Source of the DNA: Haloprofundus salinisoli | GTDB lineage: Archaea > Halobacteriota > Halobacteria > Halobacteriales > Haloferacaceae | Direction of reading: 5' to 3' | Length of the DNA stretch: 64,000 nt | Assembly: GCF_020097815.1 (NCBI RefSeq) | Contig: NZ_CP083663.1 | Span: 1,240,001 to 1,304,000 of the forward strand | In this document: in pieces, positions 1 to 64,000 of the stretch | Numbering within the stretch: the stretch's first letter is position 1 | How the letters are laid out: each line of letters begins with the position of its first letter | Position numbers and translations under genes: made by a program | Notes under the pieces: generated by a model | Told to the model about the DNA's origin: nothing | Database searches by the model: none | The model's input: only the letters and a program-made list of their open reading frames with translations

Positions 1-39
1 GGTCTTCTCGCCGACTCCCGGGATGGCCTCGAACTCCAT
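1..39 (-). CDS. N-terminal fragment of a helix-hairpin-helix protein (runs off left edge)
   Basis: Only the first 13 codons are inside the window. They read M-E-F-E-A-I-P-G-V-G-E-K-T, and IPGVGEKT is the start of a helix-hairpin-helix DNA-binding motif. On the minus strand a TTTTTATC box lies about 27 bp before the ATG, so a leaderless transcript is likely. The rest of the protein is not visible, so no enzyme can be named. Confidence 0.5.
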   Translation of the reverse strand, partial: MEFEAIPGVGEKT

Positions 40-132
40 TCGCCCGCGATTACCGCGCCGGGTGATAAAAACGTTCGCGGAGCGACGCGACGAAAGCAGG
101 CGGCGGCGAGCGACGAAGGCGGACTCCGAGGC

Positions 133-477
133 TCACTCGTCGTCGAAGGCTGCGTCCTCGAAGTTGTCGTTCGCCAGTTCGTCGATGAGGTTTTCGGTGT
201 TAGCCTTCGTCTCCTCGTCGATGTCGTCGATAGCGCCGACGCCGTGGCCGCCGCTCTTTGCGGTCTGCAGCGCGCGTTTGTTCAGATCGCCGTCGGGGTC
301 GACGACCGGGAGTTTGAGGTCGGTGAACGTTTCGGGCGGAAAGCCCGATGCCGAGAGCAGAAAGTGGTCGGCGATCTCCGAGAGCTCGTCCGTCTCGAAG
401 TCCTGTTCCTGCGGCGCGTCCCACTCTCCCTCCGTCGTCCCCGAGAACTCGGGTTCGTGGAGCTCGTAGTCGGTCAT
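133..477 (-). CDS. Conserved acidic haloarchaeal protein, function unknown
   Basis: A 114-residue, very acidic protein beginning MTDYELHEPEF. An in-frame Met eight codons upstream is less likely as the start. There are no membrane segments or Cys clusters. The middle reads like a small alpha/beta domain (FLLSASGFPPETFTDLKLPV, then DPDGDLNKRALQTA), and the tail is acidic and helical. The N-L-N/K-R-x-A-L pattern recalls tails of haloarchaeal virus-type proteins, but this is too weak to name a family. It lies between the left-edge fragment and another small acidic gene on the same strand. Confidence 0.7.
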   Translation of the reverse strand: MTDYELHEPEFSGTTEGEWDAPQEQDFETDELSEIADHFLLSASGFPPETFTDLKLPVVDPDGDLNKRALQTAKSGGHGVGAIDDIDEETKANTENLIDELANDNFEDAAFDDE

Positions 478-566
478 CGTCTCCGCGTAGAACGTCGACA
501 CCGGCTACTGTCAGCGTTGGGCCTGAAAAGCCGTGGATGGGGTCGGGTTTCGACCGACCAGGACGG

Positions 567-884
567 CTAGTTCTCGCCGGACGCCGACTCGTCGTCGGCG
601 CTCATGCCGGGGAGGTGCGCCTTCGCGTAGTCGGTGAGCTCGTCCCACTCGAAATCGTCGAGGACGTCGCTCAGGCCCTCGTCGTCGCCGAGTCGCTGGC
701 GATCGGTCCAACTCGGTGCGTCGGCTCCCTCCTGCATCTCGGCCGTGAGTCGCTCGTTGGACGCGTCGTCGTAGTAGACGGGCACGCCGCGAGCGGTCGT
801 CCCGACGTAGTTCGCGCCGTCGTGCTCGTTCGGGAACCCGCCGAGGTTGTTCGTCGTGTCCGCCGTTCCGGGTGTCTTTCTCAT
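567..884 (-). CDS. Small acidic hypothetical protein
   Basis: A 105-residue protein starting MRKTPGTADTTNNLGG. I chose this ATG because a GAGGTG Shine-Dalgarno-like stretch lies just upstream on the minus strand, and because the longer reading frame ahead of it is only the shadow of the opposite larE gene. The sequence is soluble and acidic, with a GVPVYYDDASNERL segment and a C-terminal FEWDELTDYAKAHL helix. I recognise no domain. It is divergent from larE. Confidence 0.65.
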   Translation of the reverse strand: MRKTPGTADTTNNLGGFPNEHDGANYVGTTARGVPVYYDDASNERLTAEMQEGADAPSWTDRQRLGDDEGLSDVLDDFEWDELTDYAKAHLPGMSADDESASGEN

Positions 885-1014
885 CTCGGCCACCTCACGT
901 CGAGTAGGGTCGCCAGCAAAGTGTTTGTTGGGGCCGAACGCTCGCACCCGGACGCCGGGGCGGAGGCCGTGCCGTGGACAACGGGCTTTTGACGCGGCGC
1001 GGCCAACGGCGGTC

Positions 1015-1908
1015 ATGGACCTCGATGCGAAAGTCGACGCCGTCGTCGACGCCCTCGCCGACCGCGAGGGCGTCGTCGTCGCGTTCTCCGGCGGCGTCGA
1101 TTCGAGCGTCGTCGCTGCGCTCGCGTACGACGCTCTCGGTGACGACGCGGTCGCCTGTACCGCCAAAAGCGAGACGCTCCCGGCCGAAGAGCTCGACGAC
1201 GCGAGGCGCGTCGCCGAGGAGATCGGCATCCGGCACGAGCTCGTAGAGTTCTCCGAACTCGACAACCCCGACTTCGTCGCCAACGACGGCGAACGGTGTT
1301 ACCACTGCCGGACGATGCGCCTCGGCAAGATGTACGAGACGGCCCGCGACCTCGGCATCGGCACCGTCTGCGACGGCACGAACGCCTCCGACCCCGGCGA
1401 AGGACACCGGCCCGGCCTCCGCGCGGTGAAGGAGTTGGAGGTGTTCTCGCCGCTTCTGGCCCACGACGTGACGAAGGCGGAAGTCAGAGAGATCGCCGAC
1501 CGCTACGGCCTCTCAGTCGCGGACAAACCGTCGATGGCCTGCCTCTCCTCGCGGATTCCGACCGGCCTCGAAGTGACCGAGGAGCGGCTGACCCGCGTCG
1601 AGAAGGCGGAGCGACTGCTGCGAACGTGGGGGTTCTCGCAGTTCCGCGTCCGCGACCACGACGGCCTCGCGCGCATCGAGGTCGCCGAAGAGGAGTTCGA
1701 GCGGGCGCTCGACGGCGACTTCGTTCGCGCGGCGCGCGAGCATCTCTCCGAGGTCGGCTTCGACCACGTGACGCTCGACCTCCACGGCTACGCCACCGGA
1801 AGCGTCAGTCCGGCGAACGCGGCGTACGAGGCCGGCCAAGAGGGGGACGACGACCCACTCGTCGCCGACGTGTTCGCCCGGGAGTATCCGGTCGGTGAAG
1901 ACGACTGA
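1015..1908 (+). CDS. larE: LarE-type ATP-dependent sacrificial sulfur transferase
   Basis: LarE converts the carboxylates of the pyridinium dicarboxylate nickel-pincer precursor to thiocarboxylates, giving the cofactor of lactate racemase and related enzymes. The 297-residue protein has the PP-loop SGGVDSS at residues 25-31, for AMP activation. It also has a CYHC pair (C95, C98) and ACLSSRIPTG with Cys176, the position of the sacrificial Cys in the Lactobacillus enzyme. Three conserved cysteines are also a feature of LarE forms described as carrying a [4Fe-4S] cluster, so catalytic sulfur recycling is possible here (inference). I chose ATG 1015 because a CTTTTGA box lies about 28 bp upstream and the longer frame is non-coding. 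No larA, larB or larC is nearby. Confidence 0.88.
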   Translation: MDLDAKVDAVVDALADREGVVVAFSGGVDSSVVAALAYDALGDDAVACTAKSETLPAEELDDARRVAEEIGIRHELVEFSELDNPDFVANDGERCYHCRTMRLGKMYETARDLGIGTVCDGTNASDPGEGHRPGLRAVKELEVFSPLLAHDVTKAEVREIADRYGLSVADKPSMACLSSRIPTGLEVTEERLTRVEKAERLLRTWGFSQFRVRDHDGLARIEVAEEEFERALDGDFVRAAREHLSEVGFDHVTLDLHGYATGSVSPANAAYEAGQEGDDDPLVADVFAREYPVGEDD

Positions 1909-2101
1909 GTCGGCGGCGCGCTCTTTCGCGCTTCTTCAGGGGCCTCTCCGGAGACACGCCCTCGCCCCCTGCACGTCGGGACGCCGGAGTGACGAGGTCG
2001 CCCGCAGCGTACTCACCATCGGGAGACGGTCGCATCTCCGCTACAGACGCTCTTTTTGACGGTCGGGGGATTGAACCGCGCAAACCGAGTAGAGGTGTCG
2101 A

Positions 2102-2536
2102 ATGAAACGAACCGAGTCGACCGAAATCGACGCATCGCCGAAGACCGTGTGGCGCGTGCTCACCGACTTCGACGAGTACGACGCGTGGAACCCTGCACTC
2201 AGCGTCGAGGGACGACCCAAACAGGGCTCGAAGCTGTCGGTGAGACTCGACCCGAAGGGCGTCTCGCCGATGCGGTTCCCCGCGAAGGTGACGGCGGTGA
2301 AACCCAATCGGCGCATCCACTGGCGGGCGCGTTCGCCGATTCCCGGCGCGTACGCCGTCGATCACGAGTTCAGATTGAAGCCGCTCTCGGCGGGGCGGAC
2401 GCGTCTCGAACAGACTGCCAACGTCCGAGGCGCGGCCACCGCGATGCTCCCGAAACGCGACGCGCTCGACGACGCACTGCGCGGGATGAACGACGCGCTC
2501 AAGCAGCGCGCGGAGTCGCAGTCGAAGTCGACGTAG
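2102..2536 (+). CDS. SRPBCC (START-like) domain protein
   Basis: A 144-residue single-domain protein of the SRPBCC/polyketide-cyclase fold. It opens with the typical TEIDASPKTVWRVLTDFDEYDAWNP stretch (residues 5-29), followed by the beta strands of a hydrophobic pocket and a long C-terminal helix. Such proteins bind a small hydrophobic ligand; the ligand cannot be read from sequence. A GAGGTG lies 7 nt before the ATG, so this start is probably read from a leadered mRNA. It converges with tatC. Confidence 0.8.
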   Translation: MKRTESTEIDASPKTVWRVLTDFDEYDAWNPALSVEGRPKQGSKLSVRLDPKGVSPMRFPAKVTAVKPNRRIHWRARSPIPGAYAVDHEFRLKPLSAGRTRLEQTANVRGAATAMLPKRDALDDALRGMNDALKQRAESQSKST

Positions 2537-2578
2537 GACGGAGGCGGCGGACGCGGAGTCGCAGTCGAGGTCGAAACG

Positions 2579-3460
2579 TCAGTTGCCGGTCCACCGAAGG
2601 AGCGCCAGCGTCCCCTCGAAGAGGATGATCATCGTGACGGCGACGATGATGGGAGCCATCCCCGTCGGGTCCGGCGTCGCGATGAAGGAGATGCCGGCGA
2701 ACGCGCCCCAGAACAGGAGCCGCTTGTCCTCCATCCAGAGTCGCGTGACGAGGTTCATCATCACCGCGAGCATGATGAACAGCGGAATCTGGAACACCAC
2801 CGACATGTACGCGGTCAGAAGGACGATGAGGTTGAACGTGTCCTTCAGCGCGAAGGCGACTTCGACGGCTCTCGTCGTGTAGACGGTGAAGTAGTCGAAG
2901 ACGAACGGGAGGACGAGAAAGTGCGAGAACGCCGCACCGACGACTGCGAGGACGAGGCTCGTGGGGATGGCGGCGAGATAGTAGCGGCGCTCGCGGGGAT
3001 AGAGCCCGGGGTGCATGAATCGGTACGTTTCGTAGACGAAGACGGGTAAGCCGACGATAACGCCGGCGAGGCCGGCCACCTTCAGTTCGGTGAGAATGAG
3101 TTCCAGCGGCCCGTAGACGTGCGGTCGGTTGGTCACCGGGTCGGGGATGTACGACGCCCACAGGTAGTTGATGAGATCGGCGGCGACCGGATAGGCCGCG
3201 AGCGTGGCGAGACCGCCGAAGAGGAAGACGACGGCGAGGCGGCGCATCATCTCCTCGATGTGCTCTGTGAGCGGCATCTCTTGGTCCGAGGCGGGACCGT
3301 CGCCGAACAGGCCGTCGTCGACCGCTTTGTCCGGTTCGGAAGCGACGGCGTCGTCGGGTTTCGATGTCGAAACGTCGGCGTCAGCCGTCTCTACCGACTC
3401 GACAGTCGAATCCGTGGACACCTCGGAGAAGCCGGGCGTCGAGTTCGCTTCCTCGCCCAT
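2579..3460 (-). CDS. tatC: Sec-independent (Tat) translocase subunit TatC
   Basis: TatC recognises the twin-arginine signal and forms the Tat receptor complex in the membrane. Most secreted proteins of haloarchaea leave folded by this route. The 293-residue protein has an acidic cytoplasmic N-terminus (about 75 residues), then QEMPLTEHIEEMMRRL, which matches the conserved TatC start. Six membrane segments and the periplasmic YPRERRYYL loop follow. It corresponds to the single TatC (TatCo) of Haloferax. It is divergent from the fused TatCt gene. On the minus strand a CCTATAACG box lies about 27 bp before the ATG, suggesting leaderless transcription. Confidence 0.93.
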   Translation of the reverse strand: MGEEANSTPGFSEVSTDSTVESVETADADVSTSKPDDAVASEPDKAVDDGLFGDGPASDQEMPLTEHIEEMMRRLAVVFLFGGLATLAAYPVAADLINYLWASYIPDPVTNRPHVYGPLELILTELKVAGLAGVIVGLPVFVYETYRFMHPGLYPRERRYYLAAIPTSLVLAVVGAAFSHFLVLPFVFDYFTVYTTRAVEVAFALKDTFNLIVLLTAYMSVVFQIPLFIMLAVMMNLVTRLWMEDKRLLFWGAFAGISFIATPDPTGMAPIIVAVTMIILFEGTLALLRWTGN

Positions 3461-3561
3461 TCATCTCCACTACGGCGCGGTGCCGTTATAGGCCTTTTTC
3501 ATCTGCGCGTCAGCGCACCGGTGAGAAAAGATTGATAACCGCGAGACGGTTTCCTACACCT

Positions 3562-5751
3562 ATGTCCAGCGCGCTCGACGAGGATACCCGCCAGACGCTC
3601 GACGCGGGGCGGGAAACGGCCGGCGCGATGTTGCGTTCGGCCCAAAAAGACCTCCAGAAGGTCTTTATCGTCTTTCTTATCGGGTTTCTCGGGACGTTCT
3701 ACGCGCTCCAACTGTGGGTCTGGGAGTTTCTGAAGAACGTCACTCAGGCGCAGATGAACGCGGCGACGGCCGAGGACGTCCGCTTTATCGCGCAGACGCC
3801 GTTCGACGTTATCCTCCTCCAGGGGAAGATAAGCATCGTCGCCGGCATCATCGTCGCCCTTCCGATATTCATCTACTTCTCTCGCGACGCGCTCAAAGAG
3901 CGCGATATGTGGCCGCAGTCGCCGGTCAAACCGTGGAAGATCGTCGTCATCGGTCTCATGGCGGCGGCGCTGTTCTTCGCGGGGCTGGTGTACGGCTACT
4001 CGCTGTTCTTCCCGCTGATGTTCAAGTTCCTGGCGAGCAACGCCATCTCCGTCGGCTTCTCGCCGCGGTACTCCATCGTGAAGTGGGCGCAGTTCATCTT
4101 CCTGCTCACGCTCTCGTTCGGGTTCGCCGCCCAGATGCCGCTCGCCATCACGGGGCTCTCCTACAGCGGTATCGTCCAGTACGAGACGTTCCGCGACAAG
4201 TGGCGACACGCCGTCGTCCTCATCTTCGTCTTCGGCGCGTTCTTTTCGCCGCCGGACCCGTTCACGCAGATTATGTGGGCGGTGCCGCTTTTGGTGCTCT
4301 ACGGCGTGAGCCTCTATCTCGCAAAGGTGGTCGTCACCGCCAAACGGGGCAGCCAACAGATAGACCTCGGGCGGACCGTCCGCACGCAGTGGAACGTCAT
4401 CCTCGGCTTCATCGTGCTGTTCGGCGGGGCGATCAACGCGTTCTACAGCTACGGCGGCGTCGAACAGGTGAACCGTGGTCTCGCGTGGCTCGGCAGCAGC
4501 TATCGGGTGGTGCCGGTCGCCGACCAACTCCCGTACGGAGCGGAGACGACGATTCTCGTCTACTCGGCCGTCGCGGGCGTCGTCGGCCTGCTGCTCGGCC
4601 TCTTCTACGGGCTCTACCGCGACATCGAAGCGACCGCCGGCCCGCAGGTCGGCGGGCAGACGGGCGACCCGGCGGCTATCGACCTCACCGGACTCGACGC
4701 GGCGGGCGTCCGCGCGGCCCCACCGGAGGCGTTCGCCGGCCTCACCGAGGAGGAGGCGATGGGCTACGCCAGCGCCGCCATCGACGACGGGGACAACGCC
4801 AAAGCCCAAGCCATCCTCGACCGGTTCGACGAGGCCGAGGAGAGCCGCGAAGAGGAACCCGAGGGGGAGACGGGCGTCGGCGTCGTCGAAGACGACGTGG
4901 GCGACAGAGCCTCCAGAGCCAGCGGGACGCTGTTGGAGGGGCTCACCGACGGCGAGCGCGACGAGGACGACATCGGCGGCTACTACAAGGACCTCGCGTT
5001 CATCGTCGACAGCCTCCGCTCGCGGTCGTTCATCCTCATCGGCTGGTTCATGCTCGTCCTCGCCGGGACGTTCGCGTGGCTCTATAGCGGCGGTATCGGT
5101 GCAATCTACAAGGGATTCCTCTCACAGATGCCCGCAGTCTTCGACATCGAAGAGGTGAACGTCATCACGCTGCACCCCGTCGAGGCGCTCATCTTCGAGG
5201 TGAAGTTCTCGACGCTCGTCGCGGTCATCGCGACGCTCCCGCTTCTGGCCTTTTTCGCGTGGCCCGCGCTCCGCGAGCGGAACTTCGTCCGCGGCCACCG
5301 GAGCGTCATCTTCGGGTGGGCCGGCGTCCTGCTGGCAGGTCTCCTCGGCGGACTCTACCTCGGCTACATCTACGTCGCCCCGACGGTCATCTCGTATCTG
5401 GCCGCCGACGCGCTGGCGGCGAACGTCGTCATCAGCTACCAGATCACGGATTTCTTCTGGCTCATCTTCTTCACCACCGCCGGCATCGGCATCCTCGCCG
5501 ACATCCCCGTTCTGATGGTGCTTCTCAACACCATCGGCCTCTCGTACCGCCGGATGCGCGGGCGCTGGCGGGAAGTCACTGTGGGGATTCTCACCGTCGC
5601 GGCGCTTTTCACCCCGGCAGACATCATCACGATGTTCATGGTGACGGTTCCGCTGATGGTCGCCTACGGCGTCGGCCTCGCGGTGTTGTTCGTGCTGACG
5701 CTCGGCGGGCGGCGCGACCTCGCGCCCGCCCCCGGAACGAGCGACGCCTGA
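3562..5751 (+). CDS. tatCt: Twin TatC fusion protein, Sec-independent translocase (TatCt)
   Basis: At 729 residues this is about two and a half times a normal TatC. Two TatC-like halves (about residues 20-265 and 485-715) are joined by two extra membrane segments and a long acidic cytoplasmic linker (about residues 365-480). This layout is the TatCt subunit, which I know only from haloarchaea. It works in Tat export of folded proteins together with the divergent tatC. I chose ATG 3562 (MSSALDEDT): the upstream extension lies in the tatC promoter and reads as non-coding. A strong hairpin follows the stop. Confidence 0.93.
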   Translation: MSSALDEDTRQTLDAGRETAGAMLRSAQKDLQKVFIVFLIGFLGTFYALQLWVWEFLKNVTQAQMNAATAEDVRFIAQTPFDVILLQGKISIVAGIIVALPIFIYFSRDALKERDMWPQSPVKPWKIVVIGLMAAALFFAGLVYGYSLFFPLMFKFLASNAISVGFSPRYSIVKWAQFIFLLTLSFGFAAQMPLAITGLSYSGIVQYETFRDKWRHAVVLIFVFGAFFSPPDPFTQIMWAVPLLVLYGVSLYLAKVVVTAKRGSQQIDLGRTVRTQWNVILGFIVLFGGAINAFYSYGGVEQVNRGLAWLGSSYRVVPVADQLPYGAETTILVYSAVAGVVGLLLGLFYGLYRDIEATAGPQVGGQTGDPAAIDLTGLDAAGVRAAPPEAFAGLTEEEAMGYASAAIDDGDNAKAQAILDRFDEAEESREEEPEGETGVGVVEDDVGDRASRASGTLLEGLTDGERDEDDIGGYYKDLAFIVDSLRSRSFILIGWFMLVLAGTFAWLYSGGIGAIYKGFLSQMPAVFDIEEVNVITLHPVEALIFEVKFSTLVAVIATLPLLAFFAWPALRERNFVRGHRSVIFGWAGVLLAGLLGGLYLGYIYVAPTVISYLAADALAANVVISYQITDFFWLIFFTTAGIGILADIPVLMVLLNTIGLSYRRMRGRWREVTVGILTVAALFTPADIITMFMVTVPLMVAYGVGLAVLFVLTLGGRRDLAPAPGTSDA

Positions 5752-5756
5752 ATCGA

Positions 5757-5777
5757 GCGGCCGTCCGCGTCGGCCGC
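5757..5777 (+). terminator. GC-rich hairpin just after tatCt
   Basis: A perfect 7-bp inverted repeat, GCGGCCG at 5757-5763 and CGGCCGC at 5771-5777, with a 7-nt loop. It starts 6 nt after the tatCt stop codon. The position suggests a 3'-end or stability element; there is no T-run right after it. Confidence 0.4.
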
Positions 5778-5904
5778 GACGCTCGGAGTCGGCGGGTGAC
5801 CCTCCGGAAAGACGATGACAGAACACGTCCCAGCCGGCCGATTTTGCCACCGAACGGCGGACCGAGAGTGTAACACGTAAGTGCTCGCCTTCGATATGGC
5901 GGAT

Positions 5905-6120
5905 ATGGCTAAGATAAGCGTCGAAGTCCCCGACGAGTTGCTCGCGGACCTCGACGAACACGTCGGCGACGACAAGAAGTTCGTCAACCGAAGCGACGCC
6001 ATCCGGGCGTCGATTCGCAAGACGCTGGACCTCCTTGACGAGATAGACGACCGGCACGGGCGATTGGACGACGACGACGACGTCGGCGGAAAGAACGATA
6101 GCGAGGACGACAGTGCGTGA
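5905..6120 (+). CDS. Ribbon-helix-helix (CopG-type) DNA-binding protein
   Basis: A 71-residue protein with a ribbon-helix-helix domain: beta strand KISVEVPDELLADLDEHV, then helix FVNRSDAIRASIRKTLDLL. An acidic tail rich in Asp follows. Such proteins dimerise and put the beta ribbon in the DNA major groove, usually as repressors. ATG 5896 is a possible alternative start three codons upstream. The stop codon overlaps the GTG start of the next gene, so the two are translationally coupled. The transporter gene may be its target (inference). Confidence 0.8.
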   Translation: MAKISVEVPDELLADLDEHVGDDKKFVNRSDAIRASIRKTLDLLDEIDDRHGRLDDDDDVGGKNDSEDDSA

Positions 6121-6817
6121 ATCGCGCCTGACGACGGGCGAAGTCGCGCTCGTCGGGTTGTTCGTCACGGCGCTGGTCACCGCGCAACTGACCGCGGCGA
6201 AACTGCTGGCGTTCGACCTGCCGCTGTCGCTGCCCGTCGTCGGCGATAGCCTCGCGCTCCCCGGCGCGGCGCTGGCGTACGCGCTGACGTTCTTCGCCTC
6301 CGACTGCTACTCGGAGCTATACGGACGAAAGGCGGCCCAGCGGATGGTGAACGTCGGCTTCGGGATGAACCTCGTCGTGCTCGCGCTCGTGGCCGGAACC
6401 ATCGCCGCGCCCGCGCTCGACCCCGGGTTCGGCGGCCAGTTCGCGGCCGTGCTCGCTCCGAGCGCGAACATCGTCCTCGGCAGCCTCGTCGCCTACCTCG
6501 TCAGCCAGAACTGGGACGTGCTCGTCTTCCACCGCATCCGCGAGGCGACCGACGGGAGCCATCTGTGGCTCCGCAACGTCGCGTCGACGGCGACGAGTCA
6601 GGCGCTCGATACGGTGTTGTTCGTCACCGTCGGCTTCCTCGTCGCGCCGACGGTACTCGGTATCGGACAGGCGACGCCGGTTCCGGTCGTGATTTCGCTC
6701 GTCGTCGGCCAGTACATCTTGAAACTGCTCATCGCCGTCGCGGACACGCCGTTCGTCTACGCCGTCGTCGGCCTGCTCCGCCGGTCGGCGGACGACCGAG
6801 AGCGGGTTTCGGCGTAG
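6113..6817 (+). CDS. YhhQ/VUT-family queuosine-precursor type transporter
   Basis: A 234-residue membrane protein of the VUT/YhhQ (DUF165) family with about six membrane segments. It shows the family hallmark FFASDCYSELYGRKAAQRMV (about residues 63-82) and a later DTVLFVTVGF and DTPFVY. Bacterial YhhQ imports preQ0/preQ1. In an archaeon a natural use would be salvage of preQ0 for the archaeosine of tRNA (inference). The GTG start at 6113 overlaps the stop of the CopG-like gene by 8 nt. Confidence 0.82.
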   Translation: MRESRLTTGEVALVGLFVTALVTAQLTAAKLLAFDLPLSLPVVGDSLALPGAALAYALTFFASDCYSELYGRKAAQRMVNVGFGMNLVVLALVAGTIAAPALDPGFGGQFAAVLAPSANIVLGSLVAYLVSQNWDVLVFHRIREATDGSHLWLRNVASTATSQALDTVLFVTVGFLVAPTVLGIGQATPVPVVISLVVGQYILKLLIAVADTPFVYAVVGLLRRSADDRERVSA

Positions 6818-6971
6818 CGGGCGTGTCCGCGTGTGCCGACGCGTAAGCGGAGCACGCCGGCGCGTAAGCGGACGTGGTCGGCGTACCCGTCCGGGAGGCG
6901 ACGCGCTGCTGACCGAGACAATCTCGGAGCGCGACATTGGTACTTATCCTCGACAGTAGCTAACAAGAATC

Positions 6972-7154
6972 ATGAAGTCCACACGTCGCACGCGTCTCAC
7001 CGAGAGCGACTGGATGGAAGGTGGCATCCGCTGTCCGAACTGCGAACAGTACCTCTCGTTCGGCGATATCGTCGCCGTCGGCCGCTGTCACGGACGCGTC
7101 AGACCCGACGAGCGGTGTCGGACCGAGTTGGCGCTCGACTTCGTGTGGGGATGA
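6972..7154 (+). CDS. Small zinc-finger protein (CPxC...GRC...C type)
   Basis: A 60-residue protein with CPNC at residues 21-24 and a second set of metal ligands in GRCHGRVRPDERC, closed by a W-G C-terminus. The spacing fits one treble-clef or zinc-ribbon site. It is a paralog of the C-terminal half of the protein at 57369-57692, which shares the pattern CPxC-x(n)-GRC-x(n)-C-x(n)-L-x(n)-W. TTATCC upstream is a possible TATA-like box. Function unknown. Confidence 0.72.
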   Translation: MKSTRRTRLTESDWMEGGIRCPNCEQYLSFGDIVAVGRCHGRVRPDERCRTELALDFVWG

Positions 7155-7203
7155 AGAGAACGGCAGCGTGATGGTGTGGCGGCGTGGCGGCGCGCCCGAC
7201 CGA

Positions 7204-7977
7204 TTACACGTCGACGCGCTCGGCGAAGCCGAACTTCGGTTTGATGTCGGTGACGCGGACGCGGGCCGTTTCGCCCTCCTCGGCGTCGGCGACGAACAGG
7301 GTGAACCCGTCGACTCTGCCGATGCCGTCGCCTTCGTTTCCGGTGTCGGTGATTTCGAGGTTGAGTTCGTCGCCGACGGCGACGGGCGCGGTGATTCGAC
7401 CCTTGGCGACGAGGTAGAGTTCGGAGGACTGTTTTCGGGAGGCTTTCGGCCGGACCTCGCGGACGTACTGGAACTCGGGTTCGATGTCGTCTTTCAGGTC
7501 TTGGAGGTCCTGGCCGTCGAACACCTTCACGGCGAAGTCGCCGCCGGCGTCGAGCACGTCCATCGCCACCTCGAACGCCTGCCGGGCGAGGTACACCGAG
7601 CGGGCGTGGTCCAGCGAGTACTCGCCGGTCATGTTCGGTGCCATGTCGGAAATGACGACGTCCGCGCCGTCCTCGCCGACGATTTGTAGCAACTTCTCCT
7701 TCGTCTCGTTCTCGGTCATGTCGCCGCGAATCGTCTCGACGTTGTCGGCCTCTAACGACTTGATGCGCTGGAGGTCGACGCCGACGACGGTGCCTTCGGG
7801 GCCGACTTCCTCGGCGGCGACTTGCAGCCACCCGCCGGGGGCGGCCCCCAGGTCGACGACCGACGCCCCTCGGTGGAGGAGGTTCGCGGTCTCGTCGAGC
7901 TGCTGGAGTTTGTAGGCCGAGCGGGCGCGGTAGCCCTCCTGCTTGGCCCGGTTGTAGTATTCGTCTTTGCGCGCCAT
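7204..7977 (-). CDS. rlmE: 23S rRNA (uridine-2'-O)-methyltransferase RlmE with TRAM domain
   Basis: RlmE (FtsJ/RrmJ) makes the 2'-O-methyl mark on the A-loop uridine of 23S rRNA, using SAM. The 257-residue protein begins with RKDEYYNRAKQEGYRARSAYKL, contributing the first catalytic Lys. It then has SAM motif I VVDLGAAPGGW (residues about 40-50), ISDMAPNMTG with the catalytic Asp, and VKVFDG with the second Lys. Residues from about 205 on form a TRAM RNA-binding domain, an extension typical of haloarchaeal forms. Confidence 0.93.
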   Translation of the reverse strand: MARKDEYYNRAKQEGYRARSAYKLQQLDETANLLHRGASVVDLGAAPGGWLQVAAEEVGPEGTVVGVDLQRIKSLEADNVETIRGDMTENETKEKLLQIVGEDGADVVISDMAPNMTGEYSLDHARSVYLARQAFEVAMDVLDAGGDFAVKVFDGQDLQDLKDDIEPEFQYVREVRPKASRKQSSELYLVAKGRITAPVAVGDELNLEITDTGNEGDGIGRVDGFTLFVADAEEGETARVRVTDIKPKFGFAERVDV

Positions 7978-8043
7978 TTGCCGGAGATTGCGCGCGAAGC
8001 CGAAAAACGCCTTCGTTCGGGGGCGAGCGAGTCGGCCCGCCGA

Positions 8044-8544
8044 CTACTCGATACGCAGTTCGTCGTCCTCGGGGACGCTGTCGGCGTCCCACGAGATAGA
8101 GAAATCGACGCGCTCGCGGGTGCCGGCCTCCATCAGCGACGAGTCGGAGTCGACGGCCACGTCGAAGGAGACGGTCTCCGGCGGGTTGATGGTGGCGCTG
8201 TCGTTACCGACGAGGAACGTCACCTTCCGGTAGTCAGTGTCCGCGTGGCTTCGGTTGCCGTCGGCCGCGTCGCTGGACGTCGCCTCCGCGGTGTCGACGG
8301 TGTTGTCCTCCGTCGTCGTCGCGGTGTCCGGCGAGTTGCGCGACGTGCGAGTCGCGTCGGTCGTCCCCGTCGTCTGCGAATCGGTCGAGCCTCCGGTCGT
8401 CCGATTGGGAGTCTCCGTTGGGTGTGCTTCGTCTCCGTGCTGGGTGGTGCCGTCGCTTTGACGGTCGAGTTCGTCCGCGAACTCACGGAGATACGCGGCG
8501 ACTTCCGCACGCGACAACTCCCGCGACGTTTCGAGTTCTGTCAT
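8044..8544 (-). CDS. Amphi-Trp domain-type protein with Ser/Thr-rich insert
   Basis: A 166-residue acidic protein. The N-terminal ELSRAEVAAYLREFADELD helix and the C-terminal beta part (VTFLVGNDSATINPPETVSFDV, ending VDFSISW) match the two ends of the haloarchaeal amphi-Trp domain. Between them sits a disordered Thr/Ser/Asp-rich linker of about 70 residues (residues about 30-98), much longer than usual. Function unknown. It is divergent from pcn. Confidence 0.72.
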   Translation of the reverse strand: MTELETSRELSRAEVAAYLREFADELDRQSDGTTQHGDEAHPTETPNRTTGGSTDSQTTGTTDATRTSRNSPDTATTTEDNTVDTAEATSSDAADGNRSHADTDYRKVTFLVGNDSATINPPETVSFDVAVDSDSSLMEAGTRERVDFSISWDADSVPEDDELRIE

Positions 8545-8708
8545 GGCTCAACGAACGTACAACAGAGGGACTGACAGTTCGACTGCTTGCGTATGCAGGC
8601 ACGGCTCGGAGGCTTCGGCGGACGCAAGCGGCGTTTCAGAGAGCCGCGCGAACGGTGAAACCACCCGACTCACGGGGCTCATGCGCGCACGCGCACGCAC
8701 TAAACCGC

Positions 8709-8725
8709 GGGTATTTTTAATACCC
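8709..8725 (+). promoter_or_regulatory. Palindrome over the pcn TATA box
   Basis: GGGTATT (8709-8715) and AATACCC (8719-8725) form a perfect 7-bp inverted repeat around TTT. The A/T core TTTTTAATA is also the TATA-like box, centred about 27 bp before the pcn ATG at 8745, so transcription probably begins at or next to the start codon. A symmetric site on the TATA box would let a dimeric repressor block TBP. Confidence 0.6.
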
Positions 8726-8744
8726 CTCTCGTAGGTCGCCACAT

Positions 8745-9488
8745 ATGTTCCAGGCCATCGTGAGCGCGTCGACGCTCCGGGACGCGCTCGATTCCGTGAG
8801 CGTGCTGGTCGACGAGTGTAAGATACGACTCGAAGAGGACGAACTCGCAATTCGGGCCGTCGACCCCGCGAACGTGGGGATGGTCGACCTCTCGCTCGAC
8901 GCCGCGGCGTTCGAGTCCTACGAAGCAGACGGCGGCGTCATCGGCGTCAACCTCTCCCGACTGGAGGACATCGCCGGGATGGCGAACACCGGCGACCTCG
9001 TCCACCTCGAACTCGACGAGGAGACGCGAAAGCTTCACATCCAGATCGAGGGCCTCTCCTACACGCTCGCGCTCATCGACCCCGACTCCATCCGGCAGGA
9101 ACCGGACATCCCGGATCTCGACCTCCCGGCGACCATCGTCGTCGAAGGCACCCATCTCGACCGCGGTATCAAGGCCGCCGACATGGTGTCGGACCACATC
9201 GGCCTCCGCGTCGACGAGGACGACGAGACGTTCCACATCGAAGCCGAGGGCGACACCGACGACGTCGACCTCGAACTCGGCCGCGACGACCTCATCGACC
9301 TCGTCGCCGGTCCCGCCGACTCGCTGTTCAGCCTCGACTACCTCAAGGACATGAACAAGGCGATTCCCTCCGACACCGAGGTCACCGTCGAACTCGGCGA
9401 GGAGTTCCCCGTCAAACTTCACTACGAGTTCGGCGAGGGCATGGGCCACGTGACGTACATGCTGGCTCCGCGTATCCAGAGCGACTGA
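8745..9488 (+). CDS. pcn: DNA polymerase sliding clamp PCNA
   Basis: PCNA is the homotrimeric ring that tethers DNA polymerase, ligase, Fen1 and other partners to DNA. The 247-residue protein covers both clamp folds: [16 protein letters not shown] at the N-terminus, the interdomain region around [10 protein letters not shown] (residues about 115-125), and the C-terminal [12 protein letters not shown]. Length and acidity fit haloarchaeal PCNA. Transcription appears leaderless from the palindromic TATA site. Confidence 0.96.
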
Positions 9489-9545
9489 GTCGCTCCGACT
9501 TCGTCTCGTTCTCTCTCCGTCTCCGATTTCGACCGCGTTTCGTAC

Positions 9546-10946
9546 CTACTCGTTTTCCGTGTCCCCACCGTCGGTCTCGCCGACCGCTCGGTCCGCTCTC
9601 TCGTCCGCCTGGACGCCGAACCTTCCGCGCGCGATACCCACGAGAATCGCCAGAATCGGGAGCATGAGCAGCGCCCCCGCGACGAACGGCGACCAGTAGG
9701 TGAATACGTACAACGCCGCCATCGCGGGCGGGCCGACGGTCCGACCCAAGCTTCCGGCACCCTGCGTGACGCCGAAGGCGCTGCCTTGCGTCTCGGCGCT
9801 CGTCGCCTTCGAGACGAGCGTCGTCAGCGCGACGTTCAGCAGGCTGTTGCCGAGCGACAGCAGCGCGAGGACGACCAGAAGCGCCAGAAGCGCGGGCGTG
9901 AGGTACGCCGGGGCAGCGTCGGTCGGAATCGAGAGAAACGCGCCGAGTTGCGGCGAGAACGGAATCGCGGCGAGTGCAACGAGCAGTACGACTGCCCCGG
10001 CGACGGCGATAGAGGAGTCGCGGTAGCGCCGCGAGAGCCGCCCGACGAGGAGCCCCTGGTTGAATACGCCCAACACGCCGATGTAGGTGAGCAGGAACGC
10101 CGTCTGCGTCTCCTGGTAGCCGTAGACGTCGGCCGCGAACGGGATGAACATCACCTGGATGCCCGAGAACGCGACGGAGACCAGGAAGAACGAGACGACG
10201 AGACCTCGGAGGTTCCCGTCTCCGAGCGCGTCGGCGAACTGCGAGACGAGCGTCGTCCGGGGGGCGGTGCCGCGCGTCCGCGCCGGCTCTTCGAGGAACA
10301 GGGCCGCGAAGCCCAAACTGAGGAGGCTGAGGCCGGCGGCGGCGAAACTCGGCAGCGAGAAGGGCGTCGCGGGGACGAACGTGGGGAATATGTCCCCTGC
10401 AACGGCGACGACGGCGTCGCTGGCGAACAGACCACCGATGGCGGGGCCGAAGACGAAGCCGAGCGCGAACGAGGCGCCGACGAGACCCAGCGCCTCGGCG
10501 CGACGCTCGGCGGGCGTGATGTCGGCGATGTACGCCTGGGCGGCGGCGATGTTGCCGCCCATCGCGCCGGCGAGCATCCGTGAGACGAACAACACCGCGA
10601 CGCCCGCCGTGAAGCCGAAAAGAGACGAAAATTCCGCTGCGAGGCCGAAGATGGTCCACGCGACGGCGCTTCCGGCGAGCGAGAGCATGATGACCGGGCG
10701 GCGGCCCCGCTGGTCGGAGAGGCGGCCGAGAAACGGCGCGAAGCCGAACTGCAGCAGCGAGTAGGAGGCGGCGAGCAGGCCGATGAACACGTCGCTGACG
10801 CCGAAGCTCCGGACGTAGAAGGGGAGAATCGGGATGACCACCCCGAAGCCGAGGAGGTCGACGAAGACGACGGCGACGACGATAGCGAGCGCCCGGCGAG
10901 GGTTCCGTACGGCGTCTGTCGCCGTCGCTGCGCGAGGCGTACTCAT
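9546..10946 (-). CDS. Major facilitator superfamily exporter (TetA/DHA1-like)
   Basis: A 466-residue MFS protein with 12 predicted membrane segments. It has the DHA1 drug-exporter signatures: motif A in the 2-3 loop (GRLSDQRGRRPVIMLSL) and motif C-like GFVFGPAIGG in segment 5. The N-terminal DLLGFGVVIPILPFYV resembles tetracycline-type antiporters. The substrate is unknown. I chose ATG 10946 (MSTPRAATATD) over a longer frame that reads into non-coding DNA. Confidence 0.87.
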   Translation of the reverse strand: MSTPRAATATDAVRNPRRALAIVVAVVFVDLLGFGVVIPILPFYVRSFGVSDVFIGLLAASYSLLQFGFAPFLGRLSDQRGRRPVIMLSLAGSAVAWTIFGLAAEFSSLFGFTAGVAVLFVSRMLAGAMGGNIAAAQAYIADITPAERRAEALGLVGASFALGFVFGPAIGGLFASDAVVAVAGDIFPTFVPATPFSLPSFAAAGLSLLSLGFAALFLEEPARTRGTAPRTTLVSQFADALGDGNLRGLVVSFFLVSVAFSGIQVMFIPFAADVYGYQETQTAFLLTYIGVLGVFNQGLLVGRLSRRYRDSSIAVAGAVVLLVALAAIPFSPQLGAFLSIPTDAAPAYLTPALLALLVVLALLSLGNSLLNVALTTLVSKATSAETQGSAFGVTQGAGSLGRTVGPPAMAALYVFTYWSPFVAGALLMLPILAILVGIARGRFGVQADERADRAVGETDGGDTENE

Positions 10947-11037
10947 TGGGGACAGAGAGGCGGTCTGCGGGCCTAACTCTATCGCGGCTGAGAGGTCGTT
11001 GAAAGGAGGGTACGAGCGTTCGCGCACCGAATACGGC

Positions 11038-11625
11038 TCAACCGTGCCGGTCGATGACGGCTTTCGCTGCCTGCGCTTTCTCCTTCCAGCCGTAGCCGGC
11101 CTCGTAGACGTGTCGCTTGCTCTCGACGAGCTGTTCGGGCGAGGCCTCCTCGAACCCGCCGCGGGTCCACGTGCCGCTCTCGCGGAGCCACGTGACGACG
11201 TTCTCCTTCGCCTCGGCCCACGAGAGCCCGACCATCTCGTACCACGCGATCATCGCGAACACCGCGTTGTCGTGACAGCCGGGGTAGCTGCCCTTTCGAT
11301 ACAGGGTCTTCATCGGCTCTCTGGTCGGCTCCGAGACCATCTCTTTGTACTCGGCGGCGGTGAGTAGTTCGAGACGACCGTTCTCCTCGCGCAGTCGCTC
11401 GTCGTACTTCAGGCGGTCGAGCGCCGCGACGTGCAGCGGTCCCCACTCGCCGTGGACGGCGTCGGGCAGGCTCTCTTCGTGTTTCGGCCCCGCCGAAAGC
11501 AGCGAGACGATGTCGGTGTACGCTTTCTCCACCTCGGGCCACGCGGTGCCCTCGAAGCGGCAGTCGGCGTCGTGCAGGCTGTTGGTGGTGAGACAGCCCG
11601 GACAGGGGTAGTCGAAGCGCGGCAC
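11038..11625 (-). CDS. Conserved haloarchaeal protein with N-terminal zinc-like motif
   Basis: A 195-residue soluble protein. Near its N-terminus is YPCPGCLTTNSLHDADC, whose three Cys and a nearby His could hold a metal. The rest is helical and Trp-rich, with SYPGCHDNAVFAMIAWYEM and WAEAKENVVTWLRESGTW. This looks like a conserved haloarchaeal family of unknown role; I do not recognise a named domain. It stands alone between the MFS gene and a gene-poor region. Confidence 0.7.
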   Translation of the reverse strand: MPRFDYPCPGCLTTNSLHDADCRFEGTAWPEVEKAYTDIVSLLSAGPKHEESLPDAVHGEWGPLHVAALDRLKYDERLREENGRLELLTAAEYKEMVSEPTREPMKTLYRKGSYPGCHDNAVFAMIAWYEMVGLSWAEAKENVVTWLRESGTWTRGGFEEASPEQLVESKRHVYEAGYGWKEKAQAAKAVIDRHG

Positions 11626-11901
11626 GGTCTGTCCGTGGTTTTCGGTCGGTGACCTTAGCTTGCGTGGTTGCTATCGCCCGACTACGGTCGCGGTCGGAGC
11701 CACGGCAGACCGGGAGTCGAAGGGTCGGGCATCCCGACCAGCAGTTCGAGAAACGAGACGAGGGAGACGACTCCGATTGCCGGACACACCGAGACGCCTC
11801 ACTCTCCCCAACCGACTCGTTCGCACCGTCCACTCGTCCACTAGAACGGTGCAGTCACTCCGAGCCTCCGGTCGCTTCGCTCTCGGAGACCTCGCACGGG
11901 G

Positions 11902-11996
11902 AGCGGACGGACAGAGCCGTCCGCTGGCGCGCGCCGGAGCGCTCCTCCCTGAGCGCGACAGATGCGCGAGGGAGCAGTCGGCGCTCGTGCCGACTG
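11902..11996. repeat. Three tandem stem-loops
   Basis: Hairpin 1: AGCGGACGG (11902-11910) with CCGTCCGCT (11917-11925), 9 bp, 6-nt loop. Hairpin 2: TCCCT...CGCG (11946-11957) with CGCG-AGGGA (11965-11973), with a 3-nt bulge. Hairpin 3: CAGTCGGC (11975-11982) with GCCGACTG (11989-11996), 8 bp, 6-nt loop. A weaker CTCCG/CGGAG stem precedes them. A row of compact, different hairpins points to a structured RNA or a REP-like element. Confidence 0.5.
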
Positions 11997-12167
11997 TGAG
12001 GCTGGGGAGGGCTGAGGCGGACGGTGCGGACTCTCGGTTCGCCCGGTAGCGGTACTCTGCCGCTGACTGAACACTACGAACACGACTACTCGACACTATC
12101 CGAGGCAACGTGACAGCGGAAATCGATAAGAAACGACTCCGAACCTCCCCAATCGTTAATGTGGAAT

Positions 12168-12183
12168 TATCACTATCGTGATA
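12168..12183. promoter_or_regulatory. A/T-rich dyad, possible operator
   Basis: TATCAC (12168-12173) and GTGATA (12178-12183) around TATC form a perfect 6-bp dyad in an A/T-rich patch, 33 bp before the ATG of a small ORF at 12216. It could be the operator or TATA region of that ORF. Confidence 0.3.
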
Positions 12184-12215
12184 TCTTTCCGTGTCCGGTC
12201 CCTCGTACAGTTGCT

Positions 12216-12368
12216 ATGAGAGGTCAACACACCGGCCGGAACTATCTGGGAACGGAACTCGACGGCTGGCCAGCGACCGAGCTGTTGGAGGACGACTCTG
12301 TGACCGACAAGGGTATCGAACGGAAATCCGACGACGGCCTGCTGAGCTACCTTCGAACGCGGTTGTAA
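12216..12368 (+). CDS. Possible 50-residue small protein
   Basis: A short frame MRGQHTGRNYLGTELDGW...SYLRTRL with about 70 percent G/C at third positions and an Asp/Glu-rich middle. These favour coding over chance, but the weight is small. It has an A/T-rich dyad and GATATC upstream. No domain is recognisable. Confidence 0.3.
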   Translation: MRGQHTGRNYLGTELDGWPATELLEDDSVTDKGIERKSDDGLLSYLRTRL

Positions 12369-12411
12369 GCTGTTTTCCCGACAGGAACAGACCGCACCGG
12401 CGTGAAATCCA

Positions 12412-12447
12412 CACTCGTGGCGAGTGACGTCTCGTGGCGAGTGACGT
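12412..12447. repeat. Tandem 17-bp repeat with nested hairpin
   Basis: The unit CTCGTGGCGAGTGACGT occurs twice in tandem without mismatch (12414-12430 and 12431-12447). The first copy also contains the hairpin CACTCG-TGG-CGAGTG (12412-12426). It is too short to be a CRISPR array. It may be a binding site or a recent slippage duplication. Confidence 0.7.
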
Positions 12448-12497
12448 GCGGACACCTCAGCATCCGCTTCTACGAAAACCGACCGTCACCGGTACTC

Positions 12498-12513
12498 GTA
12501 GCGGCTCCGCTAC
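12498..12513. repeat. Perfect 7-bp inverted repeat
   Basis: GTAGCGG (12498-12504) and CCGCTAC (12507-12513) with a 2-nt spacer, about 90 bp before priL. It could be a protein-binding palindrome or the end of an upstream transcript. Confidence 0.35.
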
Positions 12514-12602
12514 CGCCTGAGTTCACCGACGTTTAAGGGACGCTCGCGGGGGCGCCAGCCAACCGCCGTATTTATCCATGCCTACCGGAAACCGTACGCT
12601 CC

Positions 12603-13691
12603 ATGAACGCGCGTCACGCCCGTTACCCGTTCTTCGCGGCCGCGAGAGAGGCCGTCGGCCAGTCCGGTGTGGCGCTCTCCGAACTCGTCACGACCGACGA
12701 CCCCGCGGTCTCGCGCGCCCTCGAACGCGTCGAACGCGCGCTGATGGCCGGCACCGTCGAGAGCGAGACGCCCGGCGAGTGGTCCACCCGCGACGAACTG
12801 CTCTCCTACCCCGTCGCGCGCATCCTCGTCTCGCTCATCGACGCGCCCGCCGCCGTTCGCAAGTACGCCCAAGCCGAGGCGGCGACGGCGTACGACCGCT
12901 TCACCGAGGATTTCGAGTCGACCGACGACGGCCTCAAGAGCACGGACACGGTGACGGTCGAACTCGACGACTTCCTCACGGAGTTCGAGTTGACCGACCA
13001 GGTGCGACCCGAAGCCGACGCGCAGGCGACGGCGCAGACGCGCAAGGACGACGCCTATCGCGTCGCGCTCGGTACGTATCTCACCCTCTCCGAGCCCGGT
13101 TGGGGCGAGCGCTGGCGACTGGTCAACCGCGAAGTCGCAGACGGCGAGGTGCGAATCATCCGCGAGGAACTGTACGAACTGCTCCGCGAGGCGGTCCGCC
13201 GCCAAGTGGCCGAGGGGCTCCCGTTCGTCGTCGGCGACGACGCCATCGCCGAGGCGCTGGACGCGGAAGTCGACTCGCTGCGTGGCCTGCTGGCCGACCG
13301 GAAACCCGTCGGCCGCATCGACACGGTCGTTCCCGAGCTCTTTCCGCCGTGCATGAAACATCTGCTCGAACGCGTCGGACGCGGCGCGGAGTTGGACCAC
13401 CACTCGCGCTTCGCGCTGACGGCGTTTCTCACCGGCATCGGGATGGACACCGACGAGATCGTCGCCGTCTACCGCGACTCTGCGCTCGACGAGGAGGAGA
13501 TTCGCTATCAGACCGAGTATCTACGCGACGAGGCGGGCACGCAGTACGCCCCGCCCTCGTGCGCGACGATGGCCGCCTACGGCGACTGCGTGAACAAAGA
13601 CGAGCGCTGCGAGACCATCACGCACCCGCTGGCGTACTACGCCAGAGCGCTCGACGACGAGGGCGAACGCGGGACGAACGCCGCCGACTGA
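12603..13691 (+). CDS. priL: DNA primase large subunit PriL
   Basis: PriL is the regulatory partner of PriS in the archaeal/eukaryal primase; its C-terminal Fe-S domain supports primer initiation. The 362-residue protein keeps four Cys in the expected order: C250 (FPPCMKHL), C320 (PPSCATM), C329 and C336 (YGDCVNKDERC). These ligate the [4Fe-4S] cluster. The N-terminus begins ARYPFFAAAREAV as in haloarchaeal PriL. TATTTATCC lies about 31 bp before the ATG, consistent with a leaderless transcript. Confidence 0.93.
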   Translation: MNARHARYPFFAAAREAVGQSGVALSELVTTDDPAVSRALERVERALMAGTVESETPGEWSTRDELLSYPVARILVSLIDAPAAVRKYAQAEAATAYDRFTEDFESTDDGLKSTDTVTVELDDFLTEFELTDQVRPEADAQATAQTRKDDAYRVALGTYLTLSEPGWGERWRLVNREVADGEVRIIREELYELLREAVRRQVAEGLPFVVGDDAIAEALDAEVDSLRGLLADRKPVGRIDTVVPELFPPCMKHLLERVGRGAELDHHSRFALTAFLTGIGMDTDEIVAVYRDSALDEEEIRYQTEYLRDEAGTQYAPPSCATMAAYGDCVNKDERCETITHPLAYYARALDDEGERGTNAAD

Positions 13692-13732
13692 TTCCTCTCG
13701 GACGAGAGAGTGGCGAGCGGCGAATCCGCCGC

Positions 13733-13930
13733 TTACCGCGAGAGAAAGACGCCGACGATAGCCATCAGCACGACGAACAGCGCGATGCTGGCGACGAGTG
13801 CGAGTCCGCCGGTCGGGTCGAGGTTCGACCCGCCGTACGCCGTCCCGATGTAGAGGGCGGCGGCGATGAAGAGGCTGACGGCGATAACGGAGACGACGAT
13901 TTCACGCAGCGTCTCCCCATCGAGTTCCAT
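13733..13930 (-). CDS. Small two-span membrane protein
   Basis: A 65-residue protein with two hydrophobic helices: EIVVSVIAVSLFIAAALYIG (residues about 10-29) and the segment GLALVASIALFVVLMAIVGV. They are joined by a short polar loop. It ends a few bases after priL on the opposite strand. Function unknown; small two-helix proteins of this kind are common in haloarchaea. Confidence 0.65.
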   Translation of the reverse strand: MELDGETLREIVVSVIAVSLFIAAALYIGTAYGGSNLDPTGGLALVASIALFVVLMAIVGVFLSR

Positions 13931-14199
13931 GGCACCGCCTTCCCGCGAACGGAGTAAAACATCTTCGATGCCGCGCTGTCGGAGAACACGGGTGGCGTCG
14001 GTTCTCGGTCCACCGGTTCGCGGTCGCCTCCGAGGTTGAGATACGTTTCAGCGTTCCAATGGATACTCGCTCGGGACCGCCAAATCGAGGTGAGCGATTT
14101 TGCCGAATTTGCGCGTTTCGAACGCACTAGCCGAAGGTTTAGGTGTCTCCGGACCCTCTCTACTGATACGGGGAGTGCCGCCCACGCCCCGGTGAAATC

Positions 14200-14901
14200 A
14201 TGACGCACTCACGAAACGCATCCGCGTCATCCGCGATTCGCAAGGCCACGTTACCAGCCGACGGCTACGAAGGTCGGTCGCTGCGCGCCCGTGCGGACCC
14301 GATGGCCGTCAGACCGCTCAGAGACCGCCGCTACGTCGTCGAGACCGACAGCGGGACGTACGTCGTCGACCTCGAAGAGCGCTCGTGCACCTGTCCCGAC
14401 TACGCCATCCGCGGCGCACGCTGCAAACACCTGCGCCGCGTCGCCATCGAGGTGAACGAGCGACGCCAACCCGCGCCGACCGAGCGACGGTCGGTCTGTG
14501 CGGTCTGCGGCCAGTCGGTGTTCGTCCCGTTCGAAACGACCGGCCCGCAGCTCTGTGCGGACGACGACTTCGAGAGCGGCGAGTTCGTCCGCGACCGCGA
14601 GAGCGGATCAGCGCTCGTCGTCACGAACGTCGTCCACCGCCGCGCCGACGAAGTCGTCGTCGAGGACGGCACCAGCCGCACCGTCGCCGACTACGAGACC
14701 AACGCCGACTACGGCGACCACGAACCCGTCGTCGAAGCCGTCTACCTCGGGTCGGTCCGCGCCGTCGACGGCGAACTGGAGTTCGACCGCGCCCGCCGCT
14801 ACAGCTTCCCGGCGTCGCGGCTCCGCCACGTCGACCGCGAGGAGACCGACCGGCCGCGGCCCGATAGCTTCCAGTCGCAGTTCCCGCTCGCGGAAGCCTG
14901 A
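14200..14901 (+). CDS. SWIM zinc-finger protein
   Basis: A 233-residue protein. The SWIM motif CxCx(n)CxH is complete in SCTCPDYAIRGARCKHLRRV (about residues 64-83), a fold that binds DNA or protein. A second Cys set, SVCAVCGQSVF with a later QLCADDD, may hold another zinc (residues about 98-128). The C-terminal half is acidic and beta-rich. GGTGA lies upstream of the ATG as a possible ribosome site, with a GTTTAGG box further up, so this mRNA probably has a short leader. It converges with hjc. Confidence 0.85.
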   Translation: MTHSRNASASSAIRKATLPADGYEGRSLRARADPMAVRPLRDRRYVVETDSGTYVVDLEERSCTCPDYAIRGARCKHLRRVAIEVNERRQPAPTERRSVCAVCGQSVFVPFETTGPQLCADDDFESGEFVRDRESGSALVVTNVVHRRADEVVVEDGTSRTVADYETNADYGDHEPVVEAVYLGSVRAVDGELEFDRARRYSFPASRLRHVDREETDRPRPDSFQSQFPLAEA

Positions 14902-14944
14902 TTCGGGCACCAACGCGCCGTTTTTCGCCCCACCCGTCGCACCG

Positions 14945-15062
14945 AGAGCGGGAGCGACGCGAGAACGAACGCGAGATGACGAAGAGGAAGAGAAGACGAA
15001 GGACAGGAGAGCAGAGAAGACGAGAAAACAGGAGAGCAGAACAGAGAGGGAGACGACGACGG
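14945..15062. other. Purine-rich (GA) tract between convergent genes
   Basis: After the SWIM gene the plus strand is nearly all A and G for about 110 bp, for example GACGAAGAGGAAGAGAAGACG and repeated GGAGAGCAGA. The minus strand is therefore a C/T tract right after the hjc stop. Archaeal termination often uses pyrimidine-rich 3' ends, so this could serve hjc. It contains no credible gene. Confidence 0.45.
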
Positions 15063-15073
15063 CCGTCGATCGT

Positions 15074-15499
15074 TCAGGGTTCGACGTCGCCGAGAGTCGT
15101 CTTCGTCGACTGGCCGACGAACTCCGCGAAGTCCTCGCCGTCGGCCAGCGCCGTCTCCTTTTTCACTCGGTAGTTGCCGCCGTCGGTGACGTAGAGGTCG
15201 CCGGGGTGAAAGAAGTACCAGCTCTCGCGGTCGAATCGGACCGCGATACGGGCCTTCGCGCCGAAGTTCCGCGCGAAGAAGATGAGCGCTTCGACCTCCT
15301 CGCCGGTGAGATAGATGGGGTCGCCCGCGCTCGACTTCGCCTCGATCGCGTAGAACCGGTCGCCGTTGCCGGCGAGCACGTCCGGGAGTTCGCGGGTCGT
15401 CGCGCCGCCGCTTGCGGGCGCGCGCATCACCGCGAAGCCCGCCTCGTCGAGTTTGTTGACGAGTTCGCGTTCACGACGGTCACCTTTCGCGTTAGACAT
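15074..15499 (-). CDS. hjc: Holliday junction resolvase Hjc
   Basis: Hjc is the archaeal nuclease that cuts four-way DNA junctions in recombination and fork repair. The 141-residue protein has the restriction-endonuclease-like core: [18 protein letters not shown] with the first Glu, then [10 protein letters not shown] with the metal Asp, then YAIEAKSS with the E-x-K pair. A C-terminal extension of about 30 residues is haloarchaea-like. The ATG follows a TTTTTAGG box by about 25-30 bp. Confidence 0.92.
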
Positions 15500-15531
15500 A
15501 CTCTGTTCTGTGCGTAATCGACCTAAAAAGG

Positions 15532-15717
15532 CTACGTCCGCCGCGTCAGGTCGGCGACGGGGTCGGCGTCGCCGCCGAAGACGACGCCGACGACGGCGAA
15601 GGCGACGCCGATGGCGAACCAGGCGACGGCGAGCACCGAGACGCCGAGGGCGATATTTGCGAGACTGGCGAGCATGAAAAGTGCAATCGGTAAGGTGAAC
15701 TCCTCGTCCACGTTCAT
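15532..15717 (-). CDS. Small two-span membrane protein
   Basis: A 61-residue protein with two near-continuous hydrophobic helices ([20 protein letters not shown] and [20 protein letters not shown]) and a short acidic N-terminus. It lies directly downstream of the hjc promoter region, divergent from the histidine kinase gene. Function unknown. Confidence 0.65.
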
Positions 15718-15816
15718 GCCCGGGCGTTTCCGAGTACTCCTATAGGCCTTCTGTCTGGCGACGATGGGTCGAACCGAAGAGTCAGAGTGATAACGGCCGG
15801 GTCACAGCGGTACGGT

Positions 15817-17328
15817 ATGTCCGAGGGAGCGAGCGGGTCCGACCGAGCGAAGGTGTGGCAGTACGAGGCGATGTTCGAGGACCCCACTTCGTTCATCGGC
15901 GTGTTGACGCCGGAAGGGCGGCTCCGTCGGGTCAACGACACGGCGCTGTCGTTCGGCGGTGTCGAGGCGACGGCGGTAATCGACGAACTGTTTTGGGAGA
16001 CGCCGTGGTGGACCCACGACGAGGCGCAGGCGGCGGAACTGCGGACGCACGTCGAACGTGCCGCGGACGGCGAGTTCGTCCGGTTCGAGGCGACGAACGT
16101 CGGCGGCGACGGGGAGCGAATCCATCTCGACATCTCGCTGCAACCGGTTCGAAACGACGCCGACGAGGTGGTCTCGGTGGTCGTACAGGGCCGAGACATC
16201 ACCGACCGTATCCACGCACAGCGAGCACTGGAGAACCGACAGGCGACCATAGAGACGCTACACGACGTGGCGACCGACCTCGAGTCGAGCGACTCGCCGA
16301 CGGTGGTGTATGAACGAACCGTGGCCGCCGCCGAGGAGGTCCTGGAGTTCGAGCGGTGTTACATCGGCGTGCTCGAAGACGGCTTCGTCGTCCCGCGGGC
16401 GAAGTCGTCGGTGTCGAGCAACGACGACTACCGCGTGAGGCGATCCGACGAGGGACTGGTCGGCGAGACGCTCCGCACCGGACGGTCCTACCTGGTCCCC
16501 GACGTCGCCACCGACGACATCTCGAAGCCGGCGAAGGAGACGTTTCGGTCGGGGATGAGCATCCCCTTCGGCGACGGCGCGGTGTTTCAGGCCGTCGCCA
16601 CCGAACCGAACGCGTTCGACGAAGCCGACCTCGAACTGGCGGAGTTGCTGCTCTCGCATGCCACGGAGTCGCTCGTCCGCATCGACACCGAGGCGACGCT
16701 CCGCCAGCAGAACGAGCGTCTCGACGAGTTCGCCTCCGTCGTCGCCCACGACCTCAGAAACCCGCTGAACGTCGTCGCGGGCAACGTCGAACTGGCGCGG
16801 GAGACCGGCGATCTGGAGCGACTCGACGCGGCGGCGCGGGCCGTCCGACAGATGGACGACCTGCTGTCGAAACTGCTGCACCTCGCACGGGCCGGGAAGG
16901 TACTCGGCGAGACCGAACCCGTCTCGCTCTCGTCGGTCGCCGACGCGGCGTGGTTCGGCATCGACGCGCCCGACGCGACCCTGTCGGTCGAGACGGACCT
17001 CACCGTCGAAGCCGACGAAGCCCGGTTCAGACAACTGCTGGAGAATCTGTTTTGGAACAGTGTCGAACACGGCGATTCGGCCGCGGCGATAACGGCCGGC
17101 CGACTCGACGACCGCCCGGGCTTCTTCGTCGCCGACGACGGCCACGGTATCCCGCCGGAGATGCGCGACAACGTGCTCGAACACGGCTTTTCGACGGCCG
17201 ACGGTGGGACCGGATTCGGGCTCTCTATCGTCTCGACCATCGCCGAAGCCCACGACTGGACGGTCACCGTGACGGAGAGCGAAGACGGCGGCGCGCGCTT
17301 CGAGTTTTCGGGCGTGCTCGCCGCCTGA
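15817..17328 (+). CDS. PAS-GAF sensor histidine kinase
   Basis: A 503-residue soluble signalling kinase without membrane segments. Order of domains: PAS (about residues 15-135, ending VVVQGRDITDR), GAF (about 145-290), and a HisKA dimerisation helix with the phospho-His in VVAHDLRNPLNVVAGN (about 310-325). The ATPase domain follows with N-box ENLFWNSVEHG, G1 DDGHGIPPEM and G2 GTGFGLSIVSTIAEAHDW. It is a typical haloarchaeal orphan kinase; no receiver-domain gene is adjacent. I chose ATG 15817 (MSEGASGSDRA). Confidence 0.9.
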   Translation: MSEGASGSDRAKVWQYEAMFEDPTSFIGVLTPEGRLRRVNDTALSFGGVEATAVIDELFWETPWWTHDEAQAAELRTHVERAADGEFVRFEATNVGGDGERIHLDISLQPVRNDADEVVSVVVQGRDITDRIHAQRALENRQATIETLHDVATDLESSDSPTVVYERTVAAAEEVLEFERCYIGVLEDGFVVPRAKSSVSSNDDYRVRRSDEGLVGETLRTGRSYLVPDVATDDISKPAKETFRSGMSIPFGDGAVFQAVATEPNAFDEADLELAELLLSHATESLVRIDTEATLRQQNERLDEFASVVAHDLRNPLNVVAGNVELARETGDLERLDAAARAVRQMDDLLSKLLHLARAGKVLGETEPVSLSSVADAAWFGIDAPDATLSVETDLTVEADEARFRQLLENLFWNSVEHGDSAAAITAGRLDDRPGFFVADDGHGIPPEMRDNVLEHGFSTADGGTGFGLSIVSTIAEAHDWTVTVTESEDGGARFEFSGVLAA

Positions 17329-17346
17329 ACCGAAGTGTTCCGGCGC

Positions 17347-18633
17347 TTACGTCCCGTGCTGCCAGCTACCCATGTACTCGCGCTGCTCGTCGGTGAGCGA
17401 GTCGTGGTCGACGCCCTCTGCGTCGAGCTTTATCTCGGCGACGCGGCGGTCCAGCTCGTCGGGGACGTCGTGGACGCCCGCCTCGTAGGCGTCGCCGTTG
17501 TCGACGAGTTCGCGGACGCAGACGGCCTGCACGCCGAAGCTCTGGTCCATCACCTCGGCGGGGTGACCGAGCGCGATAGGCGCGGCGAGGTTGACCAGAC
17601 GGCCCTCGGCGATGACGTTGAGGCGGCGACCGTCGGCCATCTCGAACGCCTCGACGCCGTCGCGGGCCTCGTATCGGTCGACCGCGAGGTCGTCGAGGTC
17701 GTCTAAGTTCACTTCGATGTCGAAGTGCCCCGCGTTCGCCAGCAGCACGCCGTCTTTCATCTCCTCGAAATGCTCGCGCGTCACGACGTCGCGGTTGCCT
17801 GTCGTCGTGAGGACGACGTCGGCTTTCTCGGCGGCTTCGGCCATCGGCAGCACCTCGTAGCCCTCCATGTGGGCTTCGAGCGCGCGGCGGGGTTCGACCT
17901 CGGTGACGATGACGTTCGCGTTCTGGCCGGCGGCCTTCTTGGCGACGCCCTTCCCGCAGTAGCCGTAACCGGCGACGACGACGTTCTTTCCCGCCCACGA
18001 GAGGTTCGTCGTCATGGCGATAGTCGCCAAAGAGGACTCGCCGGTGCCGTGGACGTTGTCGAATAGCCGCTTCATCGGCGTGTCGTTGACGGCGAAGATG
18101 GGGTACTTCAGTTCGCCGTCGGCGTCCATCGCGCGCAGGCGGTGGACGCCCGTCGTGGTCTCCTCGCAGCCGCCGACGATGGAGTCGATGAGTTCGGGGT
18201 ACTCCTCGTGGACGACTTTGACCATGTCCATCCCGTCGTCGACGGTGATGGTCGGGTCGTGGGCGACGACCGAGTGGATGGCCGCGTAGTAGCCCTCGTC
18301 GTCGACGCCGCGGACGGCGTAGGAGGTGATGTTCTCGTGGGTGTCGAGGGCCGCGCTCACGTCGTCGTGCGTCGACAGCGGGTTGCAACCGGTGATGGCG
18401 ACTTCCGCGCCGCCGTCGGCGAGCAGTTCGACGAGGTTCGCCGTCTTCGCCTCGACGTGCATCGCCATCCCGATGGTCTGGCCGGCGAAGGGTTTCTCGG
18501 CCTCGTACTCCCCGCGCAGGGCGGTGAGAATCGGCATATGCTGCAGCGCCCAGTCCATCTTGCGTCGGCCCTCCGTGCGGGCGGCCTCGACGTCGTCGAG
18601 GTGCTCGCTGACGGGAGCGTAGCTGGTACTCAT
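17347..18633 (-). CDS. ahcY: Adenosyl/inosyl-homocysteine hydrolase (AhcY family)
   Basis: The family hydrolyses S-adenosylhomocysteine, or in some archaea S-inosylhomocysteine, using bound NAD. The 428-residue protein has the NAD motif VVVAGYGYCGKGVAKKA (about residues 204-220), HGTGESSLATI, and the C-terminal AEIKLDAEGVDHDSLTDEQ. By eye, the segment matching His55-Glu59 of human SAHH reads H-V-E-A-K. It keeps the His but not Thr57 and Glu59, which contact adenine. A DadD-type deaminase is two genes away, so the substrate may be S-inosylhomocysteine (inference). ATG 18633 has a GTTTTGG box about 28 bp upstream. Confidence 0.9.
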   Translation of the reverse strand: MSTSYAPVSEHLDDVEAARTEGRRKMDWALQHMPILTALRGEYEAEKPFAGQTIGMAMHVEAKTANLVELLADGGAEVAITGCNPLSTHDDVSAALDTHENITSYAVRGVDDEGYYAAIHSVVAHDPTITVDDGMDMVKVVHEEYPELIDSIVGGCEETTTGVHRLRAMDADGELKYPIFAVNDTPMKRLFDNVHGTGESSLATIAMTTNLSWAGKNVVVAGYGYCGKGVAKKAAGQNANVIVTEVEPRRALEAHMEGYEVLPMAEAAEKADVVLTTTGNRDVVTREHFEEMKDGVLLANAGHFDIEVNLDDLDDLAVDRYEARDGVEAFEMADGRRLNVIAEGRLVNLAAPIALGHPAEVMDQSFGVQAVCVRELVDNGDAYEAGVHDVPDELDRRVAEIKLDAEGVDHDSLTDEQREYMGSWQHGT

Positions 18634-18869
18634 GGCTGGGGCTTTGCTCACCGCGCCCAAAACGATACCGAAGGCGGCGGCCGTCGGAGCCGACCGCCGA
18701 CCGGCTGCCGGGGGAGGCGGGTCCGTCCGAAACCAGACGCCGTCGCTCTCGGGCGGTCGAAAAGAATCGATTGTCGGGCGTGAATCGAGTGCCTCCGCGC
18801 GGCCGGACCGCGGTCGGTCACTCGAAGGAGGACCGAGGAGGAGAGCCGGTTCGATGCGTCAGGTGGGGA

Positions 18870-19931
18870 TTACGCGGCCGGGGTCTCGTCGTCGGAGACG
18901 CTCGGACCCGTCACCGCGGGGCCGTTGTCGATGGCGGGCGAGTCGCCTCCGTTGCCGTTTCCGTTTCCGTTGCCGTTTCCGCGAGCGCCGTCGCGCTCGT
19001 TACCGGACGCCTCCTCCGTCTCCGTGGAGCTGTCGCCGTCGGTGTCGTCGTCGGAGGCGTTCTTGCCGTTGGCGTTGCCCGGGTGGTCCTCGCCTTTGTC
19101 CGCCCCGTGGCCGTTGCTCCCGTTCGAGGCGTTAGCGCGGTCGGCGTTCGGCCCCTTGTCGGCCGGCGGGCCGGCGTGGTCAGGTCGCTTCTCGTCCGCT
19201 TTCCCGGGGTTGTTGCCGCGGACGAACTCGGAGACGACCTGCCCGATGCCGCCTTCGCGGTTCTCGTCGCCGAGGATGCTCTGGACGAACGAGGAGACGA
19301 GCTGGCCGAACGACATCGGTTCGTCGTCGGCGACGGTGAGCGTCGCCGTCGTGGTCACGGAGTCGTTGTCGGTCGTCGCCGTGACGGTCACCGAGACGTT
19401 CTCCTCAGGTTCGGGCAGCGAGACGCTGCCGTTCTCGCCGGTCGTGTAGTTACCGACGCCCGAGTAGTTGCCCTCGGCAGTCACCTCGACGCTGGCGTTC
19501 TCGACGGCGGTGCCGTTTTCAGTCACCGAAACCGTAGCCTCACCATCGTTACCCTGCGAAACCGACACGGAGAGACCTTCTCCGGTCGACGGGGTGAGTT
19601 CGACCGACTCGGTCGTCGTAAGCGAACCGACGGTGACGCTCAGGGTCACGTTCACCGGCGTCTCGGGTGCGGGGAGGACTACCGCCCCGTTCTCGTCGGT
19701 CGTGTAGTTACCGACGCCAGCGTAGCTCCCATTGGCGGTCACGTTGATCGCCGCGTTCTGCACTTCCGTGGCGTTCTGCGTCACGGTGACCGTCGTTTCG
19801 CCGCTGTCGTCGTTCTGTTCGACGCCCACGTCGAGCGGCGTGTCCGCCGCGAGTGCGCCCGCGACGCCCGGCGCGAACGCCGTGCAGAGGAGCATTAGCG
19901 CGAACGTGAGAGTCACTTTGTTTGAACTCAT
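18870..19931 (-). CDS. Secreted, glycosylation-rich protein with two Ig-like repeats
   Basis: A 353-residue protein. An N-terminal hydrophobic stretch (VTLTFALMLLCTAFAPGVAG) acts as a Sec-type signal. Two homologous beta domains of about 80 residues follow (about 30-110 and 115-195), each with the element GVGNYTT-x-ENG. The tail is disordered, Asn/Gly/Asp-rich and contains an NGNGNGNGNG run. I count about 15 Asn-X-Ser/Thr sequons. There is no PGF-type C-terminal anchor. The role is unknown; cell surface or exported matrix is plausible. TTTATC lies about 31 bp before the ATG. Confidence 0.8.
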   Translation of the reverse strand: MSSNKVTLTFALMLLCTAFAPGVAGALAADTPLDVGVEQNDDSGETTVTVTQNATEVQNAAINVTANGSYAGVGNYTTDENGAVVLPAPETPVNVTLSVTVGSLTTTESVELTPSTGEGLSVSVSQGNDGEATVSVTENGTAVENASVEVTAEGNYSGVGNYTTGENGSVSLPEPEENVSVTVTATTDNDSVTTTATLTVADDEPMSFGQLVSSFVQSILGDENREGGIGQVVSEFVRGNNPGKADEKRPDHAGPPADKGPNADRANASNGSNGHGADKGEDHPGNANGKNASDDDTDGDSSTETEEASGNERDGARGNGNGNGNGNGGDSPAIDNGPAVTGPSVSDDETPAA

Positions 19932-20078
19932 CAACTTGCCCGATAACTGGGTGATAGATAAAGGGGGGCTGTCGTTCACCCGATTCGGTTCGTTGAAAAC
20001 GGACGAGAACCGTTTATAATCGTTCAAACGGATTTCTAAGGCATTGTTTTCTCAGTCTGAAGTGACACTCACGAACGC

Positions 20079-21368
20079 TTACTTGGCGCGGGCGAGCGCC
20101 TCGCGGGCGTGGTCGGCCGCCCGCTCCATCACCGAGTCCACGTCGAGCGTCAGCACCTCGCGGTCCCGCATCAGTACCTCACCGTCGCAGACGGTGTGTC
20201 GGACGTCCGACCCGCGAACCGCGTACGCGAGGTGGCTCACAAGGTCGTGCGCGGGCGTGAGATGCGGCGCGTCGAAGTCGACGACGACGAGGTCGGCGTT
20301 CGCGCCCGCTTCGAGGCGACCGGAGTTGAAGTTTAAGGCGTCAGCCCCGCCGCGCGTCGCCAGTTCGACGACCGTCTCTGCTGCGACGGCGCTCGCGTCC
20401 TCGGCGGCGAGTTTGCCGACCATCGCCGCGTCGCGCATCTCGTCGAACAGGTCGAGGTCGTTGTTCGACGCCGCGCCGTCGGTACCCAGTCCCACGGGAA
20501 CGCCCGCGTCGAGCATCCGCTGGACCGGCGCGATGCCGGAGGCGAGTTTCATGTTCGACGCCGGGCAGTGAATCACGCTCGTCCCCCGCTCTGCGAGCAG
20601 TGCGATCTCGGTGTCGTCGACGTGGACGCCGTGGGCCACGAAGTCGGAGTCGCCGAGCATCCCGAGGTCGTCGGCGTATTCGAGAGGTCGTTCGCCGCGT
20701 TCGTCGACGATGGGGTCGACTTCCTCGGCCGTCTCGTTACCGTGGTAGTGGACGGGAACGCCGAGCTCGCGGGCGCGGGCGACCGACTCGCGGAGTTCGT
20801 CTTCGCTCACCGTCGTGAGGCTGTGCGGCATGTACGCCGTCGAGATTCGTCCCCCCGCCGCGCCGTCGAACTCGGCGGCGACATCGAGGCTCTCGTCGAT
20901 GTCGGCCTGCGCCGCCTCGTCGTCCTTGCCGACGGTGACGACGCCGTGGCCGAGGCGTGCGCGCAGACCCGCTCGTTCGACGACATCGACGATTTCGGGA
21001 ACGTGGAAGTACATGTCGGCGAAGCCGGTCGTTCCGGAACGAATCATCTCGACCATCGCCAGTTCCGCGCCGACGCGAACGTCGTCGGGGGTGAGCGCGC
21101 CCTCGACGGGCCAGATATCCTCTCTGAGCCACGTCTCCAGCGGTTTGTCGTCGGCGACGCCGCGCAGCAGCGTCATCGGGACGTGCGTGTGGGCGTTGAC
21201 GAGGCCGGGCATCACGAGGCCGCCGTCGGCGTCGAGCGTTTCGTCTCCCTGTTCGGTGTCGCCGACGGCGAGAATTTCGCCCGATTCGGCGTCGACCAAC
21301 GCGTCGCCGCGTTCGACCGACAGATCTGGACGGAGTAGCTTCCCGCCGGTAATCTGGAGCGTCGTCAT
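20079..21368 (-). CDS. dadD: Amidohydrolase, 5'-deoxyadenosine/SAH/MTA deaminase type
   Basis: A 429-residue metal-dependent amidohydrolase. It shows PGLVNAHTHVPMTLLRG (metal HxH), YHGNETAEE (metal His plus catalytic Glu), VAHGVHVDDTEI (metal His), and GLGTDGAASNNDLDLFDEMR (metal Asp). These are signatures of the SAH/MTA deaminase and DadD group. DadD of Methanocaldococcus deaminates 5'-deoxyadenosine, SAH and MTA. Here it would turn SAH into S-inosylhomocysteine for the AhcY homolog encoded two genes away (inference). I chose ATG 21368. Confidence 0.87.
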   Translation of the reverse strand: MTTLQITGGKLLRPDLSVERGDALVDAESGEILAVGDTEQGDETLDADGGLVMPGLVNAHTHVPMTLLRGVADDKPLETWLREDIWPVEGALTPDDVRVGAELAMVEMIRSGTTGFADMYFHVPEIVDVVERAGLRARLGHGVVTVGKDDEAAQADIDESLDVAAEFDGAAGGRISTAYMPHSLTTVSEDELRESVARARELGVPVHYHGNETAEEVDPIVDERGERPLEYADDLGMLGDSDFVAHGVHVDDTEIALLAERGTSVIHCPASNMKLASGIAPVQRMLDAGVPVGLGTDGAASNNDLDLFDEMRDAAMVGKLAAEDASAVAAETVVELATRGGADALNFNSGRLEAGANADLVVVDFDAPHLTPAHDLVSHLAYAVRGSDVRHTVCDGEVLMRDREVLTLDVDSVMERAADHAREALARAK

Positions 21369-21491
21369 GACCCATCGTACAGACGAAGCGACCAAAGGCG
21401 GTCCGGTTCCGGGGGCGGAATCGCTCGCCTCGGACGTGAAATAAAATGTCTGCGGGATACACTTATCATATGTGGTGAGTGACATACCGGT

Positions 21492-21881
21492 ATGGCTGTC
21501 ACAGCCTCTCCGCTTCGGCGTCTGGTCGTCGGCGACGAGGACGCCGTCGAGTGGCTCGCCCTCATCCCCCTCCTCTTCACCGCCGAGTGTATGGGCGTCG
21601 TCGCCTGTCGCATCCTCGGCCTGTTTCCGCTGATGGTCGTCCCCGGTGCGCTGGTCACCCTGGCGCTGATGGTCGTTCCCTCGGCGCTGAGCGCGGCTAA
21701 CGGCGGCGGTCTCTTCGGGAGCGTCGTGCTCGGGCTCGCGCCCGTCTCCGGCCTGCAACTGGCGCTGAGCGGCGAGGCACCGCTCGGCGTCGACGTAGCG
21801 ACGATGGCGAGCGTCGGCGTCATCGCCGGCATCGGTCTCGGTGCGGTCGGGTTCGCCGTCGGCCTGGCGATGCGAGACTAA
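21492..21881 (+). CDS. Four-span membrane protein, unknown function
   Basis: A 129-residue protein with four hydrophobic segments (about residues 20-42, 46-65, 72-90 and 103-126). Its acidic N-terminal stretch reads VVGDEDAVEW. It converges on the M48-like gene, whose stop overlaps by 4 bp. No family is recognised. Confidence 0.65.
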   Translation: MAVTASPLRRLVVGDEDAVEWLALIPLLFTAECMGVVACRILGLFPLMVVPGALVTLALMVVPSALSAANGGGLFGSVVLGLAPVSGLQLALSGEAPLGVDVATMASVGVIAGIGLGAVGFAVGLAMRD

Positions 21882-22981
21882 GCTTCGTTAGCTTGGCGTC
21901 GGAGTCGTTCGATTCGGCGACCGACCGGGACTTGCGGCGAGAAAAGGGTCCGGATACCGCCTTTCGACTCATCAAGCCCGTGAAACTCGACGGTGTGTTC
22001 GAGCGCGTCCACGAGCATCGCCACACCGACTCGCTCGACGGCCTTGTCGTCGGCGCGGAGTAGAAGGCGCCGTGCGACGGCGAGTGCGACCGGGGCGCTC
22101 ACCAGTACAACGACGAGCACGACTCCGAGCGAGACGAGGTCGAAGAGAGCGAGAGCGGCGAAGACGAGTAGTCCGACGAGATACCCGAAGAGGAACTCCA
22201 ATCGGGGGACGCGCAGTCTGCTCGCAGTGAGTACGAAGAACGAGTACTGGTGCTCGTCGAATGCATCGAAAAAGGTCTGCGTGACTACCAATCGCCGGTG
22301 AAACGTGGACCCTCTCACGTATCGCGCTGCGACTCGGGCATCGCCATCATCGTAGACCCGAAAACTGTCGACATCGAGATTGGCATCTATGCAGAGCGAT
22401 TCGAGGCGTTCGCGTTCCGTCTCTGTCGGAGGACGCATATCCTTCGAGACGAGCTCAAGAAACGGGCTCACGACCCAGAGGCCGAAGGCAGAGACGACGA
22501 TGCCAACAACGACAGTGAGTGGTGAGATCGAGTTGGCGACGAGTGTATTCAGCAATGTGAACAGGACAACTGCGAAAACAGTGACGAAGGTGGCGTATCT
22601 TCCCATCCGTCTACCGGCGTCTCGGAACCCCATTTCGACGTCCCGGACGTCCCGAACTGCGGGGACCAGTCCGAGAGATCCGGTAGTGACGACCACGACG
22701 GCTCCGAACGCGGCGGTCAGTCGAATCAGTAGTGTCGCCGCAAGTCCGCTCGTCGTCCCCAGAGCGGCAGTCGAGACGGCGGCGGGAAAGTCGGTCACCA
22801 ACAGGACGAACGTGGAGATTAACCCGGTCGGAATCAACCCGACGTACGTGACGACCCCGAGTGCACCCAGCGGATTCGGGAGTCGTTTGGCAACTGCCCC
22901 GACCAGCCAGAACCCTATGGCGGCGCACCCCGAGAGAAACAGGACGACGATGACAAAAACGGCAATGTCTGCGAAATTCAT
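21878..22981 (-). CDS. M48/HtpX-like membrane protein lacking the HExxH site
   Basis: A 367-residue protein with four N-terminal membrane segments and two more near residue 270-310, as in HtpX-type proteases. Residues about 185-255 follow the HtpX pattern (ERLESLCIDANLDVDSFRVYDDGDARVAARYV..RLVVTQTFFDAFDEHQYSFFVLTASRL). Where HtpX has a VLAHELAH zinc motif, this one reads FVLTASRL. No HExxH occurs elsewhere, so it is probably a catalytically dead pseudopeptidase. Its base composition looks less GC-rich than its neighbours', hinting at transfer or relaxed selection. Confidence 0.65.
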   Translation of the reverse strand: MNFADIAVFVIVVLFLSGCAAIGFWLVGAVAKRLPNPLGALGVVTYVGLIPTGLISTFVLLVTDFPAAVSTAALGTTSGLAATLLIRLTAAFGAVVVVTTGSLGLVPAVRDVRDVEMGFRDAGRRMGRYATFVTVFAVVLFTLLNTLVANSISPLTVVVGIVVSAFGLWVVSPFLELVSKDMRPPTETERERLESLCIDANLDVDSFRVYDDGDARVAARYVRGSTFHRRLVVTQTFFDAFDEHQYSFFVLTASRLRVPRLEFLFGYLVGLLVFAALALFDLVSLGVVLVVVLVSAPVALAVARRLLLRADDKAVERVGVAMLVDALEHTVEFHGLDESKGGIRTLFSPQVPVGRRIERLRRQANEA

Positions 22982-23079
22982 AATTTCTGATTAGAGCGTG
23001 TCGAGATAGTTATGCACTGGTTTCCGACGCCGTACCGGGAGAGGGAAAGACAGTTCTCCCGCGCTCACGAGCATCCGGT

Positions 23080-23940
23080 ATGCGAATCGCCGTGCCCAAC
23101 AAGGGCCGCCTGCACGACCCGTCGATGGAACTTCTCGAACGCGCCGGACTCCACGTCGAGAACGGCGCGGCGCGGAAACTGTACGCCGAGACGGTCGACC
23201 CTGACGTGACCGTCCTGTTCGTCCGCGCCGCCGACATCCCCGGCTACGTCCGCGACGGCGCGGCGGACATGGGAATCACCGGCCTCGACCAGGTTCGGGA
23301 GTCGGGTCACGACCTGACCGAACTGCTCGACCTGGGATTCGGGAACTGTCGTCTCGTGCTCGCCGCGCCCGAGAACGGCGAGATTCACACCGTCAGCGAC
23401 ATCGAGGGCAAGACCGTCGCCACCGAGTTCCCGCACGTCACGCGTTCGTTCTTCGAAGAGCGCGGCGTCGACGCCGACGTGGTCGAGGTGACGGGTGCGA
23501 CGGAGCTCACCCCGCACGTCGAGATGGCCGACGCCATCGTCGATATCACGAGCACCGGGACAACGCTTCGGGTCAACCGCCTCGCCGTCGTCGAGGAGGT
23601 GCTGTCGAGTTCAGTCCGCCTGTTCGCCCGGCCCGACGTCACCGCCGACGACAAAGTCCAGCAGGTGACGATGGCGTTCGAGTCGGTGCTGGCCGCCGAC
23701 GGCAAGCGCTACCTGATGATGAACGCGCCGAAGTCGAAACTCGACGACGTGCGCGAGGTCATCCCCGGGATGGGCGGACCGACCGTGATGGACATAGCGG
23801 GTGAGGAGGCCGACGGCGACGCGACCGTCGCCGTCCACGTCGTCGTCGACGAACGCAAGGTGTTCGAGACCATCGGCAACCTCCGGGAGGTCGGCGCGTC
23901 GGACATCCTCGTCACCGAGATCGAGCGGCTAGTCGAGTAG
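23080..23940 (+). CDS. hisG: ATP phosphoribosyltransferase HisG, long form
   Basis: HisG catalyses the first step of histidine synthesis, ATP plus PRPP. The 286-residue protein is the long form with a C-terminal ACT-like domain (from about residue 210, with PTVMDIAG and the ending [15 protein letters not shown]), which binds histidine for feedback control. The catalytic part has [19 protein letters not shown] at the start and the PRPP loop [13 protein letters not shown] (about residues 151-163). It stands alone without other his genes. Confidence 0.94.
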
Positions 23941-23983
23941 CGCAGCGCCGCCGAAAAGCCGTTTAGAACCACCGAGACGCCGT

Positions 23984-25042
23984 TTACCGCTGCCGCAGGT
24001 CCGGTTCGGTGAGGCCGTAATAGAGCACCACCCGGCCGTAGCGTTTCTTCGCCCACGCCGCGACGAGCAGACAGCCGACCGAGAGCGCGGAGACGCCGAG
24101 CAACCCCGCCTCGGGGCCGAACGCGCCGCCGGTGTACAGTTCGGGACCGTGTCGATTCAACACCAGAAGCGACGCCGACGGGTCGACGCCGCTGACCGGC
24201 AGGCCGAACACCGGTCCCTGAAACAGGTTCCACGAGACGTGAAAGCCGACCGGCAGCGCGATTTCGCCGGTGAGCACGTAGGCGAACGCCAGGAGGACGC
24301 CCGCGAAGGCGACGCCGAGCGTGCTGACGACCGTGGCGTTGGGGTTCACCGCGTGCAACAGCGCGAAGACGGCCGCCGAGGCCACAATCGCACCGCCGAC
24401 GGCCCGGTCGGCGTCGAAGTCGGCGTGGCCGAACAGCCCTTCGGCGAGGTTCGTGACGACGTAGCCGCGAAACAGCAGCTCCTCGTGGAAGCCGACGAAG
24501 ACGACGAACGCAACGGACAAAAGCAGTTGCGGGAGCAGTGTCGGGAGCGGCGCGCTGAACACCGTCTCGACGCTCACCCACCCGGCGCTATATTCGGCGA
24601 GGAAGACGAGCGTCATCAGCGCCGTCCCGAGGCCGAAGCCGACGCCGAGGTCGGTCCACCAGTCGCGGTCGACGTGGAGGCCGAAGTCCGCGAAGTAGCG
24701 CCGGTCGAGGAAGGTTCCGCTGAACGAGACGGCCGCGACGGTCGCCGCACCGAGGAGCGCGAGCGGCGCGAACTCCGAGAGGAGCGCGACGCTCCCGTCG
24801 ACGACTGTCTCCCCCTCTCCGGTCGGTGCGACGAACGCGACGAGAACGAACCACCCGGTGAGCGTCAGCGCCCCGATGAGCAGCGTCGTCGCCGCGATGC
24901 GCCACGGCGCGCGCAGACGGCGCTCGTCGAGGTTCCACAGCACTTTCGGGACGAGACCGTTCACCGAACGCTCACCCGCCCGGAACCGACCGGGGACCCG
25001 AAGGGATCCGGCGCGTGCGACCCGGTCCGCGCGGACGAACAC
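23984..25042 (-). CDS. CPBP-family intramembrane metalloprotease
   Basis: A 352-residue protein with about eight membrane segments. It carries the three CPBP (Abi/CAAX) motifs: FHEELLFRGYVV (EExxxR), FALLHAVNPN (FxxxH) and VGFHVSWNLFQG (HxxxN). These residues bind zinc inside the membrane. The substrate is unknown; relatives act in prenyl-protein processing or bacteriocin immunity. The start is uncertain: GTG 24964, before NGLVPKVLWNLDE, is a plausible later start that removes a basic N-terminal stretch. Confidence 0.82.
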   Translation of the reverse strand: MFVRADRVARAGSLRVPGRFRAGERSVNGLVPKVLWNLDERRLRAPWRIAATTLLIGALTLTGWFVLVAFVAPTGEGETVVDGSVALLSEFAPLALLGAATVAAVSFSGTFLDRRYFADFGLHVDRDWWTDLGVGFGLGTALMTLVFLAEYSAGWVSVETVFSAPLPTLLPQLLLSVAFVVFVGFHEELLFRGYVVTNLAEGLFGHADFDADRAVGGAIVASAAVFALLHAVNPNATVVSTLGVAFAGVLLAFAYVLTGEIALPVGFHVSWNLFQGPVFGLPVSGVDPSASLLVLNRHGPELYTGGAFGPEAGLLGVSALSVGCLLVAAWAKKRYGRVVLYYGLTEPDLRQR

Positions 25043-25224
25043 CGCGGCGGACGACGAAGGACGTCCATATCGTTCTTGTACTCACGAACGTCCTATTTGT
25101 ATCTATCCGTCGCCAGATGGACGGGCGCTCGCCGGAGTCCCGCGGACGAAGAAACGTTCGCCGTCGACCGGATAGTGAAGTATCCTGGTGGACACCCGGC
25201 GAGCGTCGAGCCGATAGACGGCGA

Positions 25225-25596
25225 TTAGCCGGGTGCGCTCTGCCAGAGCGCGAGCAGGCTGAAGATGAGCGCGCCGAGGATGACGGTGACGACGACGTGG
25301 ATGACGACGATGTAAGCCGTCAAACGCCACGACCGGTCGTAGAGGTACTTCACCGCCGCGGCGTCGAGCGCGAGCGCCACCGGGAGCGCCAGCGCCGCCG
25401 AGAGACCGAGCGCCGTCGAGAGAACCGCGACGCCGGCCGGGAGCGGGCCGACGCCGAACGCGTTTCGGACGGCGACGTCGCCGAGGACGTTGCGAGCGGC
25501 GATGTGCGCCGTCGCGGAGAGAAGCAGTGCGAAGAGGCCGACGGTTCCGGCGATGGCGACCGGGCTCCCGAGCGTCGTCTGCAGCGGAACGACCAT
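25225..25596 (-). CDS. Small membrane protein, about four helices
   Basis: A 123-residue hydrophobic protein starting MVVPLQTTLGSPVAIAG, with segments at about residues 12-32, 52-78 and 92-120. The longer frame upstream only mirrors the opposite gene. It is divergent from the CPHGPY-motif gene at 25717. Function unknown. Confidence 0.65.
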   Translation of the reverse strand: MVVPLQTTLGSPVAIAGTVGLFALLLSATAHIAARNVLGDVAVRNAFGVGPLPAGVAVLSTALGLSAALALPVALALDAAAVKYLYDRSWRLTAYIVVIHVVVTVILGALIFSLLALWQSAPG

Positions 25597-25716
25597 GGTC
25601 GGGTTTCGGGAGCCGACCGTATGGTGTTTTCCGAACGCGACGGCCGCCGCATGCGACGGTGCCGAGACGAAGCGCGCCGCCCGACCGACTTTGTCACTGG
25701 GTGTCGAACTCTCGGT

Positions 25717-26187
25717 ATGCCGACCGATGGCGACCCGAACGCCGGATCGGGCGACGGCGGCCTGAACGCCGGGCGCGACAGGGACGACGAGGCCGATCGA
25801 CGCGACGAAGGCGACGGTTCCGAGTCGAAGTCGGGTCGGTCGACGGCCGAAACGACTGAACCGAACCCACCGCAGAATCTCTCGACGGAGGTGGTGGAGA
25901 CGCTCCGACGGCTCTCGGCGAACGACCTTCGGGAGGCCGTGCTGTACGGCCAAGAGCTGTTACAGCTCCAGCAGAAGACGGCCCCGCGCATCGAGCCGCG
26001 GCCCGGCGAGGAGTTCGTCCGCGTCGAGGACCGCGACGGCTACACGCTCGTCGTCAAGCGCGAACCGTGCGGTGAGGGTTGCGAAGACTGCCCGCACGGA
26101 CCGTACGCCTATCACGTCACCGAAGAGAAGATGCCGAGCGGCGAGCGTCGAACGCGGTGGACGCTCATCGGCCGCGTCGAGGGCTAA
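25717..26187 (+). CDS. Conserved protein with CxxxCxxCPHGPY metal-like motif
   Basis: A 156-residue protein. The first 45 residues are disordered and acidic. A helix (TEVVETLRRLSANDLREAVL) follows, and then the C-terminal half has REPCGEGCEDCPHGPYAYHV (about residues 110-129). The Cys and His spacing, and HGPY followed by an aromatic strand, resemble DUF6788-like zinc proteins (by eye). It is adjacent to tbp on the opposite strand, with the stop codons touching. Function unknown. Confidence 0.7.
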   Translation: MPTDGDPNAGSGDGGLNAGRDRDDEADRRDEGDGSESKSGRSTAETTEPNPPQNLSTEVVETLRRLSANDLREAVLYGQELLQLQQKTAPRIEPRPGEEFVRVEDRDGYTLVVKREPCGEGCEDCPHGPYAYHVTEEKMPSGERRTRWTLIGRVEG

Positions 26188-26748
26188 TCAGTCGAGGAGG
26201 CCGAGTTCCGAGAGTCGGCTAACGATTTTGTCGACGGCGTGTTCGGCGTCGACGGGCTGTTTGCCGCCCGTGATGACGAGCTTGCCGGAACCGAAGAGAA
26301 GCGCGACGACTTTCGGTTCGTCGAGGCGGTAGACGAGGCCGGGGAACTGCTCGGGTTCGTACTCGATGTTCTCGAGACCGAGACCGATGGCGATGGCGTT
26401 CAGATTGAGATTTCGTCCGAGGTCCGCGCTCGTGACGATGTTTTGGACGGTGATTTCGGGGTCTTCGTCGACGGGAATCTGGAGATCGCGGAGCTTGTCG
26501 AAGACGATTCCGAGACTCTCGTGGACGTCGTCGGTGGATTTCGCGCCCGTGCAGACGATTTTGCCGGACCGGAAGATGAGCGCGGCCGACTTCGGGTTCT
26601 GCGTGCGGTAGACGAGACCGGGGAACTGCTCGGGGTCGTAGTCAGCGCCTTCGAGGTCCATCGCGACGCTCTGAAGGTCGAGTTCCTGCCCGATTCCCGT
26701 GGAGGCGACCACGTTCTCTATGTTGATAGTGTCCTTGGGGTCACTCAT
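26188..26748 (-). CDS. tbp: TATA-box binding protein TBP
   Basis: TBP binds the TATA element and, with TFB, recruits archaeal RNA polymerase. The 186-residue protein is two direct saddle repeats: the first around QSVAMDLEGADYDPEQFPGLVYR (about residues 26-48), the second around NLNAIAIGLGLENIEYEPEQFPGLVYR (about 114-140). Each is followed by a LIF/LLFxSGKxVxTG strand. It lacks a long acidic tail. Haloarchaea often have several TBPs; this complete acidic form looks like the general one. Confidence 0.95.
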   Translation of the reverse strand: MSDPKDTINIENVVASTGIGQELDLQSVAMDLEGADYDPEQFPGLVYRTQNPKSAALIFRSGKIVCTGAKSTDDVHESLGIVFDKLRDLQIPVDEDPEITVQNIVTSADLGRNLNLNAIAIGLGLENIEYEPEQFPGLVYRLDEPKVVALLFGSGKLVITGGKQPVDAEHAVDKIVSRLSELGLLD

Positions 26749-26765
26749 GGAACGGTTTAAGTATC

Positions 26766-26785
26766 GTATTTAAGGTTTAAAAAGG
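26766..26785 (-). promoter_or_regulatory. Double TATA-like region of tbp
   Basis: On the minus strand TTAAATAC (26766-26773) lies about 20-25 bp before the tbp ATG, and CCTTTTTAAACC (26774-26785) lies directly upstream of it. A further TTAAACC sits between the box and the ATG. Closely stacked TATA-like elements in front of tbp itself suggest TBP could bind its own promoter in more than one register (inference). Confidence 0.5.
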
Positions 26786-26915
26786 TTGGTGCAGAGGCTG
26801 ATAGGTTCGATTCTAGTGGATTCGGCCGATTTTGCGGCGCTCGGGGGTCGCAGCCGAGAAGCCGCTCGCTCGGACCGTTCGACACGCTCATACGTCGGCC
26901 CAGACAGATTCGACC

Positions 26916-27890
26916 GTGTACTGTCTGGAACTCGCCGGCGAGGACGACGCGTTCGCGGCCTACGAGGCCCGCGCGGCCGCCGGAGAACCGGAACTAGCCG
27001 CCCCCGGCGTCGCCCTCGCGCGGACACTTGACGCGGCGCGCGCGAGAACGCTCGCGTACACCCGTCGCGTCAGCGACGTCGTCGGCCACACCGCCGCCAG
27101 TGTCGAGAGCGCGCGGACCCTCCTCGAAGCGGCGTCGCTGTCGCGCGAGGGAACTGTCGCCGTCCGCGCCCGCGACGTTCGCGGCGAGAGCGGCGTCTCG
27201 ACGGGCGACGCCGAGCGCGAACTCGGTGGCGTGCTCGTCGACCGCGGCTACGCCGTCGACCTGGACGACCCCGACAACGTCCTCCGCGTGATTTTCGCGG
27301 GCGAGCGCTGCTTCGTGGGGTGGCTACTCGTCGAGAGCGTCCGCGACTACGGGAGCAGAAAGCCGACCGACCGACCGTTCTTCCAACCGGGGAGCATGGC
27401 TCCGCTCGACGCTCGCGCGTTCGCCAACATCGCCGGGGCGAAGCCGGGCGCGAGGATTTTAGACCCGATGTGCGGCACCGGCGGGACGCTCATCGAAGCG
27501 GGTCTCGTCGGTGCGGCGCCCGTCGGCGTCGACGCGCAGGCGAAGATGGCCGCCGGCGCGCGGACGAACCTCGACGCCTACCTCGACGGCGACACCCACG
27601 TCGTCCGCGGCGACGCCACGGCCTTACCCTTCCGCGACGACGCCGTCGACGGCGTCGTCTTCGACGCGCCGTACGGTCGGCAGTCGAAGATTGCGCGCCA
27701 CACGCTCCGTGACCTCGTTTCGGGTGCGCTCGAAGAAGCGCGCCGCGTCGCGCCGCAGGGCGTCCTCGTGGCCGACCGCTCGTGGTGCGACGAGGCCGAA
27801 GACGCCGGGTGGACCGTCGACGCGACGTTCGAGCGGCGGGTCCACCGCTCGCTCGTCAGACACGTCCACGTGTTACGAAGCGACGAGTAG
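26916..27890 (+). CDS. trmG10: tRNA (guanine10-N2)-dimethyltransferase
   Basis: The archaeal enzyme methylates N2 of G10 in tRNA. The 324-residue protein has an N-terminal THUMP-type RNA-binding region (residues about 1-150) and a Rossmann SAM domain with ILDPMCGTGGTLIEAGLVG (about 182-200). Motif IV reads VVFDAPYGRQS, where the family usually has DPPYG, so the first Pro is Ala here. I chose the GTG start because YCLELAGEDDAF is the usual beginning of this protein; ATG 26832 would add a basic stretch. Confidence 0.85.
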   Translation: MYCLELAGEDDAFAAYEARAAAGEPELAAPGVALARTLDAARARTLAYTRRVSDVVGHTAASVESARTLLEAASLSREGTVAVRARDVRGESGVSTGDAERELGGVLVDRGYAVDLDDPDNVLRVIFAGERCFVGWLLVESVRDYGSRKPTDRPFFQPGSMAPLDARAFANIAGAKPGARILDPMCGTGGTLIEAGLVGAAPVGVDAQAKMAAGARTNLDAYLDGDTHVVRGDATALPFRDDAVDGVVFDAPYGRQSKIARHTLRDLVSGALEEARRVAPQGVLVADRSWCDEAEDAGWTVDATFERRVHRSLVRHVHVLRSDE

Positions 27891-27922
27891 GGCGCGCCGA
27901 CGCGCCGTTCGATGGGCCTGCC

Positions 27923-28552
27923 TCACCGTTTCCGAGCGACGACCGTCTCGCCCGCCCGCACGCGCTGGCCCTTCTCGACGCGGACGTCCGTCGCGTCGTA
28001 CCCCTCCGGCAGCAACACGTCCGCGCGACTACCGAAGGCGATGTGGCCGATCCGTTGCCCGCGTTCGAGCGTCGTCCCCCCCTCGACGTAGGGGTGGATG
28101 CGCCGGGCGAACGCGCCCGCGATGAGCGACACCTCGTACTCGCCGCAGTCGACGTCGACGCGCTCGTTTCGCACCGAATCCTTCGAGAACGCCGGTCTGT
28201 GCGCGCCGGGTCGGTGCGTCACCGACTCGACCGCCGCGTCTGCGGGCGCGCGGTTGACGTGGACGTCGGTAACGTTCATGAACACGCCGACGCGGACGCG
28301 GTCGCCCTCGCGTCGAATCACCGAGACGCGGCCGTCGGCGGGCGAGACGAACCCCGACTCGGGGGCGACGCGGTCGGGGTCGCGGAAGAACCAGAGGACG
28401 AACAGCGTGACCGAGACGCAGAGAAGCCCCAGCGGCGGCGCGAGCACCGAAAGGGGGACGGCCAGAAGCGCCGGCGGGAGCGCGTAGCGCCGCGTCGAGG
28501 GCGCGAACTGTTTCGGAACTACCGCCGCGAGGCGTCCGAGCGCGCGAGCCAT
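27923..28552 (-). CDS. pssD: Archaetidylserine decarboxylase (PssD type)
   Basis: A 209-residue short-form phosphatidylserine-decarboxylase family protein. It makes archaetidylethanolamine from archaetidylserine. The pyruvoyl prosthetic group would form by cleavage at the Gly-Ser of AFGSRADVLLP (about residues 177-187). Two N-terminal membrane helices (about 25-55) and FMNVTDVHVNRAP fit the family. In Haloferax volcanii PssD is needed for ArtA-dependent lipid anchoring of surface proteins. The start codon abuts the rfcC stop, so the two are probably co-transcribed. Confidence 0.88.
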   Translation of the reverse strand: MARALGRLAAVVPKQFAPSTRRYALPPALLAVPLSVLAPPLGLLCVSVTLFVLWFFRDPDRVAPESGFVSPADGRVSVIRREGDRVRVGVFMNVTDVHVNRAPADAAVESVTHRPGAHRPAFSKDSVRNERVDVDCGEYEVSLIAGAFARRIHPYVEGGTTLERGQRIGHIAFGSRADVLLPEGYDATDVRVEKGQRVRAGETVVARKR

Positions 28553-29611
28553 CTACGCGACTCCGCCCGCGGGCGACCACTCGGTCAGCAGGTGACAGAC
28601 GTGGATTCGGTCGTCCGTCCCCGTCGACAGGTCGAGGTCGACCTGCCCCGCGAGTCGGTGGAGACGGGCGAGGTCGTCGCCGCTGTAGTCCGTCCGGGCG
28701 ACGCGGAGCAGTTCGCCGAGCAGTTCCTGGCCGCCGTACCCCTCGTCGAGGAGGTCGTCGACGGTCTTGCGGGCGGCTTTGAACTCGCCGGCCTCCGCGT
28801 CCGCGAGGACGCCGCGGAGCGTCTCGTCGTCGCCGACGTCGCCGAGCGTCTCGAACGCCGTGTTCATCGTCAGTTCGTCGGCGGAGACGGCGGTCGCCTG
28901 GGCGCTGAGAACGGCCTTGCGAAGGTTGCCGCCGGCGTAGCCCGCGACGTACTCCAGGCCGTCCTCGTCGTAGTCGACGCCCTCGGCGTCGACGATACGG
29001 CGCAGCACCTCGACCGTCTCGTCGGTCGTCGGCGCGCGAACCGGTACCGGGAAACAGCGCGAGCGAATCGGCGGGATGAGTTTCGTCGGTTGCCGCGTGG
29101 TGATGACGAACTGGGTCGTCCGGTGGTGCCGTTCCATCACCCGGCGCAGCGCCTGCTGGAAGTCCTCGCGGATGGCTTCGGCGTTGTCGAGGACGATGGT
29201 CTTGTACTCGCCGGAGACGGGCGCGTAGCTCGCCGACTCCTTGAGCACGCGGTTTATCATGTCGCGTTTGGCCATCCGACTGCGACCCGAGAGAAACGAC
29301 TCGAATCGGGGGTCTTCGCGGAGTTCTTTCTTCGTCCGGCCGAAGAAGTCGGCGACGTTTATCTCGACGAGGTCGTTGTCGACGTCACCGCCGGAGTTCG
29401 TCCGGCGAGTCACCGAGTCTTCCGACGCGGAGACCCCGTGGGTCTCGCGGGCGAGCGCCCGAACCGCCGCCGTCTTCCCCGCGCCCGGCGGTCCCTGGAC
29501 GACGAGGTTCATCGGTTCGTCGACGGTGCGGGCGAGTCGCTCTCGAACCGCCGCCTGCGGGAGGTCGGCGAGGTCCGGTGCGTATGCATCGGTCCACAGG
29601 GGGGCGTTCAT
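28553..29611 (-). CDS. rfcC: Clamp-loader small-subunit-like ATPase RfcC
   Basis: A 352-residue AAA+ clamp-loader subunit of the second haloarchaeal small-subunit type. It has Walker A GPPGAGKTAAV (about residues 40-50), a Walker B-like IVLDNAEAI where the usual DEAD is DNAE, and the arginine finger in PPIRSRCFPV. It opens PCNA onto DNA together with RfcA/RfcB. I prefer ATG 29611 (MNAPLW); a GTG at 29617 gives two more residues. It is divergent from rnz. Confidence 0.88.
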   Translation of the reverse strand: MNAPLWTDAYAPDLADLPQAAVRERLARTVDEPMNLVVQGPPGAGKTAAVRALARETHGVSASEDSVTRRTNSGGDVDNDLVEINVADFFGRTKKELREDPRFESFLSGRSRMAKRDMINRVLKESASYAPVSGEYKTIVLDNAEAIREDFQQALRRVMERHHRTTQFVITTRQPTKLIPPIRSRCFPVPVRAPTTDETVEVLRRIVDAEGVDYDEDGLEYVAGYAGGNLRKAVLSAQATAVSADELTMNTAFETLGDVGDDETLRGVLADAEAGEFKAARKTVDDLLDEGYGGQELLGELLRVARTDYSGDDLARLHRLAGQVDLDLSTGTDDRIHVCHLLTEWSPAGGVA

Positions 29612-29717
29612 TGGCACAATATTGTCGGCAACGACGTAAGAATCGGTCGGTTCGGTCGGTCGTCGGCCCTACGGCGTATCCGACACGGGTTTAGTCTGCC
29701 CCCGTCTCACACCGTGT

Positions 29718-30647
29718 ATGTCGATGCGCGTGACCTTTTTAGGGACCAGTGGGGCCGTCCCGACGACCCAGCGGGCCCCCAGCGCCGTCCTCCTCAATCG
29801 AGAGGGCGAGCGCCTGTTGTTCGACTGCGGCGAGGGAACTCAGCGGCAGATGATGCGCTTCGGAACCGGATTCGGCGTCTCTCACCTGTTCGTCACGCAC
29901 CTCCACGGCGACCACATCCTCGGCATTCCCGGTCTGATACAGTCGTGGGACTTCAACGGCCGCGAGGAGCCGCTGGCTATCCACGCTCCACGCGGGTCGA
30001 GAGGACACGTCGAGAACCTCGTCCACGCCGGCGGCTACCAGCCCAGTTACCCCGTTCGCGTCCACGAGGTGAGCGTCGGAGCGACGGCGCTCGAAGCGGA
30101 GGAGTACGAGGTTCGCACGTTCGAGACCAACCACCGGACGCGCTCGATGGGCTACGCGCTCGTGGAGGACGACCGACCCGGGCGGTTCGACCGCGAGAAG
30201 GCCGAGTCGCTGGGCGTCCCGGTCGGGCCGAAGTTCGGTAAACTCCACGAGGGCGAGCCCGTCGAACTCGACGACGGCCGGGTCGTCGAACCCGAAGCGG
30301 TCGTCGGCGAACCGCGACCCGGCCGGACGTTCGTCTACACGGGCGACACCCGACCGGTGCAGGCGACGGTCGACATCGCCGAGAACGCGGACCTGCTGAT
30401 TCACGACGCGACGTTCGCCTCCGACAACGCCGGACGCGCTCGCCAAACGGCGCACTCGACGGCGAGGGAGGCGGCCGACGTCGCCCAGCGCGCGGGTGCG
30501 AAGCGCCTCGCGTTGACGCACATCTCCTCGCGCTACGCCGGCGACGTCTCACAGTTGGCCGAGGAAGCCGAGAGCGCCTTCGACGGCGAGTCGTTCGTCG
30601 CCGAGGACGGCCAGCGCATCGAGATTTCGTACCCCGACGCGGAGTAG
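29718..30647 (+). CDS. rnz: Ribonuclease Z (tRNase Z)
   Basis: tRNase Z cuts the 3' trailer from pre-tRNAs. The 309-residue protein is the short form. It has MRVTFLGTSGAVPTTQRAPSA at the start and the metal motif THLHGDHILGIPGL (about residues 60-73). The exosite region lies around VENLVHAGGY, followed by YTGDTRP, HDATF and LTHISSRY, which supply the remaining metal ligands. Met at 29724 is an alternative start. It is divergent from rfcC. Confidence 0.94.
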   Translation: MSMRVTFLGTSGAVPTTQRAPSAVLLNREGERLLFDCGEGTQRQMMRFGTGFGVSHLFVTHLHGDHILGIPGLIQSWDFNGREEPLAIHAPRGSRGHVENLVHAGGYQPSYPVRVHEVSVGATALEAEEYEVRTFETNHRTRSMGYALVEDDRPGRFDREKAESLGVPVGPKFGKLHEGEPVELDDGRVVEPEAVVGEPRPGRTFVYTGDTRPVQATVDIAENADLLIHDATFASDNAGRARQTAHSTAREAADVAQRAGAKRLALTHISSRYAGDVSQLAEEAESAFDGESFVAEDGQRIEISYPDAE

Positions 30648-30733
30648 CGCCCGTCGAACGGGCGGTCGCGTCCAGAAGGACGGTTTCGACTCCGGCGTGG
30701 GGTATTTACTGACTGACCACTTATTCTGTCAGC

Positions 30734-32707
30734 GTGAACGCTCGGACGCGTGCGCTCGACTCCGTCGTCTTCGGCGTCGACATTCAGAGCGGTGACGTTC
30801 GCGGCGACGCTCCCTCCTACGCGCTCGTCGTCCTCGACGGCGACGAGGTCGAACGCGACGTAGTGTCGCTGCGAAAGCTAAGACGACTCGTCGAAGCGCG
30901 AGAACCGGCGATGCTGGCGACGGACAACATGTACGAACTCGCCGCCGACAAGGACGCGCTCGTCCACTTTCTGCGGTGGCTCCCCGAAGCGACGAAACTC
31001 GTCCAGGTGACCGGCGCGGAGCGCCCCGAACCGCTCTCGCGGGTCGCCTCCCGTCACGGCGTCCCCTACGGCAAGAAACCGATGAAGGAAGCGGAGGCGG
31101 CCGCCCGCCTCGCGCTCGGTAACGTCGGTTACGAAGTCAGCGCATTCACCAACACCACGACGGTGAAAGTCTCTCGCGGGCGGTCGACCGGCAAGGGCGG
31201 GTGGAGCCAGGACCGCTACACTCGCCGCATCCACGGCAACGTCAGGCGCCGCGCCCGCGAAATCGAGTCGGAACTCGACAAAGCCGGACTGGAGTATGAA
31301 CGCGATGTGACCGAGAAGTACGGCGGCTTTTCGAACGCCATCTTCACCGTCGAAGCACGTCCCAAGGACATCCCCGTCTCGGCGAACCGCTCCGGCGACG
31401 TGCGGGTCGAAATCGAGCGCGAGCGACGCGACGGCGTCGAGTTCGAACCGCTCGTGAAGCGACGCGACCGCGTCATCGTCGGCATCGACCCCGGGACGAC
31501 CACCGCCGTCGCCGTCGCAGACCTCGATGGCAACGTCCTCGACGTCTACTCGACGCGGACCGACGACACCGCGGGCGTCATCGAGTGGCTCATCGAGCGC
31601 GGCCGACCGACTATCGTCGCCGCCGACGTGCAGCCGATGCCCGAGACGGTCGAGAAGTTCCGCCGGAGTTTCGAGGCCGTCGGCTGGGCACCGTCGGCGG
31701 ACCTCCCGGTCGACGAGAAGCTCCACCGAACTCGGAACGTCGACTACGACAACGACCACGAACGCGACGCGCTGGCGGCGGCGCTGTTCGCCTACGACGC
31801 CCACGAGGACCAGTTCGCCCGCATCACGCGGAAGGTGCCGCCGAACGTCGACCGAAGCGAGGTCATCGCCCGCGTTCTCGCCGAGGAGGAGTCCGTCGAA
31901 GCGGTGCTCCGAGAACTCGACCCGACCGTCGAAGACGACGAGGAGGCGGAGTCGACGCACGAACCGCGCGAGCTCACCGCGGAGGAAAAGCGCATCAAGC
32001 GCCTCGAACGGCGGGTCGAACGCCTCGAAGAACACGCCGACGACCTGAAGACGCGTCTGGAGACGAAAGACGAGACTATCGCGGAGTACGAGCGGGAGCT
32101 CTCCGACGCCCGGCGCAAGGAACGCCGCGAGGCCCGCGAACGCCGCGAGGTCAACCGGCTCGAACGCGAGAACGAGCGACTGGAGCGCGAGCGCGACCGG
32201 GCCGAGCAGCGAGCCGACGAACTGGACCGAAAGCTCGACCGCCTGAAGACGCTGTGGAAGCTCGACCACTCGAACTTCTCGGACGTGGCGGCCGACAGAG
32301 ACCTCGTCGCGGTGAAAGTCGTCGAGCAGTTCACGCGCGACGCCATCGAAACGGCCCAAGAGCAGTTCGGCCTCGTCGCCGGCGATGTGGTGTACCTCCG
32401 CGACGCCAGCGGCGCGGGCCAACGCACCGCCGAACTGTTGGCGGAGACCGAGCCGCGCGTCGTCCTCCGCGAGGGGGGCCTCTCGGACGCCGCCGACGAG
32501 GTGTTGTTCGAAGCCGAGATTCCGGTCGGTCCCGCCGAGGACGTGTCGATGCAGGAAGTCGACGAACTCGCCGTCGCCCGCGAGAGTGACGTGGAAGCCG
32601 TCGTCGACGACTGGGGCGAGCGCGCCGAGGAGCGTCGCCGCGATCAGAACTCGGCGATGGTCGACCAGATCATCTCCGAACACCGCGCGGAGAACCGCGG
32701 GAAGTGA
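30734..32707 (+). CDS. DUF460 protein: RNase H/RuvC-like domain with long coiled coil
   Basis: A 657-residue protein of the archaeal DUF460/COG2433 family. An N-terminal domain (about 1-240) precedes an RNase H-like core starting RVIVGIDPGTTTAVAVADLDG (about 246-266). Further acidic residues in VDYDNDHERDALAAALFAY complete a RuvC/YqgF-like metal site. A coiled coil rich in Glu/Arg runs from about 410 to 520, and a C-terminal domain follows. It is predicted, not proven, to be a nuclease. The start is GTG. It is followed by an AI-2E permease. Confidence 0.85.
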   Translation: MNARTRALDSVVFGVDIQSGDVRGDAPSYALVVLDGDEVERDVVSLRKLRRLVEAREPAMLATDNMYELAADKDALVHFLRWLPEATKLVQVTGAERPEPLSRVASRHGVPYGKKPMKEAEAAARLALGNVGYEVSAFTNTTTVKVSRGRSTGKGGWSQDRYTRRIHGNVRRRAREIESELDKAGLEYERDVTEKYGGFSNAIFTVEARPKDIPVSANRSGDVRVEIERERRDGVEFEPLVKRRDRVIVGIDPGTTTAVAVADLDGNVLDVYSTRTDDTAGVIEWLIERGRPTIVAADVQPMPETVEKFRRSFEAVGWAPSADLPVDEKLHRTRNVDYDNDHERDALAAALFAYDAHEDQFARITRKVPPNVDRSEVIARVLAEEESVEAVLRELDPTVEDDEEAESTHEPRELTAEEKRIKRLERRVERLEEHADDLKTRLETKDETIAEYERELSDARRKERREARERREVNRLERENERLERERDRAEQRADELDRKLDRLKTLWKLDHSNFSDVAADRDLVAVKVVEQFTRDAIETAQEQFGLVAGDVVYLRDASGAGQRTAELLAETEPRVVLREGGLSDAADEVLFEAEIPVGPAEDVSMQEVDELAVARESDVEAVVDDWGERAEERRRDQNSAMVDQIISEHRAENRGK

Positions 32708-32799
32708 GAAGCGGGCCGAGACGCCACCGGACGGAGAACCGTCCGCCCAACGGACGACTGTAGCCCAAGAGACATTCATCCCGACGTTGAGTTCACGGT

Positions 32800-33828
32800 A
32801 TGTCTTCGCCCGAGCTTCGAGCTCCCAACGTTCGTGTCGTCTTCGCCGGGGTGCTGGTGACCGCGCTAGCCGTCGTCACCGGGCTCATATTACTCCCGTT
32901 TCTCACCTACCTGCTCGCCGCCACGCTGCTCGCGTTCGTGTTCTACCCGCTGCAGAAGCGACTGGCCCGGCGTATCGGCTCGCAGCTATCTGCCGCGTTT
33001 CTCGTGGGGACGGCGATTCTCGGCGTCCTCCTTCCGGTCGCCCTGCTGGTGTACGGGCTGGCGAGCGGCGGCCGCCTCGTCCCGCGGGAGCTCGAACAGC
33101 TCCCCGAGCTCCAAACCGTCGAGCGACTCGTCGAGCAGTACTTCGGCGTCCAACTGTCGATTCGTTCGCAGATCAACGCCGCCCTCGGACAGCTCTCGTC
33201 GATACTCGCCGAGCAGAGCTCCGGCATCGTTGGCGCGGGAGTTCACGCGACGCTCGGACTGCTACTGCTCGTCTTCGTCCTCTACTACCTATTGAAGGAC
33301 GGCGACAGCCTGGTCGAGTGGTTGAAGTACGTCACGCCGCTGCCGCACACGGTGCAGGACGAACTCTACGCGAAGACGAACGCGATGACGTGGGCGGTGC
33401 TCAAGGGACACGTCCTCGTGGCCGTCGTCCAGGGCGTCGTCGCCGGCGTCGGCCTCTTCGTCACGGGAGTCCCGAACGCCGGGTTCTGGACGGTCGTGAT
33501 GATGGTGGTCGCGCTCGTCCCGATTCTCGGCGTCGGCGTCGTGCTCGGCCCGGCGGTGGTGTATCTCGCACTCGCGAACCGCGTCCTCGCGGCCGTCCTG
33601 CTCGCGTTGTACGGACTGACCATCGTCGCGCTCATCGACGACTACCTCCGGGCGTACCTCATCGACCGCGGGTCGGCGCTCAACTCGGCGGTCATCCTCG
33701 TCGGCGTCTTCGGCGCGATATACGTCATCGGTCCGATGGGACTGTTCTACGGGCCCATCCTGCTCGGGCTGTTCAAGGCGACCATCGAGGTGTTCGACGA
33801 CTACTACGAGGTGCTGGAGCAACCCTGA
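32800..33828 (+). CDS. AI-2E/PerM family membrane protein
   Basis: A 342-residue protein with about eight membrane segments. It shows the family layout: two N-terminal pairs, a polar amphipathic middle (about residues 95-145), then HVLVAVVQGVVAGVGLFVTGVPNAGFW and the conserved end GPMGLFYGPILLGLFKAT. Family members export small molecules or act as ion antiporters in other organisms; the substrate here is unknown. Confidence 0.87.
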   Translation: MSSPELRAPNVRVVFAGVLVTALAVVTGLILLPFLTYLLAATLLAFVFYPLQKRLARRIGSQLSAAFLVGTAILGVLLPVALLVYGLASGGRLVPRELEQLPELQTVERLVEQYFGVQLSIRSQINAALGQLSSILAEQSSGIVGAGVHATLGLLLLVFVLYYLLKDGDSLVEWLKYVTPLPHTVQDELYAKTNAMTWAVLKGHVLVAVVQGVVAGVGLFVTGVPNAGFWTVVMMVVALVPILGVGVVLGPAVVYLALANRVLAAVLLALYGLTIVALIDDYLRAYLIDRGSALNSAVILVGVFGAIYVIGPMGLFYGPILLGLFKATIEVFDDYYEVLEQP

Positions 33829-33893
33829 AACGTCCGACGCGCGATTTCGGAGCGTTCGCTCGAAGCGATGGGGCTGACAGCCGGGAGTGACTT

Positions 33894-33935
33894 CGCGGAG
33901 CGGCTTCCCGGACACCCGCCTCGACTCGCTCCGCG
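33894..33935. repeat. 9-bp inverted repeat between PerM and tyrS genes
   Basis: CGCGGAGCG (33894-33902) and CGCTCCGCG (33927-33935) are perfect complements with a 24-nt loop. It sits 65 bp after the PerM-family stop and could end that transcript. The remaining 100 bp hold only the tyrS TATA-like TCATATC box. Confidence 0.4.
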
Positions 33936-34042
33936 CAGTTCTCAATGCACGCAGAGGGGCGGTCCCGTCGCCGTATTTCAACACTCGGACGCCCTGACAC
34001 ACTTCCAGAAGTCATATCCCACACCCCACGCTCGGTACGAGT

Positions 34043-35038
34043 ATGGACGTCTACGAGCGCATCACCCGGAACGCCGCCGAGGTGGTCACCGAGGACGAGG
34101 TACGCACGCTAGCTGAATCACCCGAGGGCAAGCGGGCGTACGTCGGCTACGAGCCGTCCGGCGTCCTCCACATCGGTCACATGTTGACGGCGACGAAGCT
34201 CATCGACCTGCAGGAAGCGGGCTTCGAGGTCACCGTCCTGCTCGCCGACGTCCACGCCTACCTCAACGACAAAGGGACGTTCGAGGAGATTCGCCGGACG
34301 GCAGAGCGGATGAAAGAACAGTTCATCGCCTACGGCCTTGACGAGTCGAAGACGGAGTTCGTCCTCGGCTCGGAGTTCCAGTTCGACCGCGAGTACGTCC
34401 TCGACCTCCACGCGCTCGAACTGAACACCTCGATGTCGCGCGCCGAACGGGCGATGGCCGAGATTAAGAGCGGCGAGGCGGTGAAAGTCTCGCAGGCGGT
34501 GTACCCGCTGATGCAGGCGCTCGACATCGTCTACCTCGACGTGGACCTCGCCATCGGTGGGATGGAACAGCGCAAAGTTCACATGCTCGCGCGCGACACG
34601 CTGCCGAGCATCGGCGAGGAGTCGCCGACCTGCCTGCACACGCCGCTCATCGCCGACCTCGGGTCGGGCGTCGGCAAGATGTCCTCCTCGAAGGGCGTCA
34701 CCATCTCGATGGAGGACTCGACCGAAGATATCCGAGAGAAGGTCAACGGCGCGTACTGCCCGCCGACGGCCGATCCCGACCCCGATGAAGAGGGGAACGA
34801 ACGCGAGAACCCCGTGCTCCAGATCTTCGAGTACCACGTGTTCCCGCGCTTCGAGACGGTGGTCGTCGAGCGGCCCGAGAAGTACGGCGGCAACCTCGAG
34901 TACGACGACTACGCGTCGCTGGCGGGCGACCTCGAATCCGGCGAACTACACCCGGCGGACGCGAAAGGCGCGCTGGCGACGTACCTCGACGAACTCGTCG
35001 CACCGGGCCGCGAGAAGATTCGACAGGCGAAGCAGTAG
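34043..35038 (+). CDS. tyrS: Tyrosyl-tRNA synthetase
   Basis: A 331-residue class I synthetase of the archaeal TyrRS type. It has YEPSGVLHIGHMLTATKL (HIGH motif, about residues 35-52), the tyrosine-pocket stretch YPLMQALDIVYLDVDLAIGGMEQRK, and KMSSSKGVTI (KMSKS loop, about 213-222). Length is normal. TCATATC about 28 bp before the ATG suggests a leaderless mRNA. No Tyr-rich leader ORF is present upstream, unlike trpS. Confidence 0.95.
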   Translation: MDVYERITRNAAEVVTEDEVRTLAESPEGKRAYVGYEPSGVLHIGHMLTATKLIDLQEAGFEVTVLLADVHAYLNDKGTFEEIRRTAERMKEQFIAYGLDESKTEFVLGSEFQFDREYVLDLHALELNTSMSRAERAMAEIKSGEAVKVSQAVYPLMQALDIVYLDVDLAIGGMEQRKVHMLARDTLPSIGEESPTCLHTPLIADLGSGVGKMSSSKGVTISMEDSTEDIREKVNGAYCPPTADPDPDEEGNERENPVLQIFEYHVFPRFETVVVERPEKYGGNLEYDDYASLAGDLESGELHPADAKGALATYLDELVAPGREKIRQAKQ

Positions 35039-35047
35039 CGGGGCCCT

Positions 35048-35224
35048 TTAGAATCCGAACGCCCGCATCGTACTCTTGACGATACCCTGCGCGACGAGAC
35101 CGACGCCTGCCAACACGAGCGCGAGACCGGCAGCGACGATGGGTGCCTGATAGGCCACGATACCTATTCCGGCGAGCAGCAGAACGATACCGAAAACACC
35201 GGCCGTACCGAGTTTGTCGAGCAT
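35048..35224 (-). CDS. 58-residue two-span membrane protein
   Basis: Translation of the minus strand gives 58 residues starting MLDKLGTAGVFGIVLLLAGI, with two Val/Leu/Gly-rich helices and a basic end KSTMRAFGF. It converges with tyrS (9 bp apart) and is divergent from the aIF1A gene. GGTTTTACC, about 25-30 bp before the ATG, could be its TATA region. This is a small haloarchaeal membrane protein of unknown role, resembling the family found beside tyrS in relatives. Confidence 0.7.
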   Translation of the reverse strand: MLDKLGTAGVFGIVLLLAGIGIVAYQAPIVAAGLALVLAGVGLVAQGIVKSTMRAFGF

Positions 35225-35343
35225 ACGCTGTACTCCTCGCGTGCGTCCGGTAAAACCACCGGTCGTCTCGCGGGAGAAGTCCTTCTGTCGCGCGTTCGGT
35301 GTTCAACGGCGGTTTTAACAGTTGGGGCGACGAACGCCCCCCT

Positions 35344-35628
35344 ATGAGCGAGAACGAAGGGCGCAACAACCTTCGAATGCCGAACGACGACGAGGAGTTC
35401 GCGGTCGTAACGAACATGCTCGGCGCAAACCGCGTGAAGGTCCGCTGCGCGGACGGCACGGAACGGACCGCTCGCATTCCCGGTCGGATGCAGAAACGCA
35501 TCTGGATACGCGAAGACGACGTCGTCCTCGTCGAACCGTGGGACTGGCAGGACGAGAAAGCCGACGTGACCTGGCGCTACAAGAAGCAGGAAGCCGAGCA
35601 GTTGCGCGAGGAAGGCCACATTCAGTAG
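35344..35628 (+). CDS. eif1A: Translation initiation factor aIF1A
   Basis: aIF1A binds the small ribosomal subunit A site and helps start-codon selection. The 94-residue protein is an S1/OB fold: [20 protein letters not shown], then [20 protein letters not shown], and [18 protein letters not shown] 35344 has GGTTTTAAC about 30 bp upstream, so the mRNA is probably leaderless. rio1 follows by 100 bp on the same strand, a common archaeal pairing. Confidence 0.95.
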
Positions 35629-35728
35629 CTTCGTTTTGCGGATGCCGGGGTCGACGGACCGAAGCGCGGAGCGACCGCCGGGGCACACCTGCGAGTCTTT
35701 TAGTGTCCCCGCCCGTACGTTCCTACGA

Positions 35729-36586
35729 ATGACAGACGAGTTCGGCCTGGTGGAGCTCGACGCCGTCGACGGCTTCGGAGACGAGTGGGAGGAGATAGAC
35801 GTCTCCGACACGGAGGCCGACCGTATCGCACGCCGCCGGGACCGCGAGTTCAGCCAGTTCAGAAAGCGCATCAAGGACGCCGACCAGTTCAAAGTCGAGC
35901 AGTCGGTGTTCGACGACGCCACCTTCGCGGCCATCTACAAACTGGTTCAGGACGGCCACATCGACGCGTTCGGCGGCCCCATTTCGACCGGCAAGGAGGC
36001 TAACGTCTACGAGGCGCTCGGGGCCGACGACACCGACGTCGCGGTGAAGATCTATCGAATCAACGCCTCGAACTTCCGGCAGATGCGCGAGTATCTCGAA
36101 GGTGACCCCCGCTTCCGGGGCATCGGCAACGACAAAGGCAAAATCGTGCTCGCGTGGGTCAGAAAGGAGTTCGCCAACCTCGAACGCGCCCAGAAGGCGG
36201 GCGTCCGCGTGCCGACGCCCATCGCCGTCGAGCGCAACGTGCTCGTAATGGAACTCGTCGGTCTCGTCGAAGAGCGCGCCCGCCGGCTCGCGGAGGTGAA
36301 CGTCGAGAACCCGCAGACGGCGTACGAAGTCGTCCGCGAGTACATGCGGCGTCTTCACAGCGCCGGGTTGGTCCACGGCGACCTCTCGGAGTACAACATG
36401 ATCATCCACGAGGGCGAACTCGTCATCATCGACCTCGGACAAGCGGTGACGGTTCACCACCCCAACGCCGACGAGTTCCTCGACCGCGACTGCGAGAACG
36501 TCGCGAACTTCTTCTCGCGGCAGGGCCTCGACGTGACCGGCGAGGAACTGCACGAGTACGTCACCGAAGTCGAACCCGAGCCGTAG
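35729..36586 (+). CDS. rio1: RIO-type serine kinase Rio1
   Basis: Rio1 is an atypical kinase acting in late maturation of the small ribosomal subunit. The 285-residue protein has the nucleotide loop GGPISTGKEANVYEA (about residues 82-96), AVKIYRI with the ATP Lys, the catalytic HGDLSEYNMI (about 217-226), and metal-loop IDLGQAV. The N-terminal 50 residues are acidic. In relatives I recall rio1 being followed directly by the KH-domain gene; here five extra genes and a leader ORF separate them. Confidence 0.95.
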   Translation: MTDEFGLVELDAVDGFGDEWEEIDVSDTEADRIARRRDREFSQFRKRIKDADQFKVEQSVFDDATFAAIYKLVQDGHIDAFGGPISTGKEANVYEALGADDTDVAVKIYRINASNFRQMREYLEGDPRFRGIGNDKGKIVLAWVRKEFANLERAQKAGVRVPTPIAVERNVLVMELVGLVEERARRLAEVNVENPQTAYEVVREYMRRLHSAGLVHGDLSEYNMIIHEGELVIIDLGQAVTVHHPNADEFLDRDCENVANFFSRQGLDVTGEELHEYVTEVEPEP

Positions 36587-36634
36587 TCTCTCTCCGACGA
36601 CAGAATCAAGCCGTCCCGCGACGCCACCTGCGGT

Positions 36635-37531
36635 ATGAGCGACGAGTCGGAGTCGCGAACCGTCGAACACCACCCGCCCGAACAGGCGTTCTCGCTTCTA
36701 GCCGACGAGACGCGTCTCGCCATCCTCCGCGAACTGTCGGATGCCGACGATTCTCTCAGTTTCTCGGAACTCAGAGCGCGCGTCGGCGTCCGCGACTCGG
36801 GGAAGTTCAACTACCATCTGAAGAAACTGCTCGACTCCTTCGTCCGCCGCGATGAGGGCGGCTACGAACTCACGCTCGCCGGAACGCAGGTCGTCGGCGC
36901 ACTGCTGGCGGGGACGTACACCGCGTCCGTCTCTCTCGAACCCATCGAGATCGACGGCGACTGCCGGGAGTGCGGGGCGTCGCTCGTCGCCGTCTACGAG
37001 GACGAACACGCCAAGATTCGGTGCTGCGAGTGCGGTACCGTCAGGATGTCCTTTACGTTCCCGCCGGGGACCATCGAGCAGTACGACCGCGAGGAGCTCC
37101 CGCTGGCGTTCGAGCGGTGGGTGCTCTCGGAGTTCGCACAGGCGACCCGCGGGTTCTGCCCGAACTGCTCGGGGCGACTCGACGCGAGTCTCGAACTCAA
37201 CGAGGACGGCCACGACAGAAACCGCAGTTTCCGGAACGAGGTGGCGTACCTCCGGTACCGCTGCGGCCGATGCGGGAACGAGATGCTCGCCAGCGTCGAC
37301 ACGCTGGCGACGAACCACTCGACGGTCGTCGCGTTTCTCGCCGACCGCGGTATCGACCTCGACGACGTCCCCTCGTGGGAACTCGACCAGGTTCTGGATG
37401 CGAACGAAACGGAGATGCTTTCGAGAGACCCGCCGCGCGTTCGGTCCACGGTCGGCGTGGGCGGCGAGTCCGTCGCCCTCGTCGTCGACGACTCCGGTGA
37501 GGTCGTCGACGTCGAGCGGTCGGACGCCTAA
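36635..37531 (+). CDS. ArsR-type winged-helix regulator with zinc-finger domain
   Basis: A 298-residue protein. Residues about 10-95 are a winged-helix DNA-binding domain (QAFSLLADETRLAILRELS, then SGKFNYHLKKLLDSFV). The rest carries two Cys4-like zinc pairs: CRECG with CCECG (about 109-132) and CPNC with CGRCG (about 173-212). This fits the haloarchaeal wHTH plus Zn-ribbon family. Directly downstream lies an array of ACAGAAC half-sites and then an MFS exporter gene, the likely target (inference). Confidence 0.83.
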   Translation: MSDESESRTVEHHPPEQAFSLLADETRLAILRELSDADDSLSFSELRARVGVRDSGKFNYHLKKLLDSFVRRDEGGYELTLAGTQVVGALLAGTYTASVSLEPIEIDGDCRECGASLVAVYEDEHAKIRCCECGTVRMSFTFPPGTIEQYDREELPLAFERWVLSEFAQATRGFCPNCSGRLDASLELNEDGHDRNRSFRNEVAYLRYRCGRCGNEMLASVDTLATNHSTVVAFLADRGIDLDDVPSWELDQVLDANETEMLSRDPPRVRSTVGVGGESVALVVDDSGEVVDVERSDA

Positions 37532-37545
37532 CGGTCGAACTTCGA

Positions 37546-37590
37546 ACAGAACCACGGTTCTGTCCTCACCGTTACAGAACAGTCATTCTG
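37546..37590. promoter_or_regulatory. Array of alternating ACAGAAC half-sites upstream of exporter
   Basis: ACAGAACC (37546-37553), GGTTCTGT (37556-37563), ACAGAACA (37574-37581) and TTCTG (37586-37590) alternate in orientation. The first two form a perfect 8-bp dyad with a 2-nt spacer; the second and third form another dyad (GTTCTGT/ACAGAAC, 10-nt spacer). A TATA-like AGTTAAC lies just downstream (about 37596), 27-30 bp before the MFS ATG at 37626. Confidence 0.65.
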
Positions 37591-37625
37591 CTATCAGTTA
37601 ACTCGGACAGGTGAGACGGTGAGGT

Positions 37626-38945
37626 ATGAGACAGCTCCTCCGTAACGTCCCGTTCCGTCGACTCTTCCTCGGCCGTCTGGTGACGAACGCGGGCGACAGC
37701 GTCTACTACATCGCTGCGATGTGGCTGGTGTACGATCTGACGGGCGACCCCGCGATGTCGGGCGTCGCCGGGTTTCTCTCCGCCGCACCCTCCGGGTTGC
37801 AGTTTCTCACTGGGCCGCTCGTCGACCGCTGGGACCTCCGGCGCGTGCTCGTCGGGACGCAGCTCGTCCAGTGTCTGCTGATTCTCGCGATTCCCGCCGC
37901 GGCCGCGCTCGACTACCTCTCCGCGCCCCTCGTGCTCGTCGTGATGCCGCTGCTCTCGCTGACGAACCAGTTCGTCTACCCCGCGCAGTCGGCGGCGCTG
38001 CCGCGCCTCGTCGAGCGCGACGAGCTCGTCTCGGCGAACTCGCTGTTCTCGCTGGCGTATCAGGGCGTCGACGCCGGATTCAACGCGCTCGCGGGCGTGC
38101 TCATCGCCGTCGTCGGCGCGGTGACGCTGTTTCTGGTTGACGCCGTCACGTTCGCCGTCGCCGCGGCGCTGTTTGGGGGCGTCGTGATTCCGCCGTCGAA
38201 ACAGATCGACGACGCATCCGCCTCCGAAACGAACGACTCCGACGGAACCGCCGTCGCCGACGGCGGCGACGAGGAGACGGAAGCCGGAGAGGAGGCGAAC
38301 GGGGGCGACTCACCCTCCTACGTCAGTTCGCTCCGAGAGGGCGTCGACTACCTCCGGGGAACCGTCGTGACCTACATCCTCGTCGGCGCGGTCGGCGTCA
38401 ACTTCGCCTCCGGCGCGGCGCTCGCCTCCATGCCAGCCTATGCGGACGCGCTCGGGGGTGCAAGCGTCTATGGAGCGCTCATGGCGGCGCTCGCTGGCGG
38501 AATGTTCGTCGGCGCGGTCGGTGCGTCGAAAGTAGAGGCCATCCCTTTCGGACGACTCAGCGTCGCCAGTTTCTCGCTGGCCGGGATACTGTGGCTCGCC
38601 TCGGTCGTCGCCGCCACGGTGTTCGGCTCCGTCACGGTGGCAGTGGTTCTGTTCGCGCTCGCGTCGATACCCGTCGGCGCGTTCAACGTGCTCATGGCGG
38701 CGCTCGTCCAGTCGATAGTGCCGGAGAGTCTCCTCGGGCGCGTCTCCGCGGTACTCGGTAGCGTCGCGTCGGTGGCAGTGCCACTCGGGTCGCTCGTCGG
38801 CGGCGGCGTCGCGGGGGCGTCCTCCCCGGTCGTCCTCTTCTACGCCGCTGGCGTCGCAATGGTGTGTCTCGGCGGGTATTGGGCCGCGGTGCCGACGCTC
38901 CGCCGGATGCCGTCCGTCGGGGAGACCGAGACGCTGAACGTCTGA
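37626..38945 (+). CDS. MFS exporter, EntS/macrolide-efflux-like
   Basis: A 439-residue MFS protein with 12 predicted membrane segments. FRRLFLGRLVTNAGDSVYYIAAMWLVYDLTG at the start and PLVDRWDLRRVL in the 2-3 loop match the MFS_3/EntS group. A polar acidic insert of about 50 residues (about 195-245) forms the central loop. The substrate is unknown. It probably depends on the upstream half-site array and the wHTH gene. Confidence 0.86.
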   Translation: MRQLLRNVPFRRLFLGRLVTNAGDSVYYIAAMWLVYDLTGDPAMSGVAGFLSAAPSGLQFLTGPLVDRWDLRRVLVGTQLVQCLLILAIPAAAALDYLSAPLVLVVMPLLSLTNQFVYPAQSAALPRLVERDELVSANSLFSLAYQGVDAGFNALAGVLIAVVGAVTLFLVDAVTFAVAAALFGGVVIPPSKQIDDASASETNDSDGTAVADGGDEETEAGEEANGGDSPSYVSSLREGVDYLRGTVVTYILVGAVGVNFASGAALASMPAYADALGGASVYGALMAALAGGMFVGAVGASKVEAIPFGRLSVASFSLAGILWLASVVAATVFGSVTVAVVLFALASIPVGAFNVLMAALVQSIVPESLLGRVSAVLGSVASVAVPLGSLVGGGVAGASSPVVLFYAAGVAMVCLGGYWAAVPTLRRMPSVGETETLNV

Positions 38946-38962
38946 GTCGACTCGGCGACACG

Positions 38963-38970
38963 CTTTTTTC
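38963..38970 (+). promoter_or_regulatory. TATA-like box for the trpS leader transcript
   Basis: CTTTTTTC is centred about 28 bp before the leader ATG at 38994 and 18 bp after the MFS stop codon. This is the spacing of a haloarchaeal TATA box for a leaderless transcript starting at the leader ORF's own AUG. Confidence 0.5.
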
Positions 38971-38993
38971 AGTCCCGGGTCTACTCTCGCTCG

Positions 38994-39071
38994 ATGACAA
39001 CCGCTCCCTGGCGCTGGTGGTCGCCTCTCTCGGGAGCGGACAGTCCCGCCGTCGTCGTCGCCGCGGCGTAA
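38994..39071 (+). CDS. Trp-rich leader peptide upstream of trpS
   Basis: A complete 25-codon ORF, ATG to TAA, reading M-T-T-A-P-W-R-W-W-S-P-L-S-G-A-D-S-P-A-V-V-V-A-A-A. Three of four consecutive codons (39009-39020) are UGG, and Trp is the amino acid charged by the next gene, trpS, 81 nt downstream. The ATG lies 28 bp from a TATA-like box, so it is probably the 5' end of the mRNA. Such layouts act in attenuation: a ribosome short of Trp-tRNA stalls on the UGGs. It is too short for standard gene finders. Function is inferred from layout only. Confidence 0.7.
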   Translation: MTTAPWRWWSPLSGADSPAVVVAAA

Positions 39072-39148
39072 CCCGGCGACCGCGACGCGGGCGCTCACTT
39101 CGTTCTCCTGGGTCGCATCGCATTCGACCAGTACACGAAACCACCAGC
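39013..39148 (+). promoter_or_regulatory. Putative trpS attenuator RNA with alternative pairings
   Basis: Segment GCTGGTGGT (39013-39021, the Trp codons) is a perfect 9-nt complement of ACCACCAGC (39140-39148), which ends 4 nt before the trpS AUG. TGGTCG (39018-39023) can also pair with CGACCA (39125-39130). Competing local hairpins are CGGGA/TCCCG (39031-39035/39044-39048), CCCG/CGGG (39072-39075/39088-39091), and GGTCG/CGACC (39111-39115/39125-39129). There is no U-run, so control at trpS translation start seems more likely than intrinsic termination (inference). Confidence 0.55.
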
Positions 39149-39152
39149 ACAC

Positions 39153-40307
39153 ATGCCAGAGTTCACCGTCACGCCGTACAGCGTCGAGGGCGAAGTCGAC
39201 TACGACCGCCTCCTCGACCAGTTCGGCGCAGACCGACTGACAGACGAACAGCTATCGACCTTTCCGCAGCCGCCGCACCCGCTCCTTCGCCGCGGTGTCT
39301 TCTACGCCGGCCGCGACGTAGAGCGCTTCACGAGCGCCGCCACTCGGGGTGAGACCGTCTCGCTCGTGACGGGACGCGGTCCATCCGGACCGATGCATCT
39401 CGGCCACGTTCTCCCCTTCTACTTCGCGAAGTGGATGCAAGAGGAGACGGGTGCGTACGTCTACGTTCCGCTCTCGGACGACGAGAAGTACTTCTCGAAG
39501 GACCTCTCCTTCGAGGAGATACACGAACACACGCGCGAGAACCTCCGCGACCTCGTCGCGGTCGGTTTCGATCCCGATCGGACGCGCTTCGTCGTCGACA
39601 CCGCGGACGCGGACGTCGTCTACCCGCTCGCCGCCGAGTTCGCCAGGGACATCACGCCCGCGACGGTGGAAGCGACCTACGGCGACCCGCCGAACGTCGG
39701 CCTGGGATTCTATCCGGCGGTGCAGGCGACACACCTCCTGTTGCCGCAACTGCTCTACGGGCGGCACCCGACGCTCGTCCCCATCGCCGTCGACCAGGAC
39801 CCCCACATCCGCGTCTGCCGCGACATCGCCGGCAAGCAGCGCTACGACGTGGAGAAACCGGGGGCACTGCTCTCGAAGTTCTTACCTCGACTAGGCGGCG
39901 GAGGCGGTAAGATGAGCAGTTCCGGCGACGAGCCGAGCATCTACCTCACCGACGACCGCGAGACAGTGAAGCAGAAAGTGTCGAAGTACGCCTTCTCGGG
40001 CGGGCGAGCGGATATCGACGAGCACCGCAAGAAGGGCGGCGACCCCGAGGTGGACATCGCCTACCAGCTGCTGTTCTCGTTCTTCGAGACGGACGACGAG
40101 ACGATCGAGCGACTGGCCCGAGAGTACCGCGCCGGGGAGTTGCTGAGCGGCGAGCTGAAGCAGTTCGCCGCCGAGCGAATCGCCGACTTCCTGGAGGCGC
40201 ACCAGTCCCGGCGACCCGAGGGCGAGATTCGAGAGGCCGTAGAGCCGTACCGTCTGACCGAGGAGGAACGAGCGAAAGTGCGGCCCGACGTGTTCGGCGG
40301 CGAGTGA
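39153..40307 (+). CDS. trpS: Tryptophanyl-tRNA synthetase
   Basis: A 384-residue class I synthetase that charges tRNA-Trp. It has the family start around FTVTPYSVEGEVDYDRLLDQFG, and then SGPMHLGHVLPFYFAKWMQE (HxGH motif, about residues 75-94). KMSSSGDEPSIYL (KMSKS loop, about 252-264) follows. Length fits the archaeal TrpRS. No Shine-Dalgarno stretch or nearby TATA box precedes its ATG. It is probably read from the transcript that starts at the Trp-rich leader ORF. Confidence 0.95.
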   Translation: MPEFTVTPYSVEGEVDYDRLLDQFGADRLTDEQLSTFPQPPHPLLRRGVFYAGRDVERFTSAATRGETVSLVTGRGPSGPMHLGHVLPFYFAKWMQEETGAYVYVPLSDDEKYFSKDLSFEEIHEHTRENLRDLVAVGFDPDRTRFVVDTADADVVYPLAAEFARDITPATVEATYGDPPNVGLGFYPAVQATHLLLPQLLYGRHPTLVPIAVDQDPHIRVCRDIAGKQRYDVEKPGALLSKFLPRLGGGGGKMSSSGDEPSIYLTDDRETVKQKVSKYAFSGGRADIDEHRKKGGDPEVDIAYQLLFSFFETDDETIERLAREYRAGELLSGELKQFAAERIADFLEAHQSRRPEGEIREAVEPYRLTEEERAKVRPDVFGGE

Positions 40308-40403
40308 GGTGTGGTGAGGGCCGGCAGGGCCGAGACGCTCGCCCGTCGGACAGTCCGCGGAATCGACGACGAAGGTTAATCCGTCTGATAGTCTATCGAC
40401 GCT

Positions 40404-41333
40404 ATGAGTCGCGCGCGAACGATAGGGCTGTTTCTCCTGCTACCGCTGCTGTTCGGGGCCGCTTTCCCGGCTATCAAGGCGGGCCTCGACTACGTCCCGC
40501 CGCTGCTTTTCGCCGCCGGGCGCTACCTGTTGTCGGCTGCGTTGCTCCTCGGGTTCGCCGCCGCGACGACCGACGCGTGGCTGCCGCGGACGCGGAGCGA
40601 CTGGGCCGCCGTCCTCGGTGCGGGGGTGTTCTTCATCGGCGGGACCGGACTCCTCTATCTCGGCCAGCAGTTCACCACCAGCGGCGTCGCCGCCATCATC
40701 TACAGTCTCATCCCGATTCTGACGCCGGTCGTCGCGTGGGGGCTGCTGCCGCACGAGCGCTTCTCGCGGCGGTACGTTCTGGGGCTGTTCGTCGGCTTCG
40801 TCGGCGTCGCACTGGTAATTCGGCCGGACCCGTCGAATCTCCTCGGAGAATCGGTCGTCGGCGAGAGCCTCGTCCTAACGGCGGCGGCGAGCGTGACGCT
40901 CGGCAGCGTTCTCGTCCGGCGGTACCGGCCGACGATGTCCGTCGTCGCGCTCACCGGGTGGGCGATGCTGCCCGGCGCGCTGATTCTGGTCGCGTTCAGC
41001 CTCGCGCTCGGCGAGTCGCTCGCGGCGGTTCGGCCGACGGTGACGGCGTTCCTGCTCCTACTCTACCTCGCGGTGTTCGCCAGCGGCGTCGGCTTCGCGG
41101 TCTACTTCCACCTCCTGGAGACGTTGGGACCGCTGCAAGTGAACCTCGTCTCGTATCTCATCCCGGTCGTCGCGGTCACTGTTGGGTGGCTGTTCCTCGA
41201 CGAACCCATCACGGCGCTCACGCTCGTCGGCTTCGCAGTCATCGTCGCCGGGTTCGCGCTCCTGCGCGGCGACGACCTCGCGCCGATGCTGCGGCGAGGG
41301 TTCGGGAAGTTCCGAGAGCGTTCCGCCGCGTGA
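40404..41333 (+). CDS. EamA/DMT-family transporter
   Basis: A 309-residue protein of ten membrane segments made of two EamA repeats (about residues 8-140 and 152-295). FGAAFPAIKAGLDYVPPLLFAAGRYLLSAA opens the first and LLETLGPLQVNLVSYLIPVVAVTVGWLFLDEPI closes the second. It is a metabolite or drug exporter of unknown substrate. It may share a transcript with trpS, 96 bp upstream. Confidence 0.87.
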   Translation: MSRARTIGLFLLLPLLFGAAFPAIKAGLDYVPPLLFAAGRYLLSAALLLGFAAATTDAWLPRTRSDWAAVLGAGVFFIGGTGLLYLGQQFTTSGVAAIIYSLIPILTPVVAWGLLPHERFSRRYVLGLFVGFVGVALVIRPDPSNLLGESVVGESLVLTAAASVTLGSVLVRRYRPTMSVVALTGWAMLPGALILVAFSLALGESLAAVRPTVTAFLLLLYLAVFASGVGFAVYFHLLETLGPLQVNLVSYLIPVVAVTVGWLFLDEPITALTLVGFAVIVAGFALLRGDDLAPMLRRGFGKFRERSAA

Positions 41334-41405
41334 GTGTCGATACCGAGAACCGAGGGACGTGCCGCCGAAGGAACGCTTAAACGGCTCCGATGGGTAGCAG
41401 GGGGC

Positions 41406-41945
41406 ATGCAACACGTGAAGGTTCCGCAGGACCGCATCGGTGTTCTCATCGGTGACGGCGGCGAGACCATGCGCGAAATCGAGAGTCAGGCGGAGGTCCG
41501 CCTCGACATCGATTCCGAGTCCGGGTCGGTCGCCATCGACTCGGTCGGCGACCCCGTCACGGGTCTCGTTGCGCCGGACATCGTCCAGGCGATCGGCCGC
41601 GGGTTCTCGCCCGAGACCGCGCTGTCGCTTCTGAACGACGAGATGCGGATGTTCGACCTCATCGATCTCGACGAACAGACACGAAACAAGAACGACCTCC
41701 AGCGTCAGAAAGGCCGCCTCATCGGCGAGAACGGCCGGACGCGCGAACTGATGGAGGAGCTCAGCGGCGCGGACGTCGTCATCTACGGGTCGACGCTCGG
41801 CATCATCGGGCAACCCGAGGAAGTCGAGGCGGTCCGCCGTGCGGCCGGAATGCTGCTCGACGGTGCCCCTCACGGCGCGGTGTACTCGTTCCTCGAACGC
41901 AAGCACAACGAGCTCAGCCGAGGGTTCGACATCTCCTCGGACTGA
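41406..41945 (+). CDS. KH-domain RNA-binding protein (Pno1/Dim2-like)
   Basis: A 179-residue protein with two KH modules. The first is at MQHVKVPQDRIGVLIGDGGETMREIES (GxxG = GDGG, about residues 15-18). The second, after QRQKGRLIGENGRTRELMEELS (GENG, about 104-107), has the RNA-binding loop. Archaeal homologs of eukaryal Pno1/Dim2 act in 16S rRNA maturation and work with Rio1. It lies between the EamA gene and the thermosome gene, as in relatives. Confidence 0.88.
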   Translation: MQHVKVPQDRIGVLIGDGGETMREIESQAEVRLDIDSESGSVAIDSVGDPVTGLVAPDIVQAIGRGFSPETALSLLNDEMRMFDLIDLDEQTRNKNDLQRQKGRLIGENGRTRELMEELSGADVVIYGSTLGIIGQPEEVEAVRRAAGMLLDGAPHGAVYSFLERKHNELSRGFDISSD

Positions 41946-42055
41946 GCGCCGACGCCACCTTCTGTCGCCTATCGACTACTTATACCCACAGTCGATGAAC
42001 GTTCGATTCCGCTGTCAAACCCCACACAGTGTGTCGTTTTGCCATAGCAGTGTTC

Positions 42056-42069
42056 GAAATCTTTTTATA
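42056..42069 (+). promoter_or_regulatory. Thermosome promoter (CGAA element plus TATA box)
   Basis: CGAAAT directly followed by CTTTTTATA lies about 30 bp before the thermosome ATG at 42096. CGAA just upstream of a strong TATA box is, as I recall, a feature of heat-inducible haloarchaeal cct promoters. A CACAC-A-GTGTG dyad lies further upstream (42023-42033). Confidence 0.6.
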
Positions 42070-42095
42070 GAATCACAAACAATCATGGCGTGATT

Positions 42096-43769
42096 ATGTC
42101 TCAGCGACGCCGGATGGGCAACCAGCCTATGATCGTACTCTCGGAGGACAGTCAGCGGACGTCCGGAAAGGACGCGCAGTCGATGAACATCACCGCGGGC
42201 AAAGCCGTCGCGGAGTCGGTCCGCACGACGCTCGGCCCGAAAGGGATGGACAAGATGCTCGTCGACTCCTCGGGCGGCGTCGTCGTCACGAACGACGGCG
42301 TGACCATCCTCAAAGAGATGGACATCGACCACCCCGCGGCGAACATGATCGTCGAAGTCTCCGAGACCCAGGAGGACGAAGTCGGCGACGGCACCACCTC
42401 CGCCGTCGTCGTCGCCGGTGAGCTTCTCGACCAGGCCGAGGAGCTTCTGGACTCCGACGTTCACGCGACCACGGTCGCGCAGGGGTACCGACAGGCCGCC
42501 GAGAAAGCCAAAGAGATTCTGAACGAGCAGGCCATCGACGTCTCCGAGGACGACCGCGAGACGCTCGTCAAAATCGCCGCGACGGCGATGACGGGCAAGG
42601 GCGCAGAGAGCGCCAAAGACCAGCTCGCCGAACTCGTCGTCGACGCCGTGCTCGCGGTCGCGGACGAGGACGACATCGACACCGAGAACGTCAGCGTCGA
42701 GAAGGTCGTCGGCGGTGCCATCGACAACTCCGAGCTCGTCGAGGGCGTCATCGTCGACAAAGAGCGCGTCAACGAGAACATGCCGTACGCGGTCGAAGAC
42801 GCCAACGTCGCGCTGTTCGATGGCGCGCTCGAAGTGAAGGAGACCGAGATCGACGCCGAAGTCAACGTCACCGACCCCGACCAGCTCCAGCAGTTCCTCG
42901 ACCAAGAGGAGAAACAGCTGCGCGAGATGGTCGACAAGCTCGTCGACGTCGGCGCTGACGTCGTGTTCGTCGGCGACGGCATCGACGACATGGCCCAGCA
43001 CTACCTCGCCAAGGAAGGCATCCTCGCCGTGCGCCGCGCCAAGAGCGGCGACCTCAAGCGCCTCGCCCGCGCGACGGGCGGCCGCATCGTCTCCAACATC
43101 GACGACATCGAGGCCGAGGACCTCGGCTTCGCCGGCTCCGTCGCCCAGAAGGACGTCGGCGGCGACGAGCGCATCTTCGTCGAGGACGTCGAAGAGGCCA
43201 AATCCGTGACGCTCATCCTCCGCGGCGGCACCGAGCACGTCGTCGACGAGGTCGAGCGCGCTATCGACGACTCCCTCGGCGTGGTCCGCACGACGCTCGA
43301 AGACGGCAAAGTGCTGCCCGGCGGCGGCGCTCCCGAGACGGAGCTCGCGCTGCAGCTCCGCGACTTCGCCGACTCCGTCGGCGGCCGCGAACAGCTCGCC
43401 ATCGAGGCGTTCGCCGACGCGCTGGAAGTCATCCCACGCACCCTCGCCGAGAACGCGGGTCTCGACTCCATCGACTCGCTGGTCGACCTCCGCTCCCGGC
43501 ACGACGGCGGCGAGTTCGGTGCGGGTCTCGACGCCTACACCGGCGACGTCATCGACATGAACGAGGAGGGCGTCGTCGAACCCCTCCGCGTCAAGACGCA
43601 GGCCATCGAGTCCGCCACCGAGGCGGCCGTGATGATCCTCCGCATCGACGACGTCATCGCGGCGGGCGACCTCCGCGCGTCCACCGACGACGGCGGCGAC
43701 GACGAGATGCCGCCGGGCGGCGGCATGGGCGGTATGGGCGGCATGGGCGGTATGGGCGGCGCGATGTGA
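42096..43769 (+). CDS. thsA: Thermosome subunit (group II chaperonin)
   Basis: A 557-residue CCT-type chaperonin subunit that forms a two-ring folding chamber. It has the ATPase motifs [11 protein letters not shown] and [15 protein letters not shown] (about residues 45-100), [13 protein letters not shown] late in the protein (about residues 411-423), and the C-terminal [12 protein letters not shown] repeat. I chose ATG 42096 ([10 protein letters not shown]); a GTG two codons earlier is also open. The strong heat-shock-like promoter fits high expression. Confidence 0.94.
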
Positions 43770-43920
43770 GCGCCCCCGGATAGGTCACACCCGCTCACCG
43801 CAACCGCTTCGCACCGCTTTCCGACCGTCGGCCCGTTCGCCGAATCCGATTTTTTTGACCCGCCCGGAACTCCCGTCAGCGGCGCTACTCTTTTCTGCGC
43901 CCGCCAGTTCGTACTCTCCG

Positions 43921-44132
43921 ATGCTGTCGAAGCCGACGGCGGTCGAACGGCCCTCTGCGGAGTTCTGGGTCTCCGACTACAGCGGCTTCTCGGTCCCGGG
44001 AGAGGCCGAAGTCGGGACGCCGGTGGAGATTTCGATAACGGTCGAGAACACGGGGGAAAACTCAGCGTGCAGGTGCTCCGGCTGACCGTCGACGGCGAGG
44101 GAGTGAAAGCCCTGCAGGTGACGATGGAGTGA
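43921..44132 (+). pseudogene. Frameshifted CARDB/Ig-like protein remnant
   Basis: Frame 1 from ATG 43921 encodes FWVSDYSGFSVPGEAEVGTP and then VEISITVENTG, the start of a CARDB-type beta domain. It then runs into CRCSG and a stop. Shifting by one base at the G5/A4 run (44052-44060) restores GKLSVQVLRLTVDGEGVKAL to a stop at 44132, which is the expected second half. The original was probably a cell-surface beta-sandwich protein. A sequencing error at the homopolymer is the alternative. Confidence 0.55.
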
Positions 44133-44166
44133 GCACCGCCGGCCATAGCGTACAGGTCGGTCGGCC

Positions 44167-44724
44167 TCAGGTCTCGGGGCTCTGGGCGGCCAACTCCTCG
44201 AACGCTGCCGTTAACTCGTCAGCGGCCGCGAGCGCTTCGAGGCGGTCGAGCGCCTCCTGGTCGTCCGACCGGTTCGCTTCCAGCGCGTCGGTCGCCTCCT
44301 CGGGAAGGTCGAGCGCCGCCGCGAGTTCGAGCAGTTGGTCGTACAGCCTGATTTCGAGTTCCTCGGCCGTCGCGGCGGCGTTGAGGTAGTAGGGGACTCT
44401 GAGCGCGTCGTTCAACACGATGTTGTTGAAGCGCTGCGTCTCGTCGACGAGTCCGTCGAGCATCGGTACGTCCCTCGTCTCCGGTCGGCGCTCGATGACC
44501 TCGAACACCGTCTCCACGCGCTCGACGTGGGTCTCGGTCTCCTCGCGGTGGGTCTCGAAGGCGTCGAGCAGGTCCGCGCGAACCGAGGAGTCAGCCACGT
44601 CGTCGAGTGCATCGACGTCCGCGGCGGTCGCAAGTTCGTCGAGGACGTCGACGAGTTCGGTTTCGACGGCGTAAGCGCTCTGGAGGCGGTACGTGAAGAG
44701 GTCGTGGAGTGTTTCGATGTTCAT
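44167..44724 (-). CDS. DUF892 (YciE/YciF) ferritin-like protein
   Basis: A 185-residue all-helical protein starting NIETLHDLFTYRLQSAYAVETEL, with repeated Glu/His helices including HREETETHVERVETVFE (about residues 59-75). This matches the DUF892 di-iron-like four-helix bundle linked to stress responses in other organisms. Several metal-ligand positions are hard to assign, so iron binding is unproven. Confidence 0.75.
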   Translation of the reverse strand: MNIETLHDLFTYRLQSAYAVETELVDVLDELATAADVDALDDVADSSVRADLLDAFETHREETETHVERVETVFEVIERRPETRDVPMLDGLVDETQRFNNIVLNDALRVPYYLNAAATAEELEIRLYDQLLELAAALDLPEEATDALEANRSDDQEALDRLEALAAADELTAAFEELAAQSPET

Positions 44725-44807
44725 GGGTCGTGGATCGATTTGGGGCCGGGATGGTCGTGCGCTGGCGGTCGTGCGTCGGCGTACGTCACGAAGACGGAGC
44801 GAGCGGG

Positions 44808-45134
44808 TCAGAACGACTGCTGGTGGTCGTGCTCGTCCCCGGCGACCGGCGGGTCGCGGTCGCTGTAGCGCGGCCGACCGACAGCGTTGCGCTGGACGCC
44901 GTTGAGTATCGACAGCTGAAGGTCGTCCATCGTCTCGTACGTCTGTCTGCCGGAGGTCCGGAGCACGCGCGCCAGCGAGTCGCCTCCGCCGCCGGGGTAG
45001 CTGACCGTCACGTCGTCGTACGTCGAACAGAGCTCGTCGGTGTCGACCGGAAACGGCTGGTCGTCCAGCAGGTCGAAGATTCGGTTGATGTCCAGCGAGC
45101 GGAGTTTTCCGGTGGTATCTGGTTCGTCCTTCAT
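44808..45134 (-). CDS. DUF5789-like acidic protein
   Basis: A 108-residue protein starting MKDEPDTTGKLRSL. The VSYPGGGGDSLARVL stretch and the ending LSILNGVQRNAVGRPRYSDRDPP match my memory of the haloarchaeal DUF5789 family. It is soluble with no known function. I chose ATG 45134; the longer frame starts inside non-coding DNA. Confidence 0.68.
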   Translation of the reverse strand: MKDEPDTTGKLRSLDINRIFDLLDDQPFPVDTDELCSTYDDVTVSYPGGGGDSLARVLRTSGRQTYETMDDLQLSILNGVQRNAVGRPRYSDRDPPVAGDEHDHQQSF

Positions 45135-45286
45135 GACGGGCGAGAATGCGTCACCGACGCGGAAGTCGCTTTGGTGGGCTTTCGGTGAGACTCGCTTCGG
45201 CGAATCGGACGGTCGAAGATGACCTTCTCTCGGAGGTGAGAGACAGTCGCAGCCGACAAAAATCACATTCCGACACTCGTGGTACG

Positions 45287-45505
45287 ATGACCCGCATGAC
45301 CGCAGTGAAAATCGTGAAAGTGCTCGGCACGTCGGAGGAATCGTGGCAGGACGCCGCCGAGGAGGCGTTCCGGGAGGCGAACAAGACCATCGACGATATC
45401 AGCGGCCTCGAGATCGAAGACTGGACGGCCAACGTCGAGAACGACGAAATCGTCGAGTACCACGCGACGGCGGAGGTAGCGTTCCCGGTACACGGCCAGG
45501 AGTAA
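45287..45505 (+). CDS. Dodecin (flavin-binding protein)
   Basis: A 72-residue protein with the dodecin pattern VKIVKVLGTSEESWQDAAEEAFREA and the strands IEDWTANVENDEIVEYHATAEVAFPV. Dodecins form hollow 12-mers that store riboflavin or lumichrome, first described in Halobacterium. The Trp in IEDWTAN is the flavin-stacking residue. ATG 45296 is an alternative start three codons later. Confidence 0.9.
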   Translation: MTRMTAVKIVKVLGTSEESWQDAAEEAFREANKTIDDISGLEIEDWTANVENDEIVEYHATAEVAFPVHGQE

Positions 45506-45612
45506 CGAGGACCGCTCGAAGGCGGCGAAACGACGGCGGAGAGTCGAACGGCTGCGTCGTCGACCCCCGAACTTTCATTTACGTGCTCCAAAGCTAATGC
45601 CGAGACGAGGGT

Positions 45613-45747
45613 ATGTTACTCGGGTTCTATCAACGCATGTTCACCACAGCTACCGTCCTCGGAGACGGACGGCGCGCCCTCGACGACCGAGCCGGAGACC
45701 GAGCAGACGACACCGACCCTCGAAACCGCGACGAGGTGCCGGAATGA
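45613..45747 (+). CDS. Small acidic/basic ORF coupled to SRPBCC gene
   Basis: A 44-residue ORF, MLLGFYQRMFTTATVLGDGR and then an Asp/Arg-rich tail ending DEVPE. Its TGA overlaps the ATG of the next gene (ATGA), which favours real translation. An A/T-containing ATTTACG box precedes it by about 30 bp. No domain is visible. Confidence 0.45.
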   Translation: MLLGFYQRMFTTATVLGDGRRALDDRAGDRADDTDPRNRDEVPE

Positions 45748-46526
45748 CCGCCGAGTCGGAGGCGGCGGCCTCGGGCGATGTCGTCACCGGTGCGCCAGAC
45801 CCATCGAACGCCGAACTCGGTGTCTCAAGTCGGATCGCCTCCGCGGTCGTCGGCGGGGCGCTCGTGTTTTTCGGCCTCAGGCGTCGCTCGCTCGTCGGCG
45901 CAGTGATGGCGCTCATCGGCGGATGGCTCGTCTATCGCGGCGGCAGCGGACAGCGTCGCCCTCGGGCGACGACGTCGAGTCCCGTCAGTTCCGAACGCTC
46001 GGTGCACCGAGACGGCGAGCAGTCGGCGGGACCGATGGACGTCGAACGCTCCGCCACCGTCGGGAAATCCGCGGACGAACTCGACGAACTGTGGCGCGAC
46101 CCCGAGACGCTGACGCGGGTCGCCAGCGGCGTCGCCGAAGTGACTCTCGAGGACGAAGAGGAGGGCCGTTACCGCTGGCGCGTCGACGCGCCGCTCGGAC
46201 GCACCCTGACGTGGGAGACCCGCATCGTCGAAGACCGCCCCGGCGAACTCTTGCGCTGGACCTCCGTCGACGGTTCGAGCGTCGCCGCCGAGGGTTCGCT
46301 TCGGTTTCGACCGGCGCCCGCCGACCGAGGGACGGAGGTGACGCTTCACCTCCGCTTCGACCCACCCGGCGGGTCGGTCGGCAGCGCGGCGATGAATCTC
46401 CTGGGCGTCGTCCCCGAAACGCTCGTCTCGAAGATGCTCTACCGGTTCAAGAGCCTCGCGGAGACCGGCGAGATTCCGACGCTCGACCGAAATCCGTCGG
46501 CCCGCGGGAAGGGTGATCTGGTGTGA
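45744..46526 (+). CDS. Membrane-anchored SRPBCC (cyclase/dehydrase) protein
   Basis: A 260-residue protein. An N-terminal YgaP/DUF2892-like hairpin (SRIASAVVGGALVFFGLRRRSLVGAVMALIGGWLVYRG, about residues 28-65) is followed by an SRPBCC domain (about 95-245) with VERSATVGKSADELDELWRDPETL. The ATG overlaps the stop of the small upstream ORF, and its own stop overlaps the GTG of the dehydrogenase gene, making a tight three-gene unit. The combination is common in haloarchaea; the ligand is unknown. Confidence 0.8.
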   Translation: MTAESEAAASGDVVTGAPDPSNAELGVSSRIASAVVGGALVFFGLRRRSLVGAVMALIGGWLVYRGGSGQRRPRATTSSPVSSERSVHRDGEQSAGPMDVERSATVGKSADELDELWRDPETLTRVASGVAEVTLEDEEEGRYRWRVDAPLGRTLTWETRIVEDRPGELLRWTSVDGSSVAAEGSLRFRPAPADRGTEVTLHLRFDPPGGSVGSAAMNLLGVVPETLVSKMLYRFKSLAETGEIPTLDRNPSARGKGDLV

Positions 46527-47692
46527 GAGCGCTCTGCTGGGAGGGCGTCAACGACCTCCGCGTCGAGGACGTTCCCGACCCCGAACTCGTCAACCCGCGG
46601 GACGTGGTGCTCCGCGTGACGCTGTCGACGACCTGCGGGTCGGACCTCCACTTCCTCGACGGCTACCTCCCGACGATGCGCGAGGGCGACGTCATCGGCC
46701 ACGAGTTCATGGGCGAGGTCGTCGAAGTCGGCCGCAAGGTCGAGACCGTCGAGGAGGGCGACCGGGTGGTCGTCCCGTCGTTCATCGGCTGCGGGAACTG
46801 CCATTACTGTCAGAGCGACCAGTGGTCGCTCTGCGACAACACGAATCCGAATCCGGAACTTCAGGAACCGGTGCTCGGCTACCCGACCGCCGGCATCTAC
46901 GGCTACACGCACGCCTTCGGCGGCTACGCCGGGTCCCACGCCGAGTACGTCCGCGTGCCGCACGCCGACGAGGACTGCTTCGTCGTCCCCGACGAACTGA
47001 GCGACGAGCAGGCGCTTTTCGCCTCGGACGCCTGGCCGACCGGCTACATGGGCGCGGACTTCTGCGACATCGAACCCGGCGATACGGTCGCCGTCTGGGG
47101 CTGCGGCGGCGTCGGACTGATGGCCCAACAGAGCGCCGCGCTCATGGGCGCAGAGCACGTCATCGGCATCGACCGCTTCCCCGAACGGCTCCGGATGGCC
47201 GAGCGCGACGCCGGCTCGGAGACCATCGACTACACCGAGGTCGACAGCGTCGTCGACGAACTGAAGCGGCTGACCGGCGGCCGCGGCCCCGACGCCTGCA
47301 TCGACGCGGTGGGAATGGAGGCGCACGGCACCGGCATCGGTCACCGATACGACCGCGTGAAGCAGTCGATGAAGCTCCACACCGACCGCGGCGACGCGCT
47401 CCGACAGGCCATCCGCGCCTGTCGAAAGGGCGGGACGCTGTCGATTCTGGGCGTCTACGGCCTGATGGACAAGTTCCCGCTGGGCGTCATCATGAACAAG
47501 GGCCTCACCGTTCGCACCGCCCAACAGCACGGCCAGCGCTACGTCCCGCGGTTGTTGGACCACATCGTCGAAGACGAGATGGACCCGTCGTACCTGGCGA
47601 CCCACACCATGTCGCTCGAAGACGCCCCACGAGGGTACGAGATGTTCAAGGAGAAGGAAGATGGGTGCGTTCGGGCGGTGTTCGAGCCGTAG
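46523..47692 (+). CDS. Zinc-dependent alcohol dehydrogenase (formaldehyde-DH-like)
   Basis: A 389-residue medium-chain dehydrogenase. It has the catalytic zinc site TCGSDLH and GHEFMGEVVEVG (about residues 37-43 and 59-70), the structural zinc loop CGNCHYCQSDQWSLC (about 92-106), and the NAD fold VAVWGCGGVGLMAQQ (about 188-202). The long loop with FPERL and GRGPDACIDAVG resembles glutathione-independent formaldehyde dehydrogenases. The start is GTG, overlapping the previous stop by 4 bp. Confidence 0.88.
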   Translation: MRALCWEGVNDLRVEDVPDPELVNPRDVVLRVTLSTTCGSDLHFLDGYLPTMREGDVIGHEFMGEVVEVGRKVETVEEGDRVVVPSFIGCGNCHYCQSDQWSLCDNTNPNPELQEPVLGYPTAGIYGYTHAFGGYAGSHAEYVRVPHADEDCFVVPDELSDEQALFASDAWPTGYMGADFCDIEPGDTVAVWGCGGVGLMAQQSAALMGAEHVIGIDRFPERLRMAERDAGSETIDYTEVDSVVDELKRLTGGRGPDACIDAVGMEAHGTGIGHRYDRVKQSMKLHTDRGDALRQAIRACRKGGTLSILGVYGLMDKFPLGVIMNKGLTVRTAQQHGQRYVPRLLDHIVEDEMDPSYLATHTMSLEDAPRGYEMFKEKEDGCVRAVFEP

Positions 47693-47786
47693 GGTGCTGC
47701 GAGCGCGAGAGAATGTGAACTACGCCGTCGGCTCACTTCGTTCGCCGCCGTCTACCTCAAATCCATCGAGAAGGCGTTCCGGGGCA

Positions 47787-47836
47787 CCTCGCTGCGCTCG
47801 GCGGTCTCAAAGAGCACGATGGGAGTCTCGTGAGCG
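47787..47836. repeat. 50-bp direct repeat, copy A
   Basis: It matches copy B (47927-47976) at 49 of 50 positions. It contains GAGCACGATGGGA, identical to 13 nt of the tRNA-Arg 3' end on the same strand. It may be a scar of integration at the tRNA. Confidence 0.8.
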
Positions 47837-47840
47837 TCAG

Positions 47841-47866
47841 CGAGCGAGCACAATGGGATCTGAACC
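47841..47866. repeat. Degenerate tRNA-Arg 3' end (att-like)
   Basis: 26 nt matching positions 48024-48049, the tRNA-Arg 3' end and its flank, with 2 mismatches. It stops in the T-arm, as integrase attachment duplications do. The 335-bp gene-free region 47693-48027 holds it, the two 50-bp copies and a large hairpin. Confidence 0.65.
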
Positions 47867-47926
47867 ATCTGAACTTCGTTTCACTTGTTCCGTGATTTAA
47901 ATCCTACGTGAATCTGTTCCGATACG

Positions 47927-47976
47927 CCTCGCTGCGCTCGACGGTCTCAAAGAGCACGATGGGAGTCTCGTGAGCG
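47927..47976. repeat. 50-bp direct repeat, copy B
   Basis: Second copy, 140 bp after copy A with one mismatch. Its right part is one arm of a large hairpin: GCACGATG-GG-AGTCTCGT (47954-47971) pairs with ACGAGACT-A-CATCGTGC (47983-47999). The CATCGTGC arm is an inverted copy of the tRNA acceptor end. Confidence 0.8.
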
Positions 47977-48027
47977 CAGCGAACGAGACTACATCGTGCG
48001 AGCGAGAACGAGCGTAGCGAGTTCGAG

Positions 48028-48102
48028 CGAGCACGATGGGATTTGAACCCACGGCCGTCGGATTAGAAGTCCGACGCTCTATCCAGACTGAGCTACGTGC
48101 CC
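48028..48102 (-). tRNA. tRNA-Arg (anticodon TCT)
   Basis: The minus strand folds as a complete 75-nt cloverleaf. Acceptor GGGCACG pairs with CGTGCTC (one G-U), with discriminator G. The D arm is GCTC...GAGC, the anticodon stem TCGGA/TCCGA with loop CTTCTAA, and the T arm GTGGG-TTCAAAT-CCCAT. Anticodon TCT reads AGA. It has no intron and no encoded CCA. It is the only tRNA I find in the window, and degenerate copies of its 3' end lie downstream. Confidence 0.95.
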
Positions 48103-48178
48103 TCGATTACGACGATTCGGTCCGAGCAAAAAGCGATTGTGGTTCATCGCATCAACTGAACAGCCGCGTGAGTGTGTG

Positions 48179-48556
48179 TCACCCGTCGAAGCGGTACAGC
48201 GAGGTGACGTGCGGCAGGCGGTTGAACATCCAGTACGCCAGTGGCAGACCGACGATGGTCACCGCGAGGAAGGCAGCGACGTTCGCCCAGAGCCAACTCA
48301 GCCACCAGCCGACGAGCACGAAGTACACCGCCCGGACGAGAAGCGAGTGCTGGCCGCGTGCGGCTTCCGGTTCGGAGCGCGAGCGTGGTTCTTTCAGGCT
48401 CAGCACGGTGGGTACGAGGTTCGTGAGCTTGATACCAAGCGGGAGAAGGACGACCGTCGCCGTCAGGAACCACGCGAGGTTGACGACGAGCGGCGTCGCC
48501 CACCAGCCGACGAGCAGGAACCACAGCGCCCGGGCGAGAAGCGAACGGTCGTTCAT
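48179..48556 (-). CDS. YccF-domain membrane protein
   Basis: A 125-residue protein with two YccF repeats: RALWFLLVGWWATPLVVNLAWF (about residues 9-30) and RAVYFVLVGWWLSWLWANVAAF (about 75-96). Each is followed by a Leu-Pro-rich turn (LLPLGIKLTN and IVGLPLAYWM). There are four membrane segments. Function unknown. It lies just upstream of the tRNA-Arg 5' end. Confidence 0.87.
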   Translation of the reverse strand: MNDRSLLARALWFLLVGWWATPLVVNLAWFLTATVVLLPLGIKLTNLVPTVLSLKEPRSRSEPEAARGQHSLLVRAVYFVLVGWWLSWLWANVAAFLAVTIVGLPLAYWMFNRLPHVTSLYRFDG

Positions 48557-48646
48557 ACGTGAACGAAGGCGCTACCGGGCGAAAAGCGTGCTGGCGGTCG
48601 ACGAGAACAGCACATCTAAGTCCGCCCTGCAAGTATCGGGAGACGA

Positions 48647-49228
48647 ATGAGAGTCATCGGTACCGTCGGCCTGCCCGGAAGCGGGAAGGGCGAGGCCGCG
48701 AACGTCGCACGCGAGGCAGGGATTCCGGTCGTCACGATGGGCGACGTCATCCGCACCGAGTGTCGCGCCCGCGGGCTCGACCCCGCCGAGCACCACGGCG
48801 AAATCGCCAAAGCGCTCCGCGAGGAGAACGGCCCCGACGCCATCGCCGCGCGGTCGCTGCCGCTCATCAGAGACCGGTTGGAGAACCACGACGCAGTCCT
48901 CGTCGACGGCATCCGCTCGGGCGTCGAAGTCGACCGATTCGAGGAGGCGTTCGGCGACGACTTCTACCTCGTGAGCATCGAAGCGCCGTTCGAGGTGCGC
49001 GTCGAACGCATCTCCGAGCGCGGCCGCGACCTCGGCGAGGGCGACGGCGGCGAGGGGCTCCGCGCCCGCGACGAGCGCGAACTCGGCTTCGGGATGGGCG
49101 AGGCGATGGAGCGCGCCGACGTACACGTCGAAAACACCGACACGCTGGAGGCGTTCCGCGAACAGATACAGTCGATTATCCGCGGCGAAGCGTCGGAACT
49201 GAAAGCCGAAAGGGACCGAACGCAATGA
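48647..49228 (+). CDS. UPF0200-type P-loop nucleotide kinase-like protein
   Basis: A 193-residue P-loop protein: RVIGTVGLPGSGKGEAANVA (Walker A, about residues 2-21), VTMGDVIR, VLVDGIRSGVEVD and FYLVSIEAPFEVRVERI. The layout is that of archaeal UPF0200 proteins, related to dephospho-CoA and adenylate kinases. The true substrate is unknown. Its TGA overlaps the ATG of the next gene. Confidence 0.85.
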   Translation: MRVIGTVGLPGSGKGEAANVAREAGIPVVTMGDVIRTECRARGLDPAEHHGEIAKALREENGPDAIAARSLPLIRDRLENHDAVLVDGIRSGVEVDRFEEAFGDDFYLVSIEAPFEVRVERISERGRDLGEGDGGEGLRARDERELGFGMGEAMERADVHVENTDTLEAFREQIQSIIRGEASELKAERDRTQ

Positions 49229-49632
49229 TATACAGCATCGATGTCCGCATCGAAGCGCCCGTCAGACCGACCGAGGTGACCGACCGCGTCACCGACGCCG
49301 TCGCCAACCTCTTTCCGAACGCCGAACTCGAACACGAGTCCGGTCGACTCGTCGCCGAGACGCACTCGCTCGACGAGTTCTCGGACCTCCTGCACGAACA
49401 GGAGATTCTCGACACCGCCCGCCGTGAGTTCACGAAGCGGGGAGACGAGTCGGGCTTTTCGTTCGCGCTGAAGAAGCAGGCGGCGCTGAAAGGCGTCGTC
49501 AACTTCGCCGTCGGCAACCCCGACGAACTCGGCGACATCGAGGTTCACGTCACCGTCCGTGATCCGAGCGTCGACGAGTTCATCGACCACGTCGTACCGC
49601 CGACGAGAGACGGCCGCCCCATCACCGACTGA
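49225..49632 (+). CDS. UPF0201/COG1325-type RNA-binding protein
   Basis: A 135-residue protein, IYSIDVRIEAPVRPTEVTDRV then VANLFPNAELE, ending VRDPSVDEFIDHVVPPTRDG. This is the archaeal UPF0201 family, with an exosome-associated or ribosomal-protein-like fold. It overlaps the kinase-like gene by 4 nt, and its stop shares bases with the HPP gene's start (TGATG), so the three are one unit. Confidence 0.83.
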   Translation: MIYSIDVRIEAPVRPTEVTDRVTDAVANLFPNAELEHESGRLVAETHSLDEFSDLLHEQEILDTARREFTKRGDESGFSFALKKQAALKGVVNFAVGNPDELGDIEVHVTVRDPSVDEFIDHVVPPTRDGRPITD

Positions 49633-50228
49633 TGCCCTGGCGACGGGATAAGCCGGGGCCGGCGAGCGTCCACGCGGCGGCGCTGATGACCGTTCTCGGA
49701 CTGACCGCGCTCGTCACCGGGCGGGCGTTTCTCTTTCCCAGTCTCGGCCCCTCGGCGTACGTGTTAGCCACCGGCATCGGCGACGAGGACAGTGCGCCGA
49801 CGCGAGTCGTCGGCGGCCACTTCATCGGCGTCGTCGCCGGGATGTTAACGTACCATCTGTTGGCCGACGGACTCGTCGCCACCCAACCCGTCCCCCCCTT
49901 TTCGATGGCCGGGATCCGATTGATGGCCAGCGCCACCGTCGCGGTGGGCCTGACGACGGCAGCGATGCTCGCCACCGACCTCCGACATCCGCCGGCCTGC
50001 GCGACGACGCTCATCGTCGGCCTCGGCCTGTTGACGAGCGTCGAGGAGGCGGCCATCATCATGGCCGCCATCGTGCTGTTACTGGTCGTCCAGCAGGGGT
50101 TGTTGACAATCCGCCGTGCGACGGGGCCGTTGACCGTCCCGTCGGACAAGTGCACGCCGGAAGCGTCGGAACCGCAGGGGGACCGCAGCGTCGCTGACGA
50201 GAGCCGTCCCGACAGTGAGAACTACTGA
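49632..50228 (+). CDS. HPP-family membrane protein
   Basis: A 198-residue protein with four membrane segments and the family motifs FLFPSLGPSAYVLATG (about residues 33-48) and the DLRHPPACATTLIVGLGLL stretch (about 116-134). HPP proteins are linked to nitrite transport in plants; the role in archaea is unproven. The C-terminal 35 residues are polar and acidic. Confidence 0.85.
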   Translation: MPWRRDKPGPASVHAAALMTVLGLTALVTGRAFLFPSLGPSAYVLATGIGDEDSAPTRVVGGHFIGVVAGMLTYHLLADGLVATQPVPPFSMAGIRLMASATVAVGLTTAAMLATDLRHPPACATTLIVGLGLLTSVEEAAIIMAAIVLLLVVQQGLLTIRRATGPLTVPSDKCTPEASEPQGDRSVADESRPDSENY

Positions 50229-50316
50229 CGCGGTGGTTCGGGACACACTAGCAAACGGTTATTACACGGACAGTATATACTCACCCAGAGCTGACTCTTG
50301 TCGGCTCGGAGAAACT

Positions 50317-50979
50317 ATGGATCTAGACAAGTTCCTCGAAACACACGGACCGAAGGAGGGCGGGAACGCCTTCGAGAAGGAGAGTTCGAAGATGCTCGAC
50401 GTCGCGGTAGACGGGAGCGTCATGGCAAAAGCGGGGTCGATGGTTGGCTACACCGGCGATATCTCCTTCGAGCGAAAATCCGGCGGCGGACTGACCGGCA
50501 TGCTGAAAAAGAAAGCGACCGGCGAGGGGGCCGTGATGATGCAGGCGACGGGCACGGGTCACCTCTACCTGGCCGACCAGGGAAAGGAGGTCCAGATTCT
50601 CGAACTCGACGCCGACGAGGAGATAAGCGTCAACGGCAACGACGTGCTGGCGTTCGAAGAGAGCGTCACCTGGGACATCAAGATGCTGAACAGCATCGCG
50701 GGAGCGTCGACGGGCGGACTGTTCAACGTCTACCTGCAGGGACCCGGTCACGTCGCCATCACGACGCACGGCGAACCGCTCGTGCTGTCGACGCCCGTCA
50801 GCACCGACCCCAACGCCACCGTCGCCTGGAGCAGCAACGTCTCGCCCAGCACGAAGCGGGACCTGAACATCAAGAGTTTCCTCGGGCGGTCGTCCGGGGA
50901 GACGTTCCAGCTGCAGTTCGCCGGCGAGGGCGGATTCGTCATCGTCCAGCCGTACGAGGAACGACCGCCGCAGCAGTAG
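50317..50979 (+). CDS. AIM24/DUF124-family protein
   Basis: A 220-residue beta-rich protein of the AIM24 family: KMLDVAVDGSVMAKAGSMVGYTGDISFERK, TGMLKKKATGEGAVMMQATGTG, and the glycine-rich VYLQGPGHVAITTHG. A double-stranded beta-helix is expected. Function unknown in archaea. ATG 50317 (MDLDKFLET) was chosen; CAGTATATAC, about 40 bp upstream, is a good TATA candidate. Confidence 0.87.
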   Translation: MDLDKFLETHGPKEGGNAFEKESSKMLDVAVDGSVMAKAGSMVGYTGDISFERKSGGGLTGMLKKKATGEGAVMMQATGTGHLYLADQGKEVQILELDADEEISVNGNDVLAFEESVTWDIKMLNSIAGASTGGLFNVYLQGPGHVAITTHGEPLVLSTPVSTDPNATVAWSSNVSPSTKRDLNIKSFLGRSSGETFQLQFAGEGGFVIVQPYEERPPQQ

Positions 50980-51006
50980 TAGTAGCCGAAATCGAACCGG
51001 CTCCGT

Positions 51007-51984
51007 TCAGGGGACGAGCAACACCGCGACGGCACCGCCGATGAAGACGATTTTCAACGCGGTGTTGACGGCGACGACTTTCGAGCCGAAACTCGCCCCC
51101 CAGATGCCGTACTGGAAGGGAATCGAGCGCTTGAACGTTGAGACGGCGAAGGAGACGATGCCGCCGAGAAGCATCGTCGCGACCGCCTGCCGCGGCGTGA
51201 ACACCTCGCCGATCTGCGGCGCGATGGTCACCGCGCCCGTCGTCGTGTCGAAGGCGAAGACGGCGATGACCGGGACCGCAGCGCCGGGAAGACCGACGAG
51301 CGCCGCCAGCGGGTCCGCCACGCTCGTCAACGCCCGCAGCGAGTTCGTCTCCACGAGTAACGTGACGAGCGCGTAGACGACTGCGAGGCGGGGGACGATT
51401 CTGCGGAGTTTCTTCCACGTACTCTCCGCCGCGCCGCGGAGTTTTGCCGGCGTCGACTGCGTCTCGCGGTCCGGCGCGTCGATCTCGTCGGGCAGCGCCT
51501 CGGAATTCACGTTTCGCTCCGACAGCAGCAGCGCGCCCGCCAGAATCCCGACGAGCGTGATGCCGAGCGCGATGGCCGCTCGCGCACCGACGTACATCAG
51601 GCCGACGCGGAGACCGAGAATGGGGATCAGCACCGGCGCGTAGAACGTGAAGATATGCTGGACGAAGCCGAAGAACGTGTTGATGGTGACGGAGACGAGC
51701 GTCGCTCGGTCATCCAACATCCCCGAGTCGCGGAACTCCGCGAGCATTCCATAGCCCGCTGTCGTCGACGCCGTCGTCGTCAGAATCGCCGTCCCCACCT
51801 CTCGCGGGAGGTTCGCGGGCTTCGTCAGCGGGTAGGCGAGGACGGTGATGTAGCGGACCGCGCCGAAGGCGACGGCGACGTTGGCGAGGAAGACACCGAC
51901 GCCGATGGCGACGGCGATTGTGAGGACGCGGGAGGCGACCTCGGCGACGAAGGGCCAGTCAACTACCTGTACGACCGACTGCAC
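51007..51984 (-). CDS. Gate-domain (nucleoside recognition) membrane protein
   Basis: A 325-residue protein with about eight membrane segments. It carries two Gate-type regions: TAILTTTASTTAGYGMLAEF (about residues 66-85) and VIAVFAFDTTTGAVTIAPQIG. Members relate to spore-maturation and nucleoside-transporter folds. A polar acidic loop of about 45 residues lies in the middle. The substrate is unknown. Confidence 0.8.
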   Translation of the reverse strand: MQSVVQVVDWPFVAEVASRVLTIAVAIGVGVFLANVAVAFGAVRYITVLAYPLTKPANLPREVGTAILTTTASTTAGYGMLAEFRDSGMLDDRATLVSVTINTFFGFVQHIFTFYAPVLIPILGLRVGLMYVGARAAIALGITLVGILAGALLLSERNVNSEALPDEIDAPDRETQSTPAKLRGAAESTWKKLRRIVPRLAVVYALVTLLVETNSLRALTSVADPLAALVGLPGAAVPVIAVFAFDTTTGAVTIAPQIGEVFTPRQAVATMLLGGIVSFAVSTFKRSIPFQYGIWGASFGSKVVAVNTALKIVFIGGAVAVLLVP

Positions 51985-52045
51985 GGTCGAATGTCAGAAG
52001 CGTACGGGCAAATGGGCGTCGGTCGACGGCGGAGCGCAGGCGAGT

Positions 52046-52516
52046 TCAGCAGGGAGCGACGTCGTCGCCGCTGACGCGCCGAACGGTCTCGTCGGTGACG
52101 GCGTACCGCGCGTCCGAGCCGACGTCGGCCTCGGTGTCGTCGGTCGAGTACCAGTACGGGTGCGTCACCTCGACGTGGACGCCGTCGGCGGTTCGGTCGA
52201 TGACCACGGCCCGTTTCTCGACGCCCGTCGGCGCGGTGGGTCCCCACCCACTCACACAGGAGGCGTTTTCGAGTTGCTCCGTAATGTGCGCCTTCTCGGC
52301 TTCGAGCGCGCGTTCCTTCGCCTCCTCGTCGGAAACGACGGACGCGGGAACCGCCGTCGGTTCGGTCGTCGAGGGGTCACCGACGGACGACTCGTCGCGG
52401 GCCGACTGATTCCCAGCGGCGTCGGTCGGCGTGGTCTGCGTACAGCCTGCGATTCCGAGGCCGAGTACGACGCCGCAGACCCGGAGGGCGTCTCTTCGGG
52501 CGGAGGACAGAGGCAT
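52046..52516 (-). CDS. Tat-type lipoprotein
   Basis: A 156-residue protein. Its start SARRDALRVCGVVLGLGIAGC contains a twin-arginine and a lipobox (IAGC, Cys about residue 25). It is therefore a probable Tat-exported lipid-anchored surface protein. The mature part is Thr/Glu-rich, with two Cys (SCVSGWGP and the final C) that could form a disulfide. No domain is recognised. Confidence 0.75.
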   Translation of the reverse strand: MPLSSARRDALRVCGVVLGLGIAGCTQTTPTDAAGNQSARDESSVGDPSTTEPTAVPASVVSDEEAKERALEAEKAHITEQLENASCVSGWGPTAPTGVEKRAVVIDRTADGVHVEVTHPYWYSTDDTEADVGSDARYAVTDETVRRVSGDDVAPC

Positions 52517-52568
52517 GACCGTCGAGTTGCAGGTGGCGGCTAAATGTCTTGTGGGAGTCAGTTCACCG

Positions 52569-52770
52569 CTACACCCGCCTCAGCAACGACTGCTCGACGT
52601 TTTCTATCGCCGAGTAGCCGCAGAGACCGAGCATCATATCGAGGTCGGCGAGCACGTTCGCACAGACCGCTTCGACCCTATCTTGCCCGTCGAGCGCCAA
52701 GCCGTAGGCGTAGGGACGACCGAGCAGGACCGCCTCCGCGCCGAGCGCGAGCCGTCGACGTCCGCCGAGT
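52569..52770 (-). pseudogene. C-terminal remnant of an FMN-dependent alpha-hydroxyacid oxidase
   Basis: The minus strand is open for about 66 codons with no start: LALGAEAVLLGRPYAYGLAL, then VEAVCANVLADLDMMLGLCG and a TAG. This is the well-known C-terminal end of the LldD/glycolate-oxidase family. A TAA lies directly upstream in frame, and the preceding FMN-binding region is missing. A truncated gene remnant therefore sits between the lipoprotein and the MgtE pair. It accounts for most of the 307-bp gap 52517-52823. Confidence 0.72.
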
Positions 52771-52823
52771 TACACGAACGGCAATGCGAGTATTGGATAC
52801 AGAAACGACGACGCGAGCACCGG

Positions 52824-53384
52824 TCACACGAGCACCCGGACGACGCCGAACAGCACGAGCACGCCGAGCACGTCGCAGGTGTTCGTCACCACCGGAATCA
52901 CCACGTCGTCGGGGTCGAGTTCGAGGCGGTAGGCGGCGTACGTCGCGACCAGCGTAACGGCGATAGCGAGAACCGCGAGCACGGCCCCGCTGGCGGTGGC
53001 GACGAGAACGACGGTCAGCAGGTCGAGCGCCGCCCCGGCGACGAGCGCCTGAATCGCCCACGCCCCTGCGCCGACGAGCGGAAACAACGTCAACGAGAGC
53101 GCAATAGTGGCGATGGCGTTGCCCAACAGCAGGTCGTCGTCCGGCGCGAAGTCGAGCAGACCGAGGTGGAACGCCGTCGAGAGACGCGCGGCGAGGATAC
53201 TCCCGAGATTACCCGCCATCCCGATAGTGACCGGCACGAGCACGAGAAGCGACGGATATCGCAGCAGCGTCGACTCGAACGTGTCCAGCACGAGGCCGCT
53301 GGCGAGTTCGACCGTCGTCAACACGAGGAGAACCGGAAGCATCGTCCGCGTGATTCGGCGGACGGTCCACTGGGTGTCGGGCAC
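52824..53384 (-). CDS. MgtE-type divalent-cation transporter half (second gene)
   Basis: A 186-residue protein with five membrane segments of the MgtE/SLC41 membrane domain. It shows PVTIGMAGNLGSILAARLSTAFHLG (about residues 51-75) and a late DVVIPVVTNTCDVLGVLVLFG. The cytoplasmic N and CBS domains of full MgtE are absent. GTG starts directly after the TGA of the first half, so the pair is translationally coupled and probably forms a heterodimer. Confidence 0.83.
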   Translation of the reverse strand: MPDTQWTVRRITRTMLPVLLVLTTVELASGLVLDTFESTLLRYPSLLVLVPVTIGMAGNLGSILAARLSTAFHLGLLDFAPDDDLLLGNAIATIALSLTLFPLVGAGAWAIQALVAGAALDLLTVVLVATASGAVLAVLAIAVTLVATYAAYRLELDPDDVVIPVVTNTCDVLGVLVLFGVVRVLV

Positions 53385-53963
53385 TCAGCCACCCCCCAAC
53401 GCGAGCATGACGCGGGCGGCGAACAGCATCGTCGCGATACCGACCACGTCGCCGGTGGTAGTGACGACGGGACCGGCGAGCGTGTCCGGGTTCATCCCCC
53501 GTCGATAGCCGTAGAAGACGACGCTCAGTACCGCGATGGTCAGCAGAATCCCGGAGATGACGCCCGCGATAGCGGCGATGCCGACGAGCGTCCAGAGCGT
53601 CGCCACGGGCCGGCCGAGAGTGACCAACACGGTGTAGGCGAGTACGGCCGCGAAGACGCTGACGAGAATTCCGTTCGCGAGTGCGGCGACGAGCGCGTTG
53701 CGGATACGCCGGTCCGAGAGCGTGAAGTACGGTTCGATGAGACCCTGGTGGAGGCCGGAGGCGAGGCGGGCGCCGAGCGAGCCGTAGACGTTTCCGCGCG
53801 TCGCCAACAGCGCCGGGACGAGCACGATGAGGCCGGCGACCCGTTCGAGCTCCACCTCCATCCCTCCGAGAACGACGCCCGCGAAGAGACCGCCGACGGC
53901 GCTCAAGAGCAGCACCGGCAGCGCCTCACGGTACGCTTCGACGGCGACGTCGCGGACGGGCAT
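53385..53963 (-). CDS. MgtE-type divalent-cation transporter half (first gene)
   Basis: A 192-residue protein with the same five-segment MgtE domain: LVPALLATRGNVYGSLGARLASGLHQG (about residues 48-74) and DTLAGPVVTTTGDVVGIATMLF. The conserved Asp/Asn and GxxG turns of the Mg2+ pore are present. It lacks cytosolic sensing domains, so gating must differ from bacterial MgtE. Confidence 0.85.
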   Translation of the reverse strand: MPVRDVAVEAYREALPVLLLSAVGGLFAGVVLGGMEVELERVAGLIVLVPALLATRGNVYGSLGARLASGLHQGLIEPYFTLSDRRIRNALVAALANGILVSVFAAVLAYTVLVTLGRPVATLWTLVGIAAIAGVISGILLTIAVLSVVFYGYRRGMNPDTLAGPVVTTTGDVVGIATMLFAARVMLALGGG

Positions 53964-54090
53964 ACGAACACAGACGCGCGGCGGCGGTAAAAATCGGGCG
54001 GCGAGAGTGTACGGAACGGCTGTGTGTCACGGTGGCATGGGGAGAGCGCGTCGAGAGAGGACGGCGTGCGACGGCACGCGCCGACCGGGA

Positions 54091-55308
54091 TCACGCCGCG
54101 GTTCGACCGTCGGCGTCGTCGCCGACGAAGACGAGCACAGCCGTCAGCGCCGCCGCCGCACCCATCGAGACGGCGAGCACCGAGAAGGCCACGCGGAAGT
54201 CGGCGACGTCCGAGAGGATTCCGACGGCCGCCGGCGCGAGCGCTCCCGCGCCCATCAGTAAGGTCCGCACCGCGCCGAGGCCGCCGCCGGCGACGCTGTC
54301 GGGGATGACAGAGACAAGGTACGCGCCCCGCACGGGGCGAAAACCGTGGGAACCGAGGCCGAACGCGACGACGACGGCACCCAAGGTGAGAACGGTCGCC
54401 TCGCCGACGGCGACGAGCGAGACGAGCGCGAGCGCCGCGAGGCCGAGGGTGAATCCGATGATAGGGAGCCTGCCGACCCGATCGCTGGCCTCGCCGGTGA
54501 GCAGTTGCACGAGGCTGACGACGAACAACACGCTGTAGATGCCGCTGGCGGCGACCGTCGACAGGCCGGCGCTCTGTTCGAGATACAGCGGTAGAAACGC
54601 GACTGCGCCGTTGTACGCGAAGGAGAAACAGATAGTGACGAGCACAAAGACGAAAAAGCGCGGGCGACGAAACAGCGCGGCGTACTCGCGGACGCCCACA
54701 CTCCCGTCGGCGGCGACGTTGCGACTGTCGGGGACGCGCTTCGGCACGCGGAACGCGAACGCGCCGGCGAGAGCGACGCCGACGCCGCCGCCGAGCAGAA
54801 ACACCGCGTGCCAGTCGGTGTACGCGCCGGCGCTCAGCGCCACGACGGCGGCGGGAGCGGCGACGCCGCCGAACGCGCCCACCGTGTCGAGAAATCCGAG
54901 CGCCCGACCGGTCTGGGCGGGGTACACCTGCGAGAGCAGGCGGACGGCGACGGTCTTGTGCACACCCGTCCCGATACCGACGAGCAGCATCGCGGCGACG
55001 ACGAACGCGAACGGAACCGAGGGAACGAGCGCGAGCGCCCCGACGGCGGCGACGACGGCACCGGCGGTGATGACCGTCACCGCGCCGACGTGGTCGGCGA
55101 GCGCACCCGAGGGGAACTGCATCAGCGCGTAGACGAGCATCAGCGCGGTGAACGCGGTTCCGACGACGGCGTTCGAGACGCCGTACTCCGCCTGGAGCGT
55201 GCCGAAAAGCGGGGGGAACGCGTAGCGGAGGAACTTGGCGAGAAACCAGAGTAAGGCCGTCAAGACGAGCGCGTCGAAGCGAACGAGCGAACGCAGACGG
55301 GGAAACAT
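54091..55308 (-). CDS. MFS transporter
   Basis: A 405-residue MFS protein with 12 membrane segments. It has a motif-A-like loop FPSGALADHVGAVTVITAG (about residues 65-83), and GEASDRVGRLPIIGFTLG in the second half. It resembles the sugar/organic-anion exporter-type MFS_1 group. The substrate is unknown. Confidence 0.86.
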   Translation of the reverse strand: MFPRLRSLVRFDALVLTALLWFLAKFLRYAFPPLFGTLQAEYGVSNAVVGTAFTALMLVYALMQFPSGALADHVGAVTVITAGAVVAAVGALALVPSVPFAFVVAAMLLVGIGTGVHKTVAVRLLSQVYPAQTGRALGFLDTVGAFGGVAAPAAVVALSAGAYTDWHAVFLLGGGVGVALAGAFAFRVPKRVPDSRNVAADGSVGVREYAALFRRPRFFVFVLVTICFSFAYNGAVAFLPLYLEQSAGLSTVAASGIYSVLFVVSLVQLLTGEASDRVGRLPIIGFTLGLAALALVSLVAVGEATVLTLGAVVVAFGLGSHGFRPVRGAYLVSVIPDSVAGGGLGAVRTLLMGAGALAPAAVGILSDVADFRVAFSVLAVSMGAAAALTAVLVFVGDDADGRTAA

Positions 55309-55423
55309 TCACGCAGGAGTTGTCTGCGAGCGGTAAAAGGAAACGGAAAGCGGCGGTTCAGGACGCGAGTATTCCGGACGAGCGAGAGAAATGATTATAG
55401 TTCTACTATTTATTGACACAGTT

Positions 55424-55816
55424 ATGGATAGAACATCGGTCGCACTCGGCGGCGCGCTCAGCGCCGTCGCCTCCGTCGTCGCCGTCGTCCTCTACGGACC
55501 CCAGGCCGCCGCGCCGTGGGGTATCCTCGCCGGAGCGGTCGTCGCGCTCCGCGCCCGCGACGCCACCGACGGCCTCTTCGACGGGGCGCTCGCCGGCCTC
55601 GTCGGCGCGGTCGGAGGCGTGCTCGCGGTCGTCGGCTTCTACGCGCTCGAAGTGTACTTTCTCCTCGGAGACGCCGAAATCGCCGGCAGCGTCGGTGCGT
55701 ACTTCTCGGTCCCGAGCGTGGTGATGTTGGTGCCGTCGTTCGCCCTCGGCGGGATGCTCGCCGGCGCGCTCGGCGTAGTCCTCAGAGATCGGATCAGAGT
55801 GCGGGCCGGGGCGTAA
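55424..55816 (+). CDS. Four-span membrane protein (DUF5518-like)
   Basis: A 130-residue Gly/Ala-rich protein with about four helices, starting MDRTSVALGGALSAVAS. Residues about 30-60 (GILAGAVVALRARDATDGLFDGALAG) resemble the glycine-zipper-like DUF5518 proteins of haloarchaea. ATTATAG lies about 27 bp before ATG 55424, so a leaderless transcript is likely. Function unknown. Confidence 0.68.
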   Translation: MDRTSVALGGALSAVASVVAVVLYGPQAAAPWGILAGAVVALRARDATDGLFDGALAGLVGAVGGVLAVVGFYALEVYFLLGDAEIAGSVGAYFSVPSVVMLVPSFALGGMLAGALGVVLRDRIRVRAGA

Positions 55817-55823
55817 CCGTCGC

Positions 55824-57206
55824 TCAGAACGGGCCGAACCCGCCCATATCGCCGCCACCGCCCTGATTCTCCATCTTCTTCATCATCCGCTGCATGTCGC
55901 CGTCGCCCATCCCCTGGAACTGCTTGAGCGTCTGCTCCATCATCTTGTGCTGTTCGAGCAGTTCGCGGACGGTCTCCTCGTCCCTGCCGCTGCCGCGGGC
56001 GATGCGGCGGACCTGACTCGCGCCGACGCTCCGGGGGTTCTCCATCTCGGGGTCGGTCATCGAGTCCATAATTATCTCAAAGCTCCGCATCCGGTTCTGC
56101 GTGACGTCCATCGCGTCGTCGGGCAGTTGGTCCATGAGGCCGCCGCCGAGACCCGGAATCATATCCATAATCTGGTCGAGCGGCCCCATCTTGTTCATCG
56201 CCTCCATCTGCTTCTGCATGTCCTTGAGGGTGAACGACCCCTTCATGATGTCCTCGGGGTCCCAGTCGTCGTCCTCGGCCTGGGTCTCCGACATCGCGCG
56301 CTCGACGCGCTCGGAGAGCTGTTTGAGGTCGCCCATCCCCAGCAGCCGCGAGATGAAGCCGTTCGGCTCGAAACGCTCGATATCTTGGACCGTCTCGCCC
56401 GTCCCGAGGAAGGCGATGGAGGAGTCCGTCTCGTTGACGGCGGTCAGCGCACCGCCACCCTTCGCTGTCCCGTCGAGCTTCGTGATGACGACGCCGTTGA
56501 TTCCGATGGCCTCTTCGAACTGGCGGGCCTGCTCTTTGGCGCCCTGGCCGATGGCCGCGTCGAAGACGAGAAGACTGAGGTCGGGGTTCACGAGCCCCTC
56601 TATCTCCTCGATTTCGGCGATGAGTTCGTCTTCGAGGCCGTGTCGACCCGCGGTGTCGACGATGTGGACGTCGGCGTCCTCGGTCGCCTCCAATCCCTCG
56701 CGGGCGATGGCGACGGGGTCGGACTCGTCGGGGTCGCCGTAGAACTCCACCTCGGCGCGCTCGCACATCTGCTTGGCCTGGTCGTACGCGCCGGGGCGGA
56801 AGGTGTCGGTCTGGATAACCGCCGGGCGCAGCCCTTTCTTTGAGAACCACCACGCCATCTTCGCGGCGGAGGTGGTCTTCCCCGACCCCTGCAGCCCCGC
56901 GAGGAGAATCGTCTGGGGTTCGAGCGGGATCTCCGTCGACTCGCCGACGATGGCGACCATCTCCTCGTAGACGATCTTGAGAACGTGGTCGCGCGCGGAG
57001 GTGCCGCCCGGCGGTTCCTCCTCCAGCGCGCGGGTCTTGATGCTGTCCGAGAGCTCCATCACCAGCGACACGTCGACGTCCGCTTGGAGAAGCGACCGCT
57101 GAATCTCCCTGACGACCGCCTCCACGTCCTCCTCGCTGAGGCGGGTCTTCCCTCGCAGCGTCTCCAACGTGCCGCGGAGGGAGCTTCCGAGATTGTCGAG
57201 TACCAT
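55824..57206 (-). CDS. srp54: Signal recognition particle protein SRP54
   Basis: SRP54 binds hydrophobic signal sequences and 7S RNA and brings ribosomes to FtsY. The 460-residue protein has the N domain, the GTPase G1 [18 protein letters not shown] (about residues 101-118), [24 protein letters not shown] and [14 protein letters not shown] Met-rich M domain follows, from about 315, with [18 protein letters not shown]. The tail is Met/Gly-rich. I chose ATG 57206 (MVLDNLG); the longer frame is non-coding. Confidence 0.96.
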
Positions 57207-57368
57207 TTGCTCACAGTACGCCACCGAACCGGTAAAGGCTTTATTCGTCGCGCCGCGCCGACTCGGGTCGATAGAGGTCGCGGGACGCGGCCGGAGACGA
57301 CGGGGGAAAACACTCACGAGAACCGACTCGAACCGAGATTTATCCCCGAGGGCGATGCTATCTTCCCT

Positions 57369-57692
57369 ATGGCGAACGACGAAGACGCTGGCCGCGAAGT
57401 GGCCGACGACGACCGACCGACTGGCGCCGACGCGACGCACGACGAGGAGCAGTCCGTCGGCGGCGACAGCACGACGGGATGGGAGGAGGCCGGGCGGATG
57501 GAGCTCAACCCGGACGCCTTCCTCGAAGCCGAGGACGGCTACGCCATCGAGTGTCCCGAGTGCGGGTCGCAGACGCCGTTTATGCGGATCGCCGAGACCG
57601 GCCGCTGCGACGGGTACCGGGGCGACACCGTCCAGTGTAGCGCGCTGCTGCGCGTCGAACTCGCGTGGAAGTCCGAGGGCGAACCGGAGTAG
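57369..57692 (+). CDS. Small zinc-finger protein, paralog of 6972-7154
   Basis: A 107-residue protein. The first 50 residues are disordered and acidic. The C-terminal part reads [20 protein letters not shown] and then a later [12 protein letters not shown]. The Cys pattern CPxC...GRC...C and the closing L-x-L-x(n)-W match the 60-residue protein at 6972-7154. A single zinc site is expected. It is divergent from srp54. Confidence 0.72.
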
Positions 57693-57757
57693 CCGCCAAA
57701 CACCCGTCGAACGGGGAGCCGCCGAACGAAGTAGCCGCCGAACGAGGTACGGGTAGG

Positions 57758-58537
57758 CTATCCCGACGACCCGGCGTCAGTCGCCGCGTCGGCGTCGAAC
57801 CCGCCCCCGAAGCGCCGTCGAACCCACCGGCGGACGGACCACTCGGCCAACGCGAACGCGAATACGAAGAGCAGACCGAACGGCCACAGAAGCGACGCGG
57901 GCGTGCCGACGGAGTCGCCCGCGCCCGGACTCCGGAGGAAGAAGAACACCTCGAACGCCGCGAGCGACAGCGGCGCGACGAGTCGGCGCGAGAGCGCGAG
58001 TGCGACCGGCACGCCGACGAGCATCACTGGGCCGCCGAGGACGTACAGCGCGGTCTGGACCGTCGTCCAGGTCTCAGTTCCAGCCTGCTCGAAGACGACC
58101 CCGAACCCGTCCGACGCCGGGAGGAGGAGCCACGCGAGCGCCGTCCACGCGACGCCCGCGGCGACGCCGACAAGGAGCGACCGCTCGGTCCGCGCGGCGA
58201 GTCGACGGCGGCCGCGACCGCTCGCCCGACGAACCGCGTACTCGACGCCGGCGACGGCGACTAAGAGCGGCGCTGTGAACAGCGAGAGCCCCGGTACCGC
58301 CGGGTCGGCGAGCCAGCCGACGGCGACGGCGACGACGGCGAGCGGAACGGGCGAGAAGACGCCGAGGAAACGGTAGAGAACCGCGGCGAGTGCGAGTAGC
58401 ACGACGAGCGAACTCGCAGCGGCAACGACCGACGGACCGCTGTTGCCGACTGCGATAGCGATGTCGAACCCGAGCGTGAGCGTCAACAGTGCCCCGAGTA
58501 CGACAGTCGTCCGCGAGACCGAGGGGAGGGCGACCAT
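57758..58537 (-). CDS. Polytopic membrane protein, unknown function
   Basis: A 259-residue protein with about seven membrane segments, many of them Val/Ala/Leu-rich. It has an [11 protein letters not shown] cytoplasmic loop (about residues 104-114) and a basic then acidic C-terminus ([19 protein letters not shown]). CTATATG, about 25 bp before the ATG, is preceded by the 12-bp palindrome CTCACCGGTGAG (58572-58583). No family is recognised. It follows ftsY on the same strand. Confidence 0.65.
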
Positions 58538-58606
58538 GCCGAACGGTCACCTCATTTACATATAGCTGTTGCTCACCGGTGAGAAACGAGAGAGGACTGC
58601 CGAGCG

Positions 58607-59944
58607 CTACTCCTCGTCTTCGAGGAGGCTCGCGACGAGCTCTTCGGGGATGAACCGCTCGATGTCGTCGTACTCCTGGCCGGTGCCGAGGAAGAGAATC
58701 GGCTTGCCGGTGACGTAGGCGATGGAGATGGCCGCGCCGCCCGAGGAGTCGGCGTCGGCTTTCGTCAGAATCGCACCGTCGATCTCGGCGGTCTCGTCGA
58801 ACTTCTTCGCGCGCTGGACCGCGTCCTGTCCGGCGACGGCCTCGTCGACGAACAGCGTCATGTCCGGGCCGACGACGCGGTCGATCTTCTCCAATTGCGC
58901 CATCAGGTCGTTGGAGGTGTGGAGCCGACCGGCGGTGTCGCCGAGGACGATGTCGATGTCGTGGGCCTCGGCGTACTCGACGCCGTCGTAGATGACCGCC
59001 GCCGGATCGCCGCCCTGCTCGTGGGCGATGAGCTTCCGGTCGAGGTTCTCGGCGTGCTTGCGAATCTGCTCGTTCGCGCCGGCGCGGTACGTGTCGCCGT
59101 TGGCGAGCACCGTCGAGTAGCCCTGCTTCTCGAAGTACTCCGAGAGCTTGGCGATGCTCGTCGTCTTTCCGACGCCATTGACGCCGGTGAAGATGATGGT
59201 GACGGGCTTGTCGGCCTCGGCGATACGCTGGTCGAAATCGAACTGGCCGACGCTGATGACGTCGAGCAGCGCGTCGTGTAACGCCTCCTCGACGAGTTGC
59301 GCGGTCGTCTGCACCTGCTTGCGTGTGGTGCCGAGCATCTTCTCGCGGATCGTGTCGAGCATCTGCTCGGCGACGCCCATCTCGACGTCGCTCTGGAGCA
59401 GCGCCATCTCCAGTTCCCACAGCGGCTGTTCGAGGTCCTCCTCCTCGATGATGATGCGACCGGTGGCGAACGCCGCCGCACGCTTCAGTCGACCGGGACC
59501 CGAGCGCTCTTCCTCCTGTTCGTCGACGGACTCGTCGGGAACCGGTTCGGGAGACGACTCCGCGGTCTCGTCGGCGACGGCCTCGGCGGCGTCGGCCTCG
59601 GCGGCGTCGGCCTCGGCGGCGACCGCCTGCGCCGAGGGTGCGCTCTCGTCCGGTTCGGCCGTCTCGGTCGCTTCGGCGACGGTGTCTGCTTCGGCTCCTC
59701 GGGCCGAGGTGCGCACGGGGTCCGACGTCTCCGTCGCGCCGTTTTCGACTGCGTCGTTCGTCTCGGTGTCGGCGACGGACTCCGCGCTCGCGTCGGCCGG
59801 TTCGGCCGTTTCCGCGGCGTCCGCATCGACCGCGTCCGTCTCCGCGTCGGCCGCTTCGACTCCTTCGGCCTCGGCTTTCTCCTCGGCGGTCTCCTCAACG
59901 TCTTCGCGGAAGCTGTTGAGCTTCTTCTTGAGTCCGTCGAACAT
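58607..59944 (-). CDS. ftsY: SRP receptor FtsY
   Basis: FtsY is the membrane-associated GTPase that receives SRP-ribosome complexes. The 445-residue protein has a short amphipathic start MFDGLKKKLNSFREDVEE and a very acidic A domain (about residues 17-140), with AEADAAEADAAEA repeats. The NG domain then shows FTGVNGVGKTTSIAKLS (about 251-267), DTYRAGANEQ, DTAGRLHTSNDL, TKADADSSGGAA and FLGTGQEYDDI. It is in a run with pfdA and rplX upstream, 15 bp from pfdA. Confidence 0.96.
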   Translation of the reverse strand: MFDGLKKKLNSFREDVEETAEEKAEAEGVEAADAETDAVDADAAETAEPADASAESVADTETNDAVENGATETSDPVRTSARGAEADTVAEATETAEPDESAPSAQAVAAEADAAEADAAEAVADETAESSPEPVPDESVDEQEEERSGPGRLKRAAAFATGRIIIEEEDLEQPLWELEMALLQSDVEMGVAEQMLDTIREKMLGTTRKQVQTTAQLVEEALHDALLDVISVGQFDFDQRIAEADKPVTIIFTGVNGVGKTTSIAKLSEYFEKQGYSTVLANGDTYRAGANEQIRKHAENLDRKLIAHEQGGDPAAVIYDGVEYAEAHDIDIVLGDTAGRLHTSNDLMAQLEKIDRVVGPDMTLFVDEAVAGQDAVQRAKKFDETAEIDGAILTKADADSSGGAAISIAYVTGKPILFLGTGQEYDDIERFIPEELVASLLEDEE

Positions 59945-59959
59945 GGGGGGTATCGTGAG

Positions 59960-60433
59960 TTACTGGTCGTCGCCTTCCTCCTGCTGCATCTGCTGCATCT
60001 GCTGCATCTGCTGCTGCTGGAGGCGCTGTTGAAGTTCCTGGGCTTGCTGTTCGATCTCGCCGCTCTCGTCTTCGAGGTCGCGGATCTCGCCTTCGACGCC
60101 CGCGATACGCTCGTCGACGGCGTCCTGCTTGCTGCGGAGCGCCTCGATGGCACCGTCGCGCTCCTGTTCGGCCGCGTAGTTGCCGCCGAGGCTGACGACG
60201 ACTTCGTCGATATCCTGAACTTCCGCACGGACGTACGCGCCGCCGCCGAGCGGGACCTGGACCGTCGAATCGGTTTCGAGCGTCTCCAGCGCCTCGATGG
60301 CCTCGTCCATCTCGGTCTTTTCCTGTTCGAGGTCTGAGACGTCTGCTTCCAGCTCCTCGATCTCCTCGTCGATGGCCTGCAGTTCCTGTGAGAGCTGCTG
60401 AAGTTGCTGCTGTCCGCCGCCGCCGCCCATCAT
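59960..60433 (-). CDS. pfdA: Prefoldin alpha subunit
   Basis: Prefoldin captures unfolded proteins and passes them to the thermosome. The 157-residue protein is two long coiled-coil helices around a beta hairpin, VQVPLGGGAYVRAEV and VVSLGGNYAAEQ (about residues 58-90). It starts MMGGGGGQQQLQQLSQEL and ends in an unusual Gln/Met repeat (QQQMQQMQQMQQEE). The ATG overlaps the LX stop by 4 nt. Confidence 0.94.
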   Translation of the reverse strand: MMGGGGGQQQLQQLSQELQAIDEEIEELEADVSDLEQEKTEMDEAIEALETLETDSTVQVPLGGGAYVRAEVQDIDEVVVSLGGNYAAEQERDGAIEALRSKQDAVDERIAGVEGEIRDLEDESGEIEQQAQELQQRLQQQQMQQMQQMQQEEGDDQ

Positions 60434-60606
60434 CGTTCGGACACCTCGTCGAGTTCGATCTGCATGCGCTTGAGACCGTGCTCGCTGCCGAACCGCGAGA
60501 GTGCGTACTCGCGGGCGACGTTCTCGTTCTCGGCTTCGATTTCCTTGTTGAACGTTCGATACCCGTCGCGGCTTCGGAAGCGGCCGCGTACAGTAAACTG
60601 ACTCAT
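60430..60606 (-). CDS. rplX: Ribosomal protein LX (L18a/L20a)
   Basis: A 58-residue protein, QFTVRGRFRSRDGYRTFNKE then a helix ENENVAREYALSRFGSEHGL. This matches archaeal large-subunit protein LX (eL20-type). It is the first gene of the LX-pfdA-ftsY run, with the three closely spaced or overlapping. Confidence 0.92.
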   Translation of the reverse strand: MSQFTVRGRFRSRDGYRTFNKEIEAENENVAREYALSRFGSEHGLKRMQIELDEVSER

Positions 60607-60704
60607 GGAAAAGCGTGGGGTAGCGAGCGGGAAGTATCTTCCTACTCGGAGAGTCGAGCGGGGCGCTCGAAGGCGGAGACGCGGCCGCGAAAAGTCGGCG
60701 GATC

Positions 60705-61370
60705 TCAGTCGATGTAGCCGAGCGTCTCCTCGATACGCCCGAGTTCGGGACCGGTGGTCTCCTCGCCGACGACGTAGCTGTCGTCGTTGGCGACGAGGCC
60801 GGAGCCGACCAGCGGCGCGCCGTAGTTGACGGTGCCGATGTCGGCGTAGACGTCGAGGTGTTCTTCGAGCGCCTCCAGTTCCGGTTCCCGGGATTTCGGG
60901 TGACAGAGCACGCCCGTGTTGTTGGCGACGGCCGCCGTCCCGACGGTCCGGACGTCGCCGAGGTCGCCGCGTTCGACCGGCACGTCGAGCGCTTCTTCGA
61001 CGGCGGCGACGGCCTCGTCGTCGAGGTCGGGGTGGACCCACGCGCCGTAATCGTTGGCGAGAACGACGTTACCGGCGGCGTTGATGCGGCCGGGGAGCGG
61101 CACGACCGGGAGGTCGACGGTATCGGCGATGCGTTCGCGTTCGCGGTCGGTCGCGCGACCGGAGACGAGAATGCCGTTCTCGTTGCCCATCGCCAGCGCG
61201 CCGACGGTGCCCGACCCGCCGACCGTAGTCGGCACTGCGGGGACGCCGAACTCGTCGGCCAGCGCCGAGACGAGTTCGTCGTCCGCGTCCGGCCGGACGA
61301 GCAGACAGTCGTTCGTCGCGCGCGCGAAAACGCCGACGTACGGCGACCCGGCGAAGGAGGCGCGGAGCAC
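60705..61370 (-). CDS. eif6: Translation initiation/ribosome anti-association factor aIF6
   Basis: aIF6 binds the large subunit and blocks subunit joining until maturation is complete. The 221-residue protein shows the five-fold pentein repeats: [71 protein letters not shown] and [15 protein letters not shown]. It lies 3 bp after L31e in the L39e-L31e-aIF6 operon. Confidence 0.96.
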
Positions 61371-61373
61371 CGT

Positions 61374-61652
61374 TTACTCGGCCGGTTCGGCCTCGACGAT
61401 GGCCTCGCCGTCCTCGTCGAACCGCGCGGCGCGGACGCGGAGCTTCCGCGGCGGGTTCTGTCGACCCTCCGACCAGACGGCCTCGTTGAGCGAGGGTTCG
61501 AGTCGGACGGCGTCTTCGTCGACGTTGAAGTTCTTCGCGAGGTGCTGGCGGATGATGCTCATCGCGCGGTCGGCGCGCTTCTGGACGGCGACTTTCTTGA
61601 CGCCGCGGAGCGGGACGGTGACGACCCGCTCTTCGAAATCACTCGCGCTCAT
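61374..61652 (-). CDS. rpl31e: Ribosomal protein L31e
   Basis: A 92-residue protein, ERVVTVPLRGVKKVAVQKRADRAM then IIRQHLAKNFNVDEDAVRLEP, ending PPRKLRVRAARFDEDGEA. This matches archaeal eL31 with an acidic halophilic tail. Its ATG overlaps the TAA of L39e by 1 nt. Confidence 0.95.
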   Translation of the reverse strand: MSASDFEERVVTVPLRGVKKVAVQKRADRAMSIIRQHLAKNFNVDEDAVRLEPSLNEAVWSEGRQNPPRKLRVRAARFDEDGEAIVEAEPAE

Positions 61653-61804
61653 TATTCGTCAGTGTCGCTTCGCCGCCAGTTGCGGCGCTTGGGGTTTCGC
61701 GTGACTTGCATGTCCGTCTTCAGCATGACCCACGTCGGGACGCGGCTGTTCTGGCGCTCCAGTTTCGCCAGCCGCTTCTTCTTGGCCTTCGATTTTTTAC
61801 TCAT
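61652..61804 (-). CDS. rpl39e: Ribosomal protein L39e
   Basis: The minus strand encodes 50 residues: a basic start [18 protein letters not shown], then [20 protein letters not shown] and a short acidic end. This is the small eL39 protein of the exit tunnel wall. TTTTATG, about 30 bp before the ATG, suggests a leaderless operon mRNA. Confidence 0.95.
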
Positions 61805-61959
61805 AGTAGCAGTGGATTCCGCTGCGCGACATAAAATCTTGTTCCTTTGGCCCCGCCTCCCGCGAATCCGTCGGAGAGGCGAACTGTGCGATGTGCTGCC
61901 AGCGTCGGTGTGTCATTCGATGTCATTAGATACATTTGGGTCGCGACCGAACCCACGAT

Positions 61960-62214
61960 ATGTCGCGTAACTTCCGCGGCGAAGACGAGGGAAAGCGCGT
62001 CGTCGACCACGAGGGCAACGACGTCGGCACTATCGAACTCGTTGGCGACAACGACGAGTACGCGGACGTCGAGCGCGGGAGCAGCATCACCGAGGGACTG
62101 ATGCAGATGCTCGGGTGGGAGTCCGACGACGACAGCAGACTCCACCGCGAGCACGTCATGGAGATGAACGACGAGGAGGTGCGCCTGAAAGAACCGCAGG
62201 AACGGCACGGGTGA
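61960..62214 (+). CDS. Small acidic PRC-barrel-like protein
   Basis: An 84-residue protein starting SRNFRGEDEGKRVVDHEGND, then VGTIELVGDNDEYADVE. A short beta part is followed by GLMQMLGWESDDDSRLHREHV. The order resembles the haloarchaeal PRC-barrel-like stress proteins. ACATTTGG, about 25-30 bp upstream, may be its TATA region. Its role is unknown. Confidence 0.68.
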   Translation: MSRNFRGEDEGKRVVDHEGNDVGTIELVGDNDEYADVERGSSITEGLMQMLGWESDDDSRLHREHVMEMNDEEVRLKEPQERHG

Positions 62215-62239
62215 GAGGCAAGCGGCCACGACGCCGCGC

Positions 62240-62794
62240 TCAGAGCGAGAATCGACTCACCGTCGAGTACTCCGGACCGTCAGGGCCGAGCACGCTCTCC
62301 TTCAGTCGAATCTGCTCGACGCGGAACGTGCCGACCGTCGGGTCCGTCTCGCGGACGACGCGGCGGACGACGTCTTTCCCGCGGGCGTCGTCCATCCGCG
62401 CGAGGGTGGCGTGCGGCGTGAACTCGTGGGACTCCGGTTCGAAGCCGATGGCGGTCGTCGCTCGCTCGATGGCCTCGGCGAGGCGCGTCGTCTCCTCGCC
62501 GCCCGCTTCGAGACCGAGCCAGACGACGCTGATGTAGTCGAGCGACGGGAAGACGCCCAACCCGCCGACCGTCGCCTCGAACGGGTCGACGCCCGCGGCG
62601 TCGACGGCCGATTCGAGCGCTTCCTCTACCTCCTCAAGCCGGTTCTCGTCGGTTTCGCCGAGAAATTTCAACGTGAGATGCGCCTGCGTCGGGTCGACGA
62701 AGCGCAACCCCTCGGCGTCGCGGAGGTCGGCTTGGACGGTGGCGACGGCGTCGGCGAACGAACGAGGTAGGTCGATGCTGACGAACAGTCGCAT
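62240..62794 (-). CDS. thpR: RNA 2',3'-cyclic phosphodiesterase ThpR (LigT family)
   Basis: A 184-residue 2H phosphoesterase with both catalytic HxTx motifs: AHLTLKFLG (about residues 38-46) and FTPHATLAR (about 126-134). The start MRLFVSIDLPRSFADAV is typical. The family opens 2',3'-cyclic phosphates on RNA. It is independent of neighbours. Confidence 0.93.
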   Translation of the reverse strand: MRLFVSIDLPRSFADAVATVQADLRDAEGLRFVDPTQAHLTLKFLGETDENRLEEVEEALESAVDAAGVDPFEATVGGLGVFPSLDYISVVWLGLEAGGEETTRLAEAIERATTAIGFEPESHEFTPHATLARMDDARGKDVVRRVVRETDPTVGTFRVEQIRLKESVLGPDGPEYSTVSRFSL

Positions 62795-62915
62795 GTGCGA
62801 ACGTGCGACGAGGAGCGCGTTAAGCGTCGGGGGCCGAGCGCGGACGACGGGCGTCGTTTCGGACGAACGTTTATCCGCGGTGACGGGACCACCACCGACC
62901 GTGAGCTAGGCGCGG

Positions 62916-62957
62916 CCGCGGGGCGGTCGAGGCGAGAGCGCGGTGCGCCCCCCGCGG
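62916..62957. terminator. Strong GC hairpin downstream of radA
   Basis: CCGCGGGG (62916-62923) and CCCCGCGG (62950-62957) are perfect complements with a 26-nt loop, 53 bp after the radA stop on the minus strand. The same 215-bp gap carries TTTATC on the plus strand (62868), which could alternatively start a small RNA through the hairpin. Confidence 0.35.
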
Positions 62958-63009
62958 ACGGCACGATATCGACGCACCGTCTGTTCGCTACGAGTCGTTG
63001 CCGGTCGGC

Positions 63010-64000
63010 TCACTCGGCGCACAGTCCCGACCCCTCGACACGCATGACCGCTTCGCCGTCCGGGAGATTCGGCGCGTCGACCAGTTTGACGACCCGCTTC
63101 GAACCTCTGGCGTTCCGCAGGTAGAGGCGAACCGAGGAGGCGTGGCCGAGGATGTTCCCGCCGATGGGCCGAGTCGGGTCGCCGAAGAACGCGTCGGGGT
63201 TGCTCTGGACTTGGTTCGTGACGACGACCGCTACGTTGTAGAGGTGCGCGATACGGAGCAGGTCGTGGATGTGGCGGTTGAGCTTCTGCTGTCGCGCTGC
63301 GAGCGCCCCGCGCCCGAGATATTCGGCACGGAAGTGTGCCGTCAGCGAGTCCACACAGAGCAGTCGAACCGGCCACTCGGTGTCTTCGGCCTCCGAGACG
63401 AGCTCCCGGGCGTTCTCGGCCAGCAACATCTGGTGGTCGGAGTTGTACGCCTCCGCGACGTGGATTCGGTCGAGGAAGTCGCCGACGAGCGCGTCCATCG
63501 CCCAGTCGTCCGTCGGCGACCCGCCGATGCCGCGGCGGTCGAGTTCGGCCGAAAGCGTCCGGTCGTCGAGCCCGCGGACCATCTCGTCGATGCGTTCGGG
63601 CCTGAACGTGTTCTCGGTGTCGACGAACAGGGCCCTGCCTTCGAGGCCACCGTGGTCGCGCGCCAGTTGTACGTTGACGGTGAGTTGGTGAGTGACCTGC
63701 GATTTGCCGACGCCGTAACCGCCGTACGCCTCGGTGATGGACTGCGTTTCGACGCCGCCGCCGAGGAGGTCGTCGACCTCGGGCACTCCCCACCGGAGTT
63801 TGCCGACCTGCTTTCGGTGTCGGAGCATCTCGACGCCGGTCTCGAATCGACCGACGTCTGCGAACTCGCGTGCGCCGTGGACGATGTCGCCGGCGGCGGT
63901 CTCGCCGATGTCGGCCGCTCCAGCGATTTCGGCGGGGCTCGCAACCGCCAGCGTTCGGTAGGAGTCGTAGCCGGCCGCGTTCAGTTTCTCGGCCGTCGCC
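63010..64000 (-). CDS. radA: RadA-type recombinase (5' end outside window)
   Basis: RadA is the archaeal RecA/Rad51 strand-exchange ATPase. 330 residues are visible; the frame is open through the right edge, so the start is missing. The N-terminal part holds the helix-hairpin-helix domain. The ATPase has Walker A GGYGVGKSQ, where Haloferax-type RadA as I recall it has GEFGAGKS, then LLCVDSLTAHFRAEY (Walker B) and VTNQVQSNPDAFFGDPTRPIGG. Divergence in the P-loop neighbourhood and in RNARGSKRVVK suggests either a diverged ortholog or a second paralog. Confidence 0.88.
   Translation of the reverse strand, partial: ATAEKLNAAGYDSYRTLAVASPAEIAGAADIGETAAGDIVHGAREFADVGRFETGVEMLRHRKQVGKLRWGVPEVDDLLGGGVETQSITEAYGGYGVGKSQVTHQLTVNVQLARDHGGLEGRALFVDTENTFRPERIDEMVRGLDDRTLSAELDRRGIGGSPTDDWAMDALVGDFLDRIHVAEAYNSDHQMLLAENARELVSEAEDTEWPVRLLCVDSLTAHFRAEYLGRGALAARQQKLNRHIHDLLRIAHLYNVAVVVTNQVQSNPDAFFGDPTRPIGGNILGHASSVRLYLRNARGSKRVVKLVDAPNLPDGEAVMRVEGSGLCAE

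Follow-up and report, generated by a model that had tools for sequence, protein, structure and literature searches.

The tryptophanyl-tRNA synthetase (TrpRS) gene examined here is preceded by a short ORF carrying three Trp codons (39009-39011, 39015-39017 and 39018-39020), which raises the question of whether an archaeal synthetase gene can be controlled by a leader-peptide attenuator and, if so, through which RNA rearrangement. The window, i.e. the whole stretch of 64,000 nucleotides of Haloprofundus salinisoli DNA that was analysed, contains both the ORF and the gene at the positions given in the original prediction (Table 1). The gene is an auxiliary copy (trpS2) because a second, longer TrpRS, the main copy trpS1, is encoded in the same genome (G000:C1:1514803). 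The trpS2 product is 89% identical to that of Haloprofundus marisrubri, the nearest named relative. The gene is present in 147 of 392 genomes in a sample of the order, and no relative of its product was found in viral contigs. Another class I synthetase of the W/Y type (PF00579, probably TyrRS) is encoded 4 kb 5' of trpS2 (34043-35038), adjoining a RIO1 kinase gene.

Table 1 Features of the trpS2 leader region and the evidence on which each is based (positions in the window)
Feature	Position	Strand	Evidence
TATA-like box of the leader transcript	38963..38969	+	AT peak at -30..-26 in 113 leaders; sequence
TA of the -10 (promoter-proximal) element, at -12/-11	38982..38983	+	AT profile; sequence
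Leader ORF, 25 codons, MTTAPWRWWSPLSGADSPAVVVAAA then stop, probably leaderless	38994..39071	+	conserved WxW ORF; in-frame TGG bias
P1 5' arm, CCGCTCCC	39001..39008	+	covariation
Sensor codons Trp-Arg-Trp-Trp	39009..39020	+	sequence; conservation; in-frame TGG bias
P1 3' arm, GGGAGCGG(A), common to P1 and the predicted antiterminator	39032..39040	+	pairs with 39099-39107
P2 hairpin, AGT...GCT base, terminator-like	39042..39095	+	z score; covariation
P2 terminal loop GG[CGUAA]CC, consensus GG[CNUMA]CC	39065..39073	+	two leader alignments
GCTCACTTCGTTCTC: GCTCMCT (invariant) and pyrimidine tract, putative termination signal	39093..39107	+	fixed spacing
TTCGTTCTC, predicted antiterminator partner of the P1 3' arm	39099..39107	+	complementarity
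ACCACCAGC, complementary to the Trp codons (at genus level only)	39140..39148	+	comparison among leaders
trpS2, auxiliary tryptophanyl-tRNA synthetase	39153..40307	+	NF008927, 540 bits (cut-off 478)

The ORF is not a peculiarity of this genome. About 130 trpS2 upstream regions were gathered, and about 126 of them, from at least 12 haloarchaeal families, carry a leader ORF of the WxW type; such conservation was a check proposed with the original prediction. Approximately 118 have a short ORF including WxW (median length 25 aa), while eight further leaders present the same RNA and the same frame with fewer Trp (L039, L070, L072, L077, L114, L128, L141 and L143). Three of these (L039, L114 and L128) are devoid of the typical pair of Trp codons, which counts against a Trp attenuator. 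The segment from the start codon to the 3' arm of P1, a helix described below, contains 180 in-frame TGG triplets, compared to 21 and 5 in the two alternative frames, a bias which is partly built in since most ORFs were picked by their in-frame WxW. The eight hand-placed leaders are free of this selection, as is the observation that zero leaders combine the RNA with an out-of-frame TGG. The codon separating the two Trp varies (CGC, CGT, CGG, CGA, CAG, CAC, CCG, CCC, TGC or TCA) while both Trp are kept. The downstream GGACAGT stretch lies in different frames relative to the leader start according to lineage (69, 6 and 6 leaders). Conservation there thus acts on the RNA, whereas at the Trp codons it acts on the coding sequence.

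Alignment of 113 leaders on their start codon revealed A/T peaks at -36 to -34 (BRE), -30 to -26 (TATA) and -12/-11, the pattern expected for a leaderless transcript beginning at or near the leader ATG. When the 113 loci were aligned on the trpS ATG instead, no AT peaks were observed upstream of it. The TATA-like run proposed by the original prediction about 28 bp before the window ORF is centred at -28. Frame and promoter together suggest that the leader ORF is translated. The whole leader has been lost in four loci (L043, L061, L083 and L097), where a TATA is located directly 5' of trpS; these loci represent natural no-attenuator controls among the trpS2 orthologues. In Haloferax, transcripts are mostly leaderless and transcription-translation coupling has been reported (PMC8576121).

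The leader RNA includes several elements absent from the original prediction: a helix enclosing the Trp codons (P1, formed by 39001-39008 with 39032-39039), a hairpin (P2), a pyrimidine tract (39096-39107 in the window) and a pairing of this tract with the P1 3' arm. Over 74 aligned leaders, 85% of the cells of P1 and P2 are paired, compared to about 40% when the partners are slid. Changes on both sides affect 16 of the 26 pairs, and the covariation score was reached by none of 500 shuffles. P2 is of fixed length and more stable than its dinucleotide shuffles (mean z -2.7, 81 leaders). The leader stop codon TAA lies inside its loop in the window and in many relatives. The GG[CNUMA]CC loop is nearly invariant even where the stop codon is located elsewhere. 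GCTCMCT and the tract follow at a constant distance, 53-55 nt past GGACAGT; the tract is a pyrimidine-rich mix, not a run of U, at fixed spacing behind P2.

The 3' arm of P1 (GGGAGCGGA in the window) is complementary to the tract; in 70 of the 81 leaders, 8 or 9 of the 9 positions can pair. The pairing energy is -11.1 kcal/mol for arms with their own tract, compared to -10.5 for swapped partners (0/5000 permutations) and -8.6 for shuffled sequences; own exceeds swapped in only 94% of draws when a single leader is sampled per family. A tract A opposite the C/T position of the arm was observed in 5 of 19 leaders with T in the arm and in 0 of 62 otherwise (Fisher 4.5e-4, uncorrected for kinship). 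Folding calculations gave an arm:tract pairing probability of 0.05 both for the free RNA and with a ribosome at the stop codon, rising to 0.84 once the ribosome occupied the first Trp codon. With a shuffled tract, the value for the stalled state is still 0.70. Composition therefore accounts for much of the predicted pairing, and less weight is given to folding as a function of ribosome position. Subject to this effect, P1 and the arm:tract helix are predicted to be mutually exclusive hairpins, the choice between them depending on the position of the ribosome. In the window, the arm, P2 and the tract fold into a single long hairpin (z -3.3), and the equilibrium fold of the leader without ribosome already prefers the antiterminator. 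For a switch to operate, P1 would therefore have to win kinetically, by forming first.

The ORF, its frame, the promoter, P1, P2, the arm:tract complementarity and a match between sensor codons and the gene served (see below) all recur in the comparison of leaders. We propose that the trpS2 5' leader is a ribosome-mediated attenuator in which a stalled ribosome frees one RNA arm for an antiterminator, a reading based on comparative sequence data that we consider highly probable. A leaderless transcript would begin at or near 38994 and its 25-codon leader would be translated. With ample Trp-tRNA, the ribosome would clear the Trp codons, P1 would form or re-form around them, and P2 together with the free pyrimidine tract would end transcription before trpS. 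When Trp-tRNA is scarce, the ribosome would stall at UGG in the P1 loop and mask the 5' arm of P1, releasing the 3' arm to pair with the tract. P2 would thereby lengthen into an antiterminator, and trpS would be transcribed. Stalling, termination and the direction of control are the steps that we infer here. Support is stronger for the sensing step than for the output step, since the tract differs from a U-run. With other sensor codons, this chassis may serve other genes, an example being the Ser codons before an auxiliary seryl-tRNA synthetase gene (serS2).

A covariance model of the leader (R1) and a model excluding the ORF (R2) were used to follow the element in other genomes. R1 identified one strong site in the genome of the window (E 3e-24). 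A second match there (G000:C1:1128512, L165) lies inside a thioredoxin-like gene and was attributed to chance. Five weak matches from the model searches (L212, L213, L221, L263 and L264) are located in or among coding sequence and were dropped. R1 sites occur in 179 of the 392 genomes of the order, exceeding the 147 carriers of trpS2. Genomes of families f4 and f5 carry it 5' of the main gene trpS1 (NF008928, 1020 bits), mostly with WRW leaders, and in one genome (G132) it lies 5' of trpD-trpF (TIGR01245) with the leader MLSAFRSWSWRWYRSGKRTVS. With R2, 59 genomes from the family of the window that lack trpS2 or its leader gave no site, 80 further genomes gave chance-level matches only, and, across 295 genomes of the phylum, matches were confined to haloarchaea. 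A second leader copy with a GTG start (L214, G177:C6:266822-266949) is followed by no long ORF that could be found.

In two genomes (G266 and G284; L210 and L219), a leader beginning MESTSRSRSQSSFWEVDS precedes a seryl-tRNA synthetase gene (TIGR00414, 434 bits), and its Ser codons are of several kinds (TCT, TCC and TCG). These serS genes are auxiliary: the housekeeping serS of both genomes lacks the leader and is preceded by an ordinary promoter. G284 also holds a third copy (L207, G284:C2:77055-77177), in which a Ser-rich leader has been retained before a serS pseudogene with an in-frame stop. An auxiliary serS with a Ser leader might constitute a self-resistance or starvation system. The agreement of the sensor codon with the amino acid of the gene, which for Ser concerns one genus, is the strongest single argument in favour of codon-dependent stalling. 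Other copies precede GNAT acetyltransferase genes (L195, L209, L211, L217 and L218), a SAM methyltransferase gene (L199) and an ABC exporter gene (L215). No codon is repeated in their leaders, nearly all of which retain intact P1 and P2. It may be guessed that these copies respond to drugs that block translation, making them candidate antibiotic-inducible attenuators.

The original prediction had placed the switch elsewhere: the Trp codons would pair with a segment just before the trpS start and hide it, and a stalled ribosome would expose it. A perfect 9-nt complementarity between 39013-39021 and 39140-39148 does exist, and a match of at least 9 nt has a probability of 0.006 against shuffled 40-nt trpS upstream sequences. 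However, it is kept only in the genus and near relatives (its CACCAGC part in 5/5 species of the genus), and over 77 leaders the longest match averages 5.4 nt compared to 4.8 nt for shuffled sequences. Moreover, the predicted accessibility of the trpS start is barely altered by a stalled ribosome (0.51 without, 0.54 with). This pairing is probably not the switch and was discarded as a general one, although it may have an additional clade-specific role. A CACCAGCA box just 5' of the trpS start (39139-39152) recurs in each of the five species of the genus and is possibly a translation or clade-specific element. Translational attenuation in a broader sense, in which a leader under ribosome control rearranges the RNA to open or hide the trpS start rather than a terminator, would fit the 9-nt complementarity, the moderately constant distance between tract and ATG (52-77 nt in most leaders) and a tract that is no classical U-run. 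We consider it unlikely. Three observations favour a transcriptional output: nothing beyond the tract belongs to the conserved part, the stretch from there to trpS lacks conservation, and the trpS start is predicted to be about as accessible in one state as in the other. Attenuation thus probably acts on transcription. The idea of a Trp leader attenuator for an archaeal trpS draws strong support from the conservation, the frame, the covariation and the sensor-gene match, while the mechanics initially attached to it are not supported.

Three further alternatives were weighed. If a protein bound a structured RNA, as in autoregulation by TrpRS, and the ORF were incidental or encoded a small protein, this would account for the near invariance of the P2 loop, which a plain terminator does not need. 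This explanation is improbable given that Trp is kept in frame around a variable middle codon and that the sensor codons swap along with the gene served. Nascent-peptide arrest sensing free tryptophan, as in TnaC, might be suspected from a short conserved Trp peptide that continues with the residues ADS in many leaders. But the peptide after the Trp codons differs among lineages, and its reading frame with respect to the conserved RNA is not constant; the conserved nascent-peptide residues beyond the sensor codons that are typical of TnaC are absent, and the Ser leaders of serS indicate that codons or charged tRNA are sensed, so that we regard arrest of this type as very improbable. Direct sensing in the manner of a T-box, with uncharged tRNA-Trp binding the UGG of the P1 loop and no translation, is suggested by the presence of UGG in a hairpin loop and by targets that are synthetase genes. 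It is hardly credible in view of UGG being in frame with the start codon (180 versus 26 occurrences) and of the variety of Ser codons in the serS leader. In addition, a cmscan of 38700-39400 against Rfam returned two chance-level matches only, with no T-box, no Trp leader and no matching family.

The proposed ribosome-mediated attenuator, with stalling at the sensor codons, may be one member of a larger set. We find it fairly probable that haloarchaea possess modular attenuators, the first in archaea, built on a chassis of P1, P2 and tract with exchangeable codons and serving Trp (trpS2, trpS1, trpD-trpF), Ser (serS2) and possibly antibiotic induction (GNAT, methyltransferase and ABC exporter genes). 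Text searches of the open-access literature, with subscription papers mostly outside their reach, returned no case of archaeal leader-peptide attenuation. Ribosome-mediated attenuation of this kind appears to be new for the whole domain Archaea, and modular. If the proposal is correct, attenuation of this kind has also arisen in archaea, on an architecture of its own that is unrelated to the bacterial one, and the leaders would supply functional evidence for transcription-translation coupling in haloarchaea. They would equally offer a ready reporter for termination of archaeal RNA polymerase at a hairpin followed by a pyrimidine tract. The replacement of Trp by Ser codons, in step with the gene that follows, amounts to a natural experiment through which the idea can be tested directly.

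In bacteria, leader-peptide attenuation belongs to textbook knowledge and requires transcription and translation to be tightly coupled. Like the bacterial trp, his and ilv leaders (E. coli trpL type), the haloarchaeal element combines a short ORF that carries cognate codons with alternative hairpins having one arm in common and with a terminator-like hairpin before the gene. Unlike them, its ORF is probably leaderless, its sensor codons occupy the loop of the hairpin whose formation would free the terminator, its stop codon is found in the conserved pentaloop of the terminator-like hairpin, and a mixed pyrimidine tract replaces the U-run; there is no sequence relation. With the T-box riboswitches of Firmicutes it shares a codon-like triplet in a hairpin loop and, as proposed here, the control of aminoacyl-tRNA synthetase genes and an antiterminator, but it differs by the lack of a T-box match, by an in-frame ORF that is probably translated and by the use of several codons for one amino acid. 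TrpY of Methanothermobacter exerts tryptophan control over trp genes. This archaeal function would be common to both systems, TrpY being a protein repressor acting at the promoter rather than an RNA or ribosome device. The indolmycin-resistance TrpRS of Streptomyces is an auxiliary TrpRS located behind a Trp leader-peptide attenuator. The haloarchaeal trpS2 shares the Trp leader with this system, and differs in domain of life, RNA architecture and enzyme type.
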